From NCBI GenBank assembly GCA_947258435.1, contig CAMYID010000013.1, positions 1 to 64,000 on the forward strand: DNA of 64,000 nucleotides, read 5' to 3'. Shown piece after piece: positions 1 to 64,000 of the stretch (its first letter is position 1; every line of letters begins with the position of its first letter). Below the pieces are notes generated by a model. That model was not told where the DNA came from, did not search any database, and worked only from the letters and a program-made list of their open reading frames with translations. The position numbers and the translations under genes were made by a program. Source of the stretch: an uncultured Alphaproteobacteria bacterium (lineage in GTDB: Bacteria > Pseudomonadota > Alphaproteobacteria > UBA11222).

Positions 1-127
1 CATCATGAACTTCCTGCCAGTAGTCAACAAGCCGGCAGATCATTTCCGGGCTGAGCGCATTCAGCGCATCGGGGCGGTTCATCGTGATCGTTGCGATATG
101 GCCCTGTTTCTCGAATGTTGCATGCAT
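1..127 (-). CDS. Enoyl-CoA hydratase/isomerase (crotonase) family protein, N-terminal fragment
   Basis: The first 42 codons of a gene that runs off the left edge. The translation opens MHATFEKQGHIATITMNRPD and continues ALNALSPEM. This is the crotonase N-terminus: a short beta hairpin, then the NRP..NAL motif that precedes the first helix. Family members hydrate or isomerise acyl-CoA thioesters, but the substrate cannot be told from this fragment. The start is supported by a purine-rich ribosome site (GAAGGGGAAG) just upstream. The gene is divergent from the flavin oxidoreductase, with about 190 bp between starts. Other acyl-CoA-type genes lie far away at 11.8-13.5 kb and 61.2 kb. Confidence 0.85.
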   Translation of the reverse strand, partial: MHATFEKQGHIATITMNRPDALNALSPEMICRLVDYWQEVHD

Positions 128-318
128 TGTTTCTTCCCCTTCTTGCAACTGGTGCCAGGGCACGGGCCTGGCTTTTGCATCACACTATCCCAGCCCGGGC
201 GATGGTTCAAAATCTCTTGTACTGATTTGCGCTATCGGATTGATTTTTTTGACGGTCGCCCGATTGCCAAGGGGAAGTGCGGTCTCTAGTCTGGTGTGCA
301 AAAGGGGAGGAGGGTGTA

Positions 319-1503
319 ATGAAGTTCATACTGTTCTATTTGCCGTCCGTCGGTTCGCTTGCGCAGATCAAGAAGGGGTTTGCGGGGCAGAACACGCAGA
401 ATTACCAGAATATGCTCTGGCAGCTGAGCGAGCAGGTAAAAGCCGCCGATCAGATGGGTTTCTGGGGTGCCGCCTTTACCGAGCATCACTTCCATATTGA
501 AGGGTTTGAAACCTCGAACAATCCAAATCTGCTTGCGCTTTATGTCGGGCAGCAGACGCAGCATCTGCGCGTCGGGCAGATGGCCAATGTCCTGCCTTTC
601 CAGAACCCGCTGCGACTGGCCGAGGATCTGGCCATGCTTGATCAGATGCTGCGCGGGCGAACCTTTATCGGTATCGCGCGCGGCTATCAGCGCCGCTGGG
701 CCGATACGCTGGGCCAGATCTACGGGGTGGGGGGCACCATGTCCGACCAGTCCGAAACCGACCAGCGCAACCGGCAGTTATTTGAAGACCATTTCCAGAT
801 CATGAAGAAGGCCTGGACAGAGCGGACCTTTACCCATCAATCCGAAACCTGGACAATTCCGCCCGACAATCTTGATTTCGATCATCAGGCGATCCGGGAG
901 TATGGCGCGGGCCTGTCCGATGACGGCAAAATCACCGAAATCGGCATTGCGCCGCAATGCTATCAGAAGCCGCATCCGCCGATTTTCCAGCCCTTTTCCT
1001 TCAGTCCCTCGACATTCGAATTCTGCGGGCGCGAGGATATCGTCCCCTTCGGCATCACCACCGATCCCGATATTACTGACGGCCTGTTGCGCACCTATCA
1101 GGAAACCGCCGCCGCCAATGGACGTAACTATGCGATCGGGCAGAATGTCGGTATGTTCCGCGATTGTCTTGTCTGTCCCGACGCCAATGAGGCGCATGGC
1201 TATGCGGCGAACGCCAACGGTTTTGTCTGGAAGAACTGGTTTGCGCCCATCGGGTTTAACGAGGCATTGCGCCGTAAGGGTGAGACCGGGGAGATCGAAT
1301 CGAGCTATGAACGCCTCTATGAAAGCGGGTTTGAATTTGTCGGTACCACTGATGATGTGAACCGGCAGATCGAACAGATGGTTGAGCGGCACAATCCGGA
1401 ATATTTCCTGATGTGGCAATATACCGGCATGGTCCCGCACCATGTGCAGATGCGTTCGCTCGAGCTGTGGGCGAATGACATTCTGCCCAACTGGACAGAT
1501 TAG
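319..1503 (+). CDS. LLM-class (luciferase-like) flavin-dependent oxidoreductase
   Basis: A 394-residue protein of the bacterial luciferase-like TIM-barrel family. These are usually FMN-dependent monooxygenases or F420-dependent dehydrogenases acting on small organic substrates. The N-terminal strand, then a region with GFWGAAFTEHHF near residue 55, the segment around LRVGQMANVLPFQNPLRLAED, and GRTFIGIARGYQRR are typical of the group. The ATG at 319 is preferred over an in-frame GTG at 277 because a strong GGGGAGGAGGG site lies 5 bases upstream of it. An SDR follows 61 bp downstream on the same strand, so the two may be co-transcribed in a catabolic unit. The substrate is unknown. Confidence 0.9.
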   Translation: MKFILFYLPSVGSLAQIKKGFAGQNTQNYQNMLWQLSEQVKAADQMGFWGAAFTEHHFHIEGFETSNNPNLLALYVGQQTQHLRVGQMANVLPFQNPLRLAEDLAMLDQMLRGRTFIGIARGYQRRWADTLGQIYGVGGTMSDQSETDQRNRQLFEDHFQIMKKAWTERTFTHQSETWTIPPDNLDFDHQAIREYGAGLSDDGKITEIGIAPQCYQKPHPPIFQPFSFSPSTFEFCGREDIVPFGITTDPDITDGLLRTYQETAAANGRNYAIGQNVGMFRDCLVCPDANEAHGYAANANGFVWKNWFAPIGFNEALRRKGETGEIESSYERLYESGFEFVGTTDDVNRQIEQMVERHNPEYFLMWQYTGMVPHHVQMRSLELWANDILPNWTD

Positions 1504-1564
1504 CCGTAGCTGCAATCGGCAACAGCGCTGCAATTCAGAAAAACCGTCAGATCGGAGAAACAAT

Positions 1565-2320
1565 ATGGCCGGACGGCTCGAAGGAAAAATCGCATTTGTA
1601 ACGGGCGGTGGCGCCGGCATGGGTAAGGAGCATGCCCTGCTGATGGCCGAGGAAGGGGCGACGCTGATCGTTTCCGACGTGAATGAGGCGGAAGGCCGCC
1701 AGACGGTTGAGGAGATCAACGGCAAGGGCGGGCAGGCGCTGTTCATCAAATTCGATGTGGCAAGCGAGACGGAATGGCAGGCTGCGGTCGAGCAGGCGGT
1801 CACCACCTTTGGCCGCGTCGATATCCTGGTCAACAATGCCGGTATTCTGGCGATGAATTCGGTCGACAAGACAAGCGCGGACGAGCTTGACCGGGTGCTG
1901 GATGTGAATGTGAAGGGTGTGTTCTACGGCTGCAAACATATCCTGCCGGCAATGCAGAAAGCGGGCGGCGGCTCGATTGTCAATATTTCCTCGATCTACG
2001 GGATGATCGGCGCGCCGGTCGCATCCGCCTATCAGGCCTCGAAAGGGGCGGTGCGCATTCTCACAAAATCGGTTGCTGTGGATTATGCGCCGCATAATAT
2101 CCGGGTCAATTCGGTGCATCCGGGGGTCATCCGCACCAATATGACCAAGGGTATTCTGGAAAATGAGGCGGGAACCGACGCAATTCTAGCGACCACCATC
2201 CTGCGCCGGCCTGCCGAACCGCGTGAAGTCTCTTATGCGGTATTGTTCCTGGCATCCGATGAGGCAAGTTATGTCACCGGCGCCGAGCTTGTGGTGGATG
2301 GCGGTTATACAACGATGTAA
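1565..2320 (+). CDS. SDR-family NAD(P)-dependent oxidoreductase
   Basis: A 251-residue classical short-chain dehydrogenase/reductase. The Rossmann glycine motif VTGGGAGMG is at residues 12-20, NNAG at about 90-93, the catalytic Ser at 142-143 and YQASK at Tyr156/Lys160. The C-terminus ends in the usual GxELVVDGGY. The ATG at 1565 is chosen because it begins the conserved GRLEGKIAFVTGG N-terminus; an in-frame upstream start would add an unrelated 41-residue tail. It lies 61 bp after the flavin oxidoreductase and 60 bp before the MFS gene. It probably oxidises or reduces a secondary alcohol or ketone in the same pathway, though that is inference. Confidence 0.92.
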   Translation: MAGRLEGKIAFVTGGGAGMGKEHALLMAEEGATLIVSDVNEAEGRQTVEEINGKGGQALFIKFDVASETEWQAAVEQAVTTFGRVDILVNNAGILAMNSVDKTSADELDRVLDVNVKGVFYGCKHILPAMQKAGGGSIVNISSIYGMIGAPVASAYQASKGAVRILTKSVAVDYAPHNIRVNSVHPGVIRTNMTKGILENEAGTDAILATTILRRPAEPREVSYAVLFLASDEASYVTGAELVVDGGYTTM

Positions 2321-2380
2321 ACAGTCAGGCCGTCCGCGGATGATCGCGGCGGACGCGGTGGGCGCGAAGTCAGGGCTGAA

Positions 2381-3766
2381 ATGACTGAAAACCCGATTGA
2401 TGCCCGCGCGCCTGAGCTTTTGCCGCCAATGGCAGGCGGCGGGCGCCGGCCTGGTCTGTTTTCATGGGCGTTGTTCGACTGGGCCAATCAGCCTTATTTC
2501 ACCCTGATCACCACCTTTATATTTGCGCCCTATTTCGCCGCCGAGTTTATCGGCGACCCGGTGCGCGGGCAGAGCTTGTGGGGCTACACATTGGCCGCTG
2601 CGGGGATCGTTGTTGCATTGTTCAGCCCGATCCTGGGGGCAATCGCCGATATCAGCGGTCCACGCAAACCCTGGATCGCGGCGTTTGGCGTGCTGTTTGT
2701 CGTGTGCTGCGGCTGTCTCTATTACGCGGAACCCGGGGCACCGAACGGCGCCTTGCCGATTGCAATTGCACTGGCGTTTGCGGCCATCGCCGCTGAGTTT
2801 GCGATTGTCTTCAATAATGCCATGCTGCCCGGGCTTGTGCCTGAACGTCAGATCGGGCGCTTGAGCGGTTTTGGCTGGGGGCTTGGCTATCTGGGCGGGC
2901 TCGCCGCGCTGATTGTCGTTGTCAGCCTGCCCGATGTGCCATTTCTGGGGCTGCAATCAGCGGAGGCAGAGGCCGGCCGGCTTGTCGGCCCGCTCACCGC
3001 GATATGGTTTCTGATCTTCGCATTGCCGCTGTTTTTATTCACGCCAGACCAGCAGGCGACCGGCCACACAATGTCCGCGGCATTGCGTGAGGGGATGGCG
3101 CGGCTTGGAGGCACGCTGCGCCATGCGCGGAGCTACCGCAATATCGGTTTGTTCCTGATCGCGCGAATGACGTATCAGGACGGGCTTGCGGCGGTGTTTT
3201 CCTTTGGCGGAATTTATGCTGCGGGTTTATTCGGCTGGGATGTCATGACGCTGGGGTTATTCGGGATCACGCTGGTGATTTTTTCAGCTATCGGTGCATT
3301 TCTGGGGGGATGGGCGGATGATCGTTTCGGTGCCCGCCCGACGGTTCTTGTAGCGGTGGCGGGGCTGCTGTTTGCCACGATCGGTGCGTTGTCAGTTGCA
3401 CCGGACCGGATTTTATTCCTGATCGCCGTGCCGCCCCCCGAAACCGGTGCCGCGCCGTTCAGCAGCGCGGCGGAATGGGCCTATATCTGTTTCGGGACGA
3501 TGTTCGGTATTTTTGGCGGACCGGCCCAGGCGGCAAGCCGGAGCCTGATGGCGCGGCTTGCCCCGCGCGGTATGGCGGCGGAGTTTTTCGGTCTGTTCGC
3601 CCTGTCGGGCAAGGCAACGTCATTTCTCGCACCGCTCGCAATCGGGGTCACGACCGGACTGCTCGATGATCAGCGGTCGGGCATGCTGGTCATTCTGTTT
3701 TTTCTCGCGCTTGGCTTTCTGCTGCTATTGCCGGTGCGTGAGGAGCGGGCCGAACCGTTCAGCTGA
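2381..3766 (+). CDS. MFS transporter, Atg22/UMF1 type
   Basis: A 461-residue integral inner-membrane protein with about twelve hydrophobic segments. The opening WALFDWANQPYFTLITTFIF is characteristic of the Atg22-like (UMF1) branch of the major facilitator superfamily, as is the DDRFGARPT loop between helices in the second half. The substrate is not predictable; eukaryotic Atg22 exports amino acids from vacuoles, but bacterial homologues are largely uncharacterised. It is the last gene of a plus-strand run from 319 and converges on the ybjQ-like gene with only 6 bp between stop codons. The ribosome site (AGGGCTGA) is weak. Confidence 0.88.
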   Translation: MTENPIDARAPELLPPMAGGGRRPGLFSWALFDWANQPYFTLITTFIFAPYFAAEFIGDPVRGQSLWGYTLAAAGIVVALFSPILGAIADISGPRKPWIAAFGVLFVVCCGCLYYAEPGAPNGALPIAIALAFAAIAAEFAIVFNNAMLPGLVPERQIGRLSGFGWGLGYLGGLAALIVVVSLPDVPFLGLQSAEAEAGRLVGPLTAIWFLIFALPLFLFTPDQQATGHTMSAALREGMARLGGTLRHARSYRNIGLFLIARMTYQDGLAAVFSFGGIYAAGLFGWDVMTLGLFGITLVIFSAIGAFLGGWADDRFGARPTVLVAVAGLLFATIGALSVAPDRILFLIAVPPPETGAAPFSSAAEWAYICFGTMFGIFGGPAQAASRSLMARLAPRGMAAEFFGLFALSGKATSFLAPLAIGVTTGLLDDQRSGMLVILFFLALGFLLLLPVREERAEPFS

Positions 3767-3772
3767 AAGCCG

Positions 3773-4093
3773 TTATTCGATGCGCACTGCCGTGCCGCTT
3801 GCGCTGACCATCAGCATGCTGCCATCCTTGCCCACGGTCTCGTAATCGAGATCGACGCCGATCACCGCATTCGCGCCAAGCTGACGCGCCTCTTCGACCA
3901 TATCGGCAACCGCATTGTCGCGCCCGTCGCGCAGTACCTTCTCATAGGCGCCCGCCCGGCCGCCGACAAAATCGCGGATACCGGCAAACAGGTCGCGAAA
4001 TACATTCGCGCCATAGATCGCCTGGCCGGTGACAAGACCATGATATTCGATCACCTGGCGCCCTTCGACATTATTCGTTGTGGTGACGAGCAT
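3773..4093 (-). CDS. YbjQ/UPF0145 family protein
   Basis: A 106-residue protein of the YbjQ (UPF0145) family, close to the usual length. The N-terminus reads [20 protein letters not shown] and is followed by a [19 protein letters not shown] segment, both characteristic. The C-terminal half contains [17 protein letters not shown], as in the family. Members form pentameric rings and are sometimes annotated as putative heavy-metal binding proteins, but no function is established. The start is supported by AGGAG 8 bases upstream. It lies 89 bp downstream of purH on the same strand. Confidence 0.9.
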
Positions 4094-4182
4094 GCTGTGT
4101 CTCCTGCATTTTATTGGTGATCGTTTCTTGGCTGTAGTTTATTGCGGGGTCGATTTCCGTGATTTCGTCCGCCGGAGGATGA

Positions 4183-5778
4183 TCAGTGTCTGAAATGCCG
4201 CATGCCTGTGAAGACCATGGCAAGGCCGGCTTTGTCGGCGGCTTCAACCACTTCCTCATCCCGGATTGAGCCGCCCGGCTGGATGACCGCTGTCGCGCCT
4301 GCTTCTGCCGCCGCCAGCAGCCCGTCAGCAAACGGAAAGAATGCATCGGATGCGACAACGCAGCCGCGTGTGCGCGGCGCGTCAAGCCCCTCGGCCTCGG
4401 CGACATCTTCGGCCTTTCGCGCCGCGATCCGTGCGCTGTCAAGCCGGTTCATCTGGCCCGCGCCGATACCGACCGTCGCGCCATCCTTTACATAGACGAT
4501 GGCGTTCGATTTCACATGCTTGCAGACCTTGAATGCAAACAGAAGATCGGCGAGCTCGGCCTCTGTGGGCGCGCGTTTGGTGACGGTCCTGAGGCTTGAG
4601 GCGTCGACCTGTCCATTGTCACGGCTTTGCAGCAGATAGCCTCCCGACACAGATTTAAGCATCTGGCCTGGTGCCGCCACATCCGGCAGGCCGCCCGTCA
4701 GCAGCAATCGCAGGTTCTTTTTGCTGCCGATCAGCTCGCGCGCTTGGTCATCGGCGTCAGGCGCGATGATGACTTCGGTGAAAATCTTTATGATTTCCTC
4801 AGCCGTTGCCGCATCAAGCGGGCGGTTTGCCGCAACGATGCCGCCAAAGGCGCTGACCGGATCGCAGGCATGGGCGCGGCTGTAGGCTTCAAGCAGGCTG
4901 TCGCCGGTCGCGACACCACACGGGTTAGCATGTTTGATAATGGCCACCGCCGGGCGGTCGCCGCCGAATTCGGAAGCAAGCTCGAACGCCGCATCGGTAT
5001 CATTCAGATTATTGTAGGAAAGTTCTTTCCCCTGAAGCTGTACAGCCGTTGCAATGCCGGGGCGCTGCTCGCCACTTGTGTAGAAGGCGGCCGACTGGTG
5101 CGGATTCTCCCCATAACGCAGGGTTTGTTTGAGCGTCGCTCCAACGGCGATGCGTTTGGGAAAGTTGTCGCCCGTCTGCGCGGCGAACCAGCCGCTGATC
5201 GCGGCATCATAGGCACCTGTGCGGGCATAGGCCCTGGCAGCAAGCCGGCGGCGCAGATCGCCGCTGGTTGCGCCATCATTGGCCGCCAGCTCACTCACGA
5301 TGGAATCGAAATCTTCCGGGTCGACGGCAACGGTGACATAGGCATGATTCTTGGCGGCCGAGCGGATCATTGCCGGCCCGCCAATATCGATATTCTCGAT
5401 ACAGCGGTCAAAGTCCGCACCGCTCGCAACCGTTTGCTCAAACGGGTAAAGATTAACAGCAAGCAGGTCGATCGCGCCAATCTCATGATCTGTCATCGCG
5501 GCCTGATGCGCGGCATCCTCGCGCAGTCCAAGCAGCCCGCCATGCACCTTTGGATGCAGTGTTTTGACGCGACCGTCCATCATCTCCGGAAAGCCTGTAT
5601 AGTCAGAGACATCCCGCACCGGCACTCCCGCATCGCGTAACGCTTGTGCAGTGCCGCCCGTGGACAGGATTTCCACCCCCCGCTCGGCAAGGGCCTTGCC
5701 GAATTCGACAAGGCCGGTTTTATCGGAAACAGAAATCAGTGCGCGTTTGATCGGAACAAAATTCATCGTCTGAAGCAT
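4183..5778 (-). CDS. purH: Bifunctional AICAR formyltransferase / IMP cyclohydrolase
   Basis: A 531-residue PurH, the usual length, catalysing the last two steps of IMP synthesis. The N-terminal IMP cyclohydrolase (MGS-like fold) domain carries [18 protein letters not shown] and [15 protein letters not shown]. The C-terminal transformylase domain carries [14 protein letters not shown], the [13 protein letters not shown] segment and [10 protein letters not shown], which holds the Lys-His catalytic pair. The C-terminus [12 protein letters not shown] matches the family. Two nearby ATGs (5778 and 5766) could serve as start; neither has a strong ribosome site. The other purine gene in the window, purF, is 38 kb away. 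Confidence 0.98.
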
Positions 5779-5885
5779 TCATCGTCAGTTGAGGGTAGGT
5801 GAGTGTCTGCCGCACCAGATAACATGCCGTATGTGATGAGCGGAACCCGTTTCCTCTACACTGTCTGTTTCCTGTGTCAGCTGCC

Positions 5886-6380
5886 TTAATAGGAAAACCA
5901 GGTGCGGACAAGTAACCAGCCGCACAGCAGCAGATAGGCAGGCAGGCCCAGTGTGCCGAAGCCCGGACCCCCGCTTGTGCGCGACGCAGCCAGAAACCCT
6001 GCGGCAAGGCTCAGGATCAGGATCGCGGCAAAGGCGAGGATCTGTGAAAATTGCAAGTGCGGAAACCCGAGCGACAGCCCCCAAAAGACAAGCGCGGCCA
6101 CATAGAGCGTGATGGCAACAGGGTTGCGGACAAGTTGATGCCGATGCAGCCACTGTGCCAGCAGCACAAGTACCGCTGCCCCGAATAGCAATGCGGTAGC
6201 ACTGGCAAGCGGTGCAGTGCCGATCAGCAATACAGTAGTTTGCCAGCTGAAAAGTGCGCCCGCCAGTGTCGCAAGGCTGACTGGCTGCTGAAGCCGGATG
6301 GCAATCCGTGCGAAAATATAGCTCAGAACAAGGGCGCATACGCTGCCCGTGGCAATGGCGATAACGCTGATCCCGGTCAT
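5886..6380 (-). CDS. Small hypothetical membrane protein
   Basis: A 164-residue protein that I do not recognise. It is almost entirely hydrophobic, with roughly five candidate transmembrane helices (about residues 5-25, 37-57, 62-80, 93-110 and 120-140, plus a hydrophobic C-terminus). It has a basic loop RHQLVRNP and a Gly/Ser-rich loop ASRTSGGPG near residue 130. It lies between the GT4 glycosyltransferase (37 bp upstream) and purH (107 bp downstream), all on the minus strand. Position after a glycan gene suggests a role linked to the envelope, but nothing in the sequence proves it. Confidence 0.65.
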   Translation of the reverse strand: MTGISVIAIATGSVCALVLSYIFARIAIRLQQPVSLATLAGALFSWQTTVLLIGTAPLASATALLFGAAVLVLLAQWLHRHQLVRNPVAITLYVAALVFWGLSLGFPHLQFSQILAFAAILILSLAAGFLAASRTSGGPGFGTLGLPAYLLLCGWLLVRTWFSY

Positions 6381-6417
6381 TTCGCTGGCGCGTCCCTTTT
6401 TGTTTCTGTCAGGGGGT

Positions 6418-7611
6418 TTACTTCAGGGCCTCTTGATAAAGCGCGAGGGAGCGTTCAATGAATTGTGCTTCGGAATAGTGGGTTTCGACAAGTTTGCGCC
6501 CAGCCTGGCCCATCTCTTGGCGCAGTTCCGCATCGGCGATTAACTTTTCCAGAGCATCTGCCAGCGCTTGTGCATCCTGAACCGGCACGAGCAGCGCTGT
6601 TTCCCCCGCCCGTACCGAATCGCGGCAACCGGGCACATCGGTTGTAACGACCGGCAGACCGCAGGCGGCAGCTTCGACCAGCACTTTTGGAAAACCCTCC
6701 CGATAGCTTGGCAGACAGGCGATATGCGCGTTGCGGAATGTTGCGGGCATGTCGGTGGAATGGCCCCACCATTCCACCATCTGATGGCTGCACCATTGCT
6801 CAAGCTGGGTGCGGTCTATGCCGCCGGGGCGGTCGAAATCGGCATAGCCAACAAGTGCCATGCGCGCCTTGACGCCGCGTCTGGCCAGAATCTCGGCGGC
6901 GGCGACAAACTCATGCACGCCTTTTTCGCGCTGCAGGCGCGCCGGCAGAACAATTGTCGTCAGTCCGCCCGGAGGCGTTGGTGCGGGATGAAATTTGCCG
7001 GTATCGACACCGCAGCCCGGAATCAGCACCGTCTGGCTTTCGGGCACCAGATCAAGTTTGTAAAAAAGCGCGCGGTCATCTTCATTCTGAAAGATCGTGC
7101 GGCTTTGCCGATTGCCAAGCGCAAAGCGGTAGCCAAGCGAGATAATCAGCCGGATCAGACGCGCCTTTATCCCCTCGGCAATGAAGATATGACCAAGCCC
7201 GGAAATGGCAAAGATTGCGGGTCTGTGACGCAGTCTGGCAATCGCGCCGCCATACAGCACCGGCTTGATCGTCACGCAATGCATAATATCGGGCGCGATA
7301 TCCGATACCAGCCGCCAGGCGCCCCAAAGCGCATGCAGTTCCCCCATCACGGCGATATCTGCTCGATGCATATCCCAGTTGTGCATCCGCGCGCCGGTTT
7401 GCCGGATGATATCGAGAGCGGGTTTGTTTTCTACCGTGTCGATAGTGAACGGTACCGCCACATGCACTTCATAGCCCGCGCCGACAGCGGCTTTCGCCAG
7501 CGGCGCACGATGTGTGACAAAGTAGTGGGCGTCATTGACAAGGAACAGTAAGCGCGGCAGTGGTGGCAAGATCTGCGCCTTTATCGAGTAGGGGTGATAT
7601 GTGGCGGGCAA
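6418..7611 (-). CDS. Glycosyltransferase family 4 protein
   Basis: A 397-residue GT-B fold glycosyltransferase. The N-terminal half has [20 protein letters not shown], the acceptor-side Rossmann start. The C-terminal GT1-type domain has [19 protein letters not shown] and the donor-binding motif [20 protein letters not shown], with the EX7E glutamates. It probably adds a sugar to a surface glycan precursor on the cytoplasmic face; donor and acceptor are unknown. It overlaps the end of the acetyltransferase gene by 31 bp, and no later Met fits the domain, which indicates tight coupling in one operon (GT2 - acetyltransferase - GT4). Confidence 0.93.
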
Positions 7612-8216
7612 GCGGAGGCGCTGCTTTCCGTATAGACTGCATTTGCCGATGCCGCCAGAAATGCGTCGATATCCCCATACAGAAGCGGTTCCATCCGTGC
7701 AATCTTTTCATCGGGCCAGTCCCACCAGCGCAGCGCCAGCAATGCCGCGATCTGGCGGTCGCTGAAGCGTTTGCGCACCGTTTTTGCCGGGTTGCCGGCC
7801 ATGATGCTATAGGGCGCGACATCGCGCGTGACGACCGCGCCGGCGCCGATCACCGCCCCGTCACCGATCGTGACGCCTGACAGGATAATGGCGCGCGCGC
7901 CAACCCATACATCATTGCCGATGGTGACTGGTCCGCGGGTGACAGGTTCCGCGGGCGGCGCGTCTGGCATGAAATGTTCTGACCGGAAGGGATAGCTCGA
8001 TACAGTGTCGGTCGGATGGTCGGCCTGGCCGAAAATCATCACCTGGTCGGCAAATGCGCAAAAGGCGCCGATCCGGCACGGTGCCTGCGCGGTCGGGCGG
8101 ATAAACATATGGCGTGTAATGCCGTAGCTGTGCCGGCCAACGCTGACATGGGCGGGAAGCTGATCGCGTTTGCGGGGCCGGCCGATGGCCTTGCGGAATT
8201 TTCCGTACAGCGACAT
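7581..8216 (-). CDS. CatB-related O-acetyltransferase (left-handed beta-helix)
   Basis: A 211-residue hexapeptide-repeat acyltransferase. The repeats are visible as [39 protein letters not shown] and the terminal [16 protein letters not shown], which is the signature of the CatB/NodL-like branch. It probably transfers acetyl from acetyl-CoA to a sugar hydroxyl. The start at 8216 is chosen because GAGGGAG lies upstream inside the end of the GT2 gene and because [13 protein letters not shown] is a better N-terminus than the 25-residue extension from an upstream in-frame start. It begins 2 bp after the GT2 stop and overlaps the GT4 start, so it is the middle gene of a small glycan operon. Confidence 0.92.
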
Positions 8217-8218
8217 CG

Positions 8219-9109
8219 CTATTTCAACAGCTCCCTCGCCTCGGTTCGCAGGAATGGCGCGCCCAGCGTGCGTTTGAATAGGCGGCGCCATTTAACCGCC
8301 TTGCTGTTGGCATAGACCGGCAGATAGGCGAGGGAGAGTGCCTTTTCTGCGGGGTTGAGGCGGCTGTTCAGGACCTCCTGTGCCGCAAACCGGAGAAAGC
8401 GTGTGACAAAAGGCCAAAGCTGGCCCGCGTTCAAGGGCCGGTAGCGGTCTTCGGACATACCCGTATCGCGGTTGAAGAAGCGGGTTTGCGGAACGCCCAC
8501 GGCCCTGTCATTGACCAGAAAGGGCAGAATGGTCAGATGATCCGCCGCCCAGACATAGGGAAAATCCTGCTCCGCGCGCAGATAGGCCTCTAGGATCGCC
8601 GTACGCCGGTAAAGGCTGTAGATCGAGCCCCCCCGGCTGAGATCGAGCAACCGTACAACCCTTTGCCAGCGGGGCAATTCCGTCAGATCGGGAATTTGCG
8701 TTACTTCTGCATAGCTGCCATCGGGGATCACCCGAACAACAGTCGGGATTGCCATTTGCCTGTCGGGATCGGCGGCGAGCGCGGCTTGCAGGCATTCGAG
8801 ATAGTTCGGGTCATGCCAGTCATCATAGGCCGCCCACATGAAAAAGCTGCCGCGCGCGGCCTCCAGCACATAACGGAAATTGGCAAGCCCGCCGATGTTA
8901 TGGCTTTGCCGCACCGGGCGCAGCCGGGGGTCCTCAGCCGCGTGACGTGCGATGATATCAGCGGTGCCGTCGGTCGAGCCATTGTCGGAAATGACCAGTT
9001 CGAAATCGGTGAAGCTTTGTTGCCGGATCGAGCCGATGGCCTGCTCAAGATGGGCCGCGCCATTCAGGACAGGCATGCCGATCGAGATTGTGGGCGTTGG
9101 CGCGGTCAT
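8219..9109 (-). CDS. Glycosyltransferase family 2 protein
   Basis: A 296-residue GT-A family 2 glycosyltransferase. The N-terminus has [20 protein letters not shown] and then [13 protein letters not shown], the nucleotide-sugar binding motif. AAYDDWHDP near residue 93 supplies the DxD-like metal site. It is the first gene of the GT2 - acetyltransferase - GT4 unit. The presence of an O-acetyltransferase suggests the product is an acetylated surface polysaccharide or a modified LPS core. It is divergent from rplY, with about 240 bp between the two starts. The ribosome site is poor. Confidence 0.93.
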
Positions 9110-9349
9110 CGGAAATTGCGGATTCCTGTTGGTCGGCGATTCTGCCAGATGAATGTGCCATCAAGTGAATGATTCCGCCAGATTTGTTGCTATTACGGGC
9201 AGGCTAGGGTAGAAACCGGCTCTCACGGTGTTGCACCCCTGGAGGAACGCCGTGCTTCATGTTGCAATTTTGGCTCAAACTGTCGCAAAGCGGTGCGTAA
9301 ACTGTTGCAGTGTCGCGCGACGATGGGCCGGCGAAAGAAAGAATGCAAA

Positions 9350-10003
9350 ATGGCAGAGATTGAAACGATTGTCGCGCAGAAACGCGACCGGGCAGGTAAG
9401 GGGGCAGCCCGGGCAACCCGCCGTGAGGGAAGGGTACCCGGTGTCATTTACGGTGGCAAGGAACCGCCCCAGCCGATTTCACTGGATTACAACTATCTTC
9501 TGCGCGTGCTGCGGCGCGGCGGTTTCATGAGCAGCCAGTTCATGGTCGATCTGGGCGAGGGTGAGCCTGTGCGGGTCATTCCGCGCGATCTGCAGCTTGA
9601 CCCGGTGCGTGACCTGCCGGTGCATGTGGATCTGTTGCGGCTGGTCAAGGGCGCGACGATTAATGTCGAGATTCCGGTGATCTTCGTGGGCGAGGAAGAA
9701 TCGCCCGGTCTCAAGCGCGGCGGTGTGCTGAATGTTGTGCGCCACGACGTCGAGCTGATCTGTCCGATCGATTCCGTTCCTGAACAGATCGAAGGCGATC
9801 TGAGCGGGCTTGAAATCGGTGACGGTCTGCATATTTCGGCGATCAAATTGCCCGATGGTGTAAGCCCGGCGATCACCGATCGCGATTTTACCATTGCCAC
9901 GATCGCGGCACCCACTGTGGAAGCCGCGCCTTCTGAGGAAGTGGAAGGCGAAGCCGCTGAAGCGGGCGAGGGGGCCGGCGAAGGAGAGGCCGAAGACGAA
10001 TAA
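9350..10003 (+). CDS. rplY: 50S ribosomal protein L25/general stress protein Ctc
   Basis: A 217-residue long-form L25 (TL5/CTC type) that binds 5S rRNA. The N-terminal L25 domain contains RDRAGKGAARATRREGRVPG and VIYGGKEPPQPISLDY; the C-terminal TL5 domain spans about residues 95-185. The tail is a strongly acidic Glu/Ala/Gly stretch, common in alphaproteobacterial L25. The ATG at 9350 begins the conserved MAEIET; in-frame starts at 9293 and 9323 would add a Cys/Arg-rich extension. The only purines upstream are AAAGAAAGA. It starts the rplY-pth-ychF series, a conserved order. Confidence 0.96.
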   Translation: MAEIETIVAQKRDRAGKGAARATRREGRVPGVIYGGKEPPQPISLDYNYLLRVLRRGGFMSSQFMVDLGEGEPVRVIPRDLQLDPVRDLPVHVDLLRLVKGATINVEIPVIFVGEEESPGLKRGGVLNVVRHDVELICPIDSVPEQIEGDLSGLEIGDGLHISAIKLPDGVSPAITDRDFTIATIAAPTVEAAPSEEVEGEAAEAGEGAGEGEAEDE

Positions 10004-10045
10004 CGCGCCCGTTTCCGCAACGCGCGCCCTGCTTCGGACAGGCTG

Positions 10046-10642
10046 ATGCTGCTCATTGTGGGCCTTGGAAATCCGGGGCCAAAATATGCGCAAAACAGGC
10101 ATAATGTCGGGCGGATGGCAGTTGAGGCCATCGCCCGGCAATTTCTGTTTTCATCCGAGCGGAAGCGCTTTCAGGGGCTTTATTCGGACGGGCTGATTGC
10201 GGGCCGCAAGGTCGGGCTGCTGAAGCCGGAAACCTTCATGAACGAATCCGGTCGTGCAGTCGGTGAGGCGGCGCGCTTTTTCCGGTTGTCAGAAGAGGAT
10301 GTCATCGTCCTGCATGACGAGCTTGATCTCGCGCCGGGGAAATTGCGGGTAAAGCGGGGCGGCGGCACCGCGGGCCATAACGGGCTGAAGTCGATCGGTG
10401 CGCATCTGGGGCGTGACTTCCGGCGCGTCCGGATCGGTATTGGCCATCCGGGGCATAAGGATGCGGTATCGCCCTATGTGCTGGGCGACTTTTCGAAAGC
10501 GGACCGGCAATGGCTTGATCCCCTGCTGGAGGCGATTGGCGGGCAAGCCGCGCTGCTCGTCCAGAACGAGGATGAAGCGTTTCAGAATGCGGTGGCCGCC
10601 ACGATGGCGCCCCTTGCTCAAATCCAACGCGAACAATTCTGA
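10046..10642 (+). CDS. pth: Peptidyl-tRNA hydrolase
   Basis: A 198-residue Pth, which releases tRNA from peptidyl-tRNA that drops off the ribosome. The N-terminus LLIVGLGNPGPKYAQNRHNV contains the catalytic His (residue 19) and GNPG loop. KPETFMNESGRAV carries the conserved Met-Asn substrate-binding site, and LHDELDLAPGKLRVKRGGG with GHNGLKSI follows the family. It is 42 bp after rplY and 14 bp before ychF, consistent with one transcript. Confidence 0.98.
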   Translation: MLLIVGLGNPGPKYAQNRHNVGRMAVEAIARQFLFSSERKRFQGLYSDGLIAGRKVGLLKPETFMNESGRAVGEAARFFRLSEEDVIVLHDELDLAPGKLRVKRGGGTAGHNGLKSIGAHLGRDFRRVRIGIGHPGHKDAVSPYVLGDFSKADRQWLDPLLEAIGGQAALLVQNEDEAFQNAVAATMAPLAQIQREQF

Positions 10643-10656
10643 GGAGATAGCCCAGA

Positions 10657-11754
10657 ATGGGCTTTAAATGCGGTATCGTGGGCTTGCCCAATGTCGGCAA
10701 ATCGACCCTTTTCAATGCCCTGACCGAAACGGCGGCGGCTGAATCGGCGAATTATCCTTTCTGCACGATCGAGCCCAATGTGGGCGACGTGCCTGTACCT
10801 GATCCCCGGCTTGAGAAGCTGGCCGCGATCGCGGGATCGGCGCAGCTCATCCCCACGCGGCTGGCATTTGTGGATATAGCCGGGCTGGTGCGCGGCGCGT
10901 CGGGCGGGGAAGGGCTTGGCAATCAGTTTCTGGCGCATATCCGCGAGGTGGATGCGATCATCCATGTGCTGCGCTGCTTTGCCGATGACAATATCACCCA
11001 TGTGGAAGGCCGGGTTGATCCGCTGGCTGACGCGGCGATTGTTGAAACCGAACTGATGCTGGCTGATCTTGAAAGCCTTGAACGGCGTGTAGCGACGACG
11101 CGCAAGCGTGCTGCGACCAAGGATAAGGATGCCACGGCACAGCTCGCCGTGATGGAGCCGGCCCTGGCCGTGCTGCAGGAGGGCAAGCCTGCCCGCTGCG
11201 CCGATATTGCCGAGGATATGAAGCCCCGCTTCGACCAGCTTGCGCTGCTGACTTCGAAACCTGTGCTTTATGTCTGCAATGTGTCTGAGGAGGATGCGGC
11301 GACCGGCAATGAGTTTACAGCACAGGTTGAAACAAAAGCCGCCGAGGAAGGCGCGGTTGCGGTCATTGTGTCCGCCGCGATCGAGGCGGAGGTGTCGACC
11401 CTTCCTCTGGATGAGCGGGGCGAATATCTCGACAGTATGGGATTGTCGGAAACCGGTCTTGCGCGGGTGATCCGCGCGGGCTACGGGCTTCTGGATCTGA
11501 TTACCTATTTCACCGCGGGGCCGAAAGAGGCGCGTGCCTGGACGATCCCGCGCTCATCCCGCGCGCCGCAGGCCGCGGGCGTCATTCACACCGACTTTGA
11601 AAAGGGCTTCATCCGGGCCGAGACGATCAGCTACGAGGATTATGTCGCCTGCAATGGCGAGGCCGGCGCGAAGGAGGCTGGCAAAATGCGGCTGGAGGGC
11701 AAAGACTATGTCGTGCATGACGGCGATGTCATGCATTTCCGTTTCGCAAATTAA
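10657..11754 (+). CDS. ychF: Redox-regulated ATPase/GTPase YchF (OLA1 family)
   Basis: A 365-residue Obg-family P-loop NTPase that binds ATP and associates with ribosomes. The Walker A region GIVGLPNVGKSTLFNAL is at residues 6-22, followed by SANYPFCTIEPNVG (switch region), FVDIAGLVRGASGGEGLGNQ (G3), and the altered G4 element NVSEED that accounts for ATP preference in this family. The C-terminal TGS domain ends DYVVHDGDVMHFRFAN. A clear GAGGAGAT ribosome site precedes the ATG. Confidence 0.98.
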   Translation: MGFKCGIVGLPNVGKSTLFNALTETAAAESANYPFCTIEPNVGDVPVPDPRLEKLAAIAGSAQLIPTRLAFVDIAGLVRGASGGEGLGNQFLAHIREVDAIIHVLRCFADDNITHVEGRVDPLADAAIVETELMLADLESLERRVATTRKRAATKDKDATAQLAVMEPALAVLQEGKPARCADIAEDMKPRFDQLALLTSKPVLYVCNVSEEDAATGNEFTAQVETKAAEEGAVAVIVSAAIEAEVSTLPLDERGEYLDSMGLSETGLARVIRAGYGLLDLITYFTAGPKEARAWTIPRSSRAPQAAGVIHTDFEKGFIRAETISYEDYVACNGEAGAKEAGKMRLEGKDYVVHDGDVMHFRFAN

Positions 11755-11847
11755 CGGTCCGCCAGGCATCATCTGCCGACAAGACCGTATTGCTGACAGA
11801 ATAATGATGAACCAGGAGAGCGGTAACCTGGCCTGAAGGGAGGCACA

Positions 11848-12318
11848 ATGGCGGATTATAAGTATTACTGGGAAGATTTCGCGGTGGGTGAGGTTGCCAC
11901 ATTCGGCAATTATGAAGTTACCAGGGAAGAAATCATCACCTTTGCCTCCGAATATGATCCGCAGCCGTTCCATACCGATGAACAGCTTGCCAAGAAAAGT
12001 TTTATCGGCAGTCTGTGCGCCAGCGGTTGGCATACCTCGGCCATGGTCATGCGCATTATCTGCGACGGCTATCTTCTGGATACAGCCGGGATGGGCGCGC
12101 CGGGTGTGGAAGAATCCAAATGGCGCGCACCTGTGCGTCCGGGGGATATCCTGTCGGTGACGCGTGAATGTCTTGAGCGGCGTATTTCCAAAAGCAGACC
12201 TGAAATGGGGCTGACAAAGTTTCGGCATTCCGCGCGCAATCAGCATGGGGAAGACAAGATGATCATGACGGGAACCATGATGATCGCCCGTCGCGACACC
12301 AAAGCGGGGGAGGGCTAA
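11848..12318 (+). CDS. MaoC-family dehydratase (hot-dog fold), copy 1
   Basis: A 156-residue MaoC-like protein with a single hot-dog domain. Members are (R)-specific enoyl-CoA hydratases or related dehydratases. The hydratase motif EYDPQPFHTDEQLAKKSFIG, with catalytic Asp and His, lies near residues 39-58; ASGWHTSAMVMR follows. A GAAGGGAGG ribosome site precedes the ATG. The next gene starts 3 bp after its stop and encodes a second MaoC paralogue, so the pair may form a heterodimer. The preceding ychF is 93 bp away. Confidence 0.93.
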   Translation: MADYKYYWEDFAVGEVATFGNYEVTREEIITFASEYDPQPFHTDEQLAKKSFIGSLCASGWHTSAMVMRIICDGYLLDTAGMGAPGVEESKWRAPVRPGDILSVTRECLERRISKSRPEMGLTKFRHSARNQHGEDKMIMTGTMMIARRDTKAGEG

Positions 12319-12321
12319 AGC

Positions 12322-12828
12322 ATGGCGCAATGGCTTGAGGATATGGAGCTTGGCAACCGCATCGAGCTTGGCCCCTGGACGATGGACAAGGCGGAAATGA
12401 TCGCCTTTGCGCAAAAGTTCGACCCGCAACCCTTCCATGTCGATGAAGCCGCCGCCGCCCGTACGCATTTTGGCGGCATTACCGCAAGCGGCTGGTTTAC
12501 CGTCGCGTGCTGGATGCGCGCCATGATGCATCACCGGCAGCAGCAGGCGGAAAAATACAATGTGCTGAAGACCGAAACCGGCCCGGGGCCCAAGCCGATG
12601 GCGGGGCCGTCTCCGGGGTTTCTCGATATGCGGTGGCCAACGCCGGTACGTCCGGGCGATATCATTCGCTTCTCGGCAACCGCATCTGAAAAGGTCGTGA
12701 TGAAATCGCGGCCCGAATGGGGCATTATTCGCAGTGTGAATGAAGGTATCAATCAGAATGGCGAGACGGTGCTGCATTTCATTGGCCAGGGCATGGTCAT
12801 GCGCAAGCCGGCCGAACTTGCCGATTAA
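12322..12828 (+). CDS. MaoC-family dehydratase (hot-dog fold), copy 2
   Basis: A 168-residue paralogue of the preceding gene. The motif KFDPQPFHVDEAAAARTHFG carries the Asp/His pair, and ITASGWFTVACWMRAMM aligns with the equivalent helix in copy 1. It has an insert around residues 75-95 (KYNVLKTETGPGPKP) that copy 1 lacks, so the two are diverged rather than a recent duplication. It starts 3 bp after copy 1, implying translational coupling. The likely substrate is an acyl-CoA or acyl-thioester; specificity cannot be read from the sequence. Confidence 0.93.
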   Translation: MAQWLEDMELGNRIELGPWTMDKAEMIAFAQKFDPQPFHVDEAAAARTHFGGITASGWFTVACWMRAMMHHRQQQAEKYNVLKTETGPGPKPMAGPSPGFLDMRWPTPVRPGDIIRFSATASEKVVMKSRPEWGIIRSVNEGINQNGETVLHFIGQGMVMRKPAELAD

Positions 12829-12858
12829 CAGGCCTTGGCAGGCTGGGGAGACAGAAAG

Positions 12859-13542
12859 ATGGCGCATTTGGGAAAGACGATTACGCTGAAAAGCGGCGAT
12901 GGGGCCGATATTGATTTCTACCATGTGGCGGCGCAGGGCGAACGCAAGGGGGGCCTTGTCTGCGTGATGGAAATCTTCGGTGTGACAGACCATATCAAGG
13001 ATGTCTGCGACGCCTGGGCGAAGGAAGGGTACGAAACCGTTTCGCCGGGTATTTACGACAGGCAGGTGCGTGATTTCCAGTCAGGCTACAGCCAGGAAGA
13101 TATTCAGAAATCGCTGGCGCTGCGCGCCGCCAATAATTACGACAATACGACGATGGATGTGCAGACCGGTATCGATTTCCTCAAAAGCCGCGAAGACGGT
13201 CCGGTTTTTGTGACCGGCTATTGCTATGGCGGGTCGATTTCCTGGGTTGCGGCCTGCCGCTGCACCGGCCTTGCTGGCGCGGCCTGCTATTATGGCGGTC
13301 AGGTGATCGATTTTATCGATGAAAAACCGAAATGCCCGACCATTCTGCACTTTGGCGAACATGATGAATCCATTCCCATGGACGATGTCCGTAAGATCGA
13401 GGCAGCCCATCCCGAATGCCCGGTCTATGTCTATGATGCGGGGCATGGTTTTCAGTCCGACCGGCCCACTCATTATGATGAAGCCGCCGCCAGACTTGCG
13501 AGGGAAAGAAGCCTTGCCCTTTTTGCGGCCAATCGGGACTGA
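12859..13542 (+). CDS. Dienelactone hydrolase family protein
   Basis: A 227-residue alpha/beta-hydrolase of the dienelactone hydrolase family. The nucleophile elbow is FVTGYCYGGS, with Cys as nucleophile as in ClcD-type enzymes. The acid lies in LHFGEHDESIPM and the His in YDAGHGFQSDRP. The ATG at 12859 is preferred to an in-frame TTG at 12835 because GGGGAG lies 8 bases upstream. It follows the MaoC pair by 30 bp and may belong to the same catabolic unit. Substrates of this broad family range from dienelactones to other small lactones and esters. Confidence 0.92.
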   Translation: MAHLGKTITLKSGDGADIDFYHVAAQGERKGGLVCVMEIFGVTDHIKDVCDAWAKEGYETVSPGIYDRQVRDFQSGYSQEDIQKSLALRAANNYDNTTMDVQTGIDFLKSREDGPVFVTGYCYGGSISWVAACRCTGLAGAACYYGGQVIDFIDEKPKCPTILHFGEHDESIPMDDVRKIEAAHPECPVYVYDAGHGFQSDRPTHYDEAAARLARERSLALFAANRD

Positions 13543-13554
13543 AGCCTGAATCCC

Positions 13555-15624
13555 GTGTCTGCGGGCAATCAGGGCGGGCGGGTTGAACTGACACCCGACC
13601 AGGCGTTTGCGCAGGCGGTCACGCTGCATAATCAGGGACGGCTCGCGGATGCGGAAACCCTGTACAAGGCGGTTCTGAAACTGGTGCCGGCCCATGCCGG
13701 TGCCCTGCATCATCTGGGGTTGATTGCGTTTCAGGCGGGCCAAAGCGGGGCCGCGCTACAATTGATCGATCATGCGCTGACGGTGCAGCCCGACTATGCC
13801 GAAGCCTGGTGCAATCGTGGTGTGATTCTCGCCGCTTCGGGCAACCGTGCGGAGGCCGAGCCGGCCTATCGCAGGGCGCTGACCCTGTCGCCCGACTATG
13901 CGGATGGCTGGGCCAATCTGGCTGGCCTGCTTGCCGATCTGGGGCAGGCTGAGGAAGCGTGTCAGGCCGCTGAAAAGGCGGTGACCCTCGATCCGGGGCA
14001 AGCGGATGGCTGGAATAATCTGGCGACCGCCCGGCTTGATAGCGGCGATGCGGAGGGGGCTTTGCTGGCGGCGGAAAAGGCGCTGGCGCTGCGTCCCGAC
14101 AATGCGCATTATCACTACAATATCGCGAATGCGCAAAAGAAGTTGCGCCGCAACAGTGCGGCGATTGCGTCCTATCAGGCGGCGATCCGGCTTGCGCCGG
14201 ATCTGCCGCATCCCTGTAATAATCTGGCGGGGCTGCTGCTGGGCCTTGGCGCAACAGAAGAAGGGCTCAGATTTGCCCGCCGCGCGGCGCAGCTTGCCCC
14301 CGATGATGGGCGGGTACAGACAACATTGGCCAATGCGCTGCGCAATAATAACCAGGCCAATGAAGCCGAACAGGTTTATCGCAAGGCGCTTGCGCTTGTG
14401 CCCGATCATGCGGAGGCGTGGAATAATCTTGGCGGCACACTGAACGCGCTGGGCCGGTTCGCGGAGGGAGAGGCGGCTTTTCGTCATGCCATTGCGCTTA
14501 ATCCACACTATATCGAGGCGCATCGCCATCTCAGTATCGGCAAGCAGTTCGGTTCGGCCGACGACCCAGATTTCCGGGCATTGACCGGATTATTGCCGCT
14601 TCTCGACACGCTTGACGACAAGCCCGCGGGCCGTCTGCATTTTGCGATAGCCAAGGCATGGGCCGATATTGGCGACAGGGATCAGGCATTCAGCCATTAC
14701 CGGCAGGGCGGTGCGTGCATGCGCAGAGGGCTTGCGGGCGACCTGCCGACCGACGAGATGCAGGCCCGGCTGCACGGCTTTACCGATGCGATGACATCGG
14801 CTTTCAATTCTGAATGGCTGAACCGGGCGGGGCCCGGATCCGATGCGGGCGATCTGTCCGAAGGCCGTCCGCGGCCGATTTTCATCCTTGGCATGCCCCG
14901 GTCCGGTACAACGCTGACAGAGCAGATACTTGCCAGCCATAGTGCGGTCGGCCCGGGGGGGGAGCTGCATTTTCTGGCCCGCGCCTTGCGTGACGGTCTG
15001 GCGCAGCGCGACACGCTAGCGCAGGAAGTGACGCGGGAACTGTCGCCACAGCAATTGGCCGCGCTGCCTGCCGATGCCTTGTCGGGGATCGGTGTGCATT
15101 ACCGCGACGGGTTGCAAGAGGTCAACGGGGCCGCGCCGTTCGTCACCGACAAGATGCCGGGCAATTATCGCTGGATCGGGCTTATTACTGCAATCTGGCC
15201 CGATGCCAAGATCATCCACTGCGTGCGCGATCCACGCGATGTGTGTATCTCATGCTTCACCACCTGTTTTTCATCGGGGCATGAATGGTCCTATGATTTG
15301 GCCGAACTTGGTCATGCGTATCGTGCCTATGCGGATCTGATGGCGCATTGGCATAAGCTGTTGCCGGGGCGGATTTTTGATCTGTCCTATGCGGCGCTGG
15401 TGCGTGACCCCGAAACAACGGTGCGTAACCTGCTGCGCTATTGCGGTCTGGAGTGGGAGGCGGGCTGCCTTGAATTTCATACCCATCCGCGTGCGGTGTT
15501 CACCGCCAGCGTGCGGCAGGTGCGCCAGCCGTTATATGACAGCAGCATTGGCCGCTGGCGCGCCTATGCCGATCATCTGGCGCCGCTGTTTGCAGCGCTT
15601 GGCCCGCTATTGCCTGTGGATTAG
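13555..15624 (+). CDS. TPR-repeat sulfotransferase family protein
   Basis: A 689-residue two-part protein. Residues 1 to about 340 are roughly ten tetratricopeptide repeats of 34 residues, with recurring AEAWNNLG and P-D-hydrophobic motifs. From about residue 440 there is a sulfotransferase domain whose PAPS-binding loop reads FILGMPRSGTTLTEQILAS; VRDPRDVCIS supplies the 3'-phosphate-binding Arg/Ser. The fusion is known in alphaproteobacteria, where the TPR part is thought to bind the acceptor protein or glycan. The start is a GTG 12 bp after the dienelactone hydrolase stop. Its TAG stop overlaps the TAA stop of the convergent binding-protein gene. No sulfate-activation genes are nearby. Confidence 0.92.
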   Translation: MSAGNQGGRVELTPDQAFAQAVTLHNQGRLADAETLYKAVLKLVPAHAGALHHLGLIAFQAGQSGAALQLIDHALTVQPDYAEAWCNRGVILAASGNRAEAEPAYRRALTLSPDYADGWANLAGLLADLGQAEEACQAAEKAVTLDPGQADGWNNLATARLDSGDAEGALLAAEKALALRPDNAHYHYNIANAQKKLRRNSAAIASYQAAIRLAPDLPHPCNNLAGLLLGLGATEEGLRFARRAAQLAPDDGRVQTTLANALRNNNQANEAEQVYRKALALVPDHAEAWNNLGGTLNALGRFAEGEAAFRHAIALNPHYIEAHRHLSIGKQFGSADDPDFRALTGLLPLLDTLDDKPAGRLHFAIAKAWADIGDRDQAFSHYRQGGACMRRGLAGDLPTDEMQARLHGFTDAMTSAFNSEWLNRAGPGSDAGDLSEGRPRPIFILGMPRSGTTLTEQILASHSAVGPGGELHFLARALRDGLAQRDTLAQEVTRELSPQQLAALPADALSGIGVHYRDGLQEVNGAAPFVTDKMPGNYRWIGLITAIWPDAKIIHCVRDPRDVCISCFTTCFSSGHEWSYDLAELGHAYRAYADLMAHWHKLLPGRIFDLSYAALVRDPETTVRNLLRYCGLEWEAGCLEFHTHPRAVFTASVRQVRQPLYDSSIGRWRAYADHLAPLFAALGPLLPVD

Positions 15625-16859
15625 CGGTCCGACCAGGGCGGGATGGGATGACGTAAACTGCCCGCTGCCCACTGGCTTGGCGCGACCACAACATATTCGC
15701 CGTCCTGCACCTGGAACAATACCATGGGTTTGGCGATGTTGACCCCTGCGGCATTGAATTTCACCTTGCCGAAAAAGGTTTCCATATCGGTTTCAGCCAG
15801 CGCGTCGCGCACCGCGTCCGGATCGATCCGGCCTGCGCGGGACAGCGCATCCGCATAGACAAGCACCGAGGCTGCCGATTCGGCGGCCTGATAGGGGGGT
15901 GCATAGTCATAGGTCTTCTCAAAAAGCGCGGCGAATTCGCCCGCGCTGCCGAACCAGCGGTCGGAATAGCTGAGCGTTGCGGCCCATTGCGAGGCGCAGA
16001 GCATATACTCCGCATCCTTGCCGAATTTTTCGATAATCTGCGCGCTGTCGCAATGGGTCATCGCCACCATCGGTACGTCCACGCGCATTTCAGCCAGTTG
16101 CCGTACCGCCAGCGCCGCGCCCTTGGAATGGCCCGATATGATCAGCATATCGGGTTTCAGTGCCTTCACCTTGATCAGCGATGTGGCCATGTCGTTCAGC
16201 TCGGGCGGCAGCTTGTCGTCGATCACAAAGCGCATGCCATATTGTGCGGCATCCTGCATCAACCCGTCGCGGATATCCTGCGAGAAGGGATCGTTCTCAA
16301 AGACACCGGCGAGCCGCAGGCTGGCGGGATCACGGCCATCTTTCCGCGCCTGTTCCGCGGCCAGTGTGATTGCACTCTTGAGATACTGGTCGGAGGTGGA
16401 CAGCACCGCGAACAGATAACGGTACCCCTTGTCGAACAGCGAGATGGAGGCGCCGTTCCCCTCCACCATCGGGACGGCATATTTCTCGGTCACCGGAGCC
16501 ATGGCTTTGGTCAGACCCGAACTGTAGGGACCAAGCAGGAATTGCACCCCGTCCTGCCGGATCAGCCGCTCGGCCAGCTGGGCGGCGCGGGCCGGCGTCG
16601 ATTCATCGTCATAGAAGACAACCTCAAGCCGGTAATGCTTGTCGCCGATCTTGACGCCGCCTGCCGCATTCACCCGGTCAGCCGCCAGCATATAGCCATC
16701 GCGGGTGTTCATGCCGTTTGTGGAATATTTGCCCGTCAGGGAAATCGCCGCGCCAAGGCTAATGACATCCTGGTCTGCTGCTTGTGCAGGCAGGGCAATA
16801 AGAAAGAGCGCGCAAAGCCCCGTAAGCAGCCTTGCCGGCAGTCGTTCCAAAATTCGCAT
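15621..16859 (-). CDS. Branched-chain amino-acid-type ABC transporter substrate-binding protein (orphan)
   Basis: A 412-residue periplasmic binding protein of the Leu/Ile/Val (peripla_BP_6) type. A signal peptide occupies residues 1-27 (LLTGLCALFLIALPAQA, cleavage before ADQD). The mature N-terminus VISLGAAISLTGKYSTNG, then FYDDESTPARAAQLAERLI, matches the LivJ fold. The start at 16859 gives this signal peptide directly; an upstream in-frame start would put 19 charged residues before it. No permease or ATPase genes flank it, so it is an orphan. It ends tail to tail with the TPR-sulfotransferase, sharing 4 bp. The ligand is unknown and may be an amide, urea or aromatic compound instead of an amino acid. 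Confidence 0.9.
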   Translation of the reverse strand: MRILERLPARLLTGLCALFLIALPAQAADQDVISLGAAISLTGKYSTNGMNTRDGYMLAADRVNAAGGVKIGDKHYRLEVVFYDDESTPARAAQLAERLIRQDGVQFLLGPYSSGLTKAMAPVTEKYAVPMVEGNGASISLFDKGYRYLFAVLSTSDQYLKSAITLAAEQARKDGRDPASLRLAGVFENDPFSQDIRDGLMQDAAQYGMRFVIDDKLPPELNDMATSLIKVKALKPDMLIISGHSKGAALAVRQLAEMRVDVPMVAMTHCDSAQIIEKFGKDAEYMLCASQWAATLSYSDRWFGSAGEFAALFEKTYDYAPPYQAAESAASVLVYADALSRAGRIDPDAVRDALAETDMETFFGKVKFNAAGVNIAKPMVLFQVQDGEYVVVAPSQWAAGSLRHPIPPWSDR

Positions 16860-16988
16860 ATTCCCGTTCCGATGATTGTTTCGTTGCCGCCTGATCCTGC
16901 CTGCGCAAGCTTTCACCGGGGGCGTGTAATGTCAATCTTCTGACCGGCATTTGACAGGCCTATGACGGTTTTTTGCGCGGTTTTCCCT

Positions 16989-17018
16989 CTTGAAACGATG
17001 CCGGGCAGAACTACATCT
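16989..17018 (+). promoter_or_regulatory. Putative RpoH (sigma-32) heat-shock promoter of hsp20
   Basis: CTTGAA at 16989-16994 and CTACATCT at 17011-17018 are separated by 16 bp. This resembles the alphaproteobacterial RpoH consensus (CTTGA at -35, CYTAT-like at -10). Transcription would start near 17025, about 90 nt before the hsp20 ATG. Sequence match only; no start site is mapped. Confidence 0.55.
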
Positions 17019-17025
17019 GAGCTGT

Positions 17026-17115
17026 GGCGGGCGCCATGTCGGGCTCGCTGTATGACAGGTCCGGCCGCAAGGCGGATCAACAACTTACATATCGCTTCAA
17101 TGGAGGATGTGTCAC
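17026..17115 (+). promoter_or_regulatory. ROSE-type RNA thermometer in the hsp20 5' leader
   Basis: The last hairpin of the leader spans 17087-17112. ACATATC (17087-17093) pairs with GATGTGT (17106-17112), G17094 is bulged, CTTC (17095-17098) pairs with GGAG (17102-17105), and the loop is AAT. The Shine-Dalgarno GGAGG at 17102-17106 is fully buried and the ATG lies 3 nt beyond the stem. A single bulged G inside UYGCU (here UCGCU) opposite the ribosome site is the hallmark of ROSE elements that control small heat-shock genes in alphaproteobacteria. An upstream hairpin with a CC-GCAA-GG apex lies around 17059-17078, matching the multi-hairpin layout. Confidence 0.7.
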
Positions 17116-17580
17116 ATGCGTGCACTTGATTTTTCACCGCTTTTCCGTTCCACCGTCGGCTTCGACCGGCTTGCCGCCATGCTTGATGCGGCGAACCGCC
17201 TTGATGATGGTGCACCGGCCTATCCGCCCTACAATATCCAGAAGCTTGGCGAGGATGCTTATCGCATCACCATGGCCGTTGCAGGCTTTGACCGCGAAGA
17301 TCTGAAGGTGGAAATCCACAACAACACTTTGACGATCGCAGGTCGGCATGCGGATCAGGAAGACAGCGAAGGTGCGGAATATCTGCATCGCGGCATTGCC
17401 GCGCGCGCCTTTGAGCGCCGCTTTCAGCTTGCCGATCATGTCAAGATCACCGGCGCGGAATTGAGGAACGGTCTGCTGCATGTCGATCTTGCGCAGGAAG
17501 TGCCCGAGGCGATGAAGCCGCGGCAGATCGAAATCCGTTCCGATGCAAATGATCAGAATGTGATTGAAGGTCACGCCTGA
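17116..17580 (+). CDS. Hsp20/alpha-crystallin family small heat-shock protein
   Basis: A 154-residue IbpA-like small heat-shock protein, an ATP-independent holdase. The N-terminus DFSPLFRSTVGFDRLAAML and YPPYNIQKLGEDAYRITMAV open the alpha-crystallin domain (about residues 38-130). The motif ELRNGLLHVDLAQEVPE is the conserved A-x-x-x-n-GxL signature at the domain end. The ATG at 17116 sits 9 bases after GGAGG; a GTG at 17107 is in frame but would overlap the ribosome-site hairpin. Regulation appears two-layered: an RpoH-type promoter and a thermometer hairpin. A terminator follows at 17607. Confidence 0.96.
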   Translation: MRALDFSPLFRSTVGFDRLAAMLDAANRLDDGAPAYPPYNIQKLGEDAYRITMAVAGFDREDLKVEIHNNTLTIAGRHADQEDSEGAEYLHRGIAARAFERRFQLADHVKITGAELRNGLLHVDLAQEVPEAMKPRQIEIRSDANDQNVIEGHA

Positions 17581-17606
17581 ACCGCGGGCCCGATCGACTG
17601 AGGCGA

Positions 17607-17635
17607 CGCCCCCTTCCATGTGGAGGGGGCGTTTT
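17607..17635 (+). terminator. Rho-independent terminator after hsp20
   Basis: CGCCCCCTTCCA (17607-17618) pairs with TGGAGGGGGCG (17621-17631), with one bulged base and a tight TG turn, followed by TTTT. It lies 27 bp after the hsp20 stop and before the convergent SDR gene, so it likely ends the hsp20 transcript. Confidence 0.8.
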
Positions 17636-17670
17636 GCGTTGTGAGTGCCCTGCCGGGCTGTTCAGCCCGG

Positions 17671-18411
17671 TTACCAGTTTTCCTTGAACGGCCGCAGATC
17701 CACTTCATGAGTCCAGGCGCTTGGAGGCTGCTCATGAATATGAAAGACGGTTTGCGCGATGGCGTCGGGGTCGAGCGCACCATCCGCGCCCATCCGGTCG
17801 ACAAATTCGGGAAATCTTTCGCGGATCATCTGCCCGTCAATGACCCCGTCGATAATGAAATGAGCGACATGCAGGCCTTGCGGCCCGAATTCGCGCGCCA
17901 GAGACTGCGCCATGTTGCGCAACCCCGCCTTGGCCGACGCGAAATGCGCGAAGTTTGTGCGCCCGCGTAGTGATCCCGATGCGCCGGTGAAGAACAGGCT
18001 GCCTCGCTGGCGCGGCAGCATATGAGCGATAGCGGCCTGCGCGGTCAGGAACCCGCCAAAGCAGCAGATCCGCCAGAAGCGCTCAAACTGCGCGGCCGTG
18101 ATGTCCTGAAACGGGATACGCGCATTGTTGCCCGCATTGTAAAGCACAGCCGCAATCGGCCCGGTTTCAGCGGCCTGTGCGAACAGCTGCTCAATTGAGT
18201 CCTGTATTGTGACATCGCTGACCATTGCTGTTGCGGTCCCGCCCATTGCCCTGATTTCATCGGCACGGTCGGCAAGCTTGTCTGCCGTGCGGCCGGCCAG
18301 CACAACATGATAGCCGTGACCGGCAAACCGCCGCGCGAGCGCCGCCCCCAGGCCCCGTTCCGCGCCAACCCCCAGAACTATCGCCGTTTCCTTTGTCGTA
18401 TCGTCCGGCAT
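17671..18411 (-). CDS. SDR-family protein with Phe in place of the catalytic Tyr
   Basis: A 246-residue Rossmann-fold SDR. The cofactor loop is AIVLGVGAERGLGAALARRF at residues 10-29, and YNAGNNARIPF replaces the usual NNAG. In the active-site region FTGASGSLRGRTNFAHFASA, the YxxxK position reads Phe157...Lys161, so the catalytic tyrosine is absent. This atypical subgroup is recurrent in proteobacteria and ends with HVAHFIIDGVIDG as here; its activity is unclear. The start at 18411 has GGGAG upstream and begins a compact N-terminus; an upstream frame extension would add 82 unlikely residues. Convergent with hsp20, divergent from the next SDR. Confidence 0.88.
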   Translation of the reverse strand: MPDDTTKETAIVLGVGAERGLGAALARRFAGHGYHVVLAGRTADKLADRADEIRAMGGTATAMVSDVTIQDSIEQLFAQAAETGPIAAVLYNAGNNARIPFQDITAAQFERFWRICCFGGFLTAQAAIAHMLPRQRGSLFFTGASGSLRGRTNFAHFASAKAGLRNMAQSLAREFGPQGLHVAHFIIDGVIDGQMIRERFPEFVDRMGADGALDPDAIAQTVFHIHEQPPSAWTHEVDLRPFKENW

Positions 18412-18607
18412 CCGCCTGCTCCCATTTTGCATATGTCCTTTACTGCCGGGCAAAGTATGGGCAGGTCGGGGGGCGGCGTGCAAGCGGCCACCGCCTGGAC
18501 AAATCGCTTGTTCACCCGCCTGTCGTGCGGGCAGACTATCGGCTGCAGGCCATAGCCGGCGCAAAGGCCCGGCATATGGCGCAGGAAAAGGGGGAGGGCC
18601 AGAGTAA

Positions 18608-19387
18608 ATGCGATTGGCAGAAAAGGCGGCGCTGATAACCGGTGCCGCGGCAGGCATTGGCCGGGCGACCGCAATGGCGATGGCGCGTGAGGGAGCGCGG
18701 CTCGTGCTGGTCGATATTCAGGCCGAAAAGCTTGACGCGCGGGTGCGCGAGATTGAGGCGGAAGGCGGAACTGCAATCGGCCTCAAGGCCGATGTGTCGG
18801 ATCTGGCGCAGATCGAGCGCATGGTCGCGGCAAGTGTCGCCGAATATGGGCGGCTTGATATTCTGTTCAACAATGCCGGGGTTACCCGTCGCTGCGCTTT
18901 TATGGATATTGACGAGGCGCTGTGGGATCATGTGCATAGTGTGAATGCCAAGGGGGCCTTTTTCTGTATGAAGCGGGCCGCCGAAACCATGATCGCACAG
19001 GGCGGGGGCACAATTGTCAACACGGCGTCGATCGCAGGGCGCGGATTTCCGGGCACCTCGAATGCGGCCTATGCGGCAAGCAAGGGGGCGGTCATCGCCA
19101 TGACGATGCAGGCGGCGCATGCGCTGGGCAAACACAATATCACGGTCAATGCGATTTGCCCGGGCGTCACCCGGACCGAGCTGTTTCAGAACATACTGGA
19201 AATGCGGTCTGAAAAGGACGGTATCCCTCTGGCCGAGCTTGAACAGCAGGCGGCGCGGGGCATTCCGCTCGGCCGTGTCAATGAAGCGGCCGATATTGCG
19301 GAGATGGCGGTATTTCTGGCATCACCGGCGGCGCGCAATATTACCGGTCAGTCAATCAATGTGGATGGCGGGCTGGTGATGGTCTGA
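18608..19387 (+). CDS. SDR-family NAD(P)-dependent oxidoreductase
   Basis: A 259-residue classical SDR. The glycine motif ITGAAAGIG is at residues 10-18, FNNAG at 87-91, Ser141 in NTASIAG, and Tyr155/Lys159 in AYAASKG. The C-terminus GQSINVDGGLVMV is typical. A strong GGGGGAGGG ribosome site lies upstream of the ATG. It is divergent from the Tyr-less SDR, with about 196 bp between them, and convergent with the FecR-domain gene. The substrate is unknown. Confidence 0.92.
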   Translation: MRLAEKAALITGAAAGIGRATAMAMAREGARLVLVDIQAEKLDARVREIEAEGGTAIGLKADVSDLAQIERMVAASVAEYGRLDILFNNAGVTRRCAFMDIDEALWDHVHSVNAKGAFFCMKRAAETMIAQGGGTIVNTASIAGRGFPGTSNAAYAASKGAVIAMTMQAAHALGKHNITVNAICPGVTRTELFQNILEMRSEKDGIPLAELEQQAARGIPLGRVNEAADIAEMAVFLASPAARNITGQSINVDGGLVMV

Positions 19388-19447
19388 TTGCCGCCACCCA
19401 TCGGTTGTTGCGCCGATCGGTCCGCTCACCGGTTAATTGCATAGGCC

Positions 19448-19494
19448 AGAGTTTTTCAGGGCACAGAGTTTTTCAGGGCACAGCGCCTTTCAGG
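19448..19494. repeat. Short tandem repeat, 17-bp unit
   Basis: AGAGTTTTTCAGGGCAC occurs twice in tandem (19448-19464 and 19465-19481), followed by a degenerate third partial copy, AGCGCCTTTCAGG (19482-19494). It lies between an SDR gene and the stop codon of the convergent FecR-domain gene. No function is evident; slippage is the simplest explanation. Confidence 0.8.
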
Positions 19495-21039
19495 CTACTG
19501 GACGTTGGATGAGCCGCTGGAATTCACGAACTGATTGACGGTCGTGATATTGGACAGGCCCTGCTGAAACTCCAGTCCGACCCAGGTATTGCCCGACTGC
19601 CCTGTAGGCGGCGTGATATTGGCCAGCACCGACCCGTTTACGACAGTGCTGCCCGCCGTGCCGCGCGAGATCTGCCCGTTCTGGATCAGCCGCATCCGCG
19701 CATTGGCATCATTTGACAGGCTTGTCGAGTTCGTTCCCTGATCGCCGAAGTTAAATACGGAAGCGCGATATACATCGCCGCTGTTAAGCTGCGAAATACC
19801 AATGACTTCCGATCCGCCAAATCCGGTTCTGTCCGCATCGAGCTGTGCGAAAGGTGAACCGTCGAAATTACCCCGATTTCCGAAAAAGACATGGAAGCGG
19901 CCATCATTGCCCGGATTGGGGCCGGTCAGATGCAGATCAAGATCCCGAATGGTGCTCCAGGTGACTTCCACCGCCAGCGGCAGATTAACGCCAAAGGGCA
20001 GGCTGCCAAAGCCCAGATCCTGCGCAATCTCAACCATATCTTCAACAGCGGCCTGCGGGTTTTCCGTGTCGACGCGGCCCGCCCCTTCTTCAGTGGCGCG
20101 GTTCGCCAGATCGCCAATATTCTGCACATTCCGCAGCGGTACATTCACATTGCGTGCCCGTACGCCGGTTTGCGCGGTGCGCTGCCCGGACAAATTGCCC
20201 GCGCGGGGCGGGGCGCCGCCGCCATCGGCCTGCTGTCCGCCTTGCGGTCCTGCATTATTTGCCTGATTGCCGCCCTGATTCTGGCCGCTGCCCTGATTTT
20301 GCCCGCCACCCTGGTTCTGATTGCCTGCCTGATTGCCGCCGCCATTCTGGCCACGTGCGACAGGGCCGGTAAGGCGTGCCTGCATTACCTGGGTAATTCG
20401 CGGCGGGGTGGGGATTGCCGGTCCGGGCGCCATGCCGGGGGTCACGAAGGTGCCAAAGCCCGCGCGTAATACATCGGTCGATCCGAAGTCATTCGAAACG
20501 GTCATGCCGCCGGCGCGCAGATTGCCGTCATTATTGGCTCCCGGGCCCAGCAGGCCGACAAAAGTCTGATCTTCCGTCGCTTCGGGATCATCAACTGCAA
20601 ACAGCGCCGTACCACGCACGCCGATTGTGGCAGTCCGCGTCTTGATCGTGACATTTGTCGGGTTGGCACTGGCGACTTTGCCCGATACATAGCGCAACAC
20701 GCCGCGCGTGAAGTTCGCGGTCAGCTTGCCTGTGTCGGTATTGGGGTCATAGATGAATTCGTCGATCACAAGCTGGCTGTTGGGGCCAACGGTGAATACC
20801 GTTTCGTCAAGCAGCAGAATCTGCATGCGCGACGCCTCGGCGCTTTCAAGCTTGTCGCCAAGCAGCATATCCATGCCCGAGACGACCGATTGCTTGCCTT
20901 CCCTGTCACCTTCGGAAACCGCGACCGAACCGCTGACGCCGGCGGCGATTCCCGCCTGCGTGGCCGCAAAAGCCATTGGTGCGGTAAGGATCGCAGACGA
21001 AATTGTCGCAAAACCTGCCAATTTCCCGAAAAACTGCAT
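19495..21039 (-). CDS. Secreted FecR-domain protein with Q/N/G-rich linker
   Basis: A 514-residue exported protein. Residues 1-26 are a signal peptide (cleavage near AFA-ATQ). A FecR domain covers about residues 50-175: GMDMLLGDKLESAEASRMQI, SQLVIDEFIYDP and KTRTATIGVRGTALFAVDDP are typical. Residues about 230-295 are a low-complexity run of repeated NQGG/QNQG units. The C-terminal domain (about 350-500) contains TWSTIRDLDLHLTGPNPG and GFGGSEVIGISQLNSGDVYR, like the DLDLHLTGP domains of surface proteins. This is not a sigma-regulator FecR, since there is no transmembrane anchor or FecA/FecI neighbour. It is divergent from the TPR/beta-barrel gene. The start at 21039 gives the signal peptide. 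Confidence 0.85.
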   Translation of the reverse strand: MQFFGKLAGFATISSAILTAPMAFAATQAGIAAGVSGSVAVSEGDREGKQSVVSGMDMLLGDKLESAEASRMQILLLDETVFTVGPNSQLVIDEFIYDPNTDTGKLTANFTRGVLRYVSGKVASANPTNVTIKTRTATIGVRGTALFAVDDPEATEDQTFVGLLGPGANNDGNLRAGGMTVSNDFGSTDVLRAGFGTFVTPGMAPGPAIPTPPRITQVMQARLTGPVARGQNGGGNQAGNQNQGGGQNQGSGQNQGGNQANNAGPQGGQQADGGGAPPRAGNLSGQRTAQTGVRARNVNVPLRNVQNIGDLANRATEEGAGRVDTENPQAAVEDMVEIAQDLGFGSLPFGVNLPLAVEVTWSTIRDLDLHLTGPNPGNDGRFHVFFGNRGNFDGSPFAQLDADRTGFGGSEVIGISQLNSGDVYRASVFNFGDQGTNSTSLSNDANARMRLIQNGQISRGTAGSTVVNGSVLANITPPTGQSGNTWVGLEFQQGLSNITTVNQFVNSSGSSNVQ

Positions 21040-21275
21040 GTTACTACCCCGATCAGGCCCCAAAACTCGCCATTTGTAGTCAGAATTCAGCTTGAGCGAC
21101 AAGTGCACAAAGGCAACATTTTTAATAAAAATTATTACGAACGCCGAAAGAGGGCTTGAAGCGCGCAGGCGACAATTGCATAGATTGACCCTGAATGACG
21201 CGTCTTGTGACGAATTTGAGTATGGCGGGGCTCGGGGTAGTGTCTGAAAATAGTAAGGTTTTGCAATCGCGGGCG

Positions 21276-22694
21276 ATGAATCTGGTAAGCCGGACGGCCC
21301 TGTCGGCTCTGTCTGTCTGTCTGTGTGTTACGCAGCTTCATGCGCAGCCGGTCGGTACCGAAGCGGCCGAGCGGCGGACGAAAGAGGCCACGCAGCAAGC
21401 CGGTAAAACCATTTCTGCAGAAGATGACCTGATGGCCGCGGCGGAAGCTTTGCCGCCGGTTACATTTTCACAGGTTCTCGAAGCACCCGACGATCCGGCG
21501 GTGAATTTGCGTTATGCACAGGATTTGATCCTTAAGGGCAATGTGCAGCTTGCCGCAGCGACGGTCGAGCGGATATTGATCAATTATCCCGACGCGGACA
21601 GTGTCCGGCTGCTTTATGCGATTTTGCTCTACCGTATGGATGTGCTTGATGATTCGGCGGCGCAGCTGGATATTCTGGAAGCGCGCAGCAGCGATGATGC
21701 AATTCTCAAGGAAGTTGCCCGTTACCGTAAGCTGATCGATGAACGGAACCGGCCGATCAAGCGGTCGGCGGCGATCAGTATCGGCATGCATTATGACAGG
21801 AACCGCAACGCCTTTCCCGATCAGGGAACGTTCCTGATCGGCGGTGCGCCTATTCAGGGCACGACGGGTGAGGTTGATGATTTCGGTCATGTTGTCATCG
21901 CGGCAACCGATATGCGGATGGATACCAACGGGCAGCAACTGCAGGAAATTTTCGCGGATGCGGCTTTTCTTTACGATAATCAGGTTGAGATTGATGAGCT
22001 TGATGTTCGCGCATTGCTGCTGAATGGCGGACTGACTTACAAATCCCGCTATGGTACGCTGGTGCCCGGGTTGCATGCGGCGCTGATTCAGCTGGATCGC
22101 GAGAAATACTCCCGCGATTACGCCGTTTCCCTGCGGGGTGAGCGGCCGGTTCTCAATTCCAAGGTCGCGGCCTATGCGGAAGTAAGAGCCGGGTGGCGGA
22201 AATTTAACAATACCCGCAATTTACCCTTCGCCCGCGAGCAAAGCGGTCAGTATCATGAATTGACGGTTGGCGGGCGCCGGGCGCTCGATAACCGCACGCT
22301 GATCCACGGCGCGGTGTCTTTGAACAGTGTCGATGCCATCAATTTCGAATCCTACGAAAGTTATGAACTGTCCCTCGACTTCACGCGTATTCTGCCTGCC
22401 GATACGTTCCTGACCGGTAGTGTAACGGTGGAGAAGCAGTTTTATCAGGGGCCCGATCCGTTCATTACACAGCGGACGCGCCATGATCTCGATACGACAT
22501 ATAATCTGACCTATGGCGTTCCGGTGGCCAATATCACCACCCATCTTGGTGAGAGCTTCGTAAGCCCGCCCTTCCTTGAGGATGTGGTTCTGACGGTCAG
22601 CGTGGAATATCAGAACTCGAACTCGAATATTCCGAATTTCGATTATGACAATGTCCGTGGTCAGTTCCTGCTCAACCGGCGGTGGGATTTTTAA
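21276..22694 (+). CDS. TPR-containing outer-membrane beta-barrel protein, Slam/DUF560-like
   Basis: A 472-residue predicted outer-membrane protein. Residues 1-24 look like a signal peptide (TALSALSVCLCVTQLHAQ). Residues about 70-150 carry TPR-like helices (NLRYAQDLILKGNVQLAAA, ADSVRLLYAILLYRM). The remainder alternates polar and hydrophobic residues with many aromatics (GGLTYKSRYGTLVPGLHAAL, TFLTGSVTVEKQFYQGPDPF) and ends in Trp-Asp-Phe, as barrels often do. This layout is that of surface lipoprotein assembly modifiers. An in-frame ATG at 21195 is an alternative start, but 21276 places the signal peptide at the N-terminus. It probably partners with the divergent FecR-domain exoprotein. Confidence 0.75.
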   Translation: MNLVSRTALSALSVCLCVTQLHAQPVGTEAAERRTKEATQQAGKTISAEDDLMAAAEALPPVTFSQVLEAPDDPAVNLRYAQDLILKGNVQLAAATVERILINYPDADSVRLLYAILLYRMDVLDDSAAQLDILEARSSDDAILKEVARYRKLIDERNRPIKRSAAISIGMHYDRNRNAFPDQGTFLIGGAPIQGTTGEVDDFGHVVIAATDMRMDTNGQQLQEIFADAAFLYDNQVEIDELDVRALLLNGGLTYKSRYGTLVPGLHAALIQLDREKYSRDYAVSLRGERPVLNSKVAAYAEVRAGWRKFNNTRNLPFAREQSGQYHELTVGGRRALDNRTLIHGAVSLNSVDAINFESYESYELSLDFTRILPADTFLTGSVTVEKQFYQGPDPFITQRTRHDLDTTYNLTYGVPVANITTHLGESFVSPPFLEDVVLTVSVEYQNSNSNIPNFDYDNVRGQFLLNRRWDF

Positions 22695-22729
22695 CCGCCA
22701 AGCTGGGCAAGGTTGTTTCCGGTAATACG

Positions 22730-22784
22730 CTGCGGGTGCCTGTTAAAACCCTGCGGGTGCGCGGTAGAAGACCCTGCGGCTGCG
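22730..22784. repeat. Three imperfect copies of CTGCGGGTGC
   Basis: CTGCGGGTGC occurs at 22730-22739 and 22751-22760, with a one-base variant CTGCGGCTGC at 22774-22783. Spacing is 21 and 23 bp. They fill the short gap between the barrel gene and the convergent folC. Each copy sits on the same DNA face, but no known operator matches. Confidence 0.6.
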
Positions 22785-22810
22785 TAGCCAAGCGCGCAGA
22801 AACCGCGCGG

Positions 22811-24148
22811 TCAGCGCAGGGTATAGTCGGACTGTTTCAGTATGGATCCCGCGAGATAGAGCGAACCGCATATGACGATGCGGGTGGCCTCTTCAGCCTG
22901 TGCAGTCGTAATTGTTTCGATTGCGGCAGTGGCATCGGCATGGGTGAGGCAGTCAAAGCCAAGCGCCCGGGCGGTGGTTGCCAGTTTGTCGGCGGGCAGG
23001 CCGCTTGCTTCACCCGGGACGGGAATGGCATGAATGGCCGTCGCAAGCCCCTTGAAATTTTCCAGAAACCCGGCGTAATCCTTGGTTGCCAGCATGCCGC
23101 AAATCAGAAACAGCGGCTTGGGGTCACGCTCCTCCATATCGGCAAGAGCGGCGGCCAGCACACGGCCCGCGGCGGGATTGTGGCCGCCATCGAGCCATAG
23201 CTCGCTTGCCGGATTAAGAAGCAAGTGATGCAACGGGCCTTTATCCAGCCTTTGCAGTCTTGCTGGCCAACTGACACGGGTCAGGCCCTGAGCGATGGCG
23301 GGTTGGGCAATCCTGTCATCGCCCAATGCCAGCACGGCTGCGATGGCGGCACCAGCGTTGATCAGTTGGTGATTGCCGGGCAGGTTGGGCAGGGGGAGGT
23401 CGAGCAAACCGTTTCTGTACTGAAATATCAGCCTGCCATTCTCCGCAAAGCTCAGCCAGTCCTGTCCGTGCCACAGGGGATAGGCATCCAGCCGTTCCGC
23501 TTCCGCGCGGATTGCGGTCTCGGCCTGCGGATGCTGCGGCCCGATGACTGCGGGAACATGCGGTCTTAAAATGCCGGCCTTTTCATGCGCGATGGTGGCA
23601 AGGTCATTGCCCAGAAATTCCTGATGGTCGAGATCGACAGGCGTGATCACTGACACTGCCGCGCCGGGGATGACGTTGGTTGTGTCAAACCGCCCCCCAA
23701 GGCCGACCTCCAGAAGCGTTATATCGGCATCATGATCTGCGAATGCTGCGAATGCTGCCGCACTCGTAATCTCGAAAAACGTGATGGGCGCACCGTCATT
23801 TGCCGCTTCCGCCGCCAGCAGCCGCTCGCATAGTTCGCGCTCGCTGATCAGATTGCCCGCGATGCGGATACGTTCGTGAAACCGTACAAGATGGGGGGAG
23901 CTGTAAACATGAACGCGCAGACCTGCCGCTTCCAGCATGGCGCGCATGAAGGCGGTCGTCGATCCCTTGCCGTTGGTGCCCGCCACATGAATGATCCTGG
24001 GCAGCCTTTCCTGGGGATTGCCGATCTTTGCAAGCAAGGCGGTCAGCCGCTCGAGCGACAGATCAATGCCTTTGGGGTGCAGCTTGTGCAGCCGCGCAAG
24101 AACCACTTCTGAATCGGTGGCAGACGGCATTGCGGCTTTGCGGGACAT
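22811..24148 (-). CDS. folC: Bifunctional folylpolyglutamate synthase / dihydrofolate synthase
   Basis: A 445-residue Mur-ligase-type ATP-dependent ligase that adds Glu to dihydropteroate and to folates. The P-loop is IHVAGTNGKGSTTAFMRAML near residue 48. YSSPHLVRFHERIRIAG is the conserved folate-site segment, and EVGLGGRFDTTNVI and HQEFLGNDLATIAHEKAGI follow. The C-terminal domain contains LDGGHNPAAGRVLA. It is the last gene of the trp/accD run, 17 bp after accD, the usual order in alphaproteobacteria. The folate pathway gene folP lies 32 kb away in the same window. Confidence 0.98.
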   Translation of the reverse strand: MSRKAAMPSATDSEVVLARLHKLHPKGIDLSLERLTALLAKIGNPQERLPRIIHVAGTNGKGSTTAFMRAMLEAAGLRVHVYSSPHLVRFHERIRIAGNLISERELCERLLAAEAANDGAPITFFEITSAAAFAAFADHDADITLLEVGLGGRFDTTNVIPGAAVSVITPVDLDHQEFLGNDLATIAHEKAGILRPHVPAVIGPQHPQAETAIRAEAERLDAYPLWHGQDWLSFAENGRLIFQYRNGLLDLPLPNLPGNHQLINAGAAIAAVLALGDDRIAQPAIAQGLTRVSWPARLQRLDKGPLHHLLLNPASELWLDGGHNPAAGRVLAAALADMEERDPKPLFLICGMLATKDYAGFLENFKGLATAIHAIPVPGEASGLPADKLATTARALGFDCLTHADATAAIETITTAQAEEATRIVICGSLYLAGSILKQSDYTLR

Positions 24149-24165
24149 CGGAACCGATCTGTCAG

Positions 24166-25086
24166 TCAGGCGGGCATGTCATCCGCTTGGGTGAGCGCAG
24201 CCGGGCGCGGCAGGGCGGTTGCCGGATTCTTCTGCAGCCGGTCGTACATCAGCATTTGCAGGATACGTGACAGGGTCGGGCGAATTTCACGCCGATGCAC
24301 GACCATATCCACCATCCCCTGGGATTGCAGCAGTTCAGCACGCTGAAAACCTTCGGGCAGCTGTTCGCGGATCGTCTGTTCGATAACCCGCTGTCCGGCA
24401 AAACCGATAAGCGCATTGGGTTCGGCGATATGAATATCGCCCAGCATGCCGTAGGAGGCGGTGACCCCGCCGGTCGTCGGATCCGTCAGTACGACGATAT
24501 AGGGCAGTGCCGATTCCCGCAGCATCTGCACCGCGATCGTGCCGCGCGCCATCTGCATCAGCGACAGCATGCCCTCCTGCATGCGCGCACCGCCCGCGGC
24601 GGTGAAGACGATCAGCGGTGTCTGGTCTTTCACCGCGCGTTCGGCGGCCATTACAAGCGATTCGCCAACCGCCATGCCCATCGATCCGCCCATGAATGCA
24701 AAATCCTGAATAGCGATGGTGACAGGCAGCGCGTCGATTTTGCCCCGCGCCACCGACATGGCTTCCTCACGCCCGGTTTTGTGACGTGCCTCGCGCAGCC
24801 TTTCGGGATATTTCTTCTGATCGCGGAATTTCAGCGGGTCGGCGGCGACCTGCGGTGTCGGCAAGGTTTCGTATTGCGCCTCGTCGAACAGTGAATCGAA
24901 GCGTTCTTTCGGCGCGATCCGCATATGGTGGCCGCAGCCCGGACAGACATTCAGATTGTCGCTCAGTTCGCGGTGAAAAATCATCTGGTTGCAGGCATCG
25001 CATTTATGCCACAGGCTGTCGCCTGTATCGCGTTTGCGCAGCACTGCCTGAATCTTCGGGCGAACGACCCGGCTCAGCCAACTCAT
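24166..25086 (-). CDS. accD: Acetyl-CoA carboxylase carboxyltransferase subunit beta
   Basis: A 306-residue AccD, which with AccA transfers the carboxyl group from biotin to acetyl-CoA, giving malonyl-CoA for fatty-acid synthesis. The N-terminal zinc ribbon uses Cys29, Cys32, Cys48 and Cys51 (KCDACNQ...CPGCGHH). The crotonase-like domain carries ARMQEGMLSLMQMARG and the acyl-CoA loop TDPTTGGVTASYGMLGD. It lies 52 bp after trpA and 17 bp before folC. Confidence 0.98.
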   Translation of the reverse strand: MSWLSRVVRPKIQAVLRKRDTGDSLWHKCDACNQMIFHRELSDNLNVCPGCGHHMRIAPKERFDSLFDEAQYETLPTPQVAADPLKFRDQKKYPERLREARHKTGREEAMSVARGKIDALPVTIAIQDFAFMGGSMGMAVGESLVMAAERAVKDQTPLIVFTAAGGARMQEGMLSLMQMARGTIAVQMLRESALPYIVVLTDPTTGGVTASYGMLGDIHIAEPNALIGFAGQRVIEQTIREQLPEGFQRAELLQSQGMVDMVVHRREIRPTLSRILQMLMYDRLQKNPATALPRPAALTQADDMPA

Positions 25087-25138
25087 TGATCAGATCCCTT
25101 CAGCCTCATCGTCTTATCGGCGGGGAATCACCCGCAAG

Positions 25139-25984
25139 CTACTTTGCAACCTTATCCTTTTGCCCGGCATGAGTACCAGCGGCGAGTTCCGAGACAAAGC
25201 GATGTGTATCGGCGGCGATCCGCTTTGCATCATGGCCGGCCGCATGGCCCGCGGCGATCCTGTCGACAATGGCTGTGCCGACCACCGCGGCATCGGCTAT
25301 TTTCGCGATGGCCGCAATATGTTCTGCGGCCTTAAGGCCGAAGCCGACCGCGACGGGCAGGGCGCAATTGGCGCGAATACGACTGACCGCCGATGCAATG
25401 GTTTCAAGATCGTTTGAGGCAGCGGCACCGGTAATGCCCGTGATCGAGACATAATACACAAAGCCGCCAGTATGGGCGAGAACAGTGGGCATCCGCTTGT
25501 CATCGGTTGTCGGCGCGGTCAGGCGGATGAAATTCAGCCCCGCACGCAAGGCGGGAATGCAGAACTCCTCATCGGCTTCGGGCGGTAAATCGACGACGAT
25601 CACACCATCCACGCCGGCGCTGAGCGCATCCGCGATAAAACGGTCGGTCCCATAGCGGTAGATCGGATTATAATAGCCCATCAGGATAATCGGCGTGTGC
25701 GCGTCCTGCTGCCGGAAACGGGTCACGAGCGCCAGCGTTTTTGCAAGCGTCATGCCGGCTTCAAGCGCGCGCAGGCCGGCAGTCTGAATCGATGGGCCGT
25801 CCGCCATCGGATCGCTGAACGGCATGCCAAGCTCGATCAGATCGGCACCCGCCGCAGGCAGACCGCGCAGAATTTCAAAGCTTGTATCAGGGTCGGGGTC
25901 GCCCGCGGTGATGAAGGTGACAAGTCCGGCGCGGCCTTCCTCTTTCAGGGCGGCAAAACGCTTTTCAATCCGCTGCCCGGCCAT
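25139..25984 (-). CDS. trpA: Tryptophan synthase alpha subunit
   Basis: A 281-residue TIM-barrel enzyme that cleaves indole-3-glycerol phosphate to indole and G3P. The catalytic Glu lies in [19 protein letters not shown] and the catalytic Asp in [26 protein letters not shown] and [12 protein letters not shown] are the phosphate-binding strands. The start ATG overlaps the trpB stop as ATGA, which fixes it at 25984 and implies coupled synthesis of the alpha2beta2 complex. Confidence 0.98.
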
Positions 25985-27198
25985 CAGATATCCTCCCCCA
26001 GCAGGCGCGCAACCGTGAAAATATCCTTGTCGCCGCGGCCGCATAAATTCATGCAGATAATATGCTCTTTGGGCAGATCGGGTGCGATCTTCGCCACAAA
26101 GGCCAGGGCATGGCTTGGTTCAAGCGCAGGGATAATGCCTTCAAGCCGGCTACAGAGCTGGAATGCGGCCAGTGCCTCGCTGTCGCTTGCCGAGACATAA
26201 CCGACGCGCCCGCTTTCATGCAGCCAGGCATGTTCAGGGCCGATACCCGGATAATCGAGCCCCGCCGATATCGAATGCGCATCTTTGATTTGCCCGTCTT
26301 CGGTCTGCAACAGATAGGTCCGGTTGCCATGCAGCACGCCAGGTTCGCCGCCGGCGATGGAGGCGGCATGTGCGCCGCTTTCGATACTTTTGCCCGCAGC
26401 TTCCACGCCGTAGATCTTTACATCGGGATCATCGAGGAAGGGGTGGAACAGGCCGATAGCATTGGAGCCGCCGCCAATGCAGGCAACGAGCGTATCAGGC
26501 AGACGTCCTTCCTGTGCATACATCTGCTCGCGCGCCTCGCGTCCGATAACCGACTGAAAATCGCGCACCAGCGTGGGGTAGGGATGCGGCCCCGCCGCTG
26601 TGCCGATGATGTAAAAGGTATCGGCAACATTGGTTACCCAGTCGCGCAACGCTTCGTTCATGGCATCTTTCAGGGTGCCGGTGCCGGCGGTAACCGGAAC
26701 GATTTCCGCACCAAGCAGTTTCATCCGGAAGACGTTGGGCTGCTGCCGTTCGATATCCGCGGCCCCCATATAGACAATGCAGGGCAGGCCAAAGCGGGCC
26801 GCCACTGTTGCCGCGGCCACCCCGTGCTGGCCGGCACCGGTTTCCGCGATGATGCGTGTCTTGCCCATCCGCCGTGCCAGCAGGATCTGACCCAGGCAGT
26901 TATTGATCTTGTGGGAACCTGTGTGATTGAGTTCATCGCGCTTGAAATAAATCTTCGCGCCGCCGAAATGTTCGGTGAGCCGTTCAGCAAAATAAAGCGG
27001 GCTTGGCCGCCCGGCGTAATTCTGCAGCAGCTCGTCAAGCTCCTCGGCGAAGGCGGGGTCCTGTTTTGCCGCATTATAGGCCTGCTCCAGATCGAGGATC
27101 AGCGGCATCAGCGTTTCCGCGACAAAACGGCCGCCGAATATTCCGAAATGGCCGTTCGCATCAGGGCCGCTGCGCAGGGTATTGTGACGGGTGCTCAT
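25984..27198 (-). CDS. trpB: Tryptophan synthase beta subunit
   Basis: A 404-residue PLP enzyme that joins indole and serine. The PLP lysine is in [38 protein letters not shown], then [16 protein letters not shown] (phosphate-binding loop) and [16 protein letters not shown] are all family signatures. The N-terminus [17 protein letters not shown] is normal. The gene lies 79 bp after trpF and overlaps trpA by four bases. Confidence 0.98.
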
Positions 27199-27277
27199 AA
27201 ATCTCTTTCAGCTTTCTGGGCGTATGACGGTGACAGACGGGTAAGCGGTTTTATCAGGTAATGGGCCGATGATCCCG

Positions 27278-27922
27278 CTATAGTGACTGGGCGCGTTCAA
27301 GAAAGGCGCGTATTTTCCCGGGCGCCTTGCGGCCCGGCGCGCTTTCGACACCGGATGAAACATCCACCGCTTTTGCGCCGCTCATCTTCACGGCATCGGC
27401 GACATTTGCCGCATCAAGCCCGCCTGACAACATCCAGGGACGGCGCCATTGTCCGCCTGCGAGCAAATTCCAGTCAAAGGCCAGGCCATTGCCGCCTGGC
27501 AGCGCGTCCGGCTTGTCTTTGGGCGGTTTGGCATCGAATAGCAATATATCGGCGACGCTTTCATAGGCATGCGCTGCTTCCGCATCCGCGCGTTCGGCAA
27601 TGGCGATCGCCTTGATGACAGGCAGCCCGAAACGCGCCCGGATCTCCGCAACGCGTGCGGGGGGTTCCTGGCCGTGAAGTTGCAGGTAATCGGGCTGAAA
27701 ACTGCGCAGGATTGTTGCAATCCCGTCGTCTTTTTCATCGACGATCAGTCCGACCCTGTGTATGCCGGCAGGTATGTCAGCGCTCAACTGCGCTGCCTGC
27801 GCGGGCGTGACATGACGGGGCGAGCGGGCAAAGAACACAAAGCCAAGATAGGCCGCACCATGCTTCGTTGCCGCCGCAACCGCCGCCTCATCGGATATGC
27901 CGCAGATTTTTACATCAACCAT
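27278..27922 (-). CDS. trpF: Phosphoribosylanthranilate isomerase
   Basis: A 214-residue TIM-barrel isomerase of tryptophan synthesis. The N-terminal catalytic Cys is in VDVKICGISDEAAVAAA, and FFARSPRHVTPAQAAQL and LQLHGQEPPARVAEIR follow. The C-terminus MLSGGLDAANVADAV and AVDVSSGVESAPGRKAPGKI carries the catalytic Asp and phosphate site. The start is uncertain: 27922 (MVDVKICG) matches the family N-terminus, while 27934 and 27970 are also in frame; none has a convincing ribosome site. trpE, trpD and trpC are not in the window. Confidence 0.96.
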   Translation of the reverse strand: MVDVKICGISDEAAVAAATKHGAAYLGFVFFARSPRHVTPAQAAQLSADIPAGIHRVGLIVDEKDDGIATILRSFQPDYLQLHGQEPPARVAEIRARFGLPVIKAIAIAERADAEAAHAYESVADILLFDAKPPKDKPDALPGGNGLAFDWNLLAGGQWRRPWMLSGGLDAANVADAVKMSGAKAVDVSSGVESAPGRKAPGKIRAFLERAQSL

Positions 27923-28011
27923 ATCTGGAACCATATCAGGATATATAGGCTGCGACCGCCCTGCATGCATCCCTTTTATCGATGGCGTACAGTTTTGCGT
28001 TTACAGGAGGG

Positions 28012-28311
28012 CTAAGCCTTTTCGGCTTCGCTCACTTGCAGTTCCCTGGACAGCGACCGGATCTGCTTGCGTTCCGCTTTCGCCAGACGTCGCCATTTGC
28101 GCTGTCGCATCCAGGCAGCGCCACCGCCCAGCACAATGCCAAGCAGGATCGATAAAAAGACAATCGCATAAAGCGGCGCCTCGATCCCGATTGCCGGCGC
28201 GGTTTCGGTAAGAGGATCGAGACTGAACAGAACCGTTTGCCGGTTTGCCACGGCGATGACGACCGCCAGAGCCAAAAAAGGCAGCAACAGTAAAAGGCGT
28301 ATGAAATTCAT
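28012..28311 (-). CDS. LapA-family (DUF1049) inner-membrane protein
   Basis: A 99-residue protein with two membrane segments: residues 3-20 (FIRLLLLLPFLALAVVIAVA) and about 43-66 (APLYAIVFLSILLGIVLGGG). A basic, coiled-coil-prone cytoplasmic tail (RQRKWRRLAKAERKQIRSL) follows. The NRQTVLFSLDPL stretch between the helices is the DUF1049 signature. In other proteobacteria LapA acts with LapB in LPS-assembly control. Start 28311 has AGGGAG upstream. It lies 134 bp after ihfB, the usual position in this gene block. Confidence 0.88.
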   Translation of the reverse strand: MNFIRLLLLLPFLALAVVIAVANRQTVLFSLDPLTETAPAIGIEAPLYAIVFLSILLGIVLGGGAAWMRQRKWRRLAKAERKQIRSLSRELQVSEAEKA

Positions 28312-28445
28312 GAACTCCCTGCGAACTCCCTGTCGGAGAAGCACTGCCAACACATCCGCTCATATCTCAGCCGGGGCAACGACGCGACCGGCAGGGGCAA
28401 GACCCGTCAACATTGGCGCGTTGCGACCAGGCTGTTAATCCGGCG

Positions 28446-28736
28446 CTATTGATCCGGCTTGTGGTTCAGCCTTTCGCGCAGTTCCTTACCGGTCTTAAAG
28501 AACGGCACGCGTTTGGCGGCGATCGATACGGCCTGTCCTGTCCGCGGATTGCGGCCCTGCCGTGCCGGTCGCGACTTGACTGAAAATGCGCCGAAGCCTC
28601 TCAACTCGACCCTGTCACCGCGCTGCAGCGCATCTGAAATTTCGTCAAAAACCGTGTTGACGATGCGTTCGATGTCACGTTGGTACAGATGAGGGTTTGC
28701 GAGCGCAAGCCGCGTGATCAATTCAGATTTGATCAT
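28446..28736 (-). CDS. ihfB: Integration host factor subunit beta
   Basis: A 96-residue HU/IHF-family DNA-bending protein. [19 protein letters not shown] is the IHF-beta N-terminus. [19 protein letters not shown] is the beta-arm base, and [20 protein letters not shown] the arm with the intercalating Pro. The longer frame upstream is not needed; 28736 has AGGGG upstream and starts exactly at the conserved Met. It lies downstream of sppA, separated by a 267-bp gap that contains a tandem repeat. Confidence 0.97.
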
Positions 28737-28881
28737 GCCAATACCCCTGTTAAACAGCTTGCCGCGCGTCCGCCAACCCGAACAGGGGGTAAAGCAATTC
28801 GCGACTGAATTCACATTCTGTTGCACGTCTGAGTGCAATTCGGTTTTCACTGATATGCCGGCAAGTCAGCACAAATCTCTT

Positions 28882-28953
28882 CGTAATGATATCTCTTCCC
28901 CCAATGATATCGCGCGCCCCAATGATATCTCTTCCGGCAATGGCATCGCTCGA
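28882..28953. repeat. Four tandem 18-bp imperfect repeats with GATATC cores
   Basis: Units at 28882-28899 (CGTAATGATATCTCTTCC), 28900-28917, 28918-28935 and 28936-28953. Units 1-3 share AATGATATC; unit 4 has the variant AATGGCATC. Units 1 and 3 are nearly identical over all 18 bases. The array lies in the 267-bp gap upstream of ihfB. On the minus strand the unit is 6 codons long and would read as repeats of RDIIG-type hexapeptides in a TTG-started 85-codon frame (28750-29007), which I do not accept as a gene. Confidence 0.85.
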
Positions 28954-29003
28954 CAGATTTGCCTTCAACAGCTTTGTCCCATCTCGCATCTGATCAGATG
29001 CGC

Positions 29004-29924
29004 TCAAGGTTGCCAGATGGATACAAGACCGTCAATATCAACCAATTGTTGTGGTAGCGCATTTCCGGCAAAACCATGCCAGACATTTTCCACAAGCTGT
29101 TCGATCAGGGGCGGCGCGTCGCCCCATTCCAGCTCGTGAACGGGTAAACTGTCCGCGATGCCATATTCTTGCGAAAGCCAGGAAACAGCTTCGGCTTCGC
29201 CGCCGATTGCATCGATCAGTTTGGCTTCCAGCGCCATCCGGCCGGTATAAACCCGCCCGTCACCAAGCGTGGTTGCCTGGGCCATCGTCAGGTTCCGGCG
29301 TTCGGCCACCAGGCCGATAAACCAGCGATAGGAATCCAGAATCAGATCACGGATTGCTTCCCGGCCTTCCTGATCCATCGGTTCGAACGGCGAGGGTTTG
29401 CCCTTCAGCCCGCCGCTTGTCACCATCTCTACATCGATGCCGACCTTGTTCATCAGGTCACTGAATTCGGTATGCTGAAACAGGACGCCAATCGATCCGG
29501 TGATGGTGTTCTGCCGCGCGACGATATGATCGGCGCCAATCGCCGTGATGTAGCCGCCCGAAGCGGCGACCGAGCCCAACACCGCGACAACCGGTTTGCT
29601 TTCGGCCAGCTTGCGCAGGGCAAGATACAGACCTTCTGATCCTGCGGTGGTGCCGCCGGGGCTGTCGATAAAGACGATCAGGGCCTGTGCATCAGGGTTT
29701 TCGGCAAGTTCGGAAATGGCCCGATCGCGTGCTCTGTCTTCCAGTATGAGCCCGAGAACTTCAAGGCGGACAAGATGATTGCCGCCCGGCAGCTTGCCAC
29801 CTGTTCCATCGGCGATGATGGCGATCAGCAGCCCGATAATCGCGACAACAGCGGCGATACGCCAAAGCGACATGCGCCGCCGCAGACGCCGACGGTCCAG
29901 TATGTCATCTGCTTCTAGTGCCAT
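29004..29924 (-). CDS. sppA: Signal peptide peptidase SppA (short form)
   Basis: A 306-residue membrane-anchored serine protease that degrades cleaved signal peptides. One N-terminal transmembrane helix (IAAVVAIIGLLIAIIADGTG) follows an Arg-rich start. VFIDSPGGTTAGSEGLYLAL is followed by VAVLGSVAASGGYITAIGAD, which carries the nucleophilic Ser, and GSIGVLFQHTEFSDLMNKVG. The length fits the single-domain SppA_36K type. It lies between rpsA and ihfB, as is usual in alphaproteobacteria. Confidence 0.95.
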   Translation of the reverse strand: MALEADDILDRRRLRRRMSLWRIAAVVAIIGLLIAIIADGTGGKLPGGNHLVRLEVLGLILEDRARDRAISELAENPDAQALIVFIDSPGGTTAGSEGLYLALRKLAESKPVVAVLGSVAASGGYITAIGADHIVARQNTITGSIGVLFQHTEFSDLMNKVGIDVEMVTSGGLKGKPSPFEPMDQEGREAIRDLILDSYRWFIGLVAERRNLTMAQATTLGDGRVYTGRMALEAKLIDAIGGEAEAVSWLSQEYGIADSLPVHELEWGDAPPLIEQLVENVWHGFAGNALPQQLVDIDGLVSIWQP

Positions 29925-30076
29925 AAAACTGTCCTGCTCTACCCGCCGCCGGCAAGCAATACGCTCCGGACTTTCCCCTGATTGGTGAAAGGCCGGAGCG
30001 CATCATAGCTGAATTTTATCCCGGTGCAGTTCCACCCGGCCCAAGCTGTGCGCCCCGGCCGGTGAAACAGCCGTGA

Positions 30077-31798
30077 TCAGTTGTCGTCTTCGGGATCTTC
30101 CTTGGCGCGCAGTGCAGCACCCAGAATATCGCCCAAAGACGCACCGGAATCGGACGAACCATATTGCGCGACCGCCTCTTTTTCCTCGTCGACTTCCTTG
30201 GCCTTGATCGACAGGGAAACCTTGCGCGTGTTGCGGTCGATATTGGTCACCTTTGCATCCACCTTGTCGCCGACCGAGAAGCGTTCGGGACGCTGTTCCG
30301 ACCGGTCGCGGCTCAGATCGCCACGGCGGATAAAGGCGCGCACGCCGCTATCCCCGATGGAGACTTCGATGCCCTGATCCTGAACTTCTTCGACAGAAAC
30401 GGTGACGATCTGACCTTTGCGCAGCGGCCCATCCGGCGCGGCGCTGTCAAGCGGGTCACTTGCAAGCTGCTTGACGCCAAGGCTGATGCGTTCTTTTTCA
30501 AGATCGACATCCAGAACGACGGCTTTCACCATGTCGCCCTTCTGGTAGCTGGCCAGCGCTTCTTCCGCTGTCTGTTCCCATGACAGGTCGGACATATGCA
30601 CCATGCCGTCCACACCATCGTCCAGCCCGATAAACAGGCCAAATTCGGTGATGTTCTTCACTTCGCCTTCGATTTCCGTGCCCGACGGATACTTGGTTGC
30701 GAAACCTTCCCACGGATTTTCCATGCACTGTTTCAGGCCCAGCGAGATCCGGCGGCGTTTGGAATCGACATCCAGCACCTGTACTTCGACTTCCTGTGAG
30801 GTCGAGACGATTTTGCCCGGATGGATATTCTTCTTCGTCCAGCTCATTTCGGAAACATGGACAAGGCCTTCGATGCCTGGCTCCAGCTCGACGAATGCGC
30901 CGTAATCGGTGATGTTGGTAACGCGACCGGTAAAGCGGGCATTGAGGGGATATTTCATCTCCACCTCTTCCCACGGATCGGTCTGCAATTGCTTCATGCC
31001 GAGGCTGATACGCTGTGTCTCGGGATTGAGCTTGATCACCTGCACGTTGATGGTTTCGCCGATATTCAGCACTTCGGTGGGATGATTGACGCGCCGCCAG
31101 GCGATATCGGTCACGTGCAGCAGCCCGTCGACGCCACCCAGATCGACGAATGCGCCGTAATCGGTAATGTTCTTGACAACGCCTTCCAGAACCTGGCCTT
31201 CCTGCAGGTTGGCAAGCAGTTCCGAACGCTGTTCGGCGCGCGCATCTTCCAGAACCGCACGTCGTGAGACAACGATGTTGCCGCGCCGCTTGTCCATTTT
31301 CAGGATCTGGAAGGGCTGGGTCACGCCAAGCAGCGGCGTAATATCGCGGACCGGACGGATGTCAACCTGGCTGCCCGGCAAGAACGCAACAGCACCATTC
31401 AGGTCGACGGTAAAGCCGCCTTTGACGCGACCGAAAATGACGCCTTCCACCTGCGCGGTATCGTCGAAATTCTTTTCAAGTTCGATCCATGCTTCTTCGC
31501 GACGAGCCTTTTCGCGGCTCAGGACCGCTTCGCCCATGGCGTTTTCGATCCGATCCAGAAAGACATCAACCTTATCGCCCGGTGCGATTGAGGCGGGCTG
31601 TCCCGGTGCAGCGAATTCCTTCAGAGCAACGCGCCCTTCAGTCTTCAGCCCCACATCGATCAGCGCAAAATCATGTTCCACGGCGATAACGGTGCCGGTA
31701 ATAACAGAGCCTTCGACCGCGCTTTGATCGGAAAAACTCTCATCGAGCATTGCCGCGAAATCTTCTTTCGAGGGCACTGCCATATTCTGGTCGGTCAA
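30077..31798 (-). CDS. rpsA: 30S ribosomal protein S1
   Basis: A 573-residue S1 with six S1 (OB-fold) repeats, starting near residues 35, 120, 205, 290, 377 and 463. The repeats carry NITDYGAFVDLGGVDGLLHV, NITDYGAFVELEPGIEGLVH and NITEFGLFIGLDDGVDGMVH. The start is set by the ribosome site: AGGAG at 31805-31809 stands 6 bases upstream of a TTG at 31798, giving MTDQNMAVPSKEDF. The ATG five codons later (31783) has no such site. The acidic C-terminus ends KEDPEDDN. The cmk gene lies 278 bp upstream. Confidence 0.96.
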   Translation of the reverse strand: MTDQNMAVPSKEDFAAMLDESFSDQSAVEGSVITGTVIAVEHDFALIDVGLKTEGRVALKEFAAPGQPASIAPGDKVDVFLDRIENAMGEAVLSREKARREEAWIELEKNFDDTAQVEGVIFGRVKGGFTVDLNGAVAFLPGSQVDIRPVRDITPLLGVTQPFQILKMDKRRGNIVVSRRAVLEDARAEQRSELLANLQEGQVLEGVVKNITDYGAFVDLGGVDGLLHVTDIAWRRVNHPTEVLNIGETINVQVIKLNPETQRISLGMKQLQTDPWEEVEMKYPLNARFTGRVTNITDYGAFVELEPGIEGLVHVSEMSWTKKNIHPGKIVSTSQEVEVQVLDVDSKRRRISLGLKQCMENPWEGFATKYPSGTEIEGEVKNITEFGLFIGLDDGVDGMVHMSDLSWEQTAEEALASYQKGDMVKAVVLDVDLEKERISLGVKQLASDPLDSAAPDGPLRKGQIVTVSVEEVQDQGIEVSIGDSGVRAFIRRGDLSRDRSEQRPERFSVGDKVDAKVTNIDRNTRKVSLSIKAKEVDEEKEAVAQYGSSDSGASLGDILGAALRAKEDPEDDN

Positions 31799-31935
31799 AT
31801 TGATCTCCTGATAACGTATTTTCTGGCCGTCCGGTTGTTTCCGCCGGTCTTTTTGGTCATGCCGCCGCACCATTGCGGCAACTTCTGACTGGTTTAAACG
31901 CCGCAGCTTACCCGATTACCCTGTCGATCGACCTT

Positions 31936-31975
31936 GTCTGAAACAGACACTGTTCGGGTCGGAGACAGACTCTGT
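31936..31975. repeat. Paired palindromes upstream of rpsA
   Basis: GTCTG-AAA-CAGAC (31936-31948) overlaps a second palindrome AACAG-ACA-CTGTT (31942-31954). A related palindrome ACAG-ACT-CTGT follows at 31965-31975. The last two share CAGACnCTGTT and their centres are 22 bp apart, about two helical turns. They lie in the 278-bp leader region between cmk and rpsA. They could be a dimeric repressor operator or mRNA hairpins; no known factor is recognised. Confidence 0.6.
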
Positions 31976-32076
31976 TTGGATTTCCCCGCGCGGCACGACA
32001 AACAGCGCCACAAATCAAAACCGCCCTCAATCCCTTCGGGGACCAAGACCCGCCCTCAATCTGTACGCTTGTGATG

Positions 32077-32724
32077 TCAGCGCGCCGCGATGTAGTCCAA
32101 GGCAGCCGCGAATGCCTCGTCTATACCCAAATTTGTTGTGTCAAGCAAGTAGGCATCCTCTGCCGGGCGCAGGGCTGCGACGGCCCGATTCTGGTCCCGT
32201 GCGTCGCGCTTTTCCAGATCATCCAGAACTTCTTTCTCGGTGACCTGCTCCCCCTTGTCTGTCAGTTCGCGATAGCGGCGGCGGGCCCTTTCTTCCGTCG
32301 AAGCGGTGACAAACAGCTTTTTATCCGCCTTCGGGCAAATGACGGTGCCGATATCGCGGCCATCCAGCACCGCGCCGGGCCTGTCTTCGGGCGGACAGGC
32401 GGCAAATGTGCGCTGGAAATTGACCAGCGCGTCACGCAGAGCGGGGATTGCCGCAATTTGCGAGGCCATGTTGCCGACAGGATCGGTGCGCAGCTCATCG
32501 GCAGCCAGTTCAGCGGGATCAAGGGTCCGGGCGGCGGCAAGGATGGCCGGTATGTCGTCGGCTGCAATATTCTGTTTGAGCAGTTTCAGTGCGACGGCGC
32601 GGTAAATTGCGCCTGTGTCGAGATAGGCATAGCCCAGATGTGCGGCAAGCCGGCGCGCCAGGGTGCCTTTGCCGGCGGCGGCAGGCCCGTCGATCGCGAT
32701 GATAATGGCTGTGGTTTTATTCAT
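32077..32724 (-). CDS. cmk: Cytidylate kinase
   Basis: A 215-residue P-loop kinase converting CMP/dCMP to the diphosphate. The P-loop is IAIDGPAAAGKGTLARRLA at residues 9-27. LDTGAIYRAVALKLL is the CMP site, and AVLDGRDIGTVICPKADKKL and RYRELTDKG complete the family pattern. Its ATG overlaps the aroA stop as ATGA, so the two are translationally coupled. This aroA-cmk-rpsA order is widely conserved. Confidence 0.97.
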   Translation of the reverse strand: MNKTTAIIIAIDGPAAAGKGTLARRLAAHLGYAYLDTGAIYRAVALKLLKQNIAADDIPAILAAARTLDPAELAADELRTDPVGNMASQIAAIPALRDALVNFQRTFAACPPEDRPGAVLDGRDIGTVICPKADKKLFVTASTEERARRRYRELTDKGEQVTEKEVLDDLEKRDARDQNRAVAALRPAEDAYLLDTTNLGIDEAFAAALDYIAAR

Positions 32725-34091
32725 GATACCTCGGCAGGCTGGATGGATGCGCCAAGCCCCTGCATCAGGGAAATGAAGTTGGGAAAGCTGGTCGCGATCA
32801 TGCGGCTGTCATCTATCGTGACCGACGATTGTGCGGCAAGCCCGGCTATCAGGAATGACATGGCGATACGGTGATCCATCTGAGTGGCGATCTTGGCGCC
32901 GCCGGGTATCGGCTGTGCATCGCCGCCGCGCCCTTCGATCACCAGCCCGTCTTCAAGCTCTTCAACCTTTACACCGCAGGCGCTTAGCCCCTGCGCCATG
33001 GCGGCCAGCCGGTCGCTTTCCTTGACCCGTAGCTCCGCCAGACCGCGCAGGGTGGTTGTGCCGGTGGCACAGGCAGCGGCAATGGCCAGTATCGGATATT
33101 CATCTATCATGCTCGCCGCGCGGTCCGGCGGGGGGGTGATCGCTTGCAGGGCGCTGCCGCGCGCCGTGATATCGGCGATGGCTTCACCGCCTGCCTGGCG
33201 CCTGTTTTCAAGGGAGATATCAGCCCCCATTTCAGTCAGGCAGGTAAGCAGGCCCGCGCGCAGCGGGTTGATGCAGATGTTTGTGATTGTGACCTCCGAA
33301 CCCGGCGTGATCAGTGCCGCCACAATCGGGAAGGCGGCCGATGACGGATCGCCGGGCACTGTAAACGCTGCCGGGCGCAGCTCAGCTTGCCCCGTCAGCC
33401 GGATGATTGTGCCCCCCCCTGGCTGTGCTTCGCTGCTGATATCTGCCCCCATATGGCGCAGCATCGTTTCTGTGTGGTCGCGGGTGGCTTCAGGTTCGAT
33501 GATTTCCGTGATGCCCGCGGCGGACAGACCGGCAAGCAGAACGGCAGATTTCACCTGCGCTGAGGCGACAGGCAGCGCATAGCTGATCGGCAGCAGATGC
33601 GCGGGTCCGGTCACGGTAATCGGCAGGCGCATGCCCTGCCGCCCGCTCACCTCGATCCCCATCATGGCAAGCGGGGTGGCGACCCGTGCCATCGGCCGCC
33701 GGTGGAGCGATGCATCGCCGGCAAAAGTGGTGCGGATCGGATGGCCGCCCGCAAGTCCCATCAACAACCGGACCGAGGTACCGGAATTGCCCATCTCCAG
33801 CACCGTATCGGCTTCGCGCAGCCCGCCGATCCCCACACCGTTGATGCGCCAGACGCCCGCGGCTTCGCGTTCGGCATGGCCGCCGAGCTGACGGATTGCG
33901 GCAATTGAGTTCAGAACGTCCTCGCCCTCCAGCAGCCCCTCGATGCGGGTCTCGCCAACCGCAAGCAGCCCGAACATTGCCGCGCGGTGGGAAATCGACT
34001 TGTCGCCCGGTACCGTGATTGTGCCGTTCAGGCTGCCGGCCGGGCGCGCAATCATGGGCTGCGGCTGGGATTCGTGGCGATGTTCGCTCAT
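32721..34091 (-). CDS. aroA: 3-phosphoshikimate 1-carboxyvinyltransferase (EPSP synthase), class II-like
   Basis: A 456-residue EPSP synthase of the shikimate pathway. GDKSISHRAAMFGLLAVGET, GLLEGEDVLNS, and TRDHTETMLRHMGAD are typical of the class II group to which Agrobacterium CP4 belongs. In the PEP/glyphosate loop this protein has GNSGTSVR (residues 101-108) with Gly104. As I recall the CP4 enzyme, Ala occupies that place. EYPILAIAAACATG and LRVKESDRL close the active site. It is the first gene of the minus-strand block and overlaps cmk. Confidence 0.97.
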   Translation of the reverse strand: MSEHRHESQPQPMIARPAGSLNGTITVPGDKSISHRAAMFGLLAVGETRIEGLLEGEDVLNSIAAIRQLGGHAEREAAGVWRINGVGIGGLREADTVLEMGNSGTSVRLLMGLAGGHPIRTTFAGDASLHRRPMARVATPLAMMGIEVSGRQGMRLPITVTGPAHLLPISYALPVASAQVKSAVLLAGLSAAGITEIIEPEATRDHTETMLRHMGADISSEAQPGGGTIIRLTGQAELRPAAFTVPGDPSSAAFPIVAALITPGSEVTITNICINPLRAGLLTCLTEMGADISLENRRQAGGEAIADITARGSALQAITPPPDRAASMIDEYPILAIAAACATGTTTLRGLAELRVKESDRLAAMAQGLSACGVKVEELEDGLVIEGRGGDAQPIPGGAKIATQMDHRIAMSFLIAGLAAQSSVTIDDSRMIATSFPNFISLMQGLGASIQPAEVS

Positions 34092-34427
34092 TTGTTGCGG
34101 GGTCCGTTAGCTGTCGATGAGGCCGGGGGGCAGCCTGCCAATCTGGCGCGGCAAACCGTCTCCATTTCGCGGTCGCCGGTTGCTTTCGGGAGGTAGCATG
34201 GCGTCGTTTTCAGCGCAACATATGCTGAATGCGCCCTGAAGAGGCAGCGGGCTGTTTGCGCGGCACGACCCCCGCAACGGATCGCGGCTCTGCCGGGTTG
34301 GGCTGCGCAATGCGTTGTGTTAGATAATCATTTGACACATAGTACGCAGGCTCGCTATGAAGCGCGCCTGACGCGGGACTGCGCTCGTCCCGAAACCGTT
34401 TTCATCAGCGCAATCTGAGAGGGATTT
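34092..34427. other. Divergent intergenic region between aroA and the FYDLN gene
   Basis: A 336-bp region without a convincing gene. It must hold the promoters of both flanking units. The one clear signal is the promoter annotated at 34332-34361. A 67-codon minus-strand frame at 34107-34310 has no ribosome site and no recognisable sequence. Confidence 0.6.
34332..34361 (+). promoter_or_regulatory. Sigma-70-type promoter upstream of the FYDLN gene
   Basis: A perfect TTGACA at 34332-34337 is followed 18 bp later by TATGAA at 34356-34361. Transcription would start about 60 nt upstream of the GTG start of the FYDLN-acid gene. It is one of the better -35 matches in the window. Confidence 0.5.
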
Positions 34428-34862
34428 GTGGCAAAACCGGAATGGGGCACGAAACGCCAATGTCCAAGTTGCGGGACCAGGTTTTACGACCTGCAGCAGG
34501 ATGACCCGATTGTCTGTATCAGTTGTGGCCACGAGTTTGTGCCTGAAGTCCTGCTGAAACCACGCCGCACCCGGCCGGAAGAGCCGGCGGAAAAGCAGAA
34601 GGCGGAGCAGCCCGACGACAATAATGATGATGACGATGAAGACGCCCTCGATGAGGATGGCGACGATATCTCGCTTGAATCGCTTGACGATGATGATGAC
34701 GATTCCGGCGACGAGGATGACGACGAACTGATCGCTGATCTGCCTGAGGCCGATTTGGACGAAGATGACGAACTGGACGATGACGGCGATCTGCTTCTTG
34801 ACGATGGCGACGATGAAGATGATGACGACGCAATCATCCCCAAACCCAAGATAGAGGATTGA
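34428..34862 (+). CDS. TIGR02300 family FYDLN-acid protein
   Basis: A 144-residue protein with two parts. The N-terminal 40 residues are a zinc-ribbon-like segment (Cys12, Cys15, Cys30, Cys33) with RQCPSCGTRFYDLQQDDP, the namesake FYDLN-like motif of TIGR02300. From about residue 62 onward it is almost pure Asp/Glu with a few Leu. The family is restricted to alphaproteobacteria and its function is unknown; the ribbon suggests nucleic-acid or transcription-complex contact. Start is GTG, with GAGAGGGA upstream. It is divergent from aroA and 116 bp upstream of tRNA-Ala. Confidence 0.95.
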   Translation: MAKPEWGTKRQCPSCGTRFYDLQQDDPIVCISCGHEFVPEVLLKPRRTRPEEPAEKQKAEQPDDNNDDDDEDALDEDGDDISLESLDDDDDDSGDEDDDELIADLPEADLDEDDELDDDGDLLLDDGDDEDDDDAIIPKPKIED

Positions 34863-34978
34863 CCGGCGGGAGAAATTCTGTCACATCGCCGGACTGATCA
34901 GCCCGCGCAGGCGCGGGTGAAAATGCCGCCTGTCATGTCAGCCATGTTGCGAAGCGTGGCATGCCAGCAGGCAGTTAA

Positions 34979-35054
<76 letters not shown>

Positions 35055-35166
35055 TCCCCACCATTCCGGCTGTTAAAACAGCTTCCGATCTGAATGGCGG
35101 CTTGCTGTTTCAGGGTGCGGCGCCGGGATAATCGTGGGGGCCTTTCGGGCGTTCGGATGCGATTGT

Positions 35167-35922
35167 CTAGATCAGCAGGTTGATGCCGCCCGTCGCGGGG
35201 GCGAACAGGCTGACAATTCCCGAGGTTGCGCTGTTTGCCGTGGCGGCGGTATCCACGCTGATCAGATATTGCTGGATCACCCGGTCGACATATTTCGGAT
35301 CCTGGAATTTTTCGAAGTCGAGCCGTTTTTCGAGCGTGCGGCCCTGCGCCTCCACCGTCTGATAAACAATTTCGAGCGGCAGGCCCGTCGCCCCCAGCGC
35401 CACATCGCGCAGGACCGGATTGCCCAGAATATCGAAGGGCGACTTGATATTGCTCGCTTCCTGCTGAAACCGGATCGCCTGGCGGATGCCGGGACTTTCC
35501 GCGTCCAGGCTCTTTTCAAAGCGGATTTGCGTCAGCCGGGATTCGACTTTGTCTGCAAAACCGGAACTTTTGAGTGTCGTGATCCCCGCATAGGCGCGCA
35601 GATCGACGGCAAGCTCGCGATAGCGATTATCGTTTGCACGGTTGACCAGTGATTCCGGGTCGGTGGGATCGCTGATCAGGATTTCCTTGACGAAGCCGCG
35701 CTTGTTGATCTCGCTCTCCAGCCCATAGGCTTCGAGTACCGTGCTAAGAACCCGGAAATCATCAAGAAGTCCATCAACTTCTTCGATATCTTTCACACGG
35801 GCCTTGAATGTCGCGATCTCGTTCTTGAAGCTGGGGTCACGCGCCACCAGTTCCTTGCGTATCGGCTCCAGCCGATCAAGGCCCTTATAAACGGCTAATG
35901 CAGAGATGCCGGTCACTGCCAT
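35167..35922 (-). CDS. DUF1217 family protein
   Basis: A 251-residue, largely helical protein of the DUF1217 family, which is often encoded near flagellar genes in alphaproteobacteria. YKGLDRLEPIRKELVARDPS, the coiled region, and KSSGFADKVESRLTQIRFEK followed by PFDILGNPVLRDVALGATGL are typical. No flagellar gene lies in the window, so this copy is isolated. Start 35922 has AGGAA 9 bases upstream; an upstream in-frame start would add 16 residues. It is convergent with tRNA-Ala and divergent from clpS with 264 bp between starts. Confidence 0.8.
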   Translation of the reverse strand: MAVTGISALAVYKGLDRLEPIRKELVARDPSFKNEIATFKARVKDIEEVDGLLDDFRVLSTVLEAYGLESEINKRGFVKEILISDPTDPESLVNRANDNRYRELAVDLRAYAGITTLKSSGFADKVESRLTQIRFEKSLDAESPGIRQAIRFQQEASNIKSPFDILGNPVLRDVALGATGLPLEIVYQTVEAQGRTLEKRLDFEKFQDPKYVDRVIQQYLISVDTAATANSATSGIVSLFAPATGGINLLI

Positions 35923-36186
35923 GGGGATTTGTTCCTGCGGCTGCGCCAGAGGGTCCGGCGGTCCGTGCATAGTATGACGCGCCGACTTAATGTCAGGTAA
36001 ACAGGCGCTGCTTCATTGTATTTGCGGCGCTTATCGCAATCTGTAGGGACATGACGGTTTTACATGACTGTTCAATCGCACAGCGCGACACCATATTTGA
36101 ACAAATGTCGCCGCTGGGTTTATAGTTTCGAGATGTCCGTTATGCTATGTTTGACGGCGATCTGAAGGAAGTAGTGGTTTGCACAA

Positions 36187-36639
36187 ATGTTAGGTCAAAA
36201 CCGGAATTCACGTTGGTATTCTGAACAGATGCCGTTGCATTCCCTATCGTTGCCGGTGTCGGGCTGGCGGGCTGAACCACGGTCTGGCGCAGATTACCCT
36301 GTGCGGTTGGCCGGGGAAGGCGACGATGTGGGCGGGGATCAGGATGCCGATACCGGCACGATCACAAAAACCCGCCCGAAAACAAAAAAACCGTCTCTTT
36401 ATAAGGTGTTGTTACTGAACGACGATTATACGCCAATGGAGTTCGTCGTTCATATTTTGGAGCAGTTTTTCAACAAGAACCGCGAAGAGGCGATGAAGAT
36501 CATGCTTCATGTTCATCAGCGCGGCGTAGGCGTCTGTGGGGTCTACACCTATGAGGTGGCCGAGACAAAAGTCACCCAGGTGATAGACTATTCCAGACAG
36601 AATCAGCACCCGCTCCAGTGCACCATGGAAAAAGAATAG
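36187..36639 (+). CDS. clpS: ATP-dependent Clp protease adaptor ClpS
   Basis: A 150-residue frame whose C-terminal 80 residues are the ClpS N-end-rule adaptor core: [20 protein letters not shown], then [20 protein letters not shown], which form the pocket for destabilising N-terminal residues. ClpS usually has a short flexible N-tail; here the frame from 36187 gives about 64 extra residues. The start could be 36229 or later. The purine-rich GAAGGAAG is 16 or more bases upstream of 36187, so the start is uncertain. clpA begins 9 bp downstream, as in most proteobacteria. Confidence 0.95.
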
Positions 36640-36648
36640 GTAAGCATT

Positions 36649-39018
36649 TTGCCCTCATTCTCACGCAGTCTCGAAGAAAGCCTTCATCGCGCAATTGCCG
36701 GCGCAAGTGCGCGCAAACATGAATATGCGACATTGGAGCATCTGCTGCTGTCGCTGCTGGATGATCAGGATGCAAGCGCTGTCATGCGCGCATGCGGGGT
36801 GGATCTCGATTTGATCCGGCAGGCGGTGGAGAATTATATCGATCATGAGCTGTCTTCGCTGATTGTGGAGAATGGCGAAGATGCAAAGCCCACTGCCGGG
36901 TTCCAGCGCGTTATCCAGCGTGCCGTCATTCATGTGCAATCCTCGGGCCGCGAAGAGGTAACCGGCGCCAATGTGCTTGTCGCGATCTTTGCCGAACGCG
37001 AAAGCCATGCGGCCTATTTCCTGCAGGAGCAGGAAATGACCCGCTATGACGCGGTCAATTACATTTCGCACGGCATTGCGAAGGTGCCCGGCATGTCCGA
37101 AAGTGCCCCCGTGCGCGGCGCGGAGGAGCAGCAGGGCGCAAACGCCAAGTCCGACAAGAAGGGCGGCGACGCGTTGCAGGCCTATTGCGTCAATCTGAAT
37201 GAGAAAGCCATTGAAGGCGGGATCGACCCGTTGATCGGCCGCGAGGCTGAGGTTGAGCGCGCCATGCAGATCCTGTGTCGTCGGCAGAAGAATAACCCGT
37301 TGCTCGTTGGCGACTCCGGTGTGGGTAAGACCGCGATTGCCGAAGGGCTGGCGCGCAAGATCGTCGATGGCGAGGTGCCCGATGTTCTGGCCGATGCGAC
37401 TATTTTCTCGCTTGATATGGGGACATTGCTGGCCGGCACGCGTTACCGCGGCGATTTCGAGGAGCGGATCAAGGCGGTCATGAAAGAGCTTGAGGAATAT
37501 CCCGGCGCGATCATGTTCATCGATGAAATTCACACGGTTATCGGCGCAGGCGCTACAAGTGGCGGTGCAATGGATGCATCGAACCTGCTCAAGCCCGCGC
37601 TGCAGACCGGGGCGCTGAAATGTATCGGCTCGACGACTTACAAGGAGTTCAGGCAGTTTTTTGAAAAGGATCGCGCACTTCTGCGGCGGTTCCAGAAAAT
37701 CGATGTCAATGAGCCCACGGTCGCCGATGCGGTGAAAATCCTGACCGGGCTGAAACCCTATTTCGAGGAGTTTCACAAAGTTCGCTATACCAATGACGCG
37801 ATCAAGACCGCGGTCGAACTGGCCGCGAAATATATTCATGACCGGAAATTGCCCGACAAGGCCATCGATGTGATCGATGAGGTAGGCGCATCGCAGATGC
37901 TGTTGCCCCAGGCAAAGCGCAAGAAGACCGTCGGTGTGAGGGAAATTGAAACCGTTATTTCAAAAATGGCCCGCATCCCGCCGAAAACCGTGTCGAAATC
38001 CGACAAGGTTGCGCTTGCCGATCTGGATGCCGATCTGAAGCGTGTTGTATTTGGCCAGGACAATGCGATCGATGCGCTGGCGGCGTCGATCAAACTGGCA
38101 CGTGCGGGATTGCGCGAACCGGATAAGCCCGTCGGTTGTTATCTGTTCTCCGGTCCCACCGGCGTGGGCAAGACGGAGGTTGCGCGTCAGCTTTCCGAAA
38201 TCCTGGGGATTGAACTGCTGCGCTTTGATATGTCGGAATATATGGAGCGGCATACCGTATCGCGGCTGATCGGTGCGCCTCCGGGGTATGTTGGTTTCGA
38301 TCAGGGTGGTTTGCTGACCGACGGGGTGGATCAGCATCCCCATTCGGTGGTGCTGCTCGATGAAATAGAGAAGGCGCATCCGGATCTGTTCAATATTCTT
38401 CTTCAGGTTATGGATCACGGCAAGCTGACCGACAATAACGGCAAGAAAGTCGATTTCCGTAATGTCATTCTGATCATGACGACCAATGCCGGCGCGCAGG
38501 AAATGTCGAAACAGGCCATCGGTTTCGGTCGCGGCAAAAAGCAGGGCGAAGACGAAGAGGCGATCAAGAAGTTATTCTCGCCTGAATTCCGCAACAGGCT
38601 GGATTCGGTTATTCCCTTCGGGCATCTGCCGCCGGACGTCATTGCCATGGTCGTGGAAAAATTCGTTCTGCAGCTTGAAAACCAGTTGCAGGATCGGAAG
38701 GTTTCCATCGAATTATCGCCCGAGGCCAATCAGTGGATCGCCAGGCGCGGTTATGATGAACATTATGGCGCGCGCCCCTTGTCCCGGGTTATTCAGGAAC
38801 ATATCAAGACGCCGCTTGCCGATGAGTTGTTGTTCGGTGCGCTGACAAAAGGCGGCACTGTCAGAATTTCGGTTGGGCCCGATCCTGATAGCGATGAGGA
38901 GCGTCTTGTCTTTTCGTTTGTTGCGCCAAAACGGCGTGGCGGCGGCCCGAAAAAGGATGACAAGGGCGGGACGCCGGATAAGAAAGACACACCGAAAGTG
39001 CCACTGCTAACGAATTGA
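36649..39018 (+). CDS. clpA: ATP-dependent Clp protease ATP-binding subunit ClpA
   Basis: A 789-residue AAA+ unfoldase that feeds ClpP. The N-domain (residues 1-145) contains HEYATLEHLLLSLLDDQDAS. AAA-1 has NNPLLVGDSGVGKTAIAEGL (about residue 218) and MFIDEIHTVIGAGAT. AAA-2 has LFSGPTGVGKTEVARQLSEI (about residue 500) and VVLLDEIEKAHPD. The ClpP-binding loop region includes QAIGFGRGK, the IGF-type tripeptide. The start is TTG, giving MPSFSRSLEESLHRA, the conserved N-terminus. The tail is basic and ends VPLLTN. Confidence 0.97.
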   Translation: MPSFSRSLEESLHRAIAGASARKHEYATLEHLLLSLLDDQDASAVMRACGVDLDLIRQAVENYIDHELSSLIVENGEDAKPTAGFQRVIQRAVIHVQSSGREEVTGANVLVAIFAERESHAAYFLQEQEMTRYDAVNYISHGIAKVPGMSESAPVRGAEEQQGANAKSDKKGGDALQAYCVNLNEKAIEGGIDPLIGREAEVERAMQILCRRQKNNPLLVGDSGVGKTAIAEGLARKIVDGEVPDVLADATIFSLDMGTLLAGTRYRGDFEERIKAVMKELEEYPGAIMFIDEIHTVIGAGATSGGAMDASNLLKPALQTGALKCIGSTTYKEFRQFFEKDRALLRRFQKIDVNEPTVADAVKILTGLKPYFEEFHKVRYTNDAIKTAVELAAKYIHDRKLPDKAIDVIDEVGASQMLLPQAKRKKTVGVREIETVISKMARIPPKTVSKSDKVALADLDADLKRVVFGQDNAIDALAASIKLARAGLREPDKPVGCYLFSGPTGVGKTEVARQLSEILGIELLRFDMSEYMERHTVSRLIGAPPGYVGFDQGGLLTDGVDQHPHSVVLLDEIEKAHPDLFNILLQVMDHGKLTDNNGKKVDFRNVILIMTTNAGAQEMSKQAIGFGRGKKQGEDEEAIKKLFSPEFRNRLDSVIPFGHLPPDVIAMVVEKFVLQLENQLQDRKVSIELSPEANQWIARRGYDEHYGARPLSRVIQEHIKTPLADELLFGALTKGGTVRISVGPDPDSDEERLVFSFVAPKRRGGGPKKDDKGGTPDKKDTPKVPLLTN

Positions 39019-39085
39019 TACCGGCCAGACCGGTATTATGTGGGCAATTGGTATCGTGCAGTAGACGGGGAAGGGGAGTAATCGG

Positions 39086-39625
39086 ATGATCCTTGCGAAA
39101 GGGGGGCTCCGGCCGCGTCATGCGCGCGCCTGCGCCCGGATTGCCATGCTGGCGGCGCTGGCTGTCATGTTCACGCTGTTTTCAGGGCAAAACATCGCGC
39201 AGGCGGGTGATAATTATATCGCGACGCAGTTTCACGCGCCCGGCCTGCGTGATTCCGCAGGGGAAACCCTGAAAATGCTTGTGGGCAGCGATATCGATGC
39301 ACATGGCGCCCATGATGAGCATAAGGATGATCATCACGGCGATACGGCGCATGAAGAAGAGGGCGCGCATGATGCAGATCATTCGGGCCCAAAAACAGGC
39401 AATTATGCGCAGGTGAATTGCGGTAGTTTCTGCAGGACAGTTTCAGACGACCGTATCAATGAGAAATATGAGGAATGTCTGGGCCCCTGCTTCAAATGCA
39501 GCCAGGTTGCCATTCTTGAGCAGGCGAGTGCGCATAAGCCGGGCAACACGGATATTGCGAGCCGGTCATTTGAGCAATGCTGGGCGAATATTCCCGCTTA
39601 CGGCGCTTTCAAAATGAGCAATTAA
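39086..39625 (+). CDS. Secreted His- and Cys-rich protein of unknown function
   Basis: A 179-residue exported protein that I do not recognise. Residues 1-40 are a long signal peptide (MLAALAVMFTLFSGQNIAQA, cleavage after AQA). Residues 73-99 hold eight His among Asp/Glu (AHGAHDEHKDDHHGDTAHEE), a typical metal-binding stretch. The C-terminal part has six Cys at 112, 116, 131, 135, 138 and 165 (CGSFCRT, CLGPCFKC, EQCW). These could bind metal or form disulfides. A strong GGGGAAGGGGAG ribosome site is present. It follows clpA by 67 bp on the same strand and is convergent with the histidine kinase. Confidence 0.75.
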   Translation: MILAKGGLRPRHARACARIAMLAALAVMFTLFSGQNIAQAGDNYIATQFHAPGLRDSAGETLKMLVGSDIDAHGAHDEHKDDHHGDTAHEEEGAHDADHSGPKTGNYAQVNCGSFCRTVSDDRINEKYEECLGPCFKCSQVAILEQASAHKPGNTDIASRSFEQCWANIPAYGAFKMSN

Positions 39626-39709
39626 CGGCTCGGCAGCGTTGGAATTGGGCGGCGGGTTTTCACGCTGCGGTTTTCTGCTCACGGCGGCTGGTCAGCGCGG
39701 CTTTGTGTG

Positions 39710-42298
39710 TCAGCCCCGCAGAATTGCGTGGATTTTCCGCTCCAGTTCGCGGGTCCGATAGGGTTTGGCGATGATCTGCAGATTGGTTTGTCCGTCGGCC
39801 AATGTGGCAATCTGTTGATCCGGATAGCCCGAAGTCAGGAGTATCTTGATCGTACTTTCGCGCTGCGTCGCTTCGCGGGCCAGCTCGATACCGTTTACGC
39901 CGCCTGGCAGGATCACGTCGGTAAAAAGAAGGTCGAAGTCGTTGCCGTTTCGCTCCAACAGCTCAAGCGCCTCGCTTGCGGTTGTTGCAGCCATTACCTC
40001 ATAGCCGGCAAGCGATAATATTTCCAATGTCATGGCGCGGACATGGGCATCATCCTCAACGATCAACACCCGTTTCTTTGCGTCACAATCCGCTGGTTCC
40101 GAGGCCTGTTCCGCCGGTTCAGGGCGATAAGCCACCGCCATATCCCTTGGCAGATAGATGTGCGCGCTCGTGCCTTCGCCAAGCTTGCTATCCATTTCGA
40201 AGTGACCGCCTGACTGCTGTACAAAGCCTGCGACCATGCTAAGTCCAAGGCCGCTGCCTTCCCCCACACCCTTGGTTGTAAAAAACGGTTCGACCGCGCG
40301 CGATAATGTCTCCGGCGTCATGCCAAAGCCTGTATCCTGAACAGATAGCAGGACATAACTGCCGGGCATGAGTTGTTGACGTTCAGCATCATCGTCGATC
40401 AGCACATTATCTGTTTTGAGGGTAAGCCGCCCGCCACGCGGCATGGCATCGCGCGCATTCAAGGCAAGGTTCAGCAAGGCATTTTCAAGCTGTGCGCGAT
40501 CTACATTGCACGGCCAGAGCTGATCGTTGAGCTGATAGGAGATTTCGATCTGTTCGCCCAGGGTGCGTTGCAGCATTTCTGCAATATCGCCAATGATCGT
40601 GTTTGCATCATGCGATTGCGGAGCCAATGTCTGCTTGCGTGAAAACGCCAGCAGCCTTTGGGTCAGGGTGGCTGCTCTGTCCCCGGCTTCCAGCGCCGTA
40701 TCGACATAGCGTATCAGGTTTTCAACGGATTTGTCCGACAGCCTGGCAAGCTTTTCGTGCAGCAAATCCAGGTTCCCCTGCATAATCGCCAGAATATTGT
40801 TGAAATCATGCGCCACGCCACCGGTCAGCTGGCCGACCGCTTCCATTTTCTGTGCCTGCCGAAGCTGTTCCTCCGCATTGATCCGGTCTGTGACATCGAC
40901 CTGCATCAACACGACATTTTTCACATTGCCGGTCTGATCATTGATGGCAAATGCATGGGGTAGCAGGGACTTTTTACCCTTGATTTGGCCGTTGGTGAAA
41001 ACGCCGATGTCATATTCAACGACATCGTCGGGTTTGTAGGTTTGACCTGCAAATATTTCGTTGATCTGCTCGCCAAGCAGCCGTGATATCTGCGGGTCAC
41101 TGAAAATGTCGTAGCGAAACGGTTTGGCGGGATCCAGGCCCCAAATGGCATAGGCGGCCCGATTGGCCGATTCCAGTATCCCGTCCGCACTGAAAATCAG
41201 TATCCCAACCGGCGATTCCTCGAACAGGGTCTGGAACTTCTGTTCGCTCTCACGTAGTGCATCCTGCGCGCGCTTGCGGTCGGTTACGTCGCGAATCAGC
41301 GCCTGGGACCAGATCTCCCCATCGTCATTGGTAAACAGCGAAACATTCATTTCAACCGCAATGGTTTCACCATCCTTGCGTAAGAAGTCGAATTCGTAAT
41401 TGCGGACTTCCCCAACGACAGATCGATTCCTGATCGCACGGTCTGCAAAATTTCGCTGCTCAGGCGCGACGAAATCCAGCGGGTTTCTGCCAATCACCTC
41501 GTCAAGAGATTGCAAACCAACTAATTCAACAAACCGCTGATTGACGTCATTTATCATGCCGGCGCCATCCAGCACCGCGAAGGCGGTGCCGGTGGTCTCG
41601 ATCAGGGAGCGATACCGGTTTTCCTGTGCTTGCCGCAGTTGTGCCGATTTCTGCCGTTCAGAAATATCCACAACTTCCGCCACCAGAAAGATCGGATCGT
41701 TTCTGGCATCTGTCACCGGGTGAAAGTTGTAACTGACCGGAAAGTTTCCAACTGGCGTGTGAACGAAAAATTCGCCCGATACGGACTGGCCCGTAACGCC
41801 TTTCTTGAAATTCTCGACCAGCTCTTCTGACATGTCGTTTCCCGAACCAAACCAGGGCATGGAAAATATCGGCTGGCCGATGACATCCTCGGGGGCTGAC
41901 AGGGTCGCCTTGTAGATCGGCATATTGACGTGCAGGATTGTGCCATCAAGCGCCAGAACCGCGATGAATGTGTCCAGCCCGTCAAGGACTGTCCGGCTGA
42001 AATTCTGTTCACTCAGTTGCAGATGGTCTGTCAGCCTGCGCTGCGCGGGCGAAAATACCGTCCCGCGTGCGACAAGGAAAGCGCCGCCGGCCGCCGCCAG
42101 CAGCAGTAACGCGCCCGCAACTGTATAAACAGGAAGCCGGACTAGAACATGTTCGGAAATCGCGTCGGCCCGATCGATGGGCGCTTCAGGTAAGCTGAAC
42201 ACGACATCGGACGCGATCAGTGCCAGCAGCAGCAGGAAAGCAATTGGAAAGCAGAAAAGCAGCACTTGCGACAAATGCCGGCCGGATAGTTTATGCAT
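39710..42298 (-). CDS. Hybrid PAS sensor histidine kinase with C-terminal receiver domain
   Basis: An 862-residue membrane-bound sensor. Two transmembrane helices lie near residues 11-32 and 55-78. Three PAS domains follow (about 98-215, 225-345 and 350-475). The HisKA box is [20 protein letters not shown] with phosphoacceptor His497. The HATPase domain has [12 protein letters not shown] and [12 protein letters not shown]. The C-terminal receiver has [12 protein letters not shown] and phospho-acceptor Asp794 in [11 protein letters not shown]. No response regulator or output gene is adjacent, so it likely signals to another protein through phosphorelay. The 175-bp gap upstream has a TATAAT-like element on the minus strand. 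Confidence 0.94.
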
Positions 42299-42420
42299 TT
42301 TCCTGCCTTGCCCGACATATATCAGAAGGGCAGGTCATGTCGCCAGAATACATTGCCAGCCATTATCTCTGTGTTAATCCGCGTGTGGTGGACACCACCG
42401 AACCAGATTGCGTCTACCCA

Positions 42421-42426
42421 ATTATA
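42421..42426 (-). promoter_or_regulatory. Possible -10 element for the hybrid kinase gene
   Basis: A perfect TATAAT on the minus strand (ATTATA at 42421-42426), about 120 nt upstream of the kinase start, in an AT-rich part of an otherwise GC-rich gap. No good -35 lies at the usual distance, so this is weak evidence. Confidence 0.3.
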
Positions 42427-42473
42427 AGTAGTGCAATATTAGGGGTACACCGCAAGTGGGTAAAGATATGGGG

Positions 42474-43199
42474 CTATGCTTTATAGTTGATTAACTCGCC
42501 ATTGACCGGACAGTCGGGCAGCAGATAAGGCATCACGAATTCGGCTACCTGTTCGGGCGCGGGCAACTGTGCCGGATCTTCCCCCGGCATGGCGGCCGCA
42601 CGCATTTCTGTCCGCGTTCCCCCCGGATTGAACAGATTGATCCGCATGCCGGTCATCTCACTTTCCGCTGCCCACATCCTTACAATCGATTCAAGCGCGG
42701 CTTTGCTCATGCTGTAGCCGCCCCAATAGGGTTTGGTATTCGTTGCCGCGCCCGAGGAGAGAAAGACCGCCCGCCCGCCAGGGTCTGCCTGTTTGAGCAA
42801 GGGTTCCAGCGAACGGATGAGCCGCCAGTTCGCGGTCAGATTAACCGCAAGCAACGCGTCCCACTTTTTGGGTGTGATATGGCTGACCGGTGTGATGGGC
42901 CCCAGAATGCCGGCATTCCCGACAAGAATATCAAGCTTGCCCCAGCGGTCATAAATCGACCGTCCCAAACGGTCGAGCGCGTCGTGATCGGCCAGATCGA
43001 GCGGGACAAGCGTCGCGCCATCGGACTGGCCCAGCGCCTTGATGTCATCATCAAGTTCTTCCAGCGCGCCGCTGGTCCGCGCCAGGGCGATGATATGCGC
43101 GCCACGCCGCGCAAGTTGCATCGCGATGGCCCGCCCGATCCCGCGCGAGGCGCCGGTTACAAGCGCAATTTGTCCGGCCAGTTCGGATGTAGCGGCCAT
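42474..43199 (-). CDS. SDR-family oxidoreductase, downstream of purF
   Basis: A 241-residue classical SDR. VTGASRGIGRAIAMQLARRG is the cofactor motif, NAGILGPITPVSH the NNAG-region variant, Ser149 lies in VFLSSGAATNTKPYWG, and Tyr162/Lys166 in GYSMSK. The C-terminal VNGELINYK replaces the more usual GGY ending. It starts 3 bp after the purF stop, so it is co-transcribed. An SDR immediately after purF is a recurrent arrangement in alphaproteobacteria; the substrate is not known. Confidence 0.92.
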   Translation of the reverse strand: MAATSELAGQIALVTGASRGIGRAIAMQLARRGAHIIALARTSGALEELDDDIKALGQSDGATLVPLDLADHDALDRLGRSIYDRWGKLDILVGNAGILGPITPVSHITPKKWDALLAVNLTANWRLIRSLEPLLKQADPGGRAVFLSSGAATNTKPYWGGYSMSKAALESIVRMWAAESEMTGMRINLFNPGGTRTEMRAAAMPGEDPAQLPAPEQVAEFVMPYLLPDCPVNGELINYKA

Positions 43200-43202
43200 T
43201 GG

Positions 43203-44675
43203 TTACACGCTCTCGGTCAGAAGGGATAGCTGGGTTTCGCGATCCGTATCATTGATATCGGTCAGCGGGGTGGGATATTCACTGGTAAAACAGGCATCGC
43301 AATATTGCGGGTTGTCATTGTCACGTTTGCTGTGACCCATGGCCCGGTACAATCCGTCGATTGAAATATAGGCCAGGCTGTCGGCGCCGATCTGCCTGCA
43401 CATTTCCTCCACACTATGCTTGGCCGCCAAAAGCTGATCGCGCTCGGGCGTGTCCACGCCGTAATAGCATGAATGCGTCGTCGGCGGGCATGCGATCCGC
43501 AGATGAACCTCGGTTGCCCCGGCGTCGCGCATCATCTGCACGATTTTGACCGATGTTGTCCCGCGTACAATGCTGTCATCCACCAGAACGATGCGTTTGC
43601 CGGCCACGCTTTGCCGGTTTGCATTATGCTTCAGCTTGACGCCCAGCTGGCGGATATGCTGCCCCGGCTCGATAAAGGTCCGGCCGACATAGTGATTGCG
43701 GATGATCCCCAGCTCGAACGGAATACCCGCCTTCGCGGCATAGCCGATGGCAGCGGGCGTACCTGAATCGGGGACAGGCACGACAAGGTCCGCATTGGCG
43801 GGGGATTCTTCCGCCAGTACTTCACCGATATGACGCCGCGCCGCATACACATTGACGCCGTCCACCAGGCTGTCGGGACGGGCGAAGTAAATATATTCAA
43901 AAACGCAGAAGCGCCGGCGCGCGGGCGGAAAGGGATGGATAGATTCAATTCCGTCGCGGGTGATGATCACCATTTCACCCGGCTCCACATCACGCACGAA
44001 TTTCGCGCCGATAATATCCAGCGCGCAGGTTTCCGATGACAGTACGAAACTCTCGCCGATCTGGCCCAGTACCAGCGGCCTGACACCAAGCGGGTCGCGT
44101 ACCCCGATCATCTTCTTATTGGTCAGCGTGACAAGTGAATAGGCACCCTCGATCTGGCGCAGTGCATCGATCAGCCGTTCAACCAGCCTTGTTTCCCGGC
44201 TGATGGCGACAAGATGGACCAGCGTTTCGGTATCGGATGTGGATTGGAAGATGGCCCCCTGACGTACCAGATTGCGTCGCAGCTCGACCGCATTGGTCAG
44301 ATTGCCGTTATGTGCAACGGCCAGTCCGCCGCCCGCTAGATCGGCAAACAGCGGCTGCACATTACGCAGAACGGTGTCGCCGGTCGTTGAATAGCGGTTA
44401 TGGCCGATGGCGGCGAAGCCTCGCAGCCGGTTGATCACCGATTCTTCAGAAAAATTGTCGCCGACAAGTCCCATGCGTCGTTCGGAGTTAAACCGTGCGC
44501 CATCGAATGATACAATTCCGGCCGCTTCCTGCCCGCGATGCTGCAGGGCATGCAGACCCAGCGCGACAAGTTCCGCCGCATCTTCATGTCCGAATACGCC
44601 AAATACGCCGCATTCCTCATGCGGTTTGTCGTCATCAAACGGGTGTGCGAAATCAACCGGCAAGGGCGGTTCCAT
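43203..44675 (-). CDS. purF: Amidophosphoribosyltransferase
   Basis: A 490-residue PurF, the first committed enzyme of purine synthesis. The N-terminal glutamine amidotransferase uses the Cys of HEECGVFGVFGHEDAAELV after propeptide-like residues 1-20. LQHRGQEAAGIVSFDG, then GHNRYSTTGDTVLRN, mark the glutaminase. The PRPP loop is IVLVDDSIVRGTTSVKIVQM. LGVKLKHNANRQSV and ACPPTTHSCYYGVDTP are further family marks. AAAGGA lies 9 bases before the ATG. cvpA is 42 bp upstream and the SDR 3 bp downstream. Confidence 0.98.
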   Translation of the reverse strand: MEPPLPVDFAHPFDDDKPHEECGVFGVFGHEDAAELVALGLHALQHRGQEAAGIVSFDGARFNSERRMGLVGDNFSEESVINRLRGFAAIGHNRYSTTGDTVLRNVQPLFADLAGGGLAVAHNGNLTNAVELRRNLVRQGAIFQSTSDTETLVHLVAISRETRLVERLIDALRQIEGAYSLVTLTNKKMIGVRDPLGVRPLVLGQIGESFVLSSETCALDIIGAKFVRDVEPGEMVIITRDGIESIHPFPPARRRFCVFEYIYFARPDSLVDGVNVYAARRHIGEVLAEESPANADLVVPVPDSGTPAAIGYAAKAGIPFELGIIRNHYVGRTFIEPGQHIRQLGVKLKHNANRQSVAGKRIVLVDDSIVRGTTSVKIVQMMRDAGATEVHLRIACPPTTHSCYYGVDTPERDQLLAAKHSVEEMCRQIGADSLAYISIDGLYRAMGHSKRDNDNPQYCDACFTSEYPTPLTDINDTDRETQLSLLTESV

Positions 44676-44717
44676 GAGTTGGGTCCTTTAATTTTCCTAC
44701 GACCTGCTACGGGTCAA

Positions 44718-45362
44718 TTAGTCCGCAGCCTTATTGGACTGTATTAACTGATCAAGCGCCCGTCTCTGGGTCGACTTATATCCGGTGCCGGCATCATTGT
44801 CAGGTGAGGCGGCATCACCGGAGACGGGGTTCTGCAGATGTTGCATGGTCCTGTCGAAATCGGGGAGTTCGTTCCCGTCACCGGGAAGAATGCCCCTTAA
44901 CATATCCGCGCCTGCGGCAACAAGCGGCAGTGTCCGTCCGTTGGCAATCCATTGCGGATAGGGGTCTTTTCCAAGATACCATTGCAGTCCCAGAAACAGA
45001 ACGACGATCAGCACGCCGCCACGCGCGACACCGAACAAGAACCCCAGCGTATGGTCAAGCGGTCCAACCGGAGAGTCCTTTATCCCTTTCGAGATAGCGT
45101 GGCTCAGGAACGACAGGATAACCGTTATGGCGACAAAAATTACAACGGCTGTGAGAATGTCGGCGATCCAGCCGGTTTCGATATATTGCCCGGAAAGCGG
45201 TCGTGCATAGGGAAACAGGAACAGGGTTGCGATGGCAGCGCCTATCCATGCGACGACAGACAGCACTTCGTGGGTCAGCCCCCGGATCAGCGCCAATATT
45301 GCTGAGATGATGATAATCACCGCGACCAGCGCGTCGAACGGGTTGATTGGCCATTCACTCAT
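44718..45362 (-). CDS. CvpA family inner-membrane protein
   Basis: A 214-residue CvpA-like protein, named from E. coli colicin V production and frequently linked to purF. The N-terminal four helices include NPFDALVAVIIIISAILAL, and SVVAWIGAAIATLFLFPYA follows. The C-terminal 70 residues are hydrophilic. The start at 45362 is favoured: AGGTGA, a perfect Shine-Dalgarno, lies 8 bases before it. In-frame starts at 45371 and 45374 overlap the radA stop. It lies between radA and purF. Confidence 0.93.
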   Translation of the reverse strand: MSEWPINPFDALVAVIIIISAILALIRGLTHEVLSVVAWIGAAIATLFLFPYARPLSGQYIETGWIADILTAVVIFVAITVILSFLSHAISKGIKDSPVGPLDHTLGFLFGVARGGVLIVVLFLGLQWYLGKDPYPQWIANGRTLPLVAAGADMLRGILPGDGNELPDFDRTMQHLQNPVSGDAASPDNDAGTGYKSTQRRALDQLIQSNKAAD

Positions 45363-45370
45363 CTCATTCA

Positions 45371-46795
45371 TCACCTGTTGTCATTTTCATGCGGGCGGTC
45401 TTGGTCCCGCGGCTGCATGGCGACCCCATCGGCCTGTGCCAGAAAGCTGTCTGTCAGATCGCTTAGCATTTCTATCGGTTGCAGGGAAATTTCAGGCTGT
45501 GCGGTTGTCGTGCCGGCAGGCACGATGGCGTGGGTCAGACCAAGCTTTGCGGCTTCCTTCAGCCGCTTATCCGATTGCGCGACAGTCCGAACCTCGCCCG
45601 ACAGGCTGATTTCACCGAATATGGCGGAATCAAACCGGGCAGGGACATTGCAGTAAGACGAGATAAGGGCTGCGGCAACCGCAAGATCGGCAGCCGGCTC
45701 GTAGATGCGCAGACCGCCGGCAATGTTCAGATAGACGTCGCAACTCCCCAGGCTCAGATTGCAGCGGGTATCGAGCACGGCCAGCACCATGGCAAGCCGG
45801 CCTGAATCCCATCCCACAACTGTCCGGCGGGGGGTGCCGAGGCTTGTCTGTGCGACAAGCGCCTGAATTTCGACCAGAACGGGGCGTGAGCCTTCCATTC
45901 CGGCAAACACGACAGACCCCGAGCTGTTATCCCGCCGCCCCGACAGAAACAGGGCAGAGGGGTTGGCAACCTCCTCCAGCCCGTTGCCGGTCATGTCGAA
46001 CACGCCGATTTCATCGGTCGGGCCAAAGCGGTTCTTCACACCGCGCAGGATACGGAAACGATGCCCCCGGTCACCTTCGAAATAGAGCACGGTATCGACC
46101 ATATGTTCAATGACGCGCGGGCCTGCGATCTGCCCTTCTTTTGTCACATGCCCGACCAGAATGACCGTCCAGCCCGAGCGTTTGGCAAATCGCACAAGTT
46201 CCTGGGTTGTGCCGCGTAGCTGCGATACGGTGCCCGGTGCCGCATCGATCGCATCGGCCATGACAGTCTGAATTGAATCGATGACCAATATGCCTGGCGG
46301 TCGCTCCGCCGGCTTTTCAACGGTGGCCAGAATATTGCCCAACCGCGTTTCGATACCAAGCTCGACAGGCGTATCGGCAAGCCCGAGCCGTTTCGCGCGT
46401 AATTTGACCTGGGCCGCCGATTCTTCGCCGGAGATGTAGATCGCCCGCACCCCGCACCGGGCGAGCGCGGCAGTTGCCTGCAACAGCAGGGTTGATTTGC
46501 CAATACCGGGGTCGCCGCCAACAAGCAGGGCCGATCCGGGGACAAGCCCGCCGCCGCAGACCCTGTCAAATTCGGCGATCCCGCTGATAATGCGGGGGGC
46601 TTCGGCTTCCTCGGCTATCAGGGAACTCAAGGCGATTGCCTGCTTTTTCTTAAGCTGCAATACAGGGGCGGGTCCTTCGCCAGGAGTTTCCTCGACAAGG
46701 CTGTTCCACTCCCCGCAGCTATCGCATCGGCCCGCCCATTTCGACGCAGTAGCGCCGCAGGCGCTGCAGGTAAAGATCTGCGATGCACGTGCCAT
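45371..46795 (-). CDS. radA: DNA repair protein RadA
   Basis: A 474-residue RadA/Sms that assists branch migration in recombinational repair. The N-terminal C4 zinc finger is TCSACGATASKWAGRCDSCG. Walker A is LVGGDPGIGKSTLLLQ, the RadA-specific KNRFGPTDEIGVFDM motif follows, and the C-terminal Lon-like domain begins near GSRPVLVEIQALVAQ. The start is taken at the ATG 46795; a TTG one codon upstream is also in frame. The mlaF stop is 42 bp upstream. Confidence 0.98.
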   Translation of the reverse strand: MARASQIFTCSACGATASKWAGRCDSCGEWNSLVEETPGEGPAPVLQLKKKQAIALSSLIAEEAEAPRIISGIAEFDRVCGGGLVPGSALLVGGDPGIGKSTLLLQATAALARCGVRAIYISGEESAAQVKLRAKRLGLADTPVELGIETRLGNILATVEKPAERPPGILVIDSIQTVMADAIDAAPGTVSQLRGTTQELVRFAKRSGWTVILVGHVTKEGQIAGPRVIEHMVDTVLYFEGDRGHRFRILRGVKNRFGPTDEIGVFDMTGNGLEEVANPSALFLSGRRDNSSGSVVFAGMEGSRPVLVEIQALVAQTSLGTPRRTVVGWDSGRLAMVLAVLDTRCNLSLGSCDVYLNIAGGLRIYEPAADLAVAAALISSYCNVPARFDSAIFGEISLSGEVRTVAQSDKRLKEAAKLGLTHAIVPAGTTTAQPEISLQPIEMLSDLTDSFLAQADGVAMQPRDQDRPHENDNR

Positions 46796-46837
46796 CAAGA
46801 GCCGTGCCGGTCTGCGCCGACTGGCGCATATGAGCGT

Positions 46838-47608
46838 TCATGCGTCAAGCTGAATAGGTCCTGCGATTTCGCCGTGAATGAACTGCTCGATATAGGGATT
46901 GTCGCTTGAATCGATCTCCCCGGCCGCGCCGCACCAGATGATTTTACCCTGATAGATCATGGCGATTTTATCCGCTATCTGGCGCGCACTTTTCATATCG
47001 TGGGTAATGGTCAGGGTTGTCGCGCCCAGCTCGCGCACACGCTCGACAATCAGCTCATTGATCATGCCGGCCATGATCGGATCAAGCCCGGTCGTGGGCT
47101 CGTCGAAAAAGATAATATCGGGCGTCGTGGCAATGGCACGCGCCAGCCCGACGCGCTTCTGCATGCCCCCGGATAGTTCGGCGGGGTTCATTTGCGCGAT
47201 ATCTTCCTCAAGCCCGACCTGCGCCAGCACCTCGTAAGCCCGCGCTTTGGCCTGCTTGCGGGGCATGGATTTGGACTGGATCAGGCCGAATGCGACATTC
47301 TCCCAAACCGGTAGGGAATCGAACAGCGCCGCTCCCTGAAACAGCATACCGACATCGGCCATCACGGCTTCGCGTTTTGCACCCGAAAGCCGGGTTACGT
47401 CCTGACCCCTGATCAGGATCTGCCCGCCATCGGGGCGCAGCAGCCCGAGGATGCATTTCAGCGTTACGGATTTACCGGTGCCCGAACCCCCGATGATAAC
47501 AAGCGATTCGCCGCGGCTGATTTCCAGATCCACTCCCTTCAGCACCGCATGGCTGCCAAAACTCTTGGTCAGTCCGGAAATCGCGATCATGGCTGAACCG
47601 GATGTCAT
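46838..47608 (-). CDS. mlaF: ABC transporter ATP-binding protein, MlaF type
   Basis: A 256-residue ABC ATPase of the phospholipid/toluene-tolerance Mla family. Walker A is LVIIGGSGTGKSVTLKCILG. The signature is AELSGGMQKRVGLARAIATT, with IIFFDEPTTGLDPIMAGMIN as Walker B. The family-typical LFQGAALFDSLPVWENVAFG is present. It begins 7 bp after mlaE; GAGGG lies 5 bases upstream of the start. The Mla system moves phospholipids between inner and outer membranes. MlaD and the later components are not adjacent here. Confidence 0.93.
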   Translation of the reverse strand: MTSGSAMIAISGLTKSFGSHAVLKGVDLEISRGESLVIIGGSGTGKSVTLKCILGLLRPDGGQILIRGQDVTRLSGAKREAVMADVGMLFQGAALFDSLPVWENVAFGLIQSKSMPRKQAKARAYEVLAQVGLEEDIAQMNPAELSGGMQKRVGLARAIATTPDIIFFDEPTTGLDPIMAGMINELIVERVRELGATTLTITHDMKSARQIADKIAMIYQGKIIWCGAAGEIDSSDNPYIEQFIHGEIAGPIQLDA

Positions 47609-47615
47609 GCGGCCC

Positions 47616-48395
47616 TCACGAGAAGAAAAAGTCTGTCAGGACATAGTTGAAGAGCAGTATCAGCACCGACGCGGTGACCACGGCATTCGTTGTGGCGGCC
47701 CCCACGCCCTGCGCTCCGCCGCGGCTGTGATAACCATGATAACAGCCCATCAGTGCAATGATGAAGCCGAATACCGCAGCTTTCGTCAGCCCGGATGTCA
47801 CATCATCGAGTTCCAGCACATTGACGGTGCTTTCCATGTAAACGCCGGCATTCAGCCCCAGCCGTCTGGTGGCCGCGATATAGCCGCCCATAACGCCGAT
47901 GATATCGGCGATCAGAACCAGCAGCGGCATCGTCAGGGTCGCCGCGATCAGGCGCGGTGCGATGAGATATTTGAACGGGTTGGTCGCCAGAGTGGTCAGT
48001 GCGTCGATCTGCTCTGTCACGCGCATGGTGCCGATCTCGGCCGCGATCGCCGAAGACACCCTGCCGGCGACCATCAGCGCAGCCAGCACCGGACCCAGTT
48101 CGCGAACCATGGCGATGACAACTACCTGCCCCACAAATCCTTCGGCATTGAAGCGCGACCCTCCGACATAGATCTGCAGCGCAAGCACCGCGCCGGTAAA
48201 GATCGCCGTCAGCCCCACGACGGGCAGTGAGAAATAGCCGATCCGCAACATCTGCGTGAAAATCGCACGTGGGAAAAAGGGCGGCGTCACGCAATGGCGC
48301 AGACTTGTCGCGGTAAAGCGCGACAGCTTGCCGGTCGCCTGCAGAAACAGCAAGAAAACATGGCCGATCGTGGCCAGTACATTCCATCGCGGCAT
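47616..48395 (-). CDS. mlaE: ABC transporter permease, MlaE type
   Basis: A 259-residue MlaE-family permease with about five to six membrane segments. ALQIYVGGSRFNAEGFVGQV is followed by LGPVLAALMVAGRVSSAIAA, EIGTMRVTEQIDALTTLAT and a C-terminal YHSRGGAQGVGAATTNAVVT, all diagnostic. A GTG at 48407, four codons upstream, is a possible start, but the ATG at 48395 has GGGTG at a better distance. It lies directly downstream of alr (stop 48401). Confidence 0.93.
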   Translation of the reverse strand: MPRWNVLATIGHVFLLFLQATGKLSRFTATSLRHCVTPPFFPRAIFTQMLRIGYFSLPVVGLTAIFTGAVLALQIYVGGSRFNAEGFVGQVVVIAMVRELGPVLAALMVAGRVSSAIAAEIGTMRVTEQIDALTTLATNPFKYLIAPRLIAATLTMPLLVLIADIIGVMGGYIAATRRLGLNAGVYMESTVNVLELDDVTSGLTKAAVFGFIIALMGCYHGYHSRGGAQGVGAATTNAVVTASVLILLFNYVLTDFFFS

Positions 48396-48400
48396 CGGAG

Positions 48401-49549
48401 TCAGCACCCGCCCGAGATATAATGGCGCGCGATACGGTTGCCCAGACGCGTCAGGATTTCGTAACTGATCGTATTGGCGCTGCGCGCCAGCCGGTCGATC
48501 GGTGCATGGGGGCCAATCAGTTCAATCATACTGCCTTCACGACAAAATTCCGCCGGCACCCCGGTCACATCGAATGCTGTCAGATCCATGGAGACCCGTC
48601 CCACCATACGAATGTCATGCCCGGCGATCCAGCCCGTTGCAAAGTTTCCTAACGTCCGCAGGCAACCGTCAGCATAGCCCAGTCCGGTGATCGCGATCCG
48701 GCGCGGGGTGTTTGCCTGATAGCTTGCTCCGTATCCTACGCATTCCTTGCTGTCAATCTCACGCAATTGCAGGATGGGCGCCCTGAGTGTCAGCACATTG
48801 CGAAACGGATTCTCTCCCTCAGGCTGGGGATTGCTGCCAAAAAGGCCGATACCGACGCGGGTCAGATCGAAATGATATGCCGGTCCCATCAGGCAGCCCG
48901 CTGTGTTGGAGAGTGTCGCAGGCAGATCTGCAAATATCTTGCGCAATGACTGAAACCGGCGAAGTTGCACGGCATTCATCGGGTGTTCGGGCTGATCGGC
49001 GCAGGCAAGATGCGACATCAGAAAGTCAATTTCGATCCCGTCCAGCCGGTCAGGTTCGCTTTGCAGCAGTGCCACATCGGCCGCTGACAGTCCAAGCCGG
49101 TTCATGCCGGTATCGACATTCAGGATCGCGCCGGGGCGCGGCCCGCCGAGCCCGTGCCACTGTGCGATATCAGCCAGGCTGTTTAACACCGGCCGCAAGT
49201 GCAGATGCGCAAAGTCCTCCGCCGGGTGGCCCGCAATCCCGCTCAGGACATAGATTTGTGCTGATGGGGCAATGTCGCGTAGTTGTGCGGCTTCTGAAAA
49301 CTGCGCGACGAAAAAACGCGTGCAGCCTGCATCAAGCAGGGCACGGGCAACGGGCCCAAGACCAAGCCCGTAAGCATCGGCTTTCAGAACCGCCGCGGTT
49401 TGCGCGGTTGGCGCGGATGCCGACAAAAAGCGGTAGTTGCTGACAATCGCATCCAGATCGATTGTTGCGATCGTGGCATGTGCGCTGGCGTCGGGTTCAG
49501 CGGTTATGCCCTTGGCGATTGCCGGCTTTGTGTCAGAATGGTGCGTCAG
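48401..49549 (-). CDS. alr: Alanine racemase, start codon uncertain
   Basis: A PLP enzyme making D-Ala for peptidoglycan. ATIDLDAIVSNYRFL opens the barrel and AVLKADAYGLGLGPVARALL carries the PLP lysine. NVDTGMNRLGLS is typical, and VGYGASYQANTPRRIAITGLGYADG has the catalytic Tyr. The 5' end is odd: between an ATG at 49699 (150 nt inside dnaB) and the conserved barrel there is no in-frame ATG, GTG or TTG. I place the start provisionally at CTG 49549, which gives 382 residues, close to the family norm, and overlaps dnaB by 17 bp. The alternatives are the ATG at 49699 (a 432-residue form), ATT/ATA/ATC initiation, or a sequencing error. Confidence 0.9.
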   Translation of the reverse strand: MTHHSDTKPAIAKGITAEPDASAHATIATIDLDAIVSNYRFLSASAPTAQTAAVLKADAYGLGLGPVARALLDAGCTRFFVAQFSEAAQLRDIAPSAQIYVLSGIAGHPAEDFAHLHLRPVLNSLADIAQWHGLGGPRPGAILNVDTGMNRLGLSAADVALLQSEPDRLDGIEIDFLMSHLACADQPEHPMNAVQLRRFQSLRKIFADLPATLSNTAGCLMGPAYHFDLTRVGIGLFGSNPQPEGENPFRNVLTLRAPILQLREIDSKECVGYGASYQANTPRRIAITGLGYADGCLRTLGNFATGWIAGHDIRMVGRVSMDLTAFDVTGVPAEFCREGSMIELIGPHAPIDRLARSANTISYEILTRLGNRIARHYISGGC

Positions 49550-51062
49550 GGACTTGTCCGTCTTCTGCGAGATTGTCGAATTTGGTGATGTGGCCGACGA
49601 AGGCCAGATTGACCGTGCCGATTGGTCCGTGTCGTTGTTTGCCGATGATGATCTCCGCGAGCCCGTGCACGGCTTCCATCTCTTCCTGCCAGGCGGCATG
49701 TTCGGGCGTCTCTTCGCGGGGGCGGCGCTTCTCTACATAATATTCCTCGCGGAACACGAACATGACGACATCCGCATCCTGTTCGATCGATCCCGATTCG
49801 CGCAGATCCGACAGTTGCGGGCGCTTGTCGTCGCGCTGTTCGACCTGCCGCGACAACTGCGACAGCGCCACGACGGGCACGTTCAGTTCCTTGGCCAGCG
49901 CTTTCAGTCCCTGTGTGATCTCGGATATCTCCTGCACCCTGTTATCGCCCGAGCCCGAGGAGGGGCGCACCAGTTGCAGATAGTCGACGATAATCAGCCG
50001 CAGGCCGTGCTGTCGCTTCAGCCGCCTTGCGCGCGCGCTCAGCGCGGCAATCGGCAGCGCGCCGGTATCGTCGATAAACAGCGGCAGCTCATGCAGTTCC
50101 TGGGCAGCGCGGACAAGCCGGCTGAAATCATCGTCATTGATCTTGCCGCGACGGATTTTGTCGGAGGTGATACCGGACTGCTCGGCAAGAATACGGGTGG
50201 CGAGCTGCTCGGATGACATCTCAAGGGAAAAAATCGCAGCACTGGCAGGTTCGGGAACCTCGCCATTGGCTTCGGCCTTTCGCGCGGCTTCCAGCATATC
50301 TTTCGCCGCGTTGAAGGCGATGTTGGTCGCAAGCGCTGATTTGCCCATGGCCGGCCGGCCGGCAAGGATGATGAGATCCGAATCGTGCAGCCCGCCCAGC
50401 AGATTATCCAGTTTCGTGAATTTGGTCGGGATGCCGCTCAGCCCGCCATCGCGCTCATAGGCTTTGGCCGCGACATCCACAGATTCGGTCAGCGCCGATT
50501 TGAAATGTTTGAAGCCCCCCTCATAGCTGCCGCGCTCGGCCATTGCGAACAGCTTTTCTTCCGCCTTCTCTATCTGCTCGCTGGCGGTGACCGCCACATC
50601 CGCGTCATAGGCGTCGTTCACCATTGCTTCGCCCAGCCGGATCAGACCGCGCCGCGCCGCCAGATCCCGGATATGCCGGCCATAATATTCCGCATTGATG
50701 ACGGTGGTTGCCGCCGCGGCCAGCCGGGTCAGATAGGTCGCGCCACCAAGCTGGCTGAACTGCTCATCGCGTTCAAAATAGCCTTTCAGGGTGACAGGCG
50801 TCGCAAGCTGCCCGCGATTGATCAATGTGCCCGCGGCCGCGAATATCCTTGCATGGGCGGGTTCGTAAAAATGCTCCGCCTCAAGGAAACCGGTCACCTG
50901 ATGAAAGGCATCATTATTGATCAGAATAGCGCCCAGAAGGGACTGCTCGGCTTCCGTGTTATGCGGCTGCACCCGATAGCCCGGCTGCGCCGACTGAGCG
51001 TCGGCCGGTGCGTCGCCCACACCGGGCAGGGCTACGAGATTAGGGTTGGCGGTGTCGGACAT
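49533..51062 (-). CDS. dnaB: Replicative DNA helicase DnaB
   Basis: A 509-residue hexameric replicative helicase. The N-terminal domain has VQPHNTEAEQSLLGAILINN. The RecA-like domain has Walker A LAGRPAMGKSALATNIAFNA at about residue 231, then IFSLEMSSEQLATRILAEQ, and LIIVDYLQLVRPSSGSGDNR as Walker B. GSIEQDADVVMFVFREEYY and the C-terminal KQRHGPIGTVNLAFVGHITK are conserved. It is separated from rplI by a terminator and 222 bp, and it overlaps the alr frame. Confidence 0.98.
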   Translation of the reverse strand: MSDTANPNLVALPGVGDAPADAQSAQPGYRVQPHNTEAEQSLLGAILINNDAFHQVTGFLEAEHFYEPAHARIFAAAGTLINRGQLATPVTLKGYFERDEQFSQLGGATYLTRLAAAATTVINAEYYGRHIRDLAARRGLIRLGEAMVNDAYDADVAVTASEQIEKAEEKLFAMAERGSYEGGFKHFKSALTESVDVAAKAYERDGGLSGIPTKFTKLDNLLGGLHDSDLIILAGRPAMGKSALATNIAFNAAKDMLEAARKAEANGEVPEPASAAIFSLEMSSEQLATRILAEQSGITSDKIRRGKINDDDFSRLVRAAQELHELPLFIDDTGALPIAALSARARRLKRQHGLRLIIVDYLQLVRPSSGSGDNRVQEISEITQGLKALAKELNVPVVALSQLSRQVEQRDDKRPQLSDLRESGSIEQDADVVMFVFREEYYVEKRRPREETPEHAAWQEEMEAVHGLAEIIIGKQRHGPIGTVNLAFVGHITKFDNLAEDGQVPDAPF

Positions 51063-51206
51063 GGAGCCAATCTATCGCTGCAATCGCCGACGTGAAAGCC
51101 GGTATGATTCGTCGTCCACCGAAAAATTATACATGATTGTGAAGATCGGGGATAACTCCCTGCAAGCGGGTCAGGTGGATTGAACGGTAAAATTCTGTCC
51201 GCGTGC

Positions 51207-51232
51207 AAAAAAGCCGGGCATTGCTGCCCGGC
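51207..51232 (-). terminator. Rho-independent terminator of the rpsF-rplI operon
   Basis: On the minus strand, GCCGGGCA (51232-51225) pairs perfectly over 8 bp with TGCCCGGC (51220-51213), with a four-base loop, and is followed by TTTTTT (51212-51207). It lies about 50 nt after the rplI stop and separates the ribosomal operon from dnaB. This is the strongest terminator in the window. Confidence 0.93.
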
Positions 51233-51284
51233 CTGTCGGAAATCAGAATAGCCGCTGACCGAAGCCAGAACAGCCGATATGGCC

Positions 51285-51923
51285 TTATGCCTGATTTTCT
51301 GTTTCGGTCTCGGCTTCGTGGTCGCCTGCACCGCTTTCAGCCTCATCAGTGGTGAGTTCGGACTCAGCGGCCTGCATGGCTTCCTCATCTTCGAAGAATT
51401 CCTCAAGCTCAAGCAGCTCTTCGTCTTCTTCCTCGGTCGCCAGCACGTTGATGCCCGCTGCCTGCTGCTCCGCCTCGTCCTGGGAACGTGCCACATTGAT
51501 GCTGACAGTCGCAGATACTTCCGGATGCAGCACGATGCGAACGTCATGCAATCCCAGGTTCTTGATCTGGCGGTCCAGGGCGACCTGCGTGCGGTCGACC
51601 GAAAAACCGTTTTCCGAAACAATTGTCGCAATATCGCGGCTGTTGACGGAGCCGTACAGAATACCTGTCTCGCCCGACTGACGGATCACGACAAAGGACT
51701 GGCCGTCAAGCTTCTCACCAACTTTCTGAGCCTCGTTACGCAGCTCAAGATTGCGCGCTTCGAGCTGTGCGCGCTGGGCTTCGAAATATTTCAGATTTTC
51801 CTCGGTCGCGCGCAGCGCTTTCTTCTGCGGCAACAGGAAATTACGGGCAAAACCTTCCTTGACCGAGACGACTTCACCCATCTGGCCCAATTTTTCAACG
51901 CGTTCAAGCAGTACGATCTGCAT
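51285..51923 (-). CDS. rplI: 50S ribosomal protein L9
   Basis: A 212-residue L9. The N-domain [20 protein letters not shown] followed by [17 protein letters not shown] is the rRNA-binding signature; the C-domain contains [19 protein letters not shown] and [19 protein letters not shown]. The C-terminal 50 residues are a strongly acidic extension (Glu-rich), seen in alphaproteobacterial L9. The ATG at 51923 has AGGGGA upstream; a longer in-frame reading is a shadow of the upstream gene. It begins 2 bp after the DUF2232 gene. Confidence 0.97.
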
Positions 51924-51925
51924 TA

Positions 51926-52900
51926 TCAATCCCCTTGGCCCTGGCCGGTTCGGGCGGCGATAGCTTTCTGACGGAAGCCGGCGAACTGTTCTGTCAGGCC
52001 CAGTCCTACCGTCAACAGGATGAGCCAGCTGAAGAAAATCATAAAGACGTAAAATACCGTCAGCGCAAATGGCCGTAACGGTAAGCGGCGGGAAATAACA
52101 TGGACTGTGCTTAATCCCAAGAAAAAATACGGTAATGCGAAGATTGCCGCAATCGCCGACCCCGCAAAACCCAGGGTTCCGGGCAGAAATGTGCCGAGAA
52201 TCCCGCCCAGAAAAGCAAAGTTGATCCAAAGCGGCAGCTGCAGATCGGCAAGGGTGGGGGAGGGGCGCAAGGACGGGCCGAACCGAAGTGCTATCGTTTG
52301 TGCCAGGGCCGCGCTGGCGATCATCGATAACTGCCAGCCAGACACCAAACTCACAAGCGCAATTGCCGGCAGCGCGGCGCGCAGTAAAGCCTCATCAAGC
52401 ACAGCACCGCCTGTTTGTGCCTGCATTTGTGCGATGGCGGCGATCAGGCTGTCGATATCCAGAAATGTTTCGATAAAACCGCGCAACCCCTCAGCTTGTC
52501 CCAGGCTGAAAATCACAAGCCCGGCGACAAACAGGCTGGCAATGATCCCCAGTACACCAAACAGAAATCCCGAAGGGTACCATTCGGTGTATGGCTGGCC
52601 GTTCTCATCGGTGTAGCTGCGTGACAGCAGGGCAAAGCGGCACAGGATGATCGGCGCGACGGCATTGGCGAGGGCATAGGCAAGTGCCGTGGCCGGGTCA
52701 CCTGCCACGGCAATAACCAGTGTGCCGGCGGCGGCGGCAATTATCGCCCCCCTGACATGCATCGTCAGCCCGGCATAGAACAAGGGCGCGGGTGCCAGCC
52801 AGACCAGGATCAGTGCTGAAAAACTGCCGCTCAGGACAGAGGCATAAAACAGGGCGCTGGTAAGCCCCGCCGCAACACTTTTCAAAAGATCAGTGCGCAT
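51926..52900 (-). CDS. DUF2232 domain membrane protein
   Basis: A 324-residue polytopic inner-membrane protein with eight or so hydrophobic segments, including [20 protein letters not shown] and [20 protein letters not shown]. Membership in DUF2232 is inferred from its location between rpsR and rplI together with the [18 protein letters not shown] end segment; both are typical for alphaproteobacteria. Function is unknown. It ends 2 bp before rplI, implying co-translation with a ribosomal protein. A 190-bp gap precedes it. Confidence 0.82.
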
Positions 52901-53090
52901 GTATTCGCCACCTGTTGGTCAAATCAAAATCCAGCCATTTTCAGCCCATGGGAAGCGCCTTTGGGCAAGTGGCAAGGGCCAGGGGGCTGATGAAACAGCC
53001 GCGCCGCCGATTGTCTGACAAAAGGCGGCGCAAATCTGTTCAGGCCGGCAACGCCATGCCCCGGGGCTGGCCCGTCCGCCGTCACTCAGC

Positions 53091-53333
53091 CTATTTGATG
53101 ACGTAGGGTAAAAGTGCCAGTTCGCGAGCGCGTTTGATGGCGCGGGCGAGTTCGCGTTGTTTGCGTTTGGATACAGCGGTAATCCGGCTTGGCACGATCT
53201 TCCCGCGCTCCGACTGATACCGCATCAGCAATTTGACGTCCTTATAGTCAATTTTCGGCGCATTATCGCCGGAAAACGGACAGGTCTTGCGCCGGCGAAA
53301 AAACGGCCGGCGACCGAAATCACCACCACTCAT
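53091..53333 (-). CDS. rpsR: 30S ribosomal protein S18
   Basis: An 80-residue S18 with [40 protein letters not shown] and [20 protein letters not shown], all family signatures. Length is normal. Its ATG overlaps the rpsF stop (ATGA), fixing the start and implying coupling with rpsF, its partner on the 30S platform. Confidence 0.98.
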
Positions 53334-53752
53334 TCCTTCGGCTCCTCTTTCTTGTCATTGTCGGAATGCCGGTTGTCGGCATTGCCGTCGCGCGGGGGGC
53401 GCCTGTCGCGCCGGCCGCGGCCACGCTCTTCCTTGGCCTGCATCATTACCGACGGGGCCTCGTCCAGTGCGTCGACCCGCAAGGTCATGAAGCGCACGAC
53501 ATCGTCATGCAGCCGCATCTGGCGTTCCATTTCCGCCACCGCGGGATGCGGCGCGTCAATGTTCATTAAAACATAGTGCCCTTTTCGATTCTTGCGAATC
53601 CGATATGCCAGGTTGCGCAGGCCCCAATATTCGGTCTTGCCGACGTTGCCGCCGCCTTCGGTCAGAACATTCGAAAATGCTTCGACAAGCGACTCAACAT
53701 GCTGGGACGACACATCCGGGCGGGCGATAAAGACATGCTCATAGCAAGGCAT
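53330..53752 (-). CDS. rpsF: 30S ribosomal protein S6
   Basis: A 140-residue S6. [20 protein letters not shown] is the conserved N-terminus. [20 protein letters not shown] and [20 protein letters not shown] are the other core segments. The C-terminal 35 residues are a charged Arg/Glu/Asp tail. The ATG 53752 has a GAAGGAG site; a longer upstream frame adds 46 implausible residues. It leads rpsF-rpsR-DUF2232-rplI. Confidence 0.98.
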
Positions 53753-54362
53753 GTAACCACTCTCCTTCTCAGACCATTCGTCAGCGGCTCCGGAATTTAT
53801 CGGGTCTGGAGCATTTCCCGCCATACACTGCCTTTTCTGGACCGCCGCCGGCAGCGACGCTGCTTTCAGGCACATCAAACATGTGCCCAATTCGGTGAAG
53901 ATTCAGTCTGGACAATATAAAACATGCCGCGCGACAGCGTGTATCGGCGGCACGGGCGCGCACTATACGCAAAACAGCGGCGAACGCAAGGTGCTTTGCC
54001 GCGGCCTGGCCTGCATTATCGTGTCAGCCGATTAACCGCATTTTCATTCCGGCTGCATTTTTATTGGAGATATGTTTTCGCCCGGCTGTATTTCGACCCA
54101 GGTCGCAGTTCGAAACTGTCACGGGCAGGCCGTAATCGATAATGGTACAGCGAACGCAGGGGTTGCATGGCTGCTGGCAGGTAAACAAACAATATGCTGT
54201 TCAACAAAGTTTGGCTATTGTATCTGGTATGCGGCAGTGCCGCCATTATATGAGGTGGGTTGGGCGGCTGACCGCAGGCCGGTAATTTCAAGACTACAAA
54301 AGCCCGTTGCATTTTATGTGTTTTAGGCCGTAGCGGGACATCGAGTTGGAAGGGAACAGGCA
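53753..54362. other. Large divergent intergenic region between rpsF and ftsH
   Basis: A 610-bp region with no gene I can support; it must hold the promoters of the rpsF operon and of ftsH. A TATATT element lies on the minus strand at 53914-53919, about 165 nt upstream of rpsF, without a clear -35. Frames of 63-114 codons occur on both strands but have no ribosome sites and no family features. In many proteobacteria tilS precedes ftsH; it is absent here. I see no tRNA or recognisable small RNA. Confidence 0.6.
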
Positions 54363-56291
54363 TTGAAGCCCTATCGTAATTTTATACCGTGGATGGTTAT
54401 CGCCGTTTTACTGGTCTTCTTGTTTTATCTGTTTCAGGGACCAAGTGACCGCCATTCCGCGAACATGATTTCCTATTCGCAGTTTCTTTCCGAAACCGAT
54501 GCCGGCAATGTGCGCGATGTGACGATCAGCGGGGATTCTATCGTCGGTCACCTCAGCGACGGTCGCACATTCTCCACCGTTGCCCCCAATGATCCCGCCC
54601 TTGTTGCGCGTCTGGAAAAAAGCGGTGTGAACATATCCGCCGCGCCTGCCGAAGATGACGGGCTGTCATTTTTCGGCCTTCTGATTTCCTGGTTCCCGAT
54701 GCTGCTGCTGGTGGCGGTGTATATTTTCTTCATGCGGCAGATGCAGGGCGGCAGCGGCCGTGCGATGGGTTTTGGCAAATCGCGGGCGAAACTGCTGACC
54801 CAGGAAAATGGCCGCGTGACCTTCGATGATGTCGCGGGGATCGAGGAAGCGAAGGAAGAGCTGCACGAAATCGTCGATTTTCTGCGCGATCCGCAGAAGT
54901 TTCAGCGGCTGGGCGGGCGTATTCCCAAGGGGGTTCTGCTCGTTGGACCCCCGGGGACCGGCAAGACCTTGCTGGCCCGCGCGATCGCGGGGGAGGCAAA
55001 TGTGCCTTTCTTTACCATCTCGGGTTCCGATTTTGTCGAAATGTTTGTCGGTGTGGGGGCATCGCGTGTCCGCGATATGTTCGAGCAGGCCAAGAAAAAC
55101 GCGCCCTGCATCATCTTCATGGATGAAATCGACGCGGTCGGTCGGCACCGTGGCGCGGGCCTTGGCGGCGGCAATGATGAACGTGAGCAGACGCTCAATC
55201 AGTTGCTTGTCGAAATGGACGGGTTCGAGGCGAATGAGGGCGTGATCCTGATTTCCGCGACCAATCGGCCTGATGTGCTGGACCCTGCGCTGTTACGTGC
55301 GGGCCGGTTCGACCGGCAGGTGGTGGTGCCCAATCCCGACATTATGGGGCGCGAGAAAATCCTGAAGGTGCATATGCGTAAAGTGCCGCTTGCGCCGGAT
55401 GTGGATGCCAAGGTTCTGGCGCGGGGGACGCCGGGCTTTTCCGGTGCCGATCTGGCGAATCTGGTCAATGAGGCGGCTTTGCTGGCCGCCCGGATCGGCA
55501 AGCGGCTTGTCGGGATGACAGAGTTCGAGGCCGCAAAGGACAAGGTGATGATGGGCGCCGAGCGGCGCTCGATGGTGATGTCGGAAGAAGAGCGGCGTCT
55601 GACAGCCTATCATGAAGGCGGCCATGCGCTGGTCGCGCTGAACATTCCCTGTACCGATCCGGTACACAAGGCGACAATTATTCCGCGCGGGCGGGCACTG
55701 GGTATGGTGATGCGTCTTCCCGAGCGCGATCAGTTGTCCGTGACGCGCGAGAAGCTGCTTGGCGATATCAGCGTGTTCATGGGCGGGCGGATCGCGGAAG
55801 AGCTGATTTTCGGGCATGACAAGGTCACTTCGGGTGCATCGTCTGACATTGAAATGTCGACAAAGATGGCCCGTGCCATGGTGACCCGCTATGGGCTGAG
55901 CGATGCGCTGGGGCCGCTTGCCTATGGTGAGAATGAGGAAGAGGTGTTCCTGGGCCATTCGGTTACCCGGACCCAGAATATCTCGCCCGAAACAGCCAAG
56001 CTGATCGATCAGGAAATCCGCCGGATCATCGATGATTGCTACAAACGGGCGGAAACGATCCTCAAAGATCATCTGGATGATCTGCATAGGCTGGCCAATG
56101 GCCTGCTGGAATATGAGACCCTGTCGGGCGATGAGATCAAGGCGTTGCTTCGTGGTGAGCCACTGCATCGCGATCAGCCCGATTCACAGCCGGCACCGCA
56201 AGGACCAAGCTCGGCTGTGCCGACAGCCGGCAAGTCGCGCGGCAGCTCATCCGCCGGTGGTCCGATGGAGCCGCAGCCGCAAGGGTCCTGA
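54363..56291 (+). CDS. ftsH: ATP-dependent zinc metalloprotease FtsH
   Basis: A 642-residue inner-membrane AAA+ protease. Two transmembrane helices flank a periplasmic loop (about 8-26 and 104-125). Walker A is [20 protein letters not shown] (about residue 195). [20 protein letters not shown] is Walker B, and [20 protein letters not shown] follows with the second region of homology. The zinc site is HEGGH at residues 417-421, satisfying HExxH, with downstream [19 protein letters not shown]. The C-terminal tail is Pro/Ser/Gly-rich. The start is TTG with GGAAGGGAACAGG upstream. It leads ftsH-folP-glmM-thiD. Confidence 0.97.
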
Positions 56292-56386
56292 TGTTGGACA
56301 GGGCCGGGATCTGAAGTATCGGCCCTGTGGATCGGTTACTGCGACGGATTGGTTGTGGCTTATTCGCGGTTGAGGGTCGGCGTGTC

Positions 56387-57217
56387 ATGAGCACGGGTTT
56401 CGAGACTGCCCGAATCCTCGGGATTGTTAATATTACTGCGGATTCATTTTCCGACGGGGGCAGATATCTTGATCCTGGGGATGCGATCCGCCATGCCCGG
56501 ACGCTGCGTGCGGCGGGCGCGGATATCATCGATCTTGGCCCCGCTTCAAGTCATCCCGATGCCAGCCCGGTGACCGCCAGGCAGGAAATTGCCCGTCTTG
56601 CGCCGGTTATCAAAGCGCTGTCTGATTCCGGAATTGCACTGTCCGTCGATAGCTATCAGCCTGAGACGCAACTTTATGCAATTCGTAATAATGTCAGTTA
56701 TCTTAATGATATACAGGGATTTCCTCATGCTGAAATTTACCCTGAGCTGGCGCAGTCCGCGTGTCAACTGATCGTAATGCATTCGGTGCAGTCGCAAGGT
56801 GGGGCAACCCGCGTGGCAACCGATATTGAGGGGCTTTTCCGACGGATCATCGATTTCTTCGATACCCGGCTGGCGGCGCTTGCCGAGGCGGGAATTTCAG
56901 CCGACCGCATCATTCTGGACCCGGGAATGGGCTTTTTTTTGGGTGATATGCCAGATGCGTCACTTGTCATACTTGGCAAATTGCGGCAATTGAAACAGCA
57001 TTTCGGTCTGCCGCTGTTGATTTCGGTGTCGCGCAAGTCGTTCCTGAGGGCTGTAGGCGGCGCGGATGTGACGCAGGCAGGTGCGGCCAGTCTGGCGGCG
57101 GAATTGTATGCGGTATATGCCGGTGCGGATTATATTCGAACCCATGATGCAGGCAGTTTGCGTCAGGGCCTGGCGGTCTGGACCGCGCTTAGCAAATTTG
57201 ACACAGAATTGCGGTAG
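56387..57217 (+). CDS. folP: Dihydropteroate synthase, Sul-like type
   Basis: A 276-residue dihydropteroate synthase joining pABA to the pterin pyrophosphate, the sulfonamide target. It is a TIM-barrel with LGIVNITADSFSDGGRYLDP (residues 11-30) as loop 1. DLGPASSHPDASPV (49-62) replaces the classical GGESTRPGA-type loop 2. SVDSYQPETQLYAI (86-99) and YLNDIQGFPHAEIYPELA (105-122) follow. LDPGMGFFLGDMPDASL (177-193) replaces the classical DPGFGFGK-type loop, and SVSRKSFLRA (213-222) and RTHDAG (251-256) complete the site. These variants match Sul1 and Sul2 as I remember them. It starts 95 bp after ftsH and ends 80 bp before glmM. See findings. Confidence 0.95.
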   Translation: MSTGFETARILGIVNITADSFSDGGRYLDPGDAIRHARTLRAAGADIIDLGPASSHPDASPVTARQEIARLAPVIKALSDSGIALSVDSYQPETQLYAIRNNVSYLNDIQGFPHAEIYPELAQSACQLIVMHSVQSQGGATRVATDIEGLFRRIIDFFDTRLAALAEAGISADRIILDPGMGFFLGDMPDASLVILGKLRQLKQHFGLPLLISVSRKSFLRAVGGADVTQAGAASLAAELYAVYAGADYIRTHDAGSLRQGLAVWTALSKFDTELR

Positions 57218-57297
57218 GAATTAGGCGTTTGCGCGACGGAACCGGTTATCGTTATTCGTATTCATAAAGATTTGTTTGCAGATTTTCAGAGGATCCT

Positions 57298-58641
57298 ATG
57301 GGCCGTAAATATTTTGGAACAGATGGAATTCGTGGCACAGCCAACCGTTTTCCGATGACAGCGGATGTTGCCCTGCGTGTTGGTATGGCGGCGGGGCAGC
57401 TATTCACGCAAGGCGATCACCGGCACAAGGTGATCATCGGTAAAGATACCCGATTATCGGGCTATATGGTGGAGCCGGCGCTGACGGCGGGTTTTACATC
57501 GGTGGGCATGGATGTGGTTTTGCTTGGCCCCGTTCCGACACCTGCGGTCGCCATGCTGACCCGTTCGATGCGGGCCGATATCGGCGTGATGATATCGGCA
57601 AGCCACAATCCGTTCGGCGATAACGGCATCAAGCTGTTCGGGCCCGACGGCTACAAGTTAAGCGATGAGAACGAAGCTGAGATCGAGCGCCGGATGGAAA
57701 ACGGGATTTTCGATCATTTGGTTGCGCCGGATTTGCTGGGGCGCGCCAAGCGACTTGAGGATGCGGGTGCGCGCTATATCGAATTCGTGAAAAGCACGGT
57801 GCCGCGGGGGTTGCGGCTCGATGGAATGCGGGTTGTGATCGATTGCGCGAACGGGGCTGCCTATCGGGTTGCGCCGACCGTGCTGTGGGAGCTTGGCGCC
57901 GATGTGATTTCGATCGGGGTCGATCCGAACGGTTTCAATATCAACAAGGAGTGCGGGTCGACATATCTTCAGAAGCTGTCAGACAAGGTCTGCGAGGTGC
58001 GGGCCGATATCGGTATCGCGCTGGATGGCGATGCGGATCGGGTGCTGGTCTGCGATGAAAACGGCAAAGAGGTGGATGGCGATCAGATCATGGCGCTGAT
58101 TGCCGCCCATTGGCAGCAATCGGGCCGTCTGTCGCGCAATGGGGTGGTCGGGACGGTGATGGCCAATCTGGGGCTTGAACGCTATCTGAAAGGCTTGGGA
58201 ATTGAGCTGCTGCGAACGCAGGTTGGCGACCGCTATGTCGTCGAGAAGATGCGCGAGGGCGGCTATAATCTGGGGGGTGAGCAATCCGGTCATATCGTGA
58301 TGAACGATTATACGACTACCGGTGACGGGTTGATCAGTGCACTTCAGATTCTGTGGATTTTACGGAACATTAACAAGCCCGTCAGTCAGGCGCTTGATGT
58401 GTTCGAGCCCGCGCCGCAGATTCTGCACAATGTCCGCTACTTAAATGGTGAACCGCTGGACCGCGATCACGTCAAGGCGGCGATCACCGACGGCGAAGCG
58501 CAATTGGGAGAGAAAGGCCGGCTGGTCATTCGGAAATCGGGCACCGAACCGGTCGTGCGGGTGATGGCGGAAGGTGAGGACGAACCGCTTGTCAAAGCTG
58601 TGGTCAGGCAAATTGTCACGGCTTTGGAAGCAGAAGTCTGA
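57298..58641 (+). CDS. glmM: Phosphoglucosamine mutase
   Basis: A 447-residue GlmM converting glucosamine-6-phosphate to glucosamine-1-phosphate for peptidoglycan and [23 protein letters not shown] opens domain 1. The phosphoserine is Ser102 in [20 protein letters not shown]. The metal loop is [16 protein letters not shown] and the sugar-binding loop [20 protein letters not shown]. The C-terminal [18 protein letters not shown] binds phosphate. The gene is intact, and lies directly downstream of the Sul-like folP, the same neighbour that appears as a fragment beside mobile sul2. Confidence 0.98.
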
Positions 58642-58651
58642 ACGTCCGGTC

Positions 58652-59446
58652 ATGCAGGCGATGCGCGGGCGGGTTTTGGTAATTGCGGGCTCCGATTCAG
58701 GCGGTGGGGCCGGTATCCAGGCCGATATCAAGACCATCGCCGCGCTGGGTGGATACGGGATGACGGCGATCACCGCCGTGACTGCGCAAAACACCCTTGG
58801 GGTATCAGATATTCACCCGATTCCGCCGGACTTCACGGTCGCGCAGATGCGTGCGGTACTGGGCGATATCGGGGCGGACTGTATCAAAACCGGTATGTTA
58901 CCCGACGCCGAAACGGTTGCCGCTATCTGCGATTTTCTGGAAATGCAGACGCCCGGACGGCCGCTTGTGGTTGATCCGGTCATGGTCGCGACAAGCGGTG
59001 CCGCGCTTGCGCGCGGTGGTGTGGCGGAGGCGCTGCGGCAGCGGCTGTTGCCGCTGGCAACGGTGATCACCCCCAATCTTTCTGAAGCCGAACAATTAAC
59101 CGGCATCGAAGTCACCGATATTGAAGCGATGACCGCCGCAGGGCGGCAGATTTGCGCTTTGGGGGCTAAGGCAGCACTGATCACCGGCGGACATCTGGCG
59201 GGAACCGAAATTTCCGATGTCCTCGTCGCAGGCGATAATGTCGAGATCATGACAAGTGCACGAATAGATACACGGCACACCCACGGTACCGGTTGCACCC
59301 TTGCCTCGGCGATTGCAGTGGGGCTTGCGCAGCAGATTCCGCTGATCGATGCAGTTCTCCGCGCGCGGGAATTTGTCACCCGGGCGATCCGTCACGCCCC
59401 CGGCCTGGGGCAGGGCCATGGGCCGCTTGATCACACTATGCGCTGA
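58652..59446 (+). CDS. thiD: Hydroxymethylpyrimidine/phosphomethylpyrimidine kinase
   Basis: A 264-residue ribokinase-like enzyme that phosphorylates HMP and HMP-P for thiamine synthesis. [20 protein letters not shown] is followed by [20 protein letters not shown]. The catalytic segment is [20 protein letters not shown] with the nucleophile-activating Gly/Cys. [14 protein letters not shown] lies in the substrate site. It starts 10 bp after glmM. No thi-box riboswitch lies directly upstream, so it is expressed with glmM. ATG 58661, three codons later, is an alternative start. Confidence 0.96.
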
Positions 59447-59820
59447 ACATTGCGCGGATTTGTTCGCGGTGCGGCAATATGCGCACTGGCAGATCGCCAA
59501 AACCATCCTCGTTATTTATCCCCAATCGGGAAGCTGTATCTTTCTCAGCTTTTTGGGGCATTGATTTGCGTATTCCACGGGTTATGCACAGCCTGTCCAC
59601 AGTTTATCCGTAACCGGCCACCGGCTTGCCCACAGCTTATCCACAGACCGTCTCCGGTCGGTGCAACTTCTGCCTATCGTTCAGGCAGGTCGGGCATAAA
59701 TTGCCCGCAATCGTGATATGGATTGCCCAACCGTCTGTTTATCCACCGGTTTTGGCTCGTGCCGGATTGGCATGTTGCTTGCTTAATAAATCAGCGACAA
59801 TTGCAAGGATGGGCAGAAAG
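59447..59820. other. Intergenic region with a cluster of DnaA boxes
   Basis: A 374-bp gap with no gene. It carries two exact matches to the DnaA-box consensus TTATNCACA, at 59582-59590 (TTATGCACA) and 59637-59645 (TTATCCACA). Single- or double-mismatch boxes lie at 59516-59524 (TTATCCCCA), 59604-59612 (TTATCCGTA) and 59739-59747 (TTATCCACC). All five are in the same orientation within 232 bp. TGTCCACAG and GCCCACAG partial boxes lie between the full boxes. An AT-richer stretch (GCTTAATAAATC) is near 59780. It could be a replication origin, a DnaA-titration site or a DnaA-regulated promoter. Confidence 0.5.
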
Positions 59821-60030
59821 ATGATCTCGACGCAGGATCTGCATGCAACGGCACAGTTACTTGTCGCGCGGCACGGGGTGCGAAAGGCGCTCGACTTCGC
59901 AGTGGACGGGCTTGAGGCCATGATCAACTCGGGGCAGAAGACACTGATCCCCGACTGGACCGCATTACAGGCCATGATCAGCGATATGGCCAATGGGCAT
60001 TTGCACGAAAAAGAGATTACGCTTCACTGA
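59821..60030 (+). CDS. Small hypothetical protein
   Basis: A 69-residue cytoplasmic protein that I do not recognise. The sequence runs MISTQDLHATAQLLVARHGV, then ALDFAVDGLEAMINSGQKTL and DWTALQAMISDMANGHLHEK; it is mostly helical. AAGGA lies 10 bases before the ATG at 59821; an ATG at 59809 is in frame. It lies directly downstream of the DnaA-box cluster and 137 bp upstream of the hydrolase gene. A longer reading from 59626 would run through the box cluster and is unlikely. Confidence 0.6.
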   Translation: MISTQDLHATAQLLVARHGVRKALDFAVDGLEAMINSGQKTLIPDWTALQAMISDMANGHLHEKEITLH

Positions 60031-60167
60031 CGGCCCCGAGGGGCCAGCTTGTTTCTGCTTGCTGTTTCTCCAGACGCTGACCAAGAGCTTGCGGCCCGGC
60101 GCTGCGGGCGTCACAATGCCGGCAATTGTGAAAATGCAATGTCAGCAAATGCAGGGAGGAGGGGTCG

Positions 60168-61109
60168 ATGGCACTGGACCCGCAAGTAGCAGCAATTCTT
60201 GAACAATCAGCGGCGAATCCGGATGCGCCGACTATTGCGGACCTGCCTCCCGAAGGGGGGCGCGCCATGTACCGCGCAATGTCCGAAATGTTCGATCTGC
60301 AGGATGTTCCCATCGGCAAGATCGAGGATCGCAGGATCCCCGGGCCGGCTGGCGAAATTCCGATCCGTATCTATACGCCGGTGGCGGCAGGGGCCACCCC
60401 TTTGCCCTGCCTTGTTTTCTACCATGGCGGAGGCTTTGTTATCGGCGATCTCGACACCCATGACGGGGCGTGCCGGGCCTTGTGCAATGCCGCTGGCTGC
60501 CTGCTGATCGCGGTTGATTACAGGTTGGCGCCGGAACATGTTTTTCCGGCTGCGGTGGATGACAGTTTTGCGGCGCTGAAATGGGTGGCTGAACATGCCG
60601 CCGGGCTTGGCGTTGATCCGAACCGCATTGCGGTGGGGGGCGATTCGGCGGGCGGTAATCTGTCCGCGGTGGTCAGTCAGCTCGCGCGCGACAATGACGG
60701 GCCTGCGGTTGCGTTCCAGCTGCTGATCTATCCCGCGACCGATGCGGATGCGGATACGTCTTCCAAGAAGGAAAATGCCGAGGGCTACTTCCTTGAACAG
60801 AAGACCATGGATTTTTTCTATGGCCATTATGTCCCCGCCGGGACCGATCGCAAGGATCCACGGCTGGCGCCGATGCAGGCAAAAGATCTGTCAGCTCTGC
60901 CACCCGCCTATATCGTCACGGCGCAGTTCGATCCGTTGCGCGATGAAGGGCGGCTCTATGGCGAAAGGATGCGCGCGGCGGGCGTGCCGGTGGAAATTGT
61001 CAATTATGACACGATGATACATGGTTTCCTGACGATGGGCGGCATTGTCGATGCGGTGAAACCCGCGATCGAGGCGGCTGGCAAGGCGGTGAAAGAGGCA
61101 CTGTCGTAA
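60168..61109 (+). CDS. HSL-family alpha/beta hydrolase (lipase/esterase)
   Basis: A 313-residue hydrolase of the hormone-sensitive-lipase family. The oxyanion motif is HGGGFVIGD and DYRLAPEHVFPAAVDD follows. The nucleophile Ser is in VGGDSAGGNLSAVV. The acid Asp is in AQFDPLRDEG and the His in MIHGFLTMGG. The ribosome site GGGAGGAGGGG is the strongest in the window. It is 66 bp before an acyl-CoA synthetase, so the pair may hydrolyse an ester and activate the released acid. Confidence 0.95.
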   Translation: MALDPQVAAILEQSAANPDAPTIADLPPEGGRAMYRAMSEMFDLQDVPIGKIEDRRIPGPAGEIPIRIYTPVAAGATPLPCLVFYHGGGFVIGDLDTHDGACRALCNAAGCLLIAVDYRLAPEHVFPAAVDDSFAALKWVAEHAAGLGVDPNRIAVGGDSAGGNLSAVVSQLARDNDGPAVAFQLLIYPATDADADTSSKKENAEGYFLEQKTMDFFYGHYVPAGTDRKDPRLAPMQAKDLSALPPAYIVTAQFDPLRDEGRLYGERMRAAGVPVEIVNYDTMIHGFLTMGGIVDAVKPAIEAAGKAVKEALS

Positions 61110-61175
61110 TCCGGGAAAGCCCGGCCTGCCTTCCGGCACGATCCCGCCGCTTTTCAGAACTCACAGGTAATCGCG

Positions 61176-62780
61176 ATGCGTCAGCGCCTTAAAACTCCGC
61201 TCATTCACCCCTTTTCAGGCTGGGACGTGCCGCGCCTTGTTTCGGCGCATGCCAGGGCGCGGCCCGATCACCCCTTTCTGATCTGGGAACCCTTCAGCGG
61301 TCCTGCGCAAAGCTGGACCTATGGGGAGTTTGAGGCGCGTATTACGCGGATCGCGGCGGGTCTGTCAGTGCGCGGTGTCAGGGCGGGCGACCGGCTGCTT
61401 GTACATCTGGATAATTGCGCGGAGGCGGTGCTGATCTGGTATGCCTGCGCCAAGCTTGGTGCGGTACCCGTAACGACCAATGCCCGTTCCGTGGCTGACG
61501 ATCTGGACTATTTTGCCACCCACTCAGGGGCGGTTGCCGCGGTGACCCAGCCAAAATTCGCCGAGCTTGTCAACCGCGCCTGCCCTGATCTGAAATGGAT
61601 CGCGGTGACCGAAAAGGATAACGGGGATGAAGCTGCCCCCGGTCATGCGCCCGGCCGGTCGGACAGCTTTGAAGCAATTGATGCGGATCCCGACAAACTG
61701 CCTGCCCGCACCGCCGATCCGATGGCGCCTGCCGGCATCCAATATACAAGCGGCACGACATCCCGCCCCAAGGGGGTGCTCTGGACCCATGCCAATGCGC
61801 TTTATGGTGCGCGTATGATGGCGACCTATGAAACCCTGCGGCCCGATGATGTGCATTTATGCTATCTGCCGCTGTTCCATACGAATGCGCAGGCGTACAG
61901 TATATTGGCGGCCCTTTGGGTCGGCGCGACGGTGGTTGTGCAACCCCGCTTTTCCGCCAGCCGTTTTTGGGAGGTTTCCCTCAGGCATGGGTGTAGCTGG
62001 ACCTCGATGGTGCCGTTCTGTCTGAAAGCAATTGCCGGTCAGCCCGTACCCGATCACAGTTACCGCATGTGGGGCAATGGTGTTTGCGATCTGCCGTCTG
62101 ATGCGCATTTCGGGGTCAAGACCATCGGCTGGTGGGGGATGACCGAGACGATCAGCGTCGGTACCGTCGGCCTGCCTTATACGCAGAACACGCCGATGAC
62201 GATGGGGTTGCCCTGCCCGGACCGAGAAATTGCCATTCTGCGGCCCGATGGCACCCCGGTAGAGCCCGGGGAAACCGGTGATTTCCGGATCCGGGGTGTG
62301 CCGGGCCTCAGCCTGTTTGCCGAATATATCAATAATCCGCAGGCGACGGAGGATTCCTTTGACGATGACGGGTTCTTCATAACCGGCGACCGGGTCACAT
62401 TGCGCGAGGATGGTTATCTGCAATTTGCCGATCGCGATAAGGATATGCTCAAGGTGGGAGGTGAAAATGTCGCGGCGTCTGAAATCGAGCGGGTGATCAT
62501 GGAATCCGGGCTTGTGGCGGAAGCGGCAGTCGTTGCCCGCCGGCATCCAATGCTTGATGAAGTGCCGGTGGCGTTCGTCCTTGTTCCGGGCGGACCGGAA
62601 GCTGCCGCGCCCGATGCGCCCGATCGCATTCTTGCCAATTGCCGCGAAAGGCTTGCGGATTTCAAGGTGCCGCGTGAAATCCGGATCGTGTCGGAATTGC
62701 CCCGTTCGACACTTGAAAAAATCGCCAAGGCGCAGCTCCGCGATCTGTTGGCCCAGGAGGATACGAAGGCCAAAAGCTGA
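61176..62780 (+). CDS. AMP-dependent acyl-CoA synthetase
   Basis: A 534-residue ANL-superfamily adenylate-forming enzyme that activates a carboxylic acid to its CoA thioester. The P-loop is IQYTSGTTSRPKGVLWTHAN (residues 188-207). GWWGMTETISVG is the adenine-binding motif. FFITGDRVTLREDGYLQFAD, then KVGGENVAASEIERVIMESG lead into the C-terminal domain; the catalytic lysine lies in STLEKIAKAQLRDL. AGGTAA precedes the ATG. It may be of medium- or long-chain or aromatic type; specificity is unknown. Confidence 0.95.
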   Translation: MRQRLKTPLIHPFSGWDVPRLVSAHARARPDHPFLIWEPFSGPAQSWTYGEFEARITRIAAGLSVRGVRAGDRLLVHLDNCAEAVLIWYACAKLGAVPVTTNARSVADDLDYFATHSGAVAAVTQPKFAELVNRACPDLKWIAVTEKDNGDEAAPGHAPGRSDSFEAIDADPDKLPARTADPMAPAGIQYTSGTTSRPKGVLWTHANALYGARMMATYETLRPDDVHLCYLPLFHTNAQAYSILAALWVGATVVVQPRFSASRFWEVSLRHGCSWTSMVPFCLKAIAGQPVPDHSYRMWGNGVCDLPSDAHFGVKTIGWWGMTETISVGTVGLPYTQNTPMTMGLPCPDREIAILRPDGTPVEPGETGDFRIRGVPGLSLFAEYINNPQATEDSFDDDGFFITGDRVTLREDGYLQFADRDKDMLKVGGENVAASEIERVIMESGLVAEAAVVARRHPMLDEVPVAFVLVPGGPEAAAPDAPDRILANCRERLADFKVPREIRIVSELPRSTLEKIAKAQLRDLLAQEDTKAKS

Positions 62781-62893
62781 CCTGAGCGGTTGCGGTTGCG
62801 GGTGCTGATCGCCATGGTATTCGCGAAATTGATGAGCCATTGGCGGGGGATGCTGCGCCGCCGCCTGCCGTGCGAGGGGGTTACAGGGAACGA

Positions 62894-64000
62894 TCAAGCG
62901 GTCCGGCGGAAGGGGGCAAGCCTTTCTTCAACGTCCCTGATCTGGGCTGCGCGGGTGTCTTCATCCCAGCCAAGCTCAGCGCCCATCAGCTCGGCGGCGC
63001 GCCTCAGGGCGGCTGTGCCCGGGTCGCCAAGGGTGCACAGTCCCGTGCGCCGGAACACCGCATCGGCCAGTGTGAACGCCATCTCCGACCGGGCCGCATA
63101 GACGATCTGGGCGCCGATCTCGGGCCTGTCGGGGGCAAGCGGGGCGGCAAGCGCTGGCATCTCCGCTATCAGGGCCAGCAAACGATCTATCTGGTAGCCG
63201 TAACATTGCCATAGAAACATTTGCGTATCGTCCGGCAGCGATACAGGCTCAGACGAGGTTTGCGCAGGCGGCATGCCGCCCGGCAGAAGGCTCTGCGCGG
63301 TGAGACAGGGGCGGGGCGCGTCATCGAGCTGCAGCCCGACAAGATTGACGACTTTTTCCGCAAGGCTGCGCGAGGTGGTCCACTTGCCCCCGATTGCCGA
63401 AATCAGTCCCGCCGGCCCGCCTTCTGCCCCGTGATCGAGGATTTCCGAACCCCGGCTCGCGCCATAGGTATCGACTGCCGGATTGGCCGGGTCGGCCACG
63501 AGCGGTCGCAATCCCGCATAACCGAACAGCACATCATCGCGGGTAAGCCGCGCTGCCGGTAATCCCGTATTCACCGTATCGAGGAGCAAGGCGATATCCG
63601 CCTCTTCAACGCGCACATCGTCGGGATCACCGGTAAAGGGGGTATCTGTTGTCGCAAGCAGCGAATGACCGCGCCAGGGCAGGACAAAAAAATGCGCGCC
63701 GCGGTTGAGCACGGCGATGGCGTGATGGCGCGAAAGCGGCCGGGTAATCAGATGAATACCTTTGGAGTAGCGCAGCCGGGGCGTGGCAGACAGAGGTTTT
63801 TGCGTGTCTGTTCCGGGTTGCGCCAGCTCGATCAGCCTGTCGGCCCAGGGACCGGCTGCGTTCACAATGCAGCGGGCGCTGGCTGTATGCCGGCGGCCAC
63901 CGAGCCGATCGAGGAATTCGGCACCGGTGATCTGTCGCCCGTTCCGCCGGAATGCGGCAAGCTCGGCATAGTTCAGGATTGTTGCGCCTGCGTCCGATGC
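62894..64000 (-). CDS. glpD: Glycerol-3-phosphate dehydrogenase (FAD), C-terminal part
   Basis: The gene runs off the right edge, and 368 codons are present. The visible part continues SDAGATILNYAELAAFRRNG, then RCIVNAAGPWADRL, and RYSKGIHLITRPLSRHHA, all typical of aerobic GlpD. The FAD-site end reads DVLFGYAGLRPLVADPANPA and ISAIGGKWTTSRSLAEKVV. The C-terminal helical domain EIGAQIVYAARSEMAFTLAD fits the family. GlpD oxidises sn-glycerol-3-phosphate to DHAP at the inner membrane. It is convergent with the acyl-CoA synthetase; the gap of 113 bp has no clear terminator. Confidence 0.95.
   Translation of the reverse strand, partial: ASDAGATILNYAELAAFRRNGRQITGAEFLDRLGGRRHTASARCIVNAAGPWADRLIELAQPGTDTQKPLSATPRLRYSKGIHLITRPLSRHHAIAVLNRGAHFFVLPWRGHSLLATTDTPFTGDPDDVRVEEADIALLLDTVNTGLPAARLTRDDVLFGYAGLRPLVADPANPAVDTYGASRGSEILDHGAEGGPAGLISAIGGKWTTSRSLAEKVVNLVGLQLDDAPRPCLTAQSLLPGGMPPAQTSSEPVSLPDDTQMFLWQCYGYQIDRLLALIAEMPALAAPLAPDRPEIGAQIVYAARSEMAFTLADAVFRRTGLCTLGDPGTAALRRAAELMGAELGWDEDTRAAQIRDVEERLAPFRRTA

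Follow-up and report, generated by a model that had tools for sequence, protein, structure and literature searches.

A FecR-domain exported protein and a Slam-superfamily outer membrane barrel form a conserved gene pair: a candidate type XI-like export system

Outer membrane proteins of the Slam family consist of TPRs and a 14-strand β-barrel (PMC5449769), a layout which recurs in the model of the barrel protein considered here. A single animal-associated cluster accounts for every verified cargo of type XI secretion (PMC12282271), and for TXISS-1B a soluble cargo without lipobox has been described (PMC8406197). FecR proteins have been encountered in the company of CHASE2 cyclases: clusters in Campylobacterota combine a CHASE2 cyclase and a phosphodiesterase with a FecR protein and a TPR protein, for which one signal pathway has been suggested (PMC9239204), and in Sinorhizobium meliloti the FecR gene smc02177 adjoins the CHASE2 cyclase gene cyaD1 (PMC5498481). 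The retention modules of adhesins, a third point of comparison, sit in the periplasm (PMC13090378). An earlier description of a FecR protein and a Slam-like barrel as an export pair was not found: FecR is absent from the main text of the type XI papers PMC5449769, PMC8406197 and PMC12282271, and none of the papers searched mentions FecR together with DUF560, or 'FecR domain-containing' proteins together with a 'surface lipoprotein assembly modifier', whereby priority is not certain because supplements and subscription journals lay outside the literature search.

In the window, the whole stretch of 64,000 nucleotides of an uncultured alphaproteobacterium that was analysed, a FecR-domain gene and a barrel gene are oriented divergently (Table 1). 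An earlier note on this DNA had read the minus-strand gene as coding for a signal peptide, a FecR domain, a Q/N/G-rich linker and a C-terminal DLDLHLTGP domain, and the plus-strand gene as coding for a signal peptide, TPR helices and a barrel ending in WDF. Both readings were borne out, each gene at its given place and strand, the barrel with the C-terminus RRWDF. The N-terminus of the FecR protein, MQFFGKLAGFATISSAILTAPMAFA, reads by eye as a signal peptide without lipobox, and the sole Pfam match of the protein is PF04773 (E 1.1e-8), which is also matched by 32/32 members of the partner alignment. That the putative cargo has no lipobox, as noted previously, holds for the window protein and likewise for its relatives, as 0 of 32 FecR partners carries one. 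The search results list three FecR matches genome-wide in the window's own genome. In the sister genus (L008:2257-3594, L174:4029-5432), the linker of the FecR protein is a long proline-threonine repeat and not Q/N/G-rich.

Table 1. Coordinates of the gene pair, of its predicted domains and of Hsp20-like genes.
Feature	Position	Strand	Remark
FecR-domain exported protein (putative cargo), 514 aa	19495..21039	-	ATG at 21039
Sec signal peptide, ~residues 1-25, without lipobox	20965..21039	-	read by eye
FecR domain fold, ~residues 28-220	20380..20958	-	Pfam match residues 62-152
Disordered Q/N/G-rich linker, ~residues 231-347	19999..20349	-	pLDDT <50
C-terminal beta domain DLDLHLTGP, ~residues 348-505	19525..19998	-	structure model and relatives
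Divergent intergenic region	21040..21194	.	contains AT-rich segment 21117-21139
Slam-superfamily outer membrane protein, up to 499 aa	21195..22694	+	start may be 21222 or 21277
TPR helices, ~residues 91-185	21465..21749	+	weak Pfam matches and AlphaFold model
14-strand beta barrel, ~residues 188-498, ending RRWDF	21756..22688	+	AlphaFold model
Hsp20-like gene loci	window:17107-17580; L082:1161-1721; L088:5236-5760		in the window ~3.6 kb from the barrel gene

The plus-strand protein possesses a signal peptide and, from the single sequence, gives weak TPR matches in Pfam. Its AlphaFold model, built on 42 sequences, predicts TPR helices and 14 long strands with a pLDDT of 85, so that the protein does model as a barrel. 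Its Slam/DUF560-like identity, initially a guess, gained full-length profile homology besides the 14-strand model: aligned with hhalign, the barrel profile of the window clade matches the canonical alphaproteobacterial Slam profile with E 4.3e-36 (probability 99.9) over 376 columns that take in the TPRs and the barrel through to its final strand. PF04575 SlipAM is matched by 16/42 and TPR_Slam by 22/42 members of the family; the best class-level relative reaches 40.3 bits with PF04575, which is, as for several other family members, over the curated cut-off, while the window barrel protein alone gave no PF04575 match in the Pfam scan. A Foldseek search with the barrel returned general outer membrane barrels and singled out no one family. 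In a maximum-likelihood tree, the window protein falls within a supported group of 45 rows that is separate from the Slam rows and in which 35 rows are FecR-linked. Rows with FecR linkage do not all fall into one clade, because a second FecR-linked group, of non-alphaproteobacterial rows, sits nearer to the Slams in the midpoint-rooted drawing. Judged by its profile homology, the plus-strand barrel protein belongs to the Slam/DUF560 superfamily.

The two genes had been proposed to share a divergent region of 236 bp with an AT-rich segment, which might co-regulate them. The divergent layout stands; the gap measures 155 bp if translation begins at the first in-frame ATG (21195), 182 bp from 21222, the start conserved in the nearest relative, and 237 bp only with the start at 21277. 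The AT-rich segment is present as well, but co-regulation drew no support from a scan, which returned no promoter-like match in the region, or from the alignment, in which the region is poorly kept outside the nearest relative.

The barrel/FecR pairing is conserved. Among five order-level relatives, the divergent pair is present in four (G001, G002, G004 and G005), with the FecR gene of G005 split over two contigs and the C-terminal part of that of G002 apparently on another contig; the fifth, G003, possesses neither the barrel nor a close FecR relative. Between the two genera of the window's family the flanking genes vary while the pair stays. A barrel profile search of 385 alphaproteobacterial genomes matched 65, and in the 40 loci examined from the top of the list a FecR-domain gene is nearby in 29, mostly as the next gene on the same strand with overlapping reading frames, compared with 0/20 canonical Slam loci of the same class, chosen by PF04575 score. 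A further sample across the phylum added a FecR gene in 10/20 loci, seven of these outside Alphaproteobacteria. In these samples, homologues of the two genes are mostly kept as neighbours; independent occurrence was the outcome that the earlier note had held would speak against a secretion pair. Such pairs are found in many Proteobacteria, and a CHASE2 cyclase gene frequently adjoins them.

Some neighbourhoods show further peculiarities. One barrel gene is accompanied by two FecR genes in L067, L072, L075 and L220, and a small Hsp20-like gene, with the start FSPLFRSTVGFDR, is found near the barrel gene in three loci of different families (Table 1). On contig 16 of the window's own genome (L169:5203-8507), a FecR gene lies two genes upstream of what reads by eye as a ShlB/FhaC-type two-partner-secretion transporter, because of which FecR genes may adjoin more than one kind of outer membrane translocator.

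The C-terminal domains of the FecR partners are of three kinds. For eight distant partners, the C-terminal profile retrieved from the PDB NHBA (2.8e-10), TbpB (3e-5) and then, weakly, fHbp and LbpB, thus essentially Slam/T11SS-type cargo barrels except for one designed TPR protein (0.006); as judged from these profiles, the eight end in a barrel typical of Slam/type XI cargo. The C-terminal domain shared by 19 nearer partners gave no significant link to the cargo barrel on its own in profile searches. A treatment of all C-terminal domains as one family was abandoned, as the match in the PDB obtained with the pooled profile A5 did not recur with the nearer 19 alone; since that match fails in the 19 and is strongest in the eight, the cargo-barrel claim is narrowed to the latter. 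A count of the motif DFGxRT among the 19 nearer partners was set aside because the reasoning was circular. The window lineage carries the DLDxHLTGP domain, which in the class sample is confined to its own family and a single further genome, where it is likewise fused to a FecR domain. This domain has no link to cargo barrels in hhalign, HMMER and PDB profile searches and no confident match in a structure search, and the window cargo does not end in a TbpB-like 8-strand barrel. The previous statement that the cargo lacks any known Slam-cargo barrel accordingly applies to the window protein and fails for the family, in view of the NHBA/TbpB-like ends of the eight distant partners.

The FecR domain itself resembles both anchoring and signalling modules. 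Its profile has a single sequence match in the PDB, 5ix9 (E 1.3e-5 over ~70 residues), to which the domain model also corresponds in a structure search (TM 0.75); the entry is titled as the cell-surface anchoring domain of an ice-binding RTX adhesin, which we take to be the retention region of that adhesin. Pfam scans gave no RTX repeats and type 1 secretion genes were not seen among the neighbours. The fold also matches the cell-surface-signalling domain of PupR (6ovk, E 2.5e-4). Since the one PDB sequence that the FecR profile matches comes from the anchoring domain of such an adhesin, the FecR domain may tether the cargo, and, speculatively, it could act as a non-lipid anchor in the periplasm.

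Taken together, the pair most likely represents a type XI-like (Slam-like) outer membrane export system with its dedicated cargo, a reading which we favour with some reserve, and the FecR protein is probably a new, non-lipidated class of cargo of such a pair. As suggested by the signal peptides, both proteins would be carried over the inner membrane by Sec, whereupon the plus-strand protein would, according to homology and model, form a 14-strand barrel within the outer membrane, its TPRs lying in the periplasm. The TPRs and barrel would then take over the periplasmic FecR protein and pass its C-terminal part to the surface, an export step that is inferred because of the Slam homology, the gene pairing and the cargo-type barrels in some partners. 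More speculatively, the disordered linker could reach across the pore, with the N-terminal FecR domain remaining behind in the periplasm as an anchor that needs no lipid, and a CHASE2 cyclase, where it adjoins, may read the periplasmic FecR domain. The whole chain, a lipid-free surface tethering in which the barrel exports the C-terminal part, FecR anchors it and CHASE2, where present, senses FecR and so couples surface display to cyclic-nucleotide signalling, is put forward as a doubtful extension. Since the defining cargo barrel is missing from the window cargo and translocation of this protein is a prediction, we do not count the pair among the proven type XI systems.

The frequent CHASE2 cyclases point equally to signalling. 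A CHASE2-cyclase gene adjoins 22/40 loci of the barrel family versus 0/20 Slam controls, both domains being confirmed in four examples; neither these neighbours nor the anchoring-domain resemblance had figured in the earlier note. A serious, though rather unlikely, rival is a trans-envelope signalling triad from which nothing is secreted, with the barrel as outer membrane sensor, the FecR protein as periplasmic relay and the CHASE2 adenylate/guanylate cyclase as inner membrane output, in analogy to FecA-FecR-FecI with a cyclase replacing the sigma factor. The PupR-like fold of the FecR domain (E ~2e-4), the CHASE2/FecR/TPR clusters of Campylobacterota (PMC9239204) and cyaD1-smc02177 of S. meliloti (PMC5498481) would fit such a triad, although smc02177 is dispensable for the perception of the plant signal (PMC5498481). 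The barrel family is, however, related to translocons and not to TonB-dependent receptors, and the cargo-type barrels that end some FecR partners are left unexplained. Moreover, no CHASE2 gene stands beside the pair in the stretches examined around the window pair and its family-level relatives; the window's family does have CHASE2 cyclases, the clear one of its own genome being encoded on contig 15. Export and signalling may also be combined. As for the cyclase genes themselves, after the one on contig 15 (L168:4315-8050) come two small proteins that look exported, one of them bearing Sel1-like repeats, and a similar gene follows the CHASE2 cyclase of G003 (L173). In one genus (L060, L061, L063, L065), the barrel adjoins a CHASE2 cyclase and the stretch examined contains no FecR gene.

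Improbable, in turn, is that the barrel exports something else, for example a polysaccharide as do BcsC, PgaA and PelB, with the FecR protein as an accessory in the periplasm or at the surface. The layout of TPRs plus barrel, a weak NCBIfam match to BcsC (E 0.018) and the presence of PelBC and BcsC among the structure matches are compatible with this, but the barrel model has 14 strands, it is with Slam that the profile shows homology over the full length, and in the loci read none of the genes beside the pair was recognised as a polysaccharide gene. That the two genes lie side by side with no connection in function, as the 11/40 family loci without nearby FecR gene (three of them cut by contig ends) might suggest, is most improbable given the prevalence of directly adjoining genes on one strand whose reading frames overlap, the conservation across many families and beyond the class, the co-absence in G003 and the 29/40 versus 0/20 loci (hypergeometric p ~2e-8, a guide only because loci from one genus are not independent); the recurrence of the divergent pair is more than chance.

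A FecR cargo class, if true and widespread, would extend the type XI system to free-living Proteobacteria, would provide a role for FecR-domain exported proteins now read as iron regulators and would connect surface export with CHASE2 cyclases in a way that can be tested.

Compared with known systems, the exported protein shares the fold of its FecR domain with the FecR/PupR anti-sigma regulators, but a Sec signal peptide replaces their cytoplasmic anti-sigma part and transmembrane helix, and a sigma-factor gene as in FecARI was not recognised nearby. With the retention modules of RTX/LapA-type adhesins (5ix9; PMC13090378) it may share an anchoring domain, to judge from the resemblance of its N-terminal FecR domain in sequence and fold, whereas RTX repeats and type 1 secretion genes were not seen and the channel is Slam-like. 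As in the Campylobacterota clusters (PMC9239204) and cyaD1-smc02177 (PMC5498481), FecR proteins of the family are linked to a CHASE2 adenylate cyclase, in Campylobacterota also to a TPR protein, but those clusters have not been linked to Slam or secretion and the window pair has no adjacent cyclase. From Slam/type XI systems (DUF560, PF04575; PMC5449769, PMC8406197, PMC12282271) the pair differs in that the barrel family forms a separate large branch of the tree, that the partner carries a FecR domain, with no lipobox found, and is often adjoined by a CHASE2 cyclase, and that the window cargo, which unlike Slam-dependent surface lipoproteins has no lipobox, ends in a domain other than the cargo barrel. 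With these same systems it shares the N-terminal TPRs, the predicted 14-strand barrel, the full-length profile homology, the adjacent cargo-like gene and, in part of the FecR partners, the cargo-type β-barrel.
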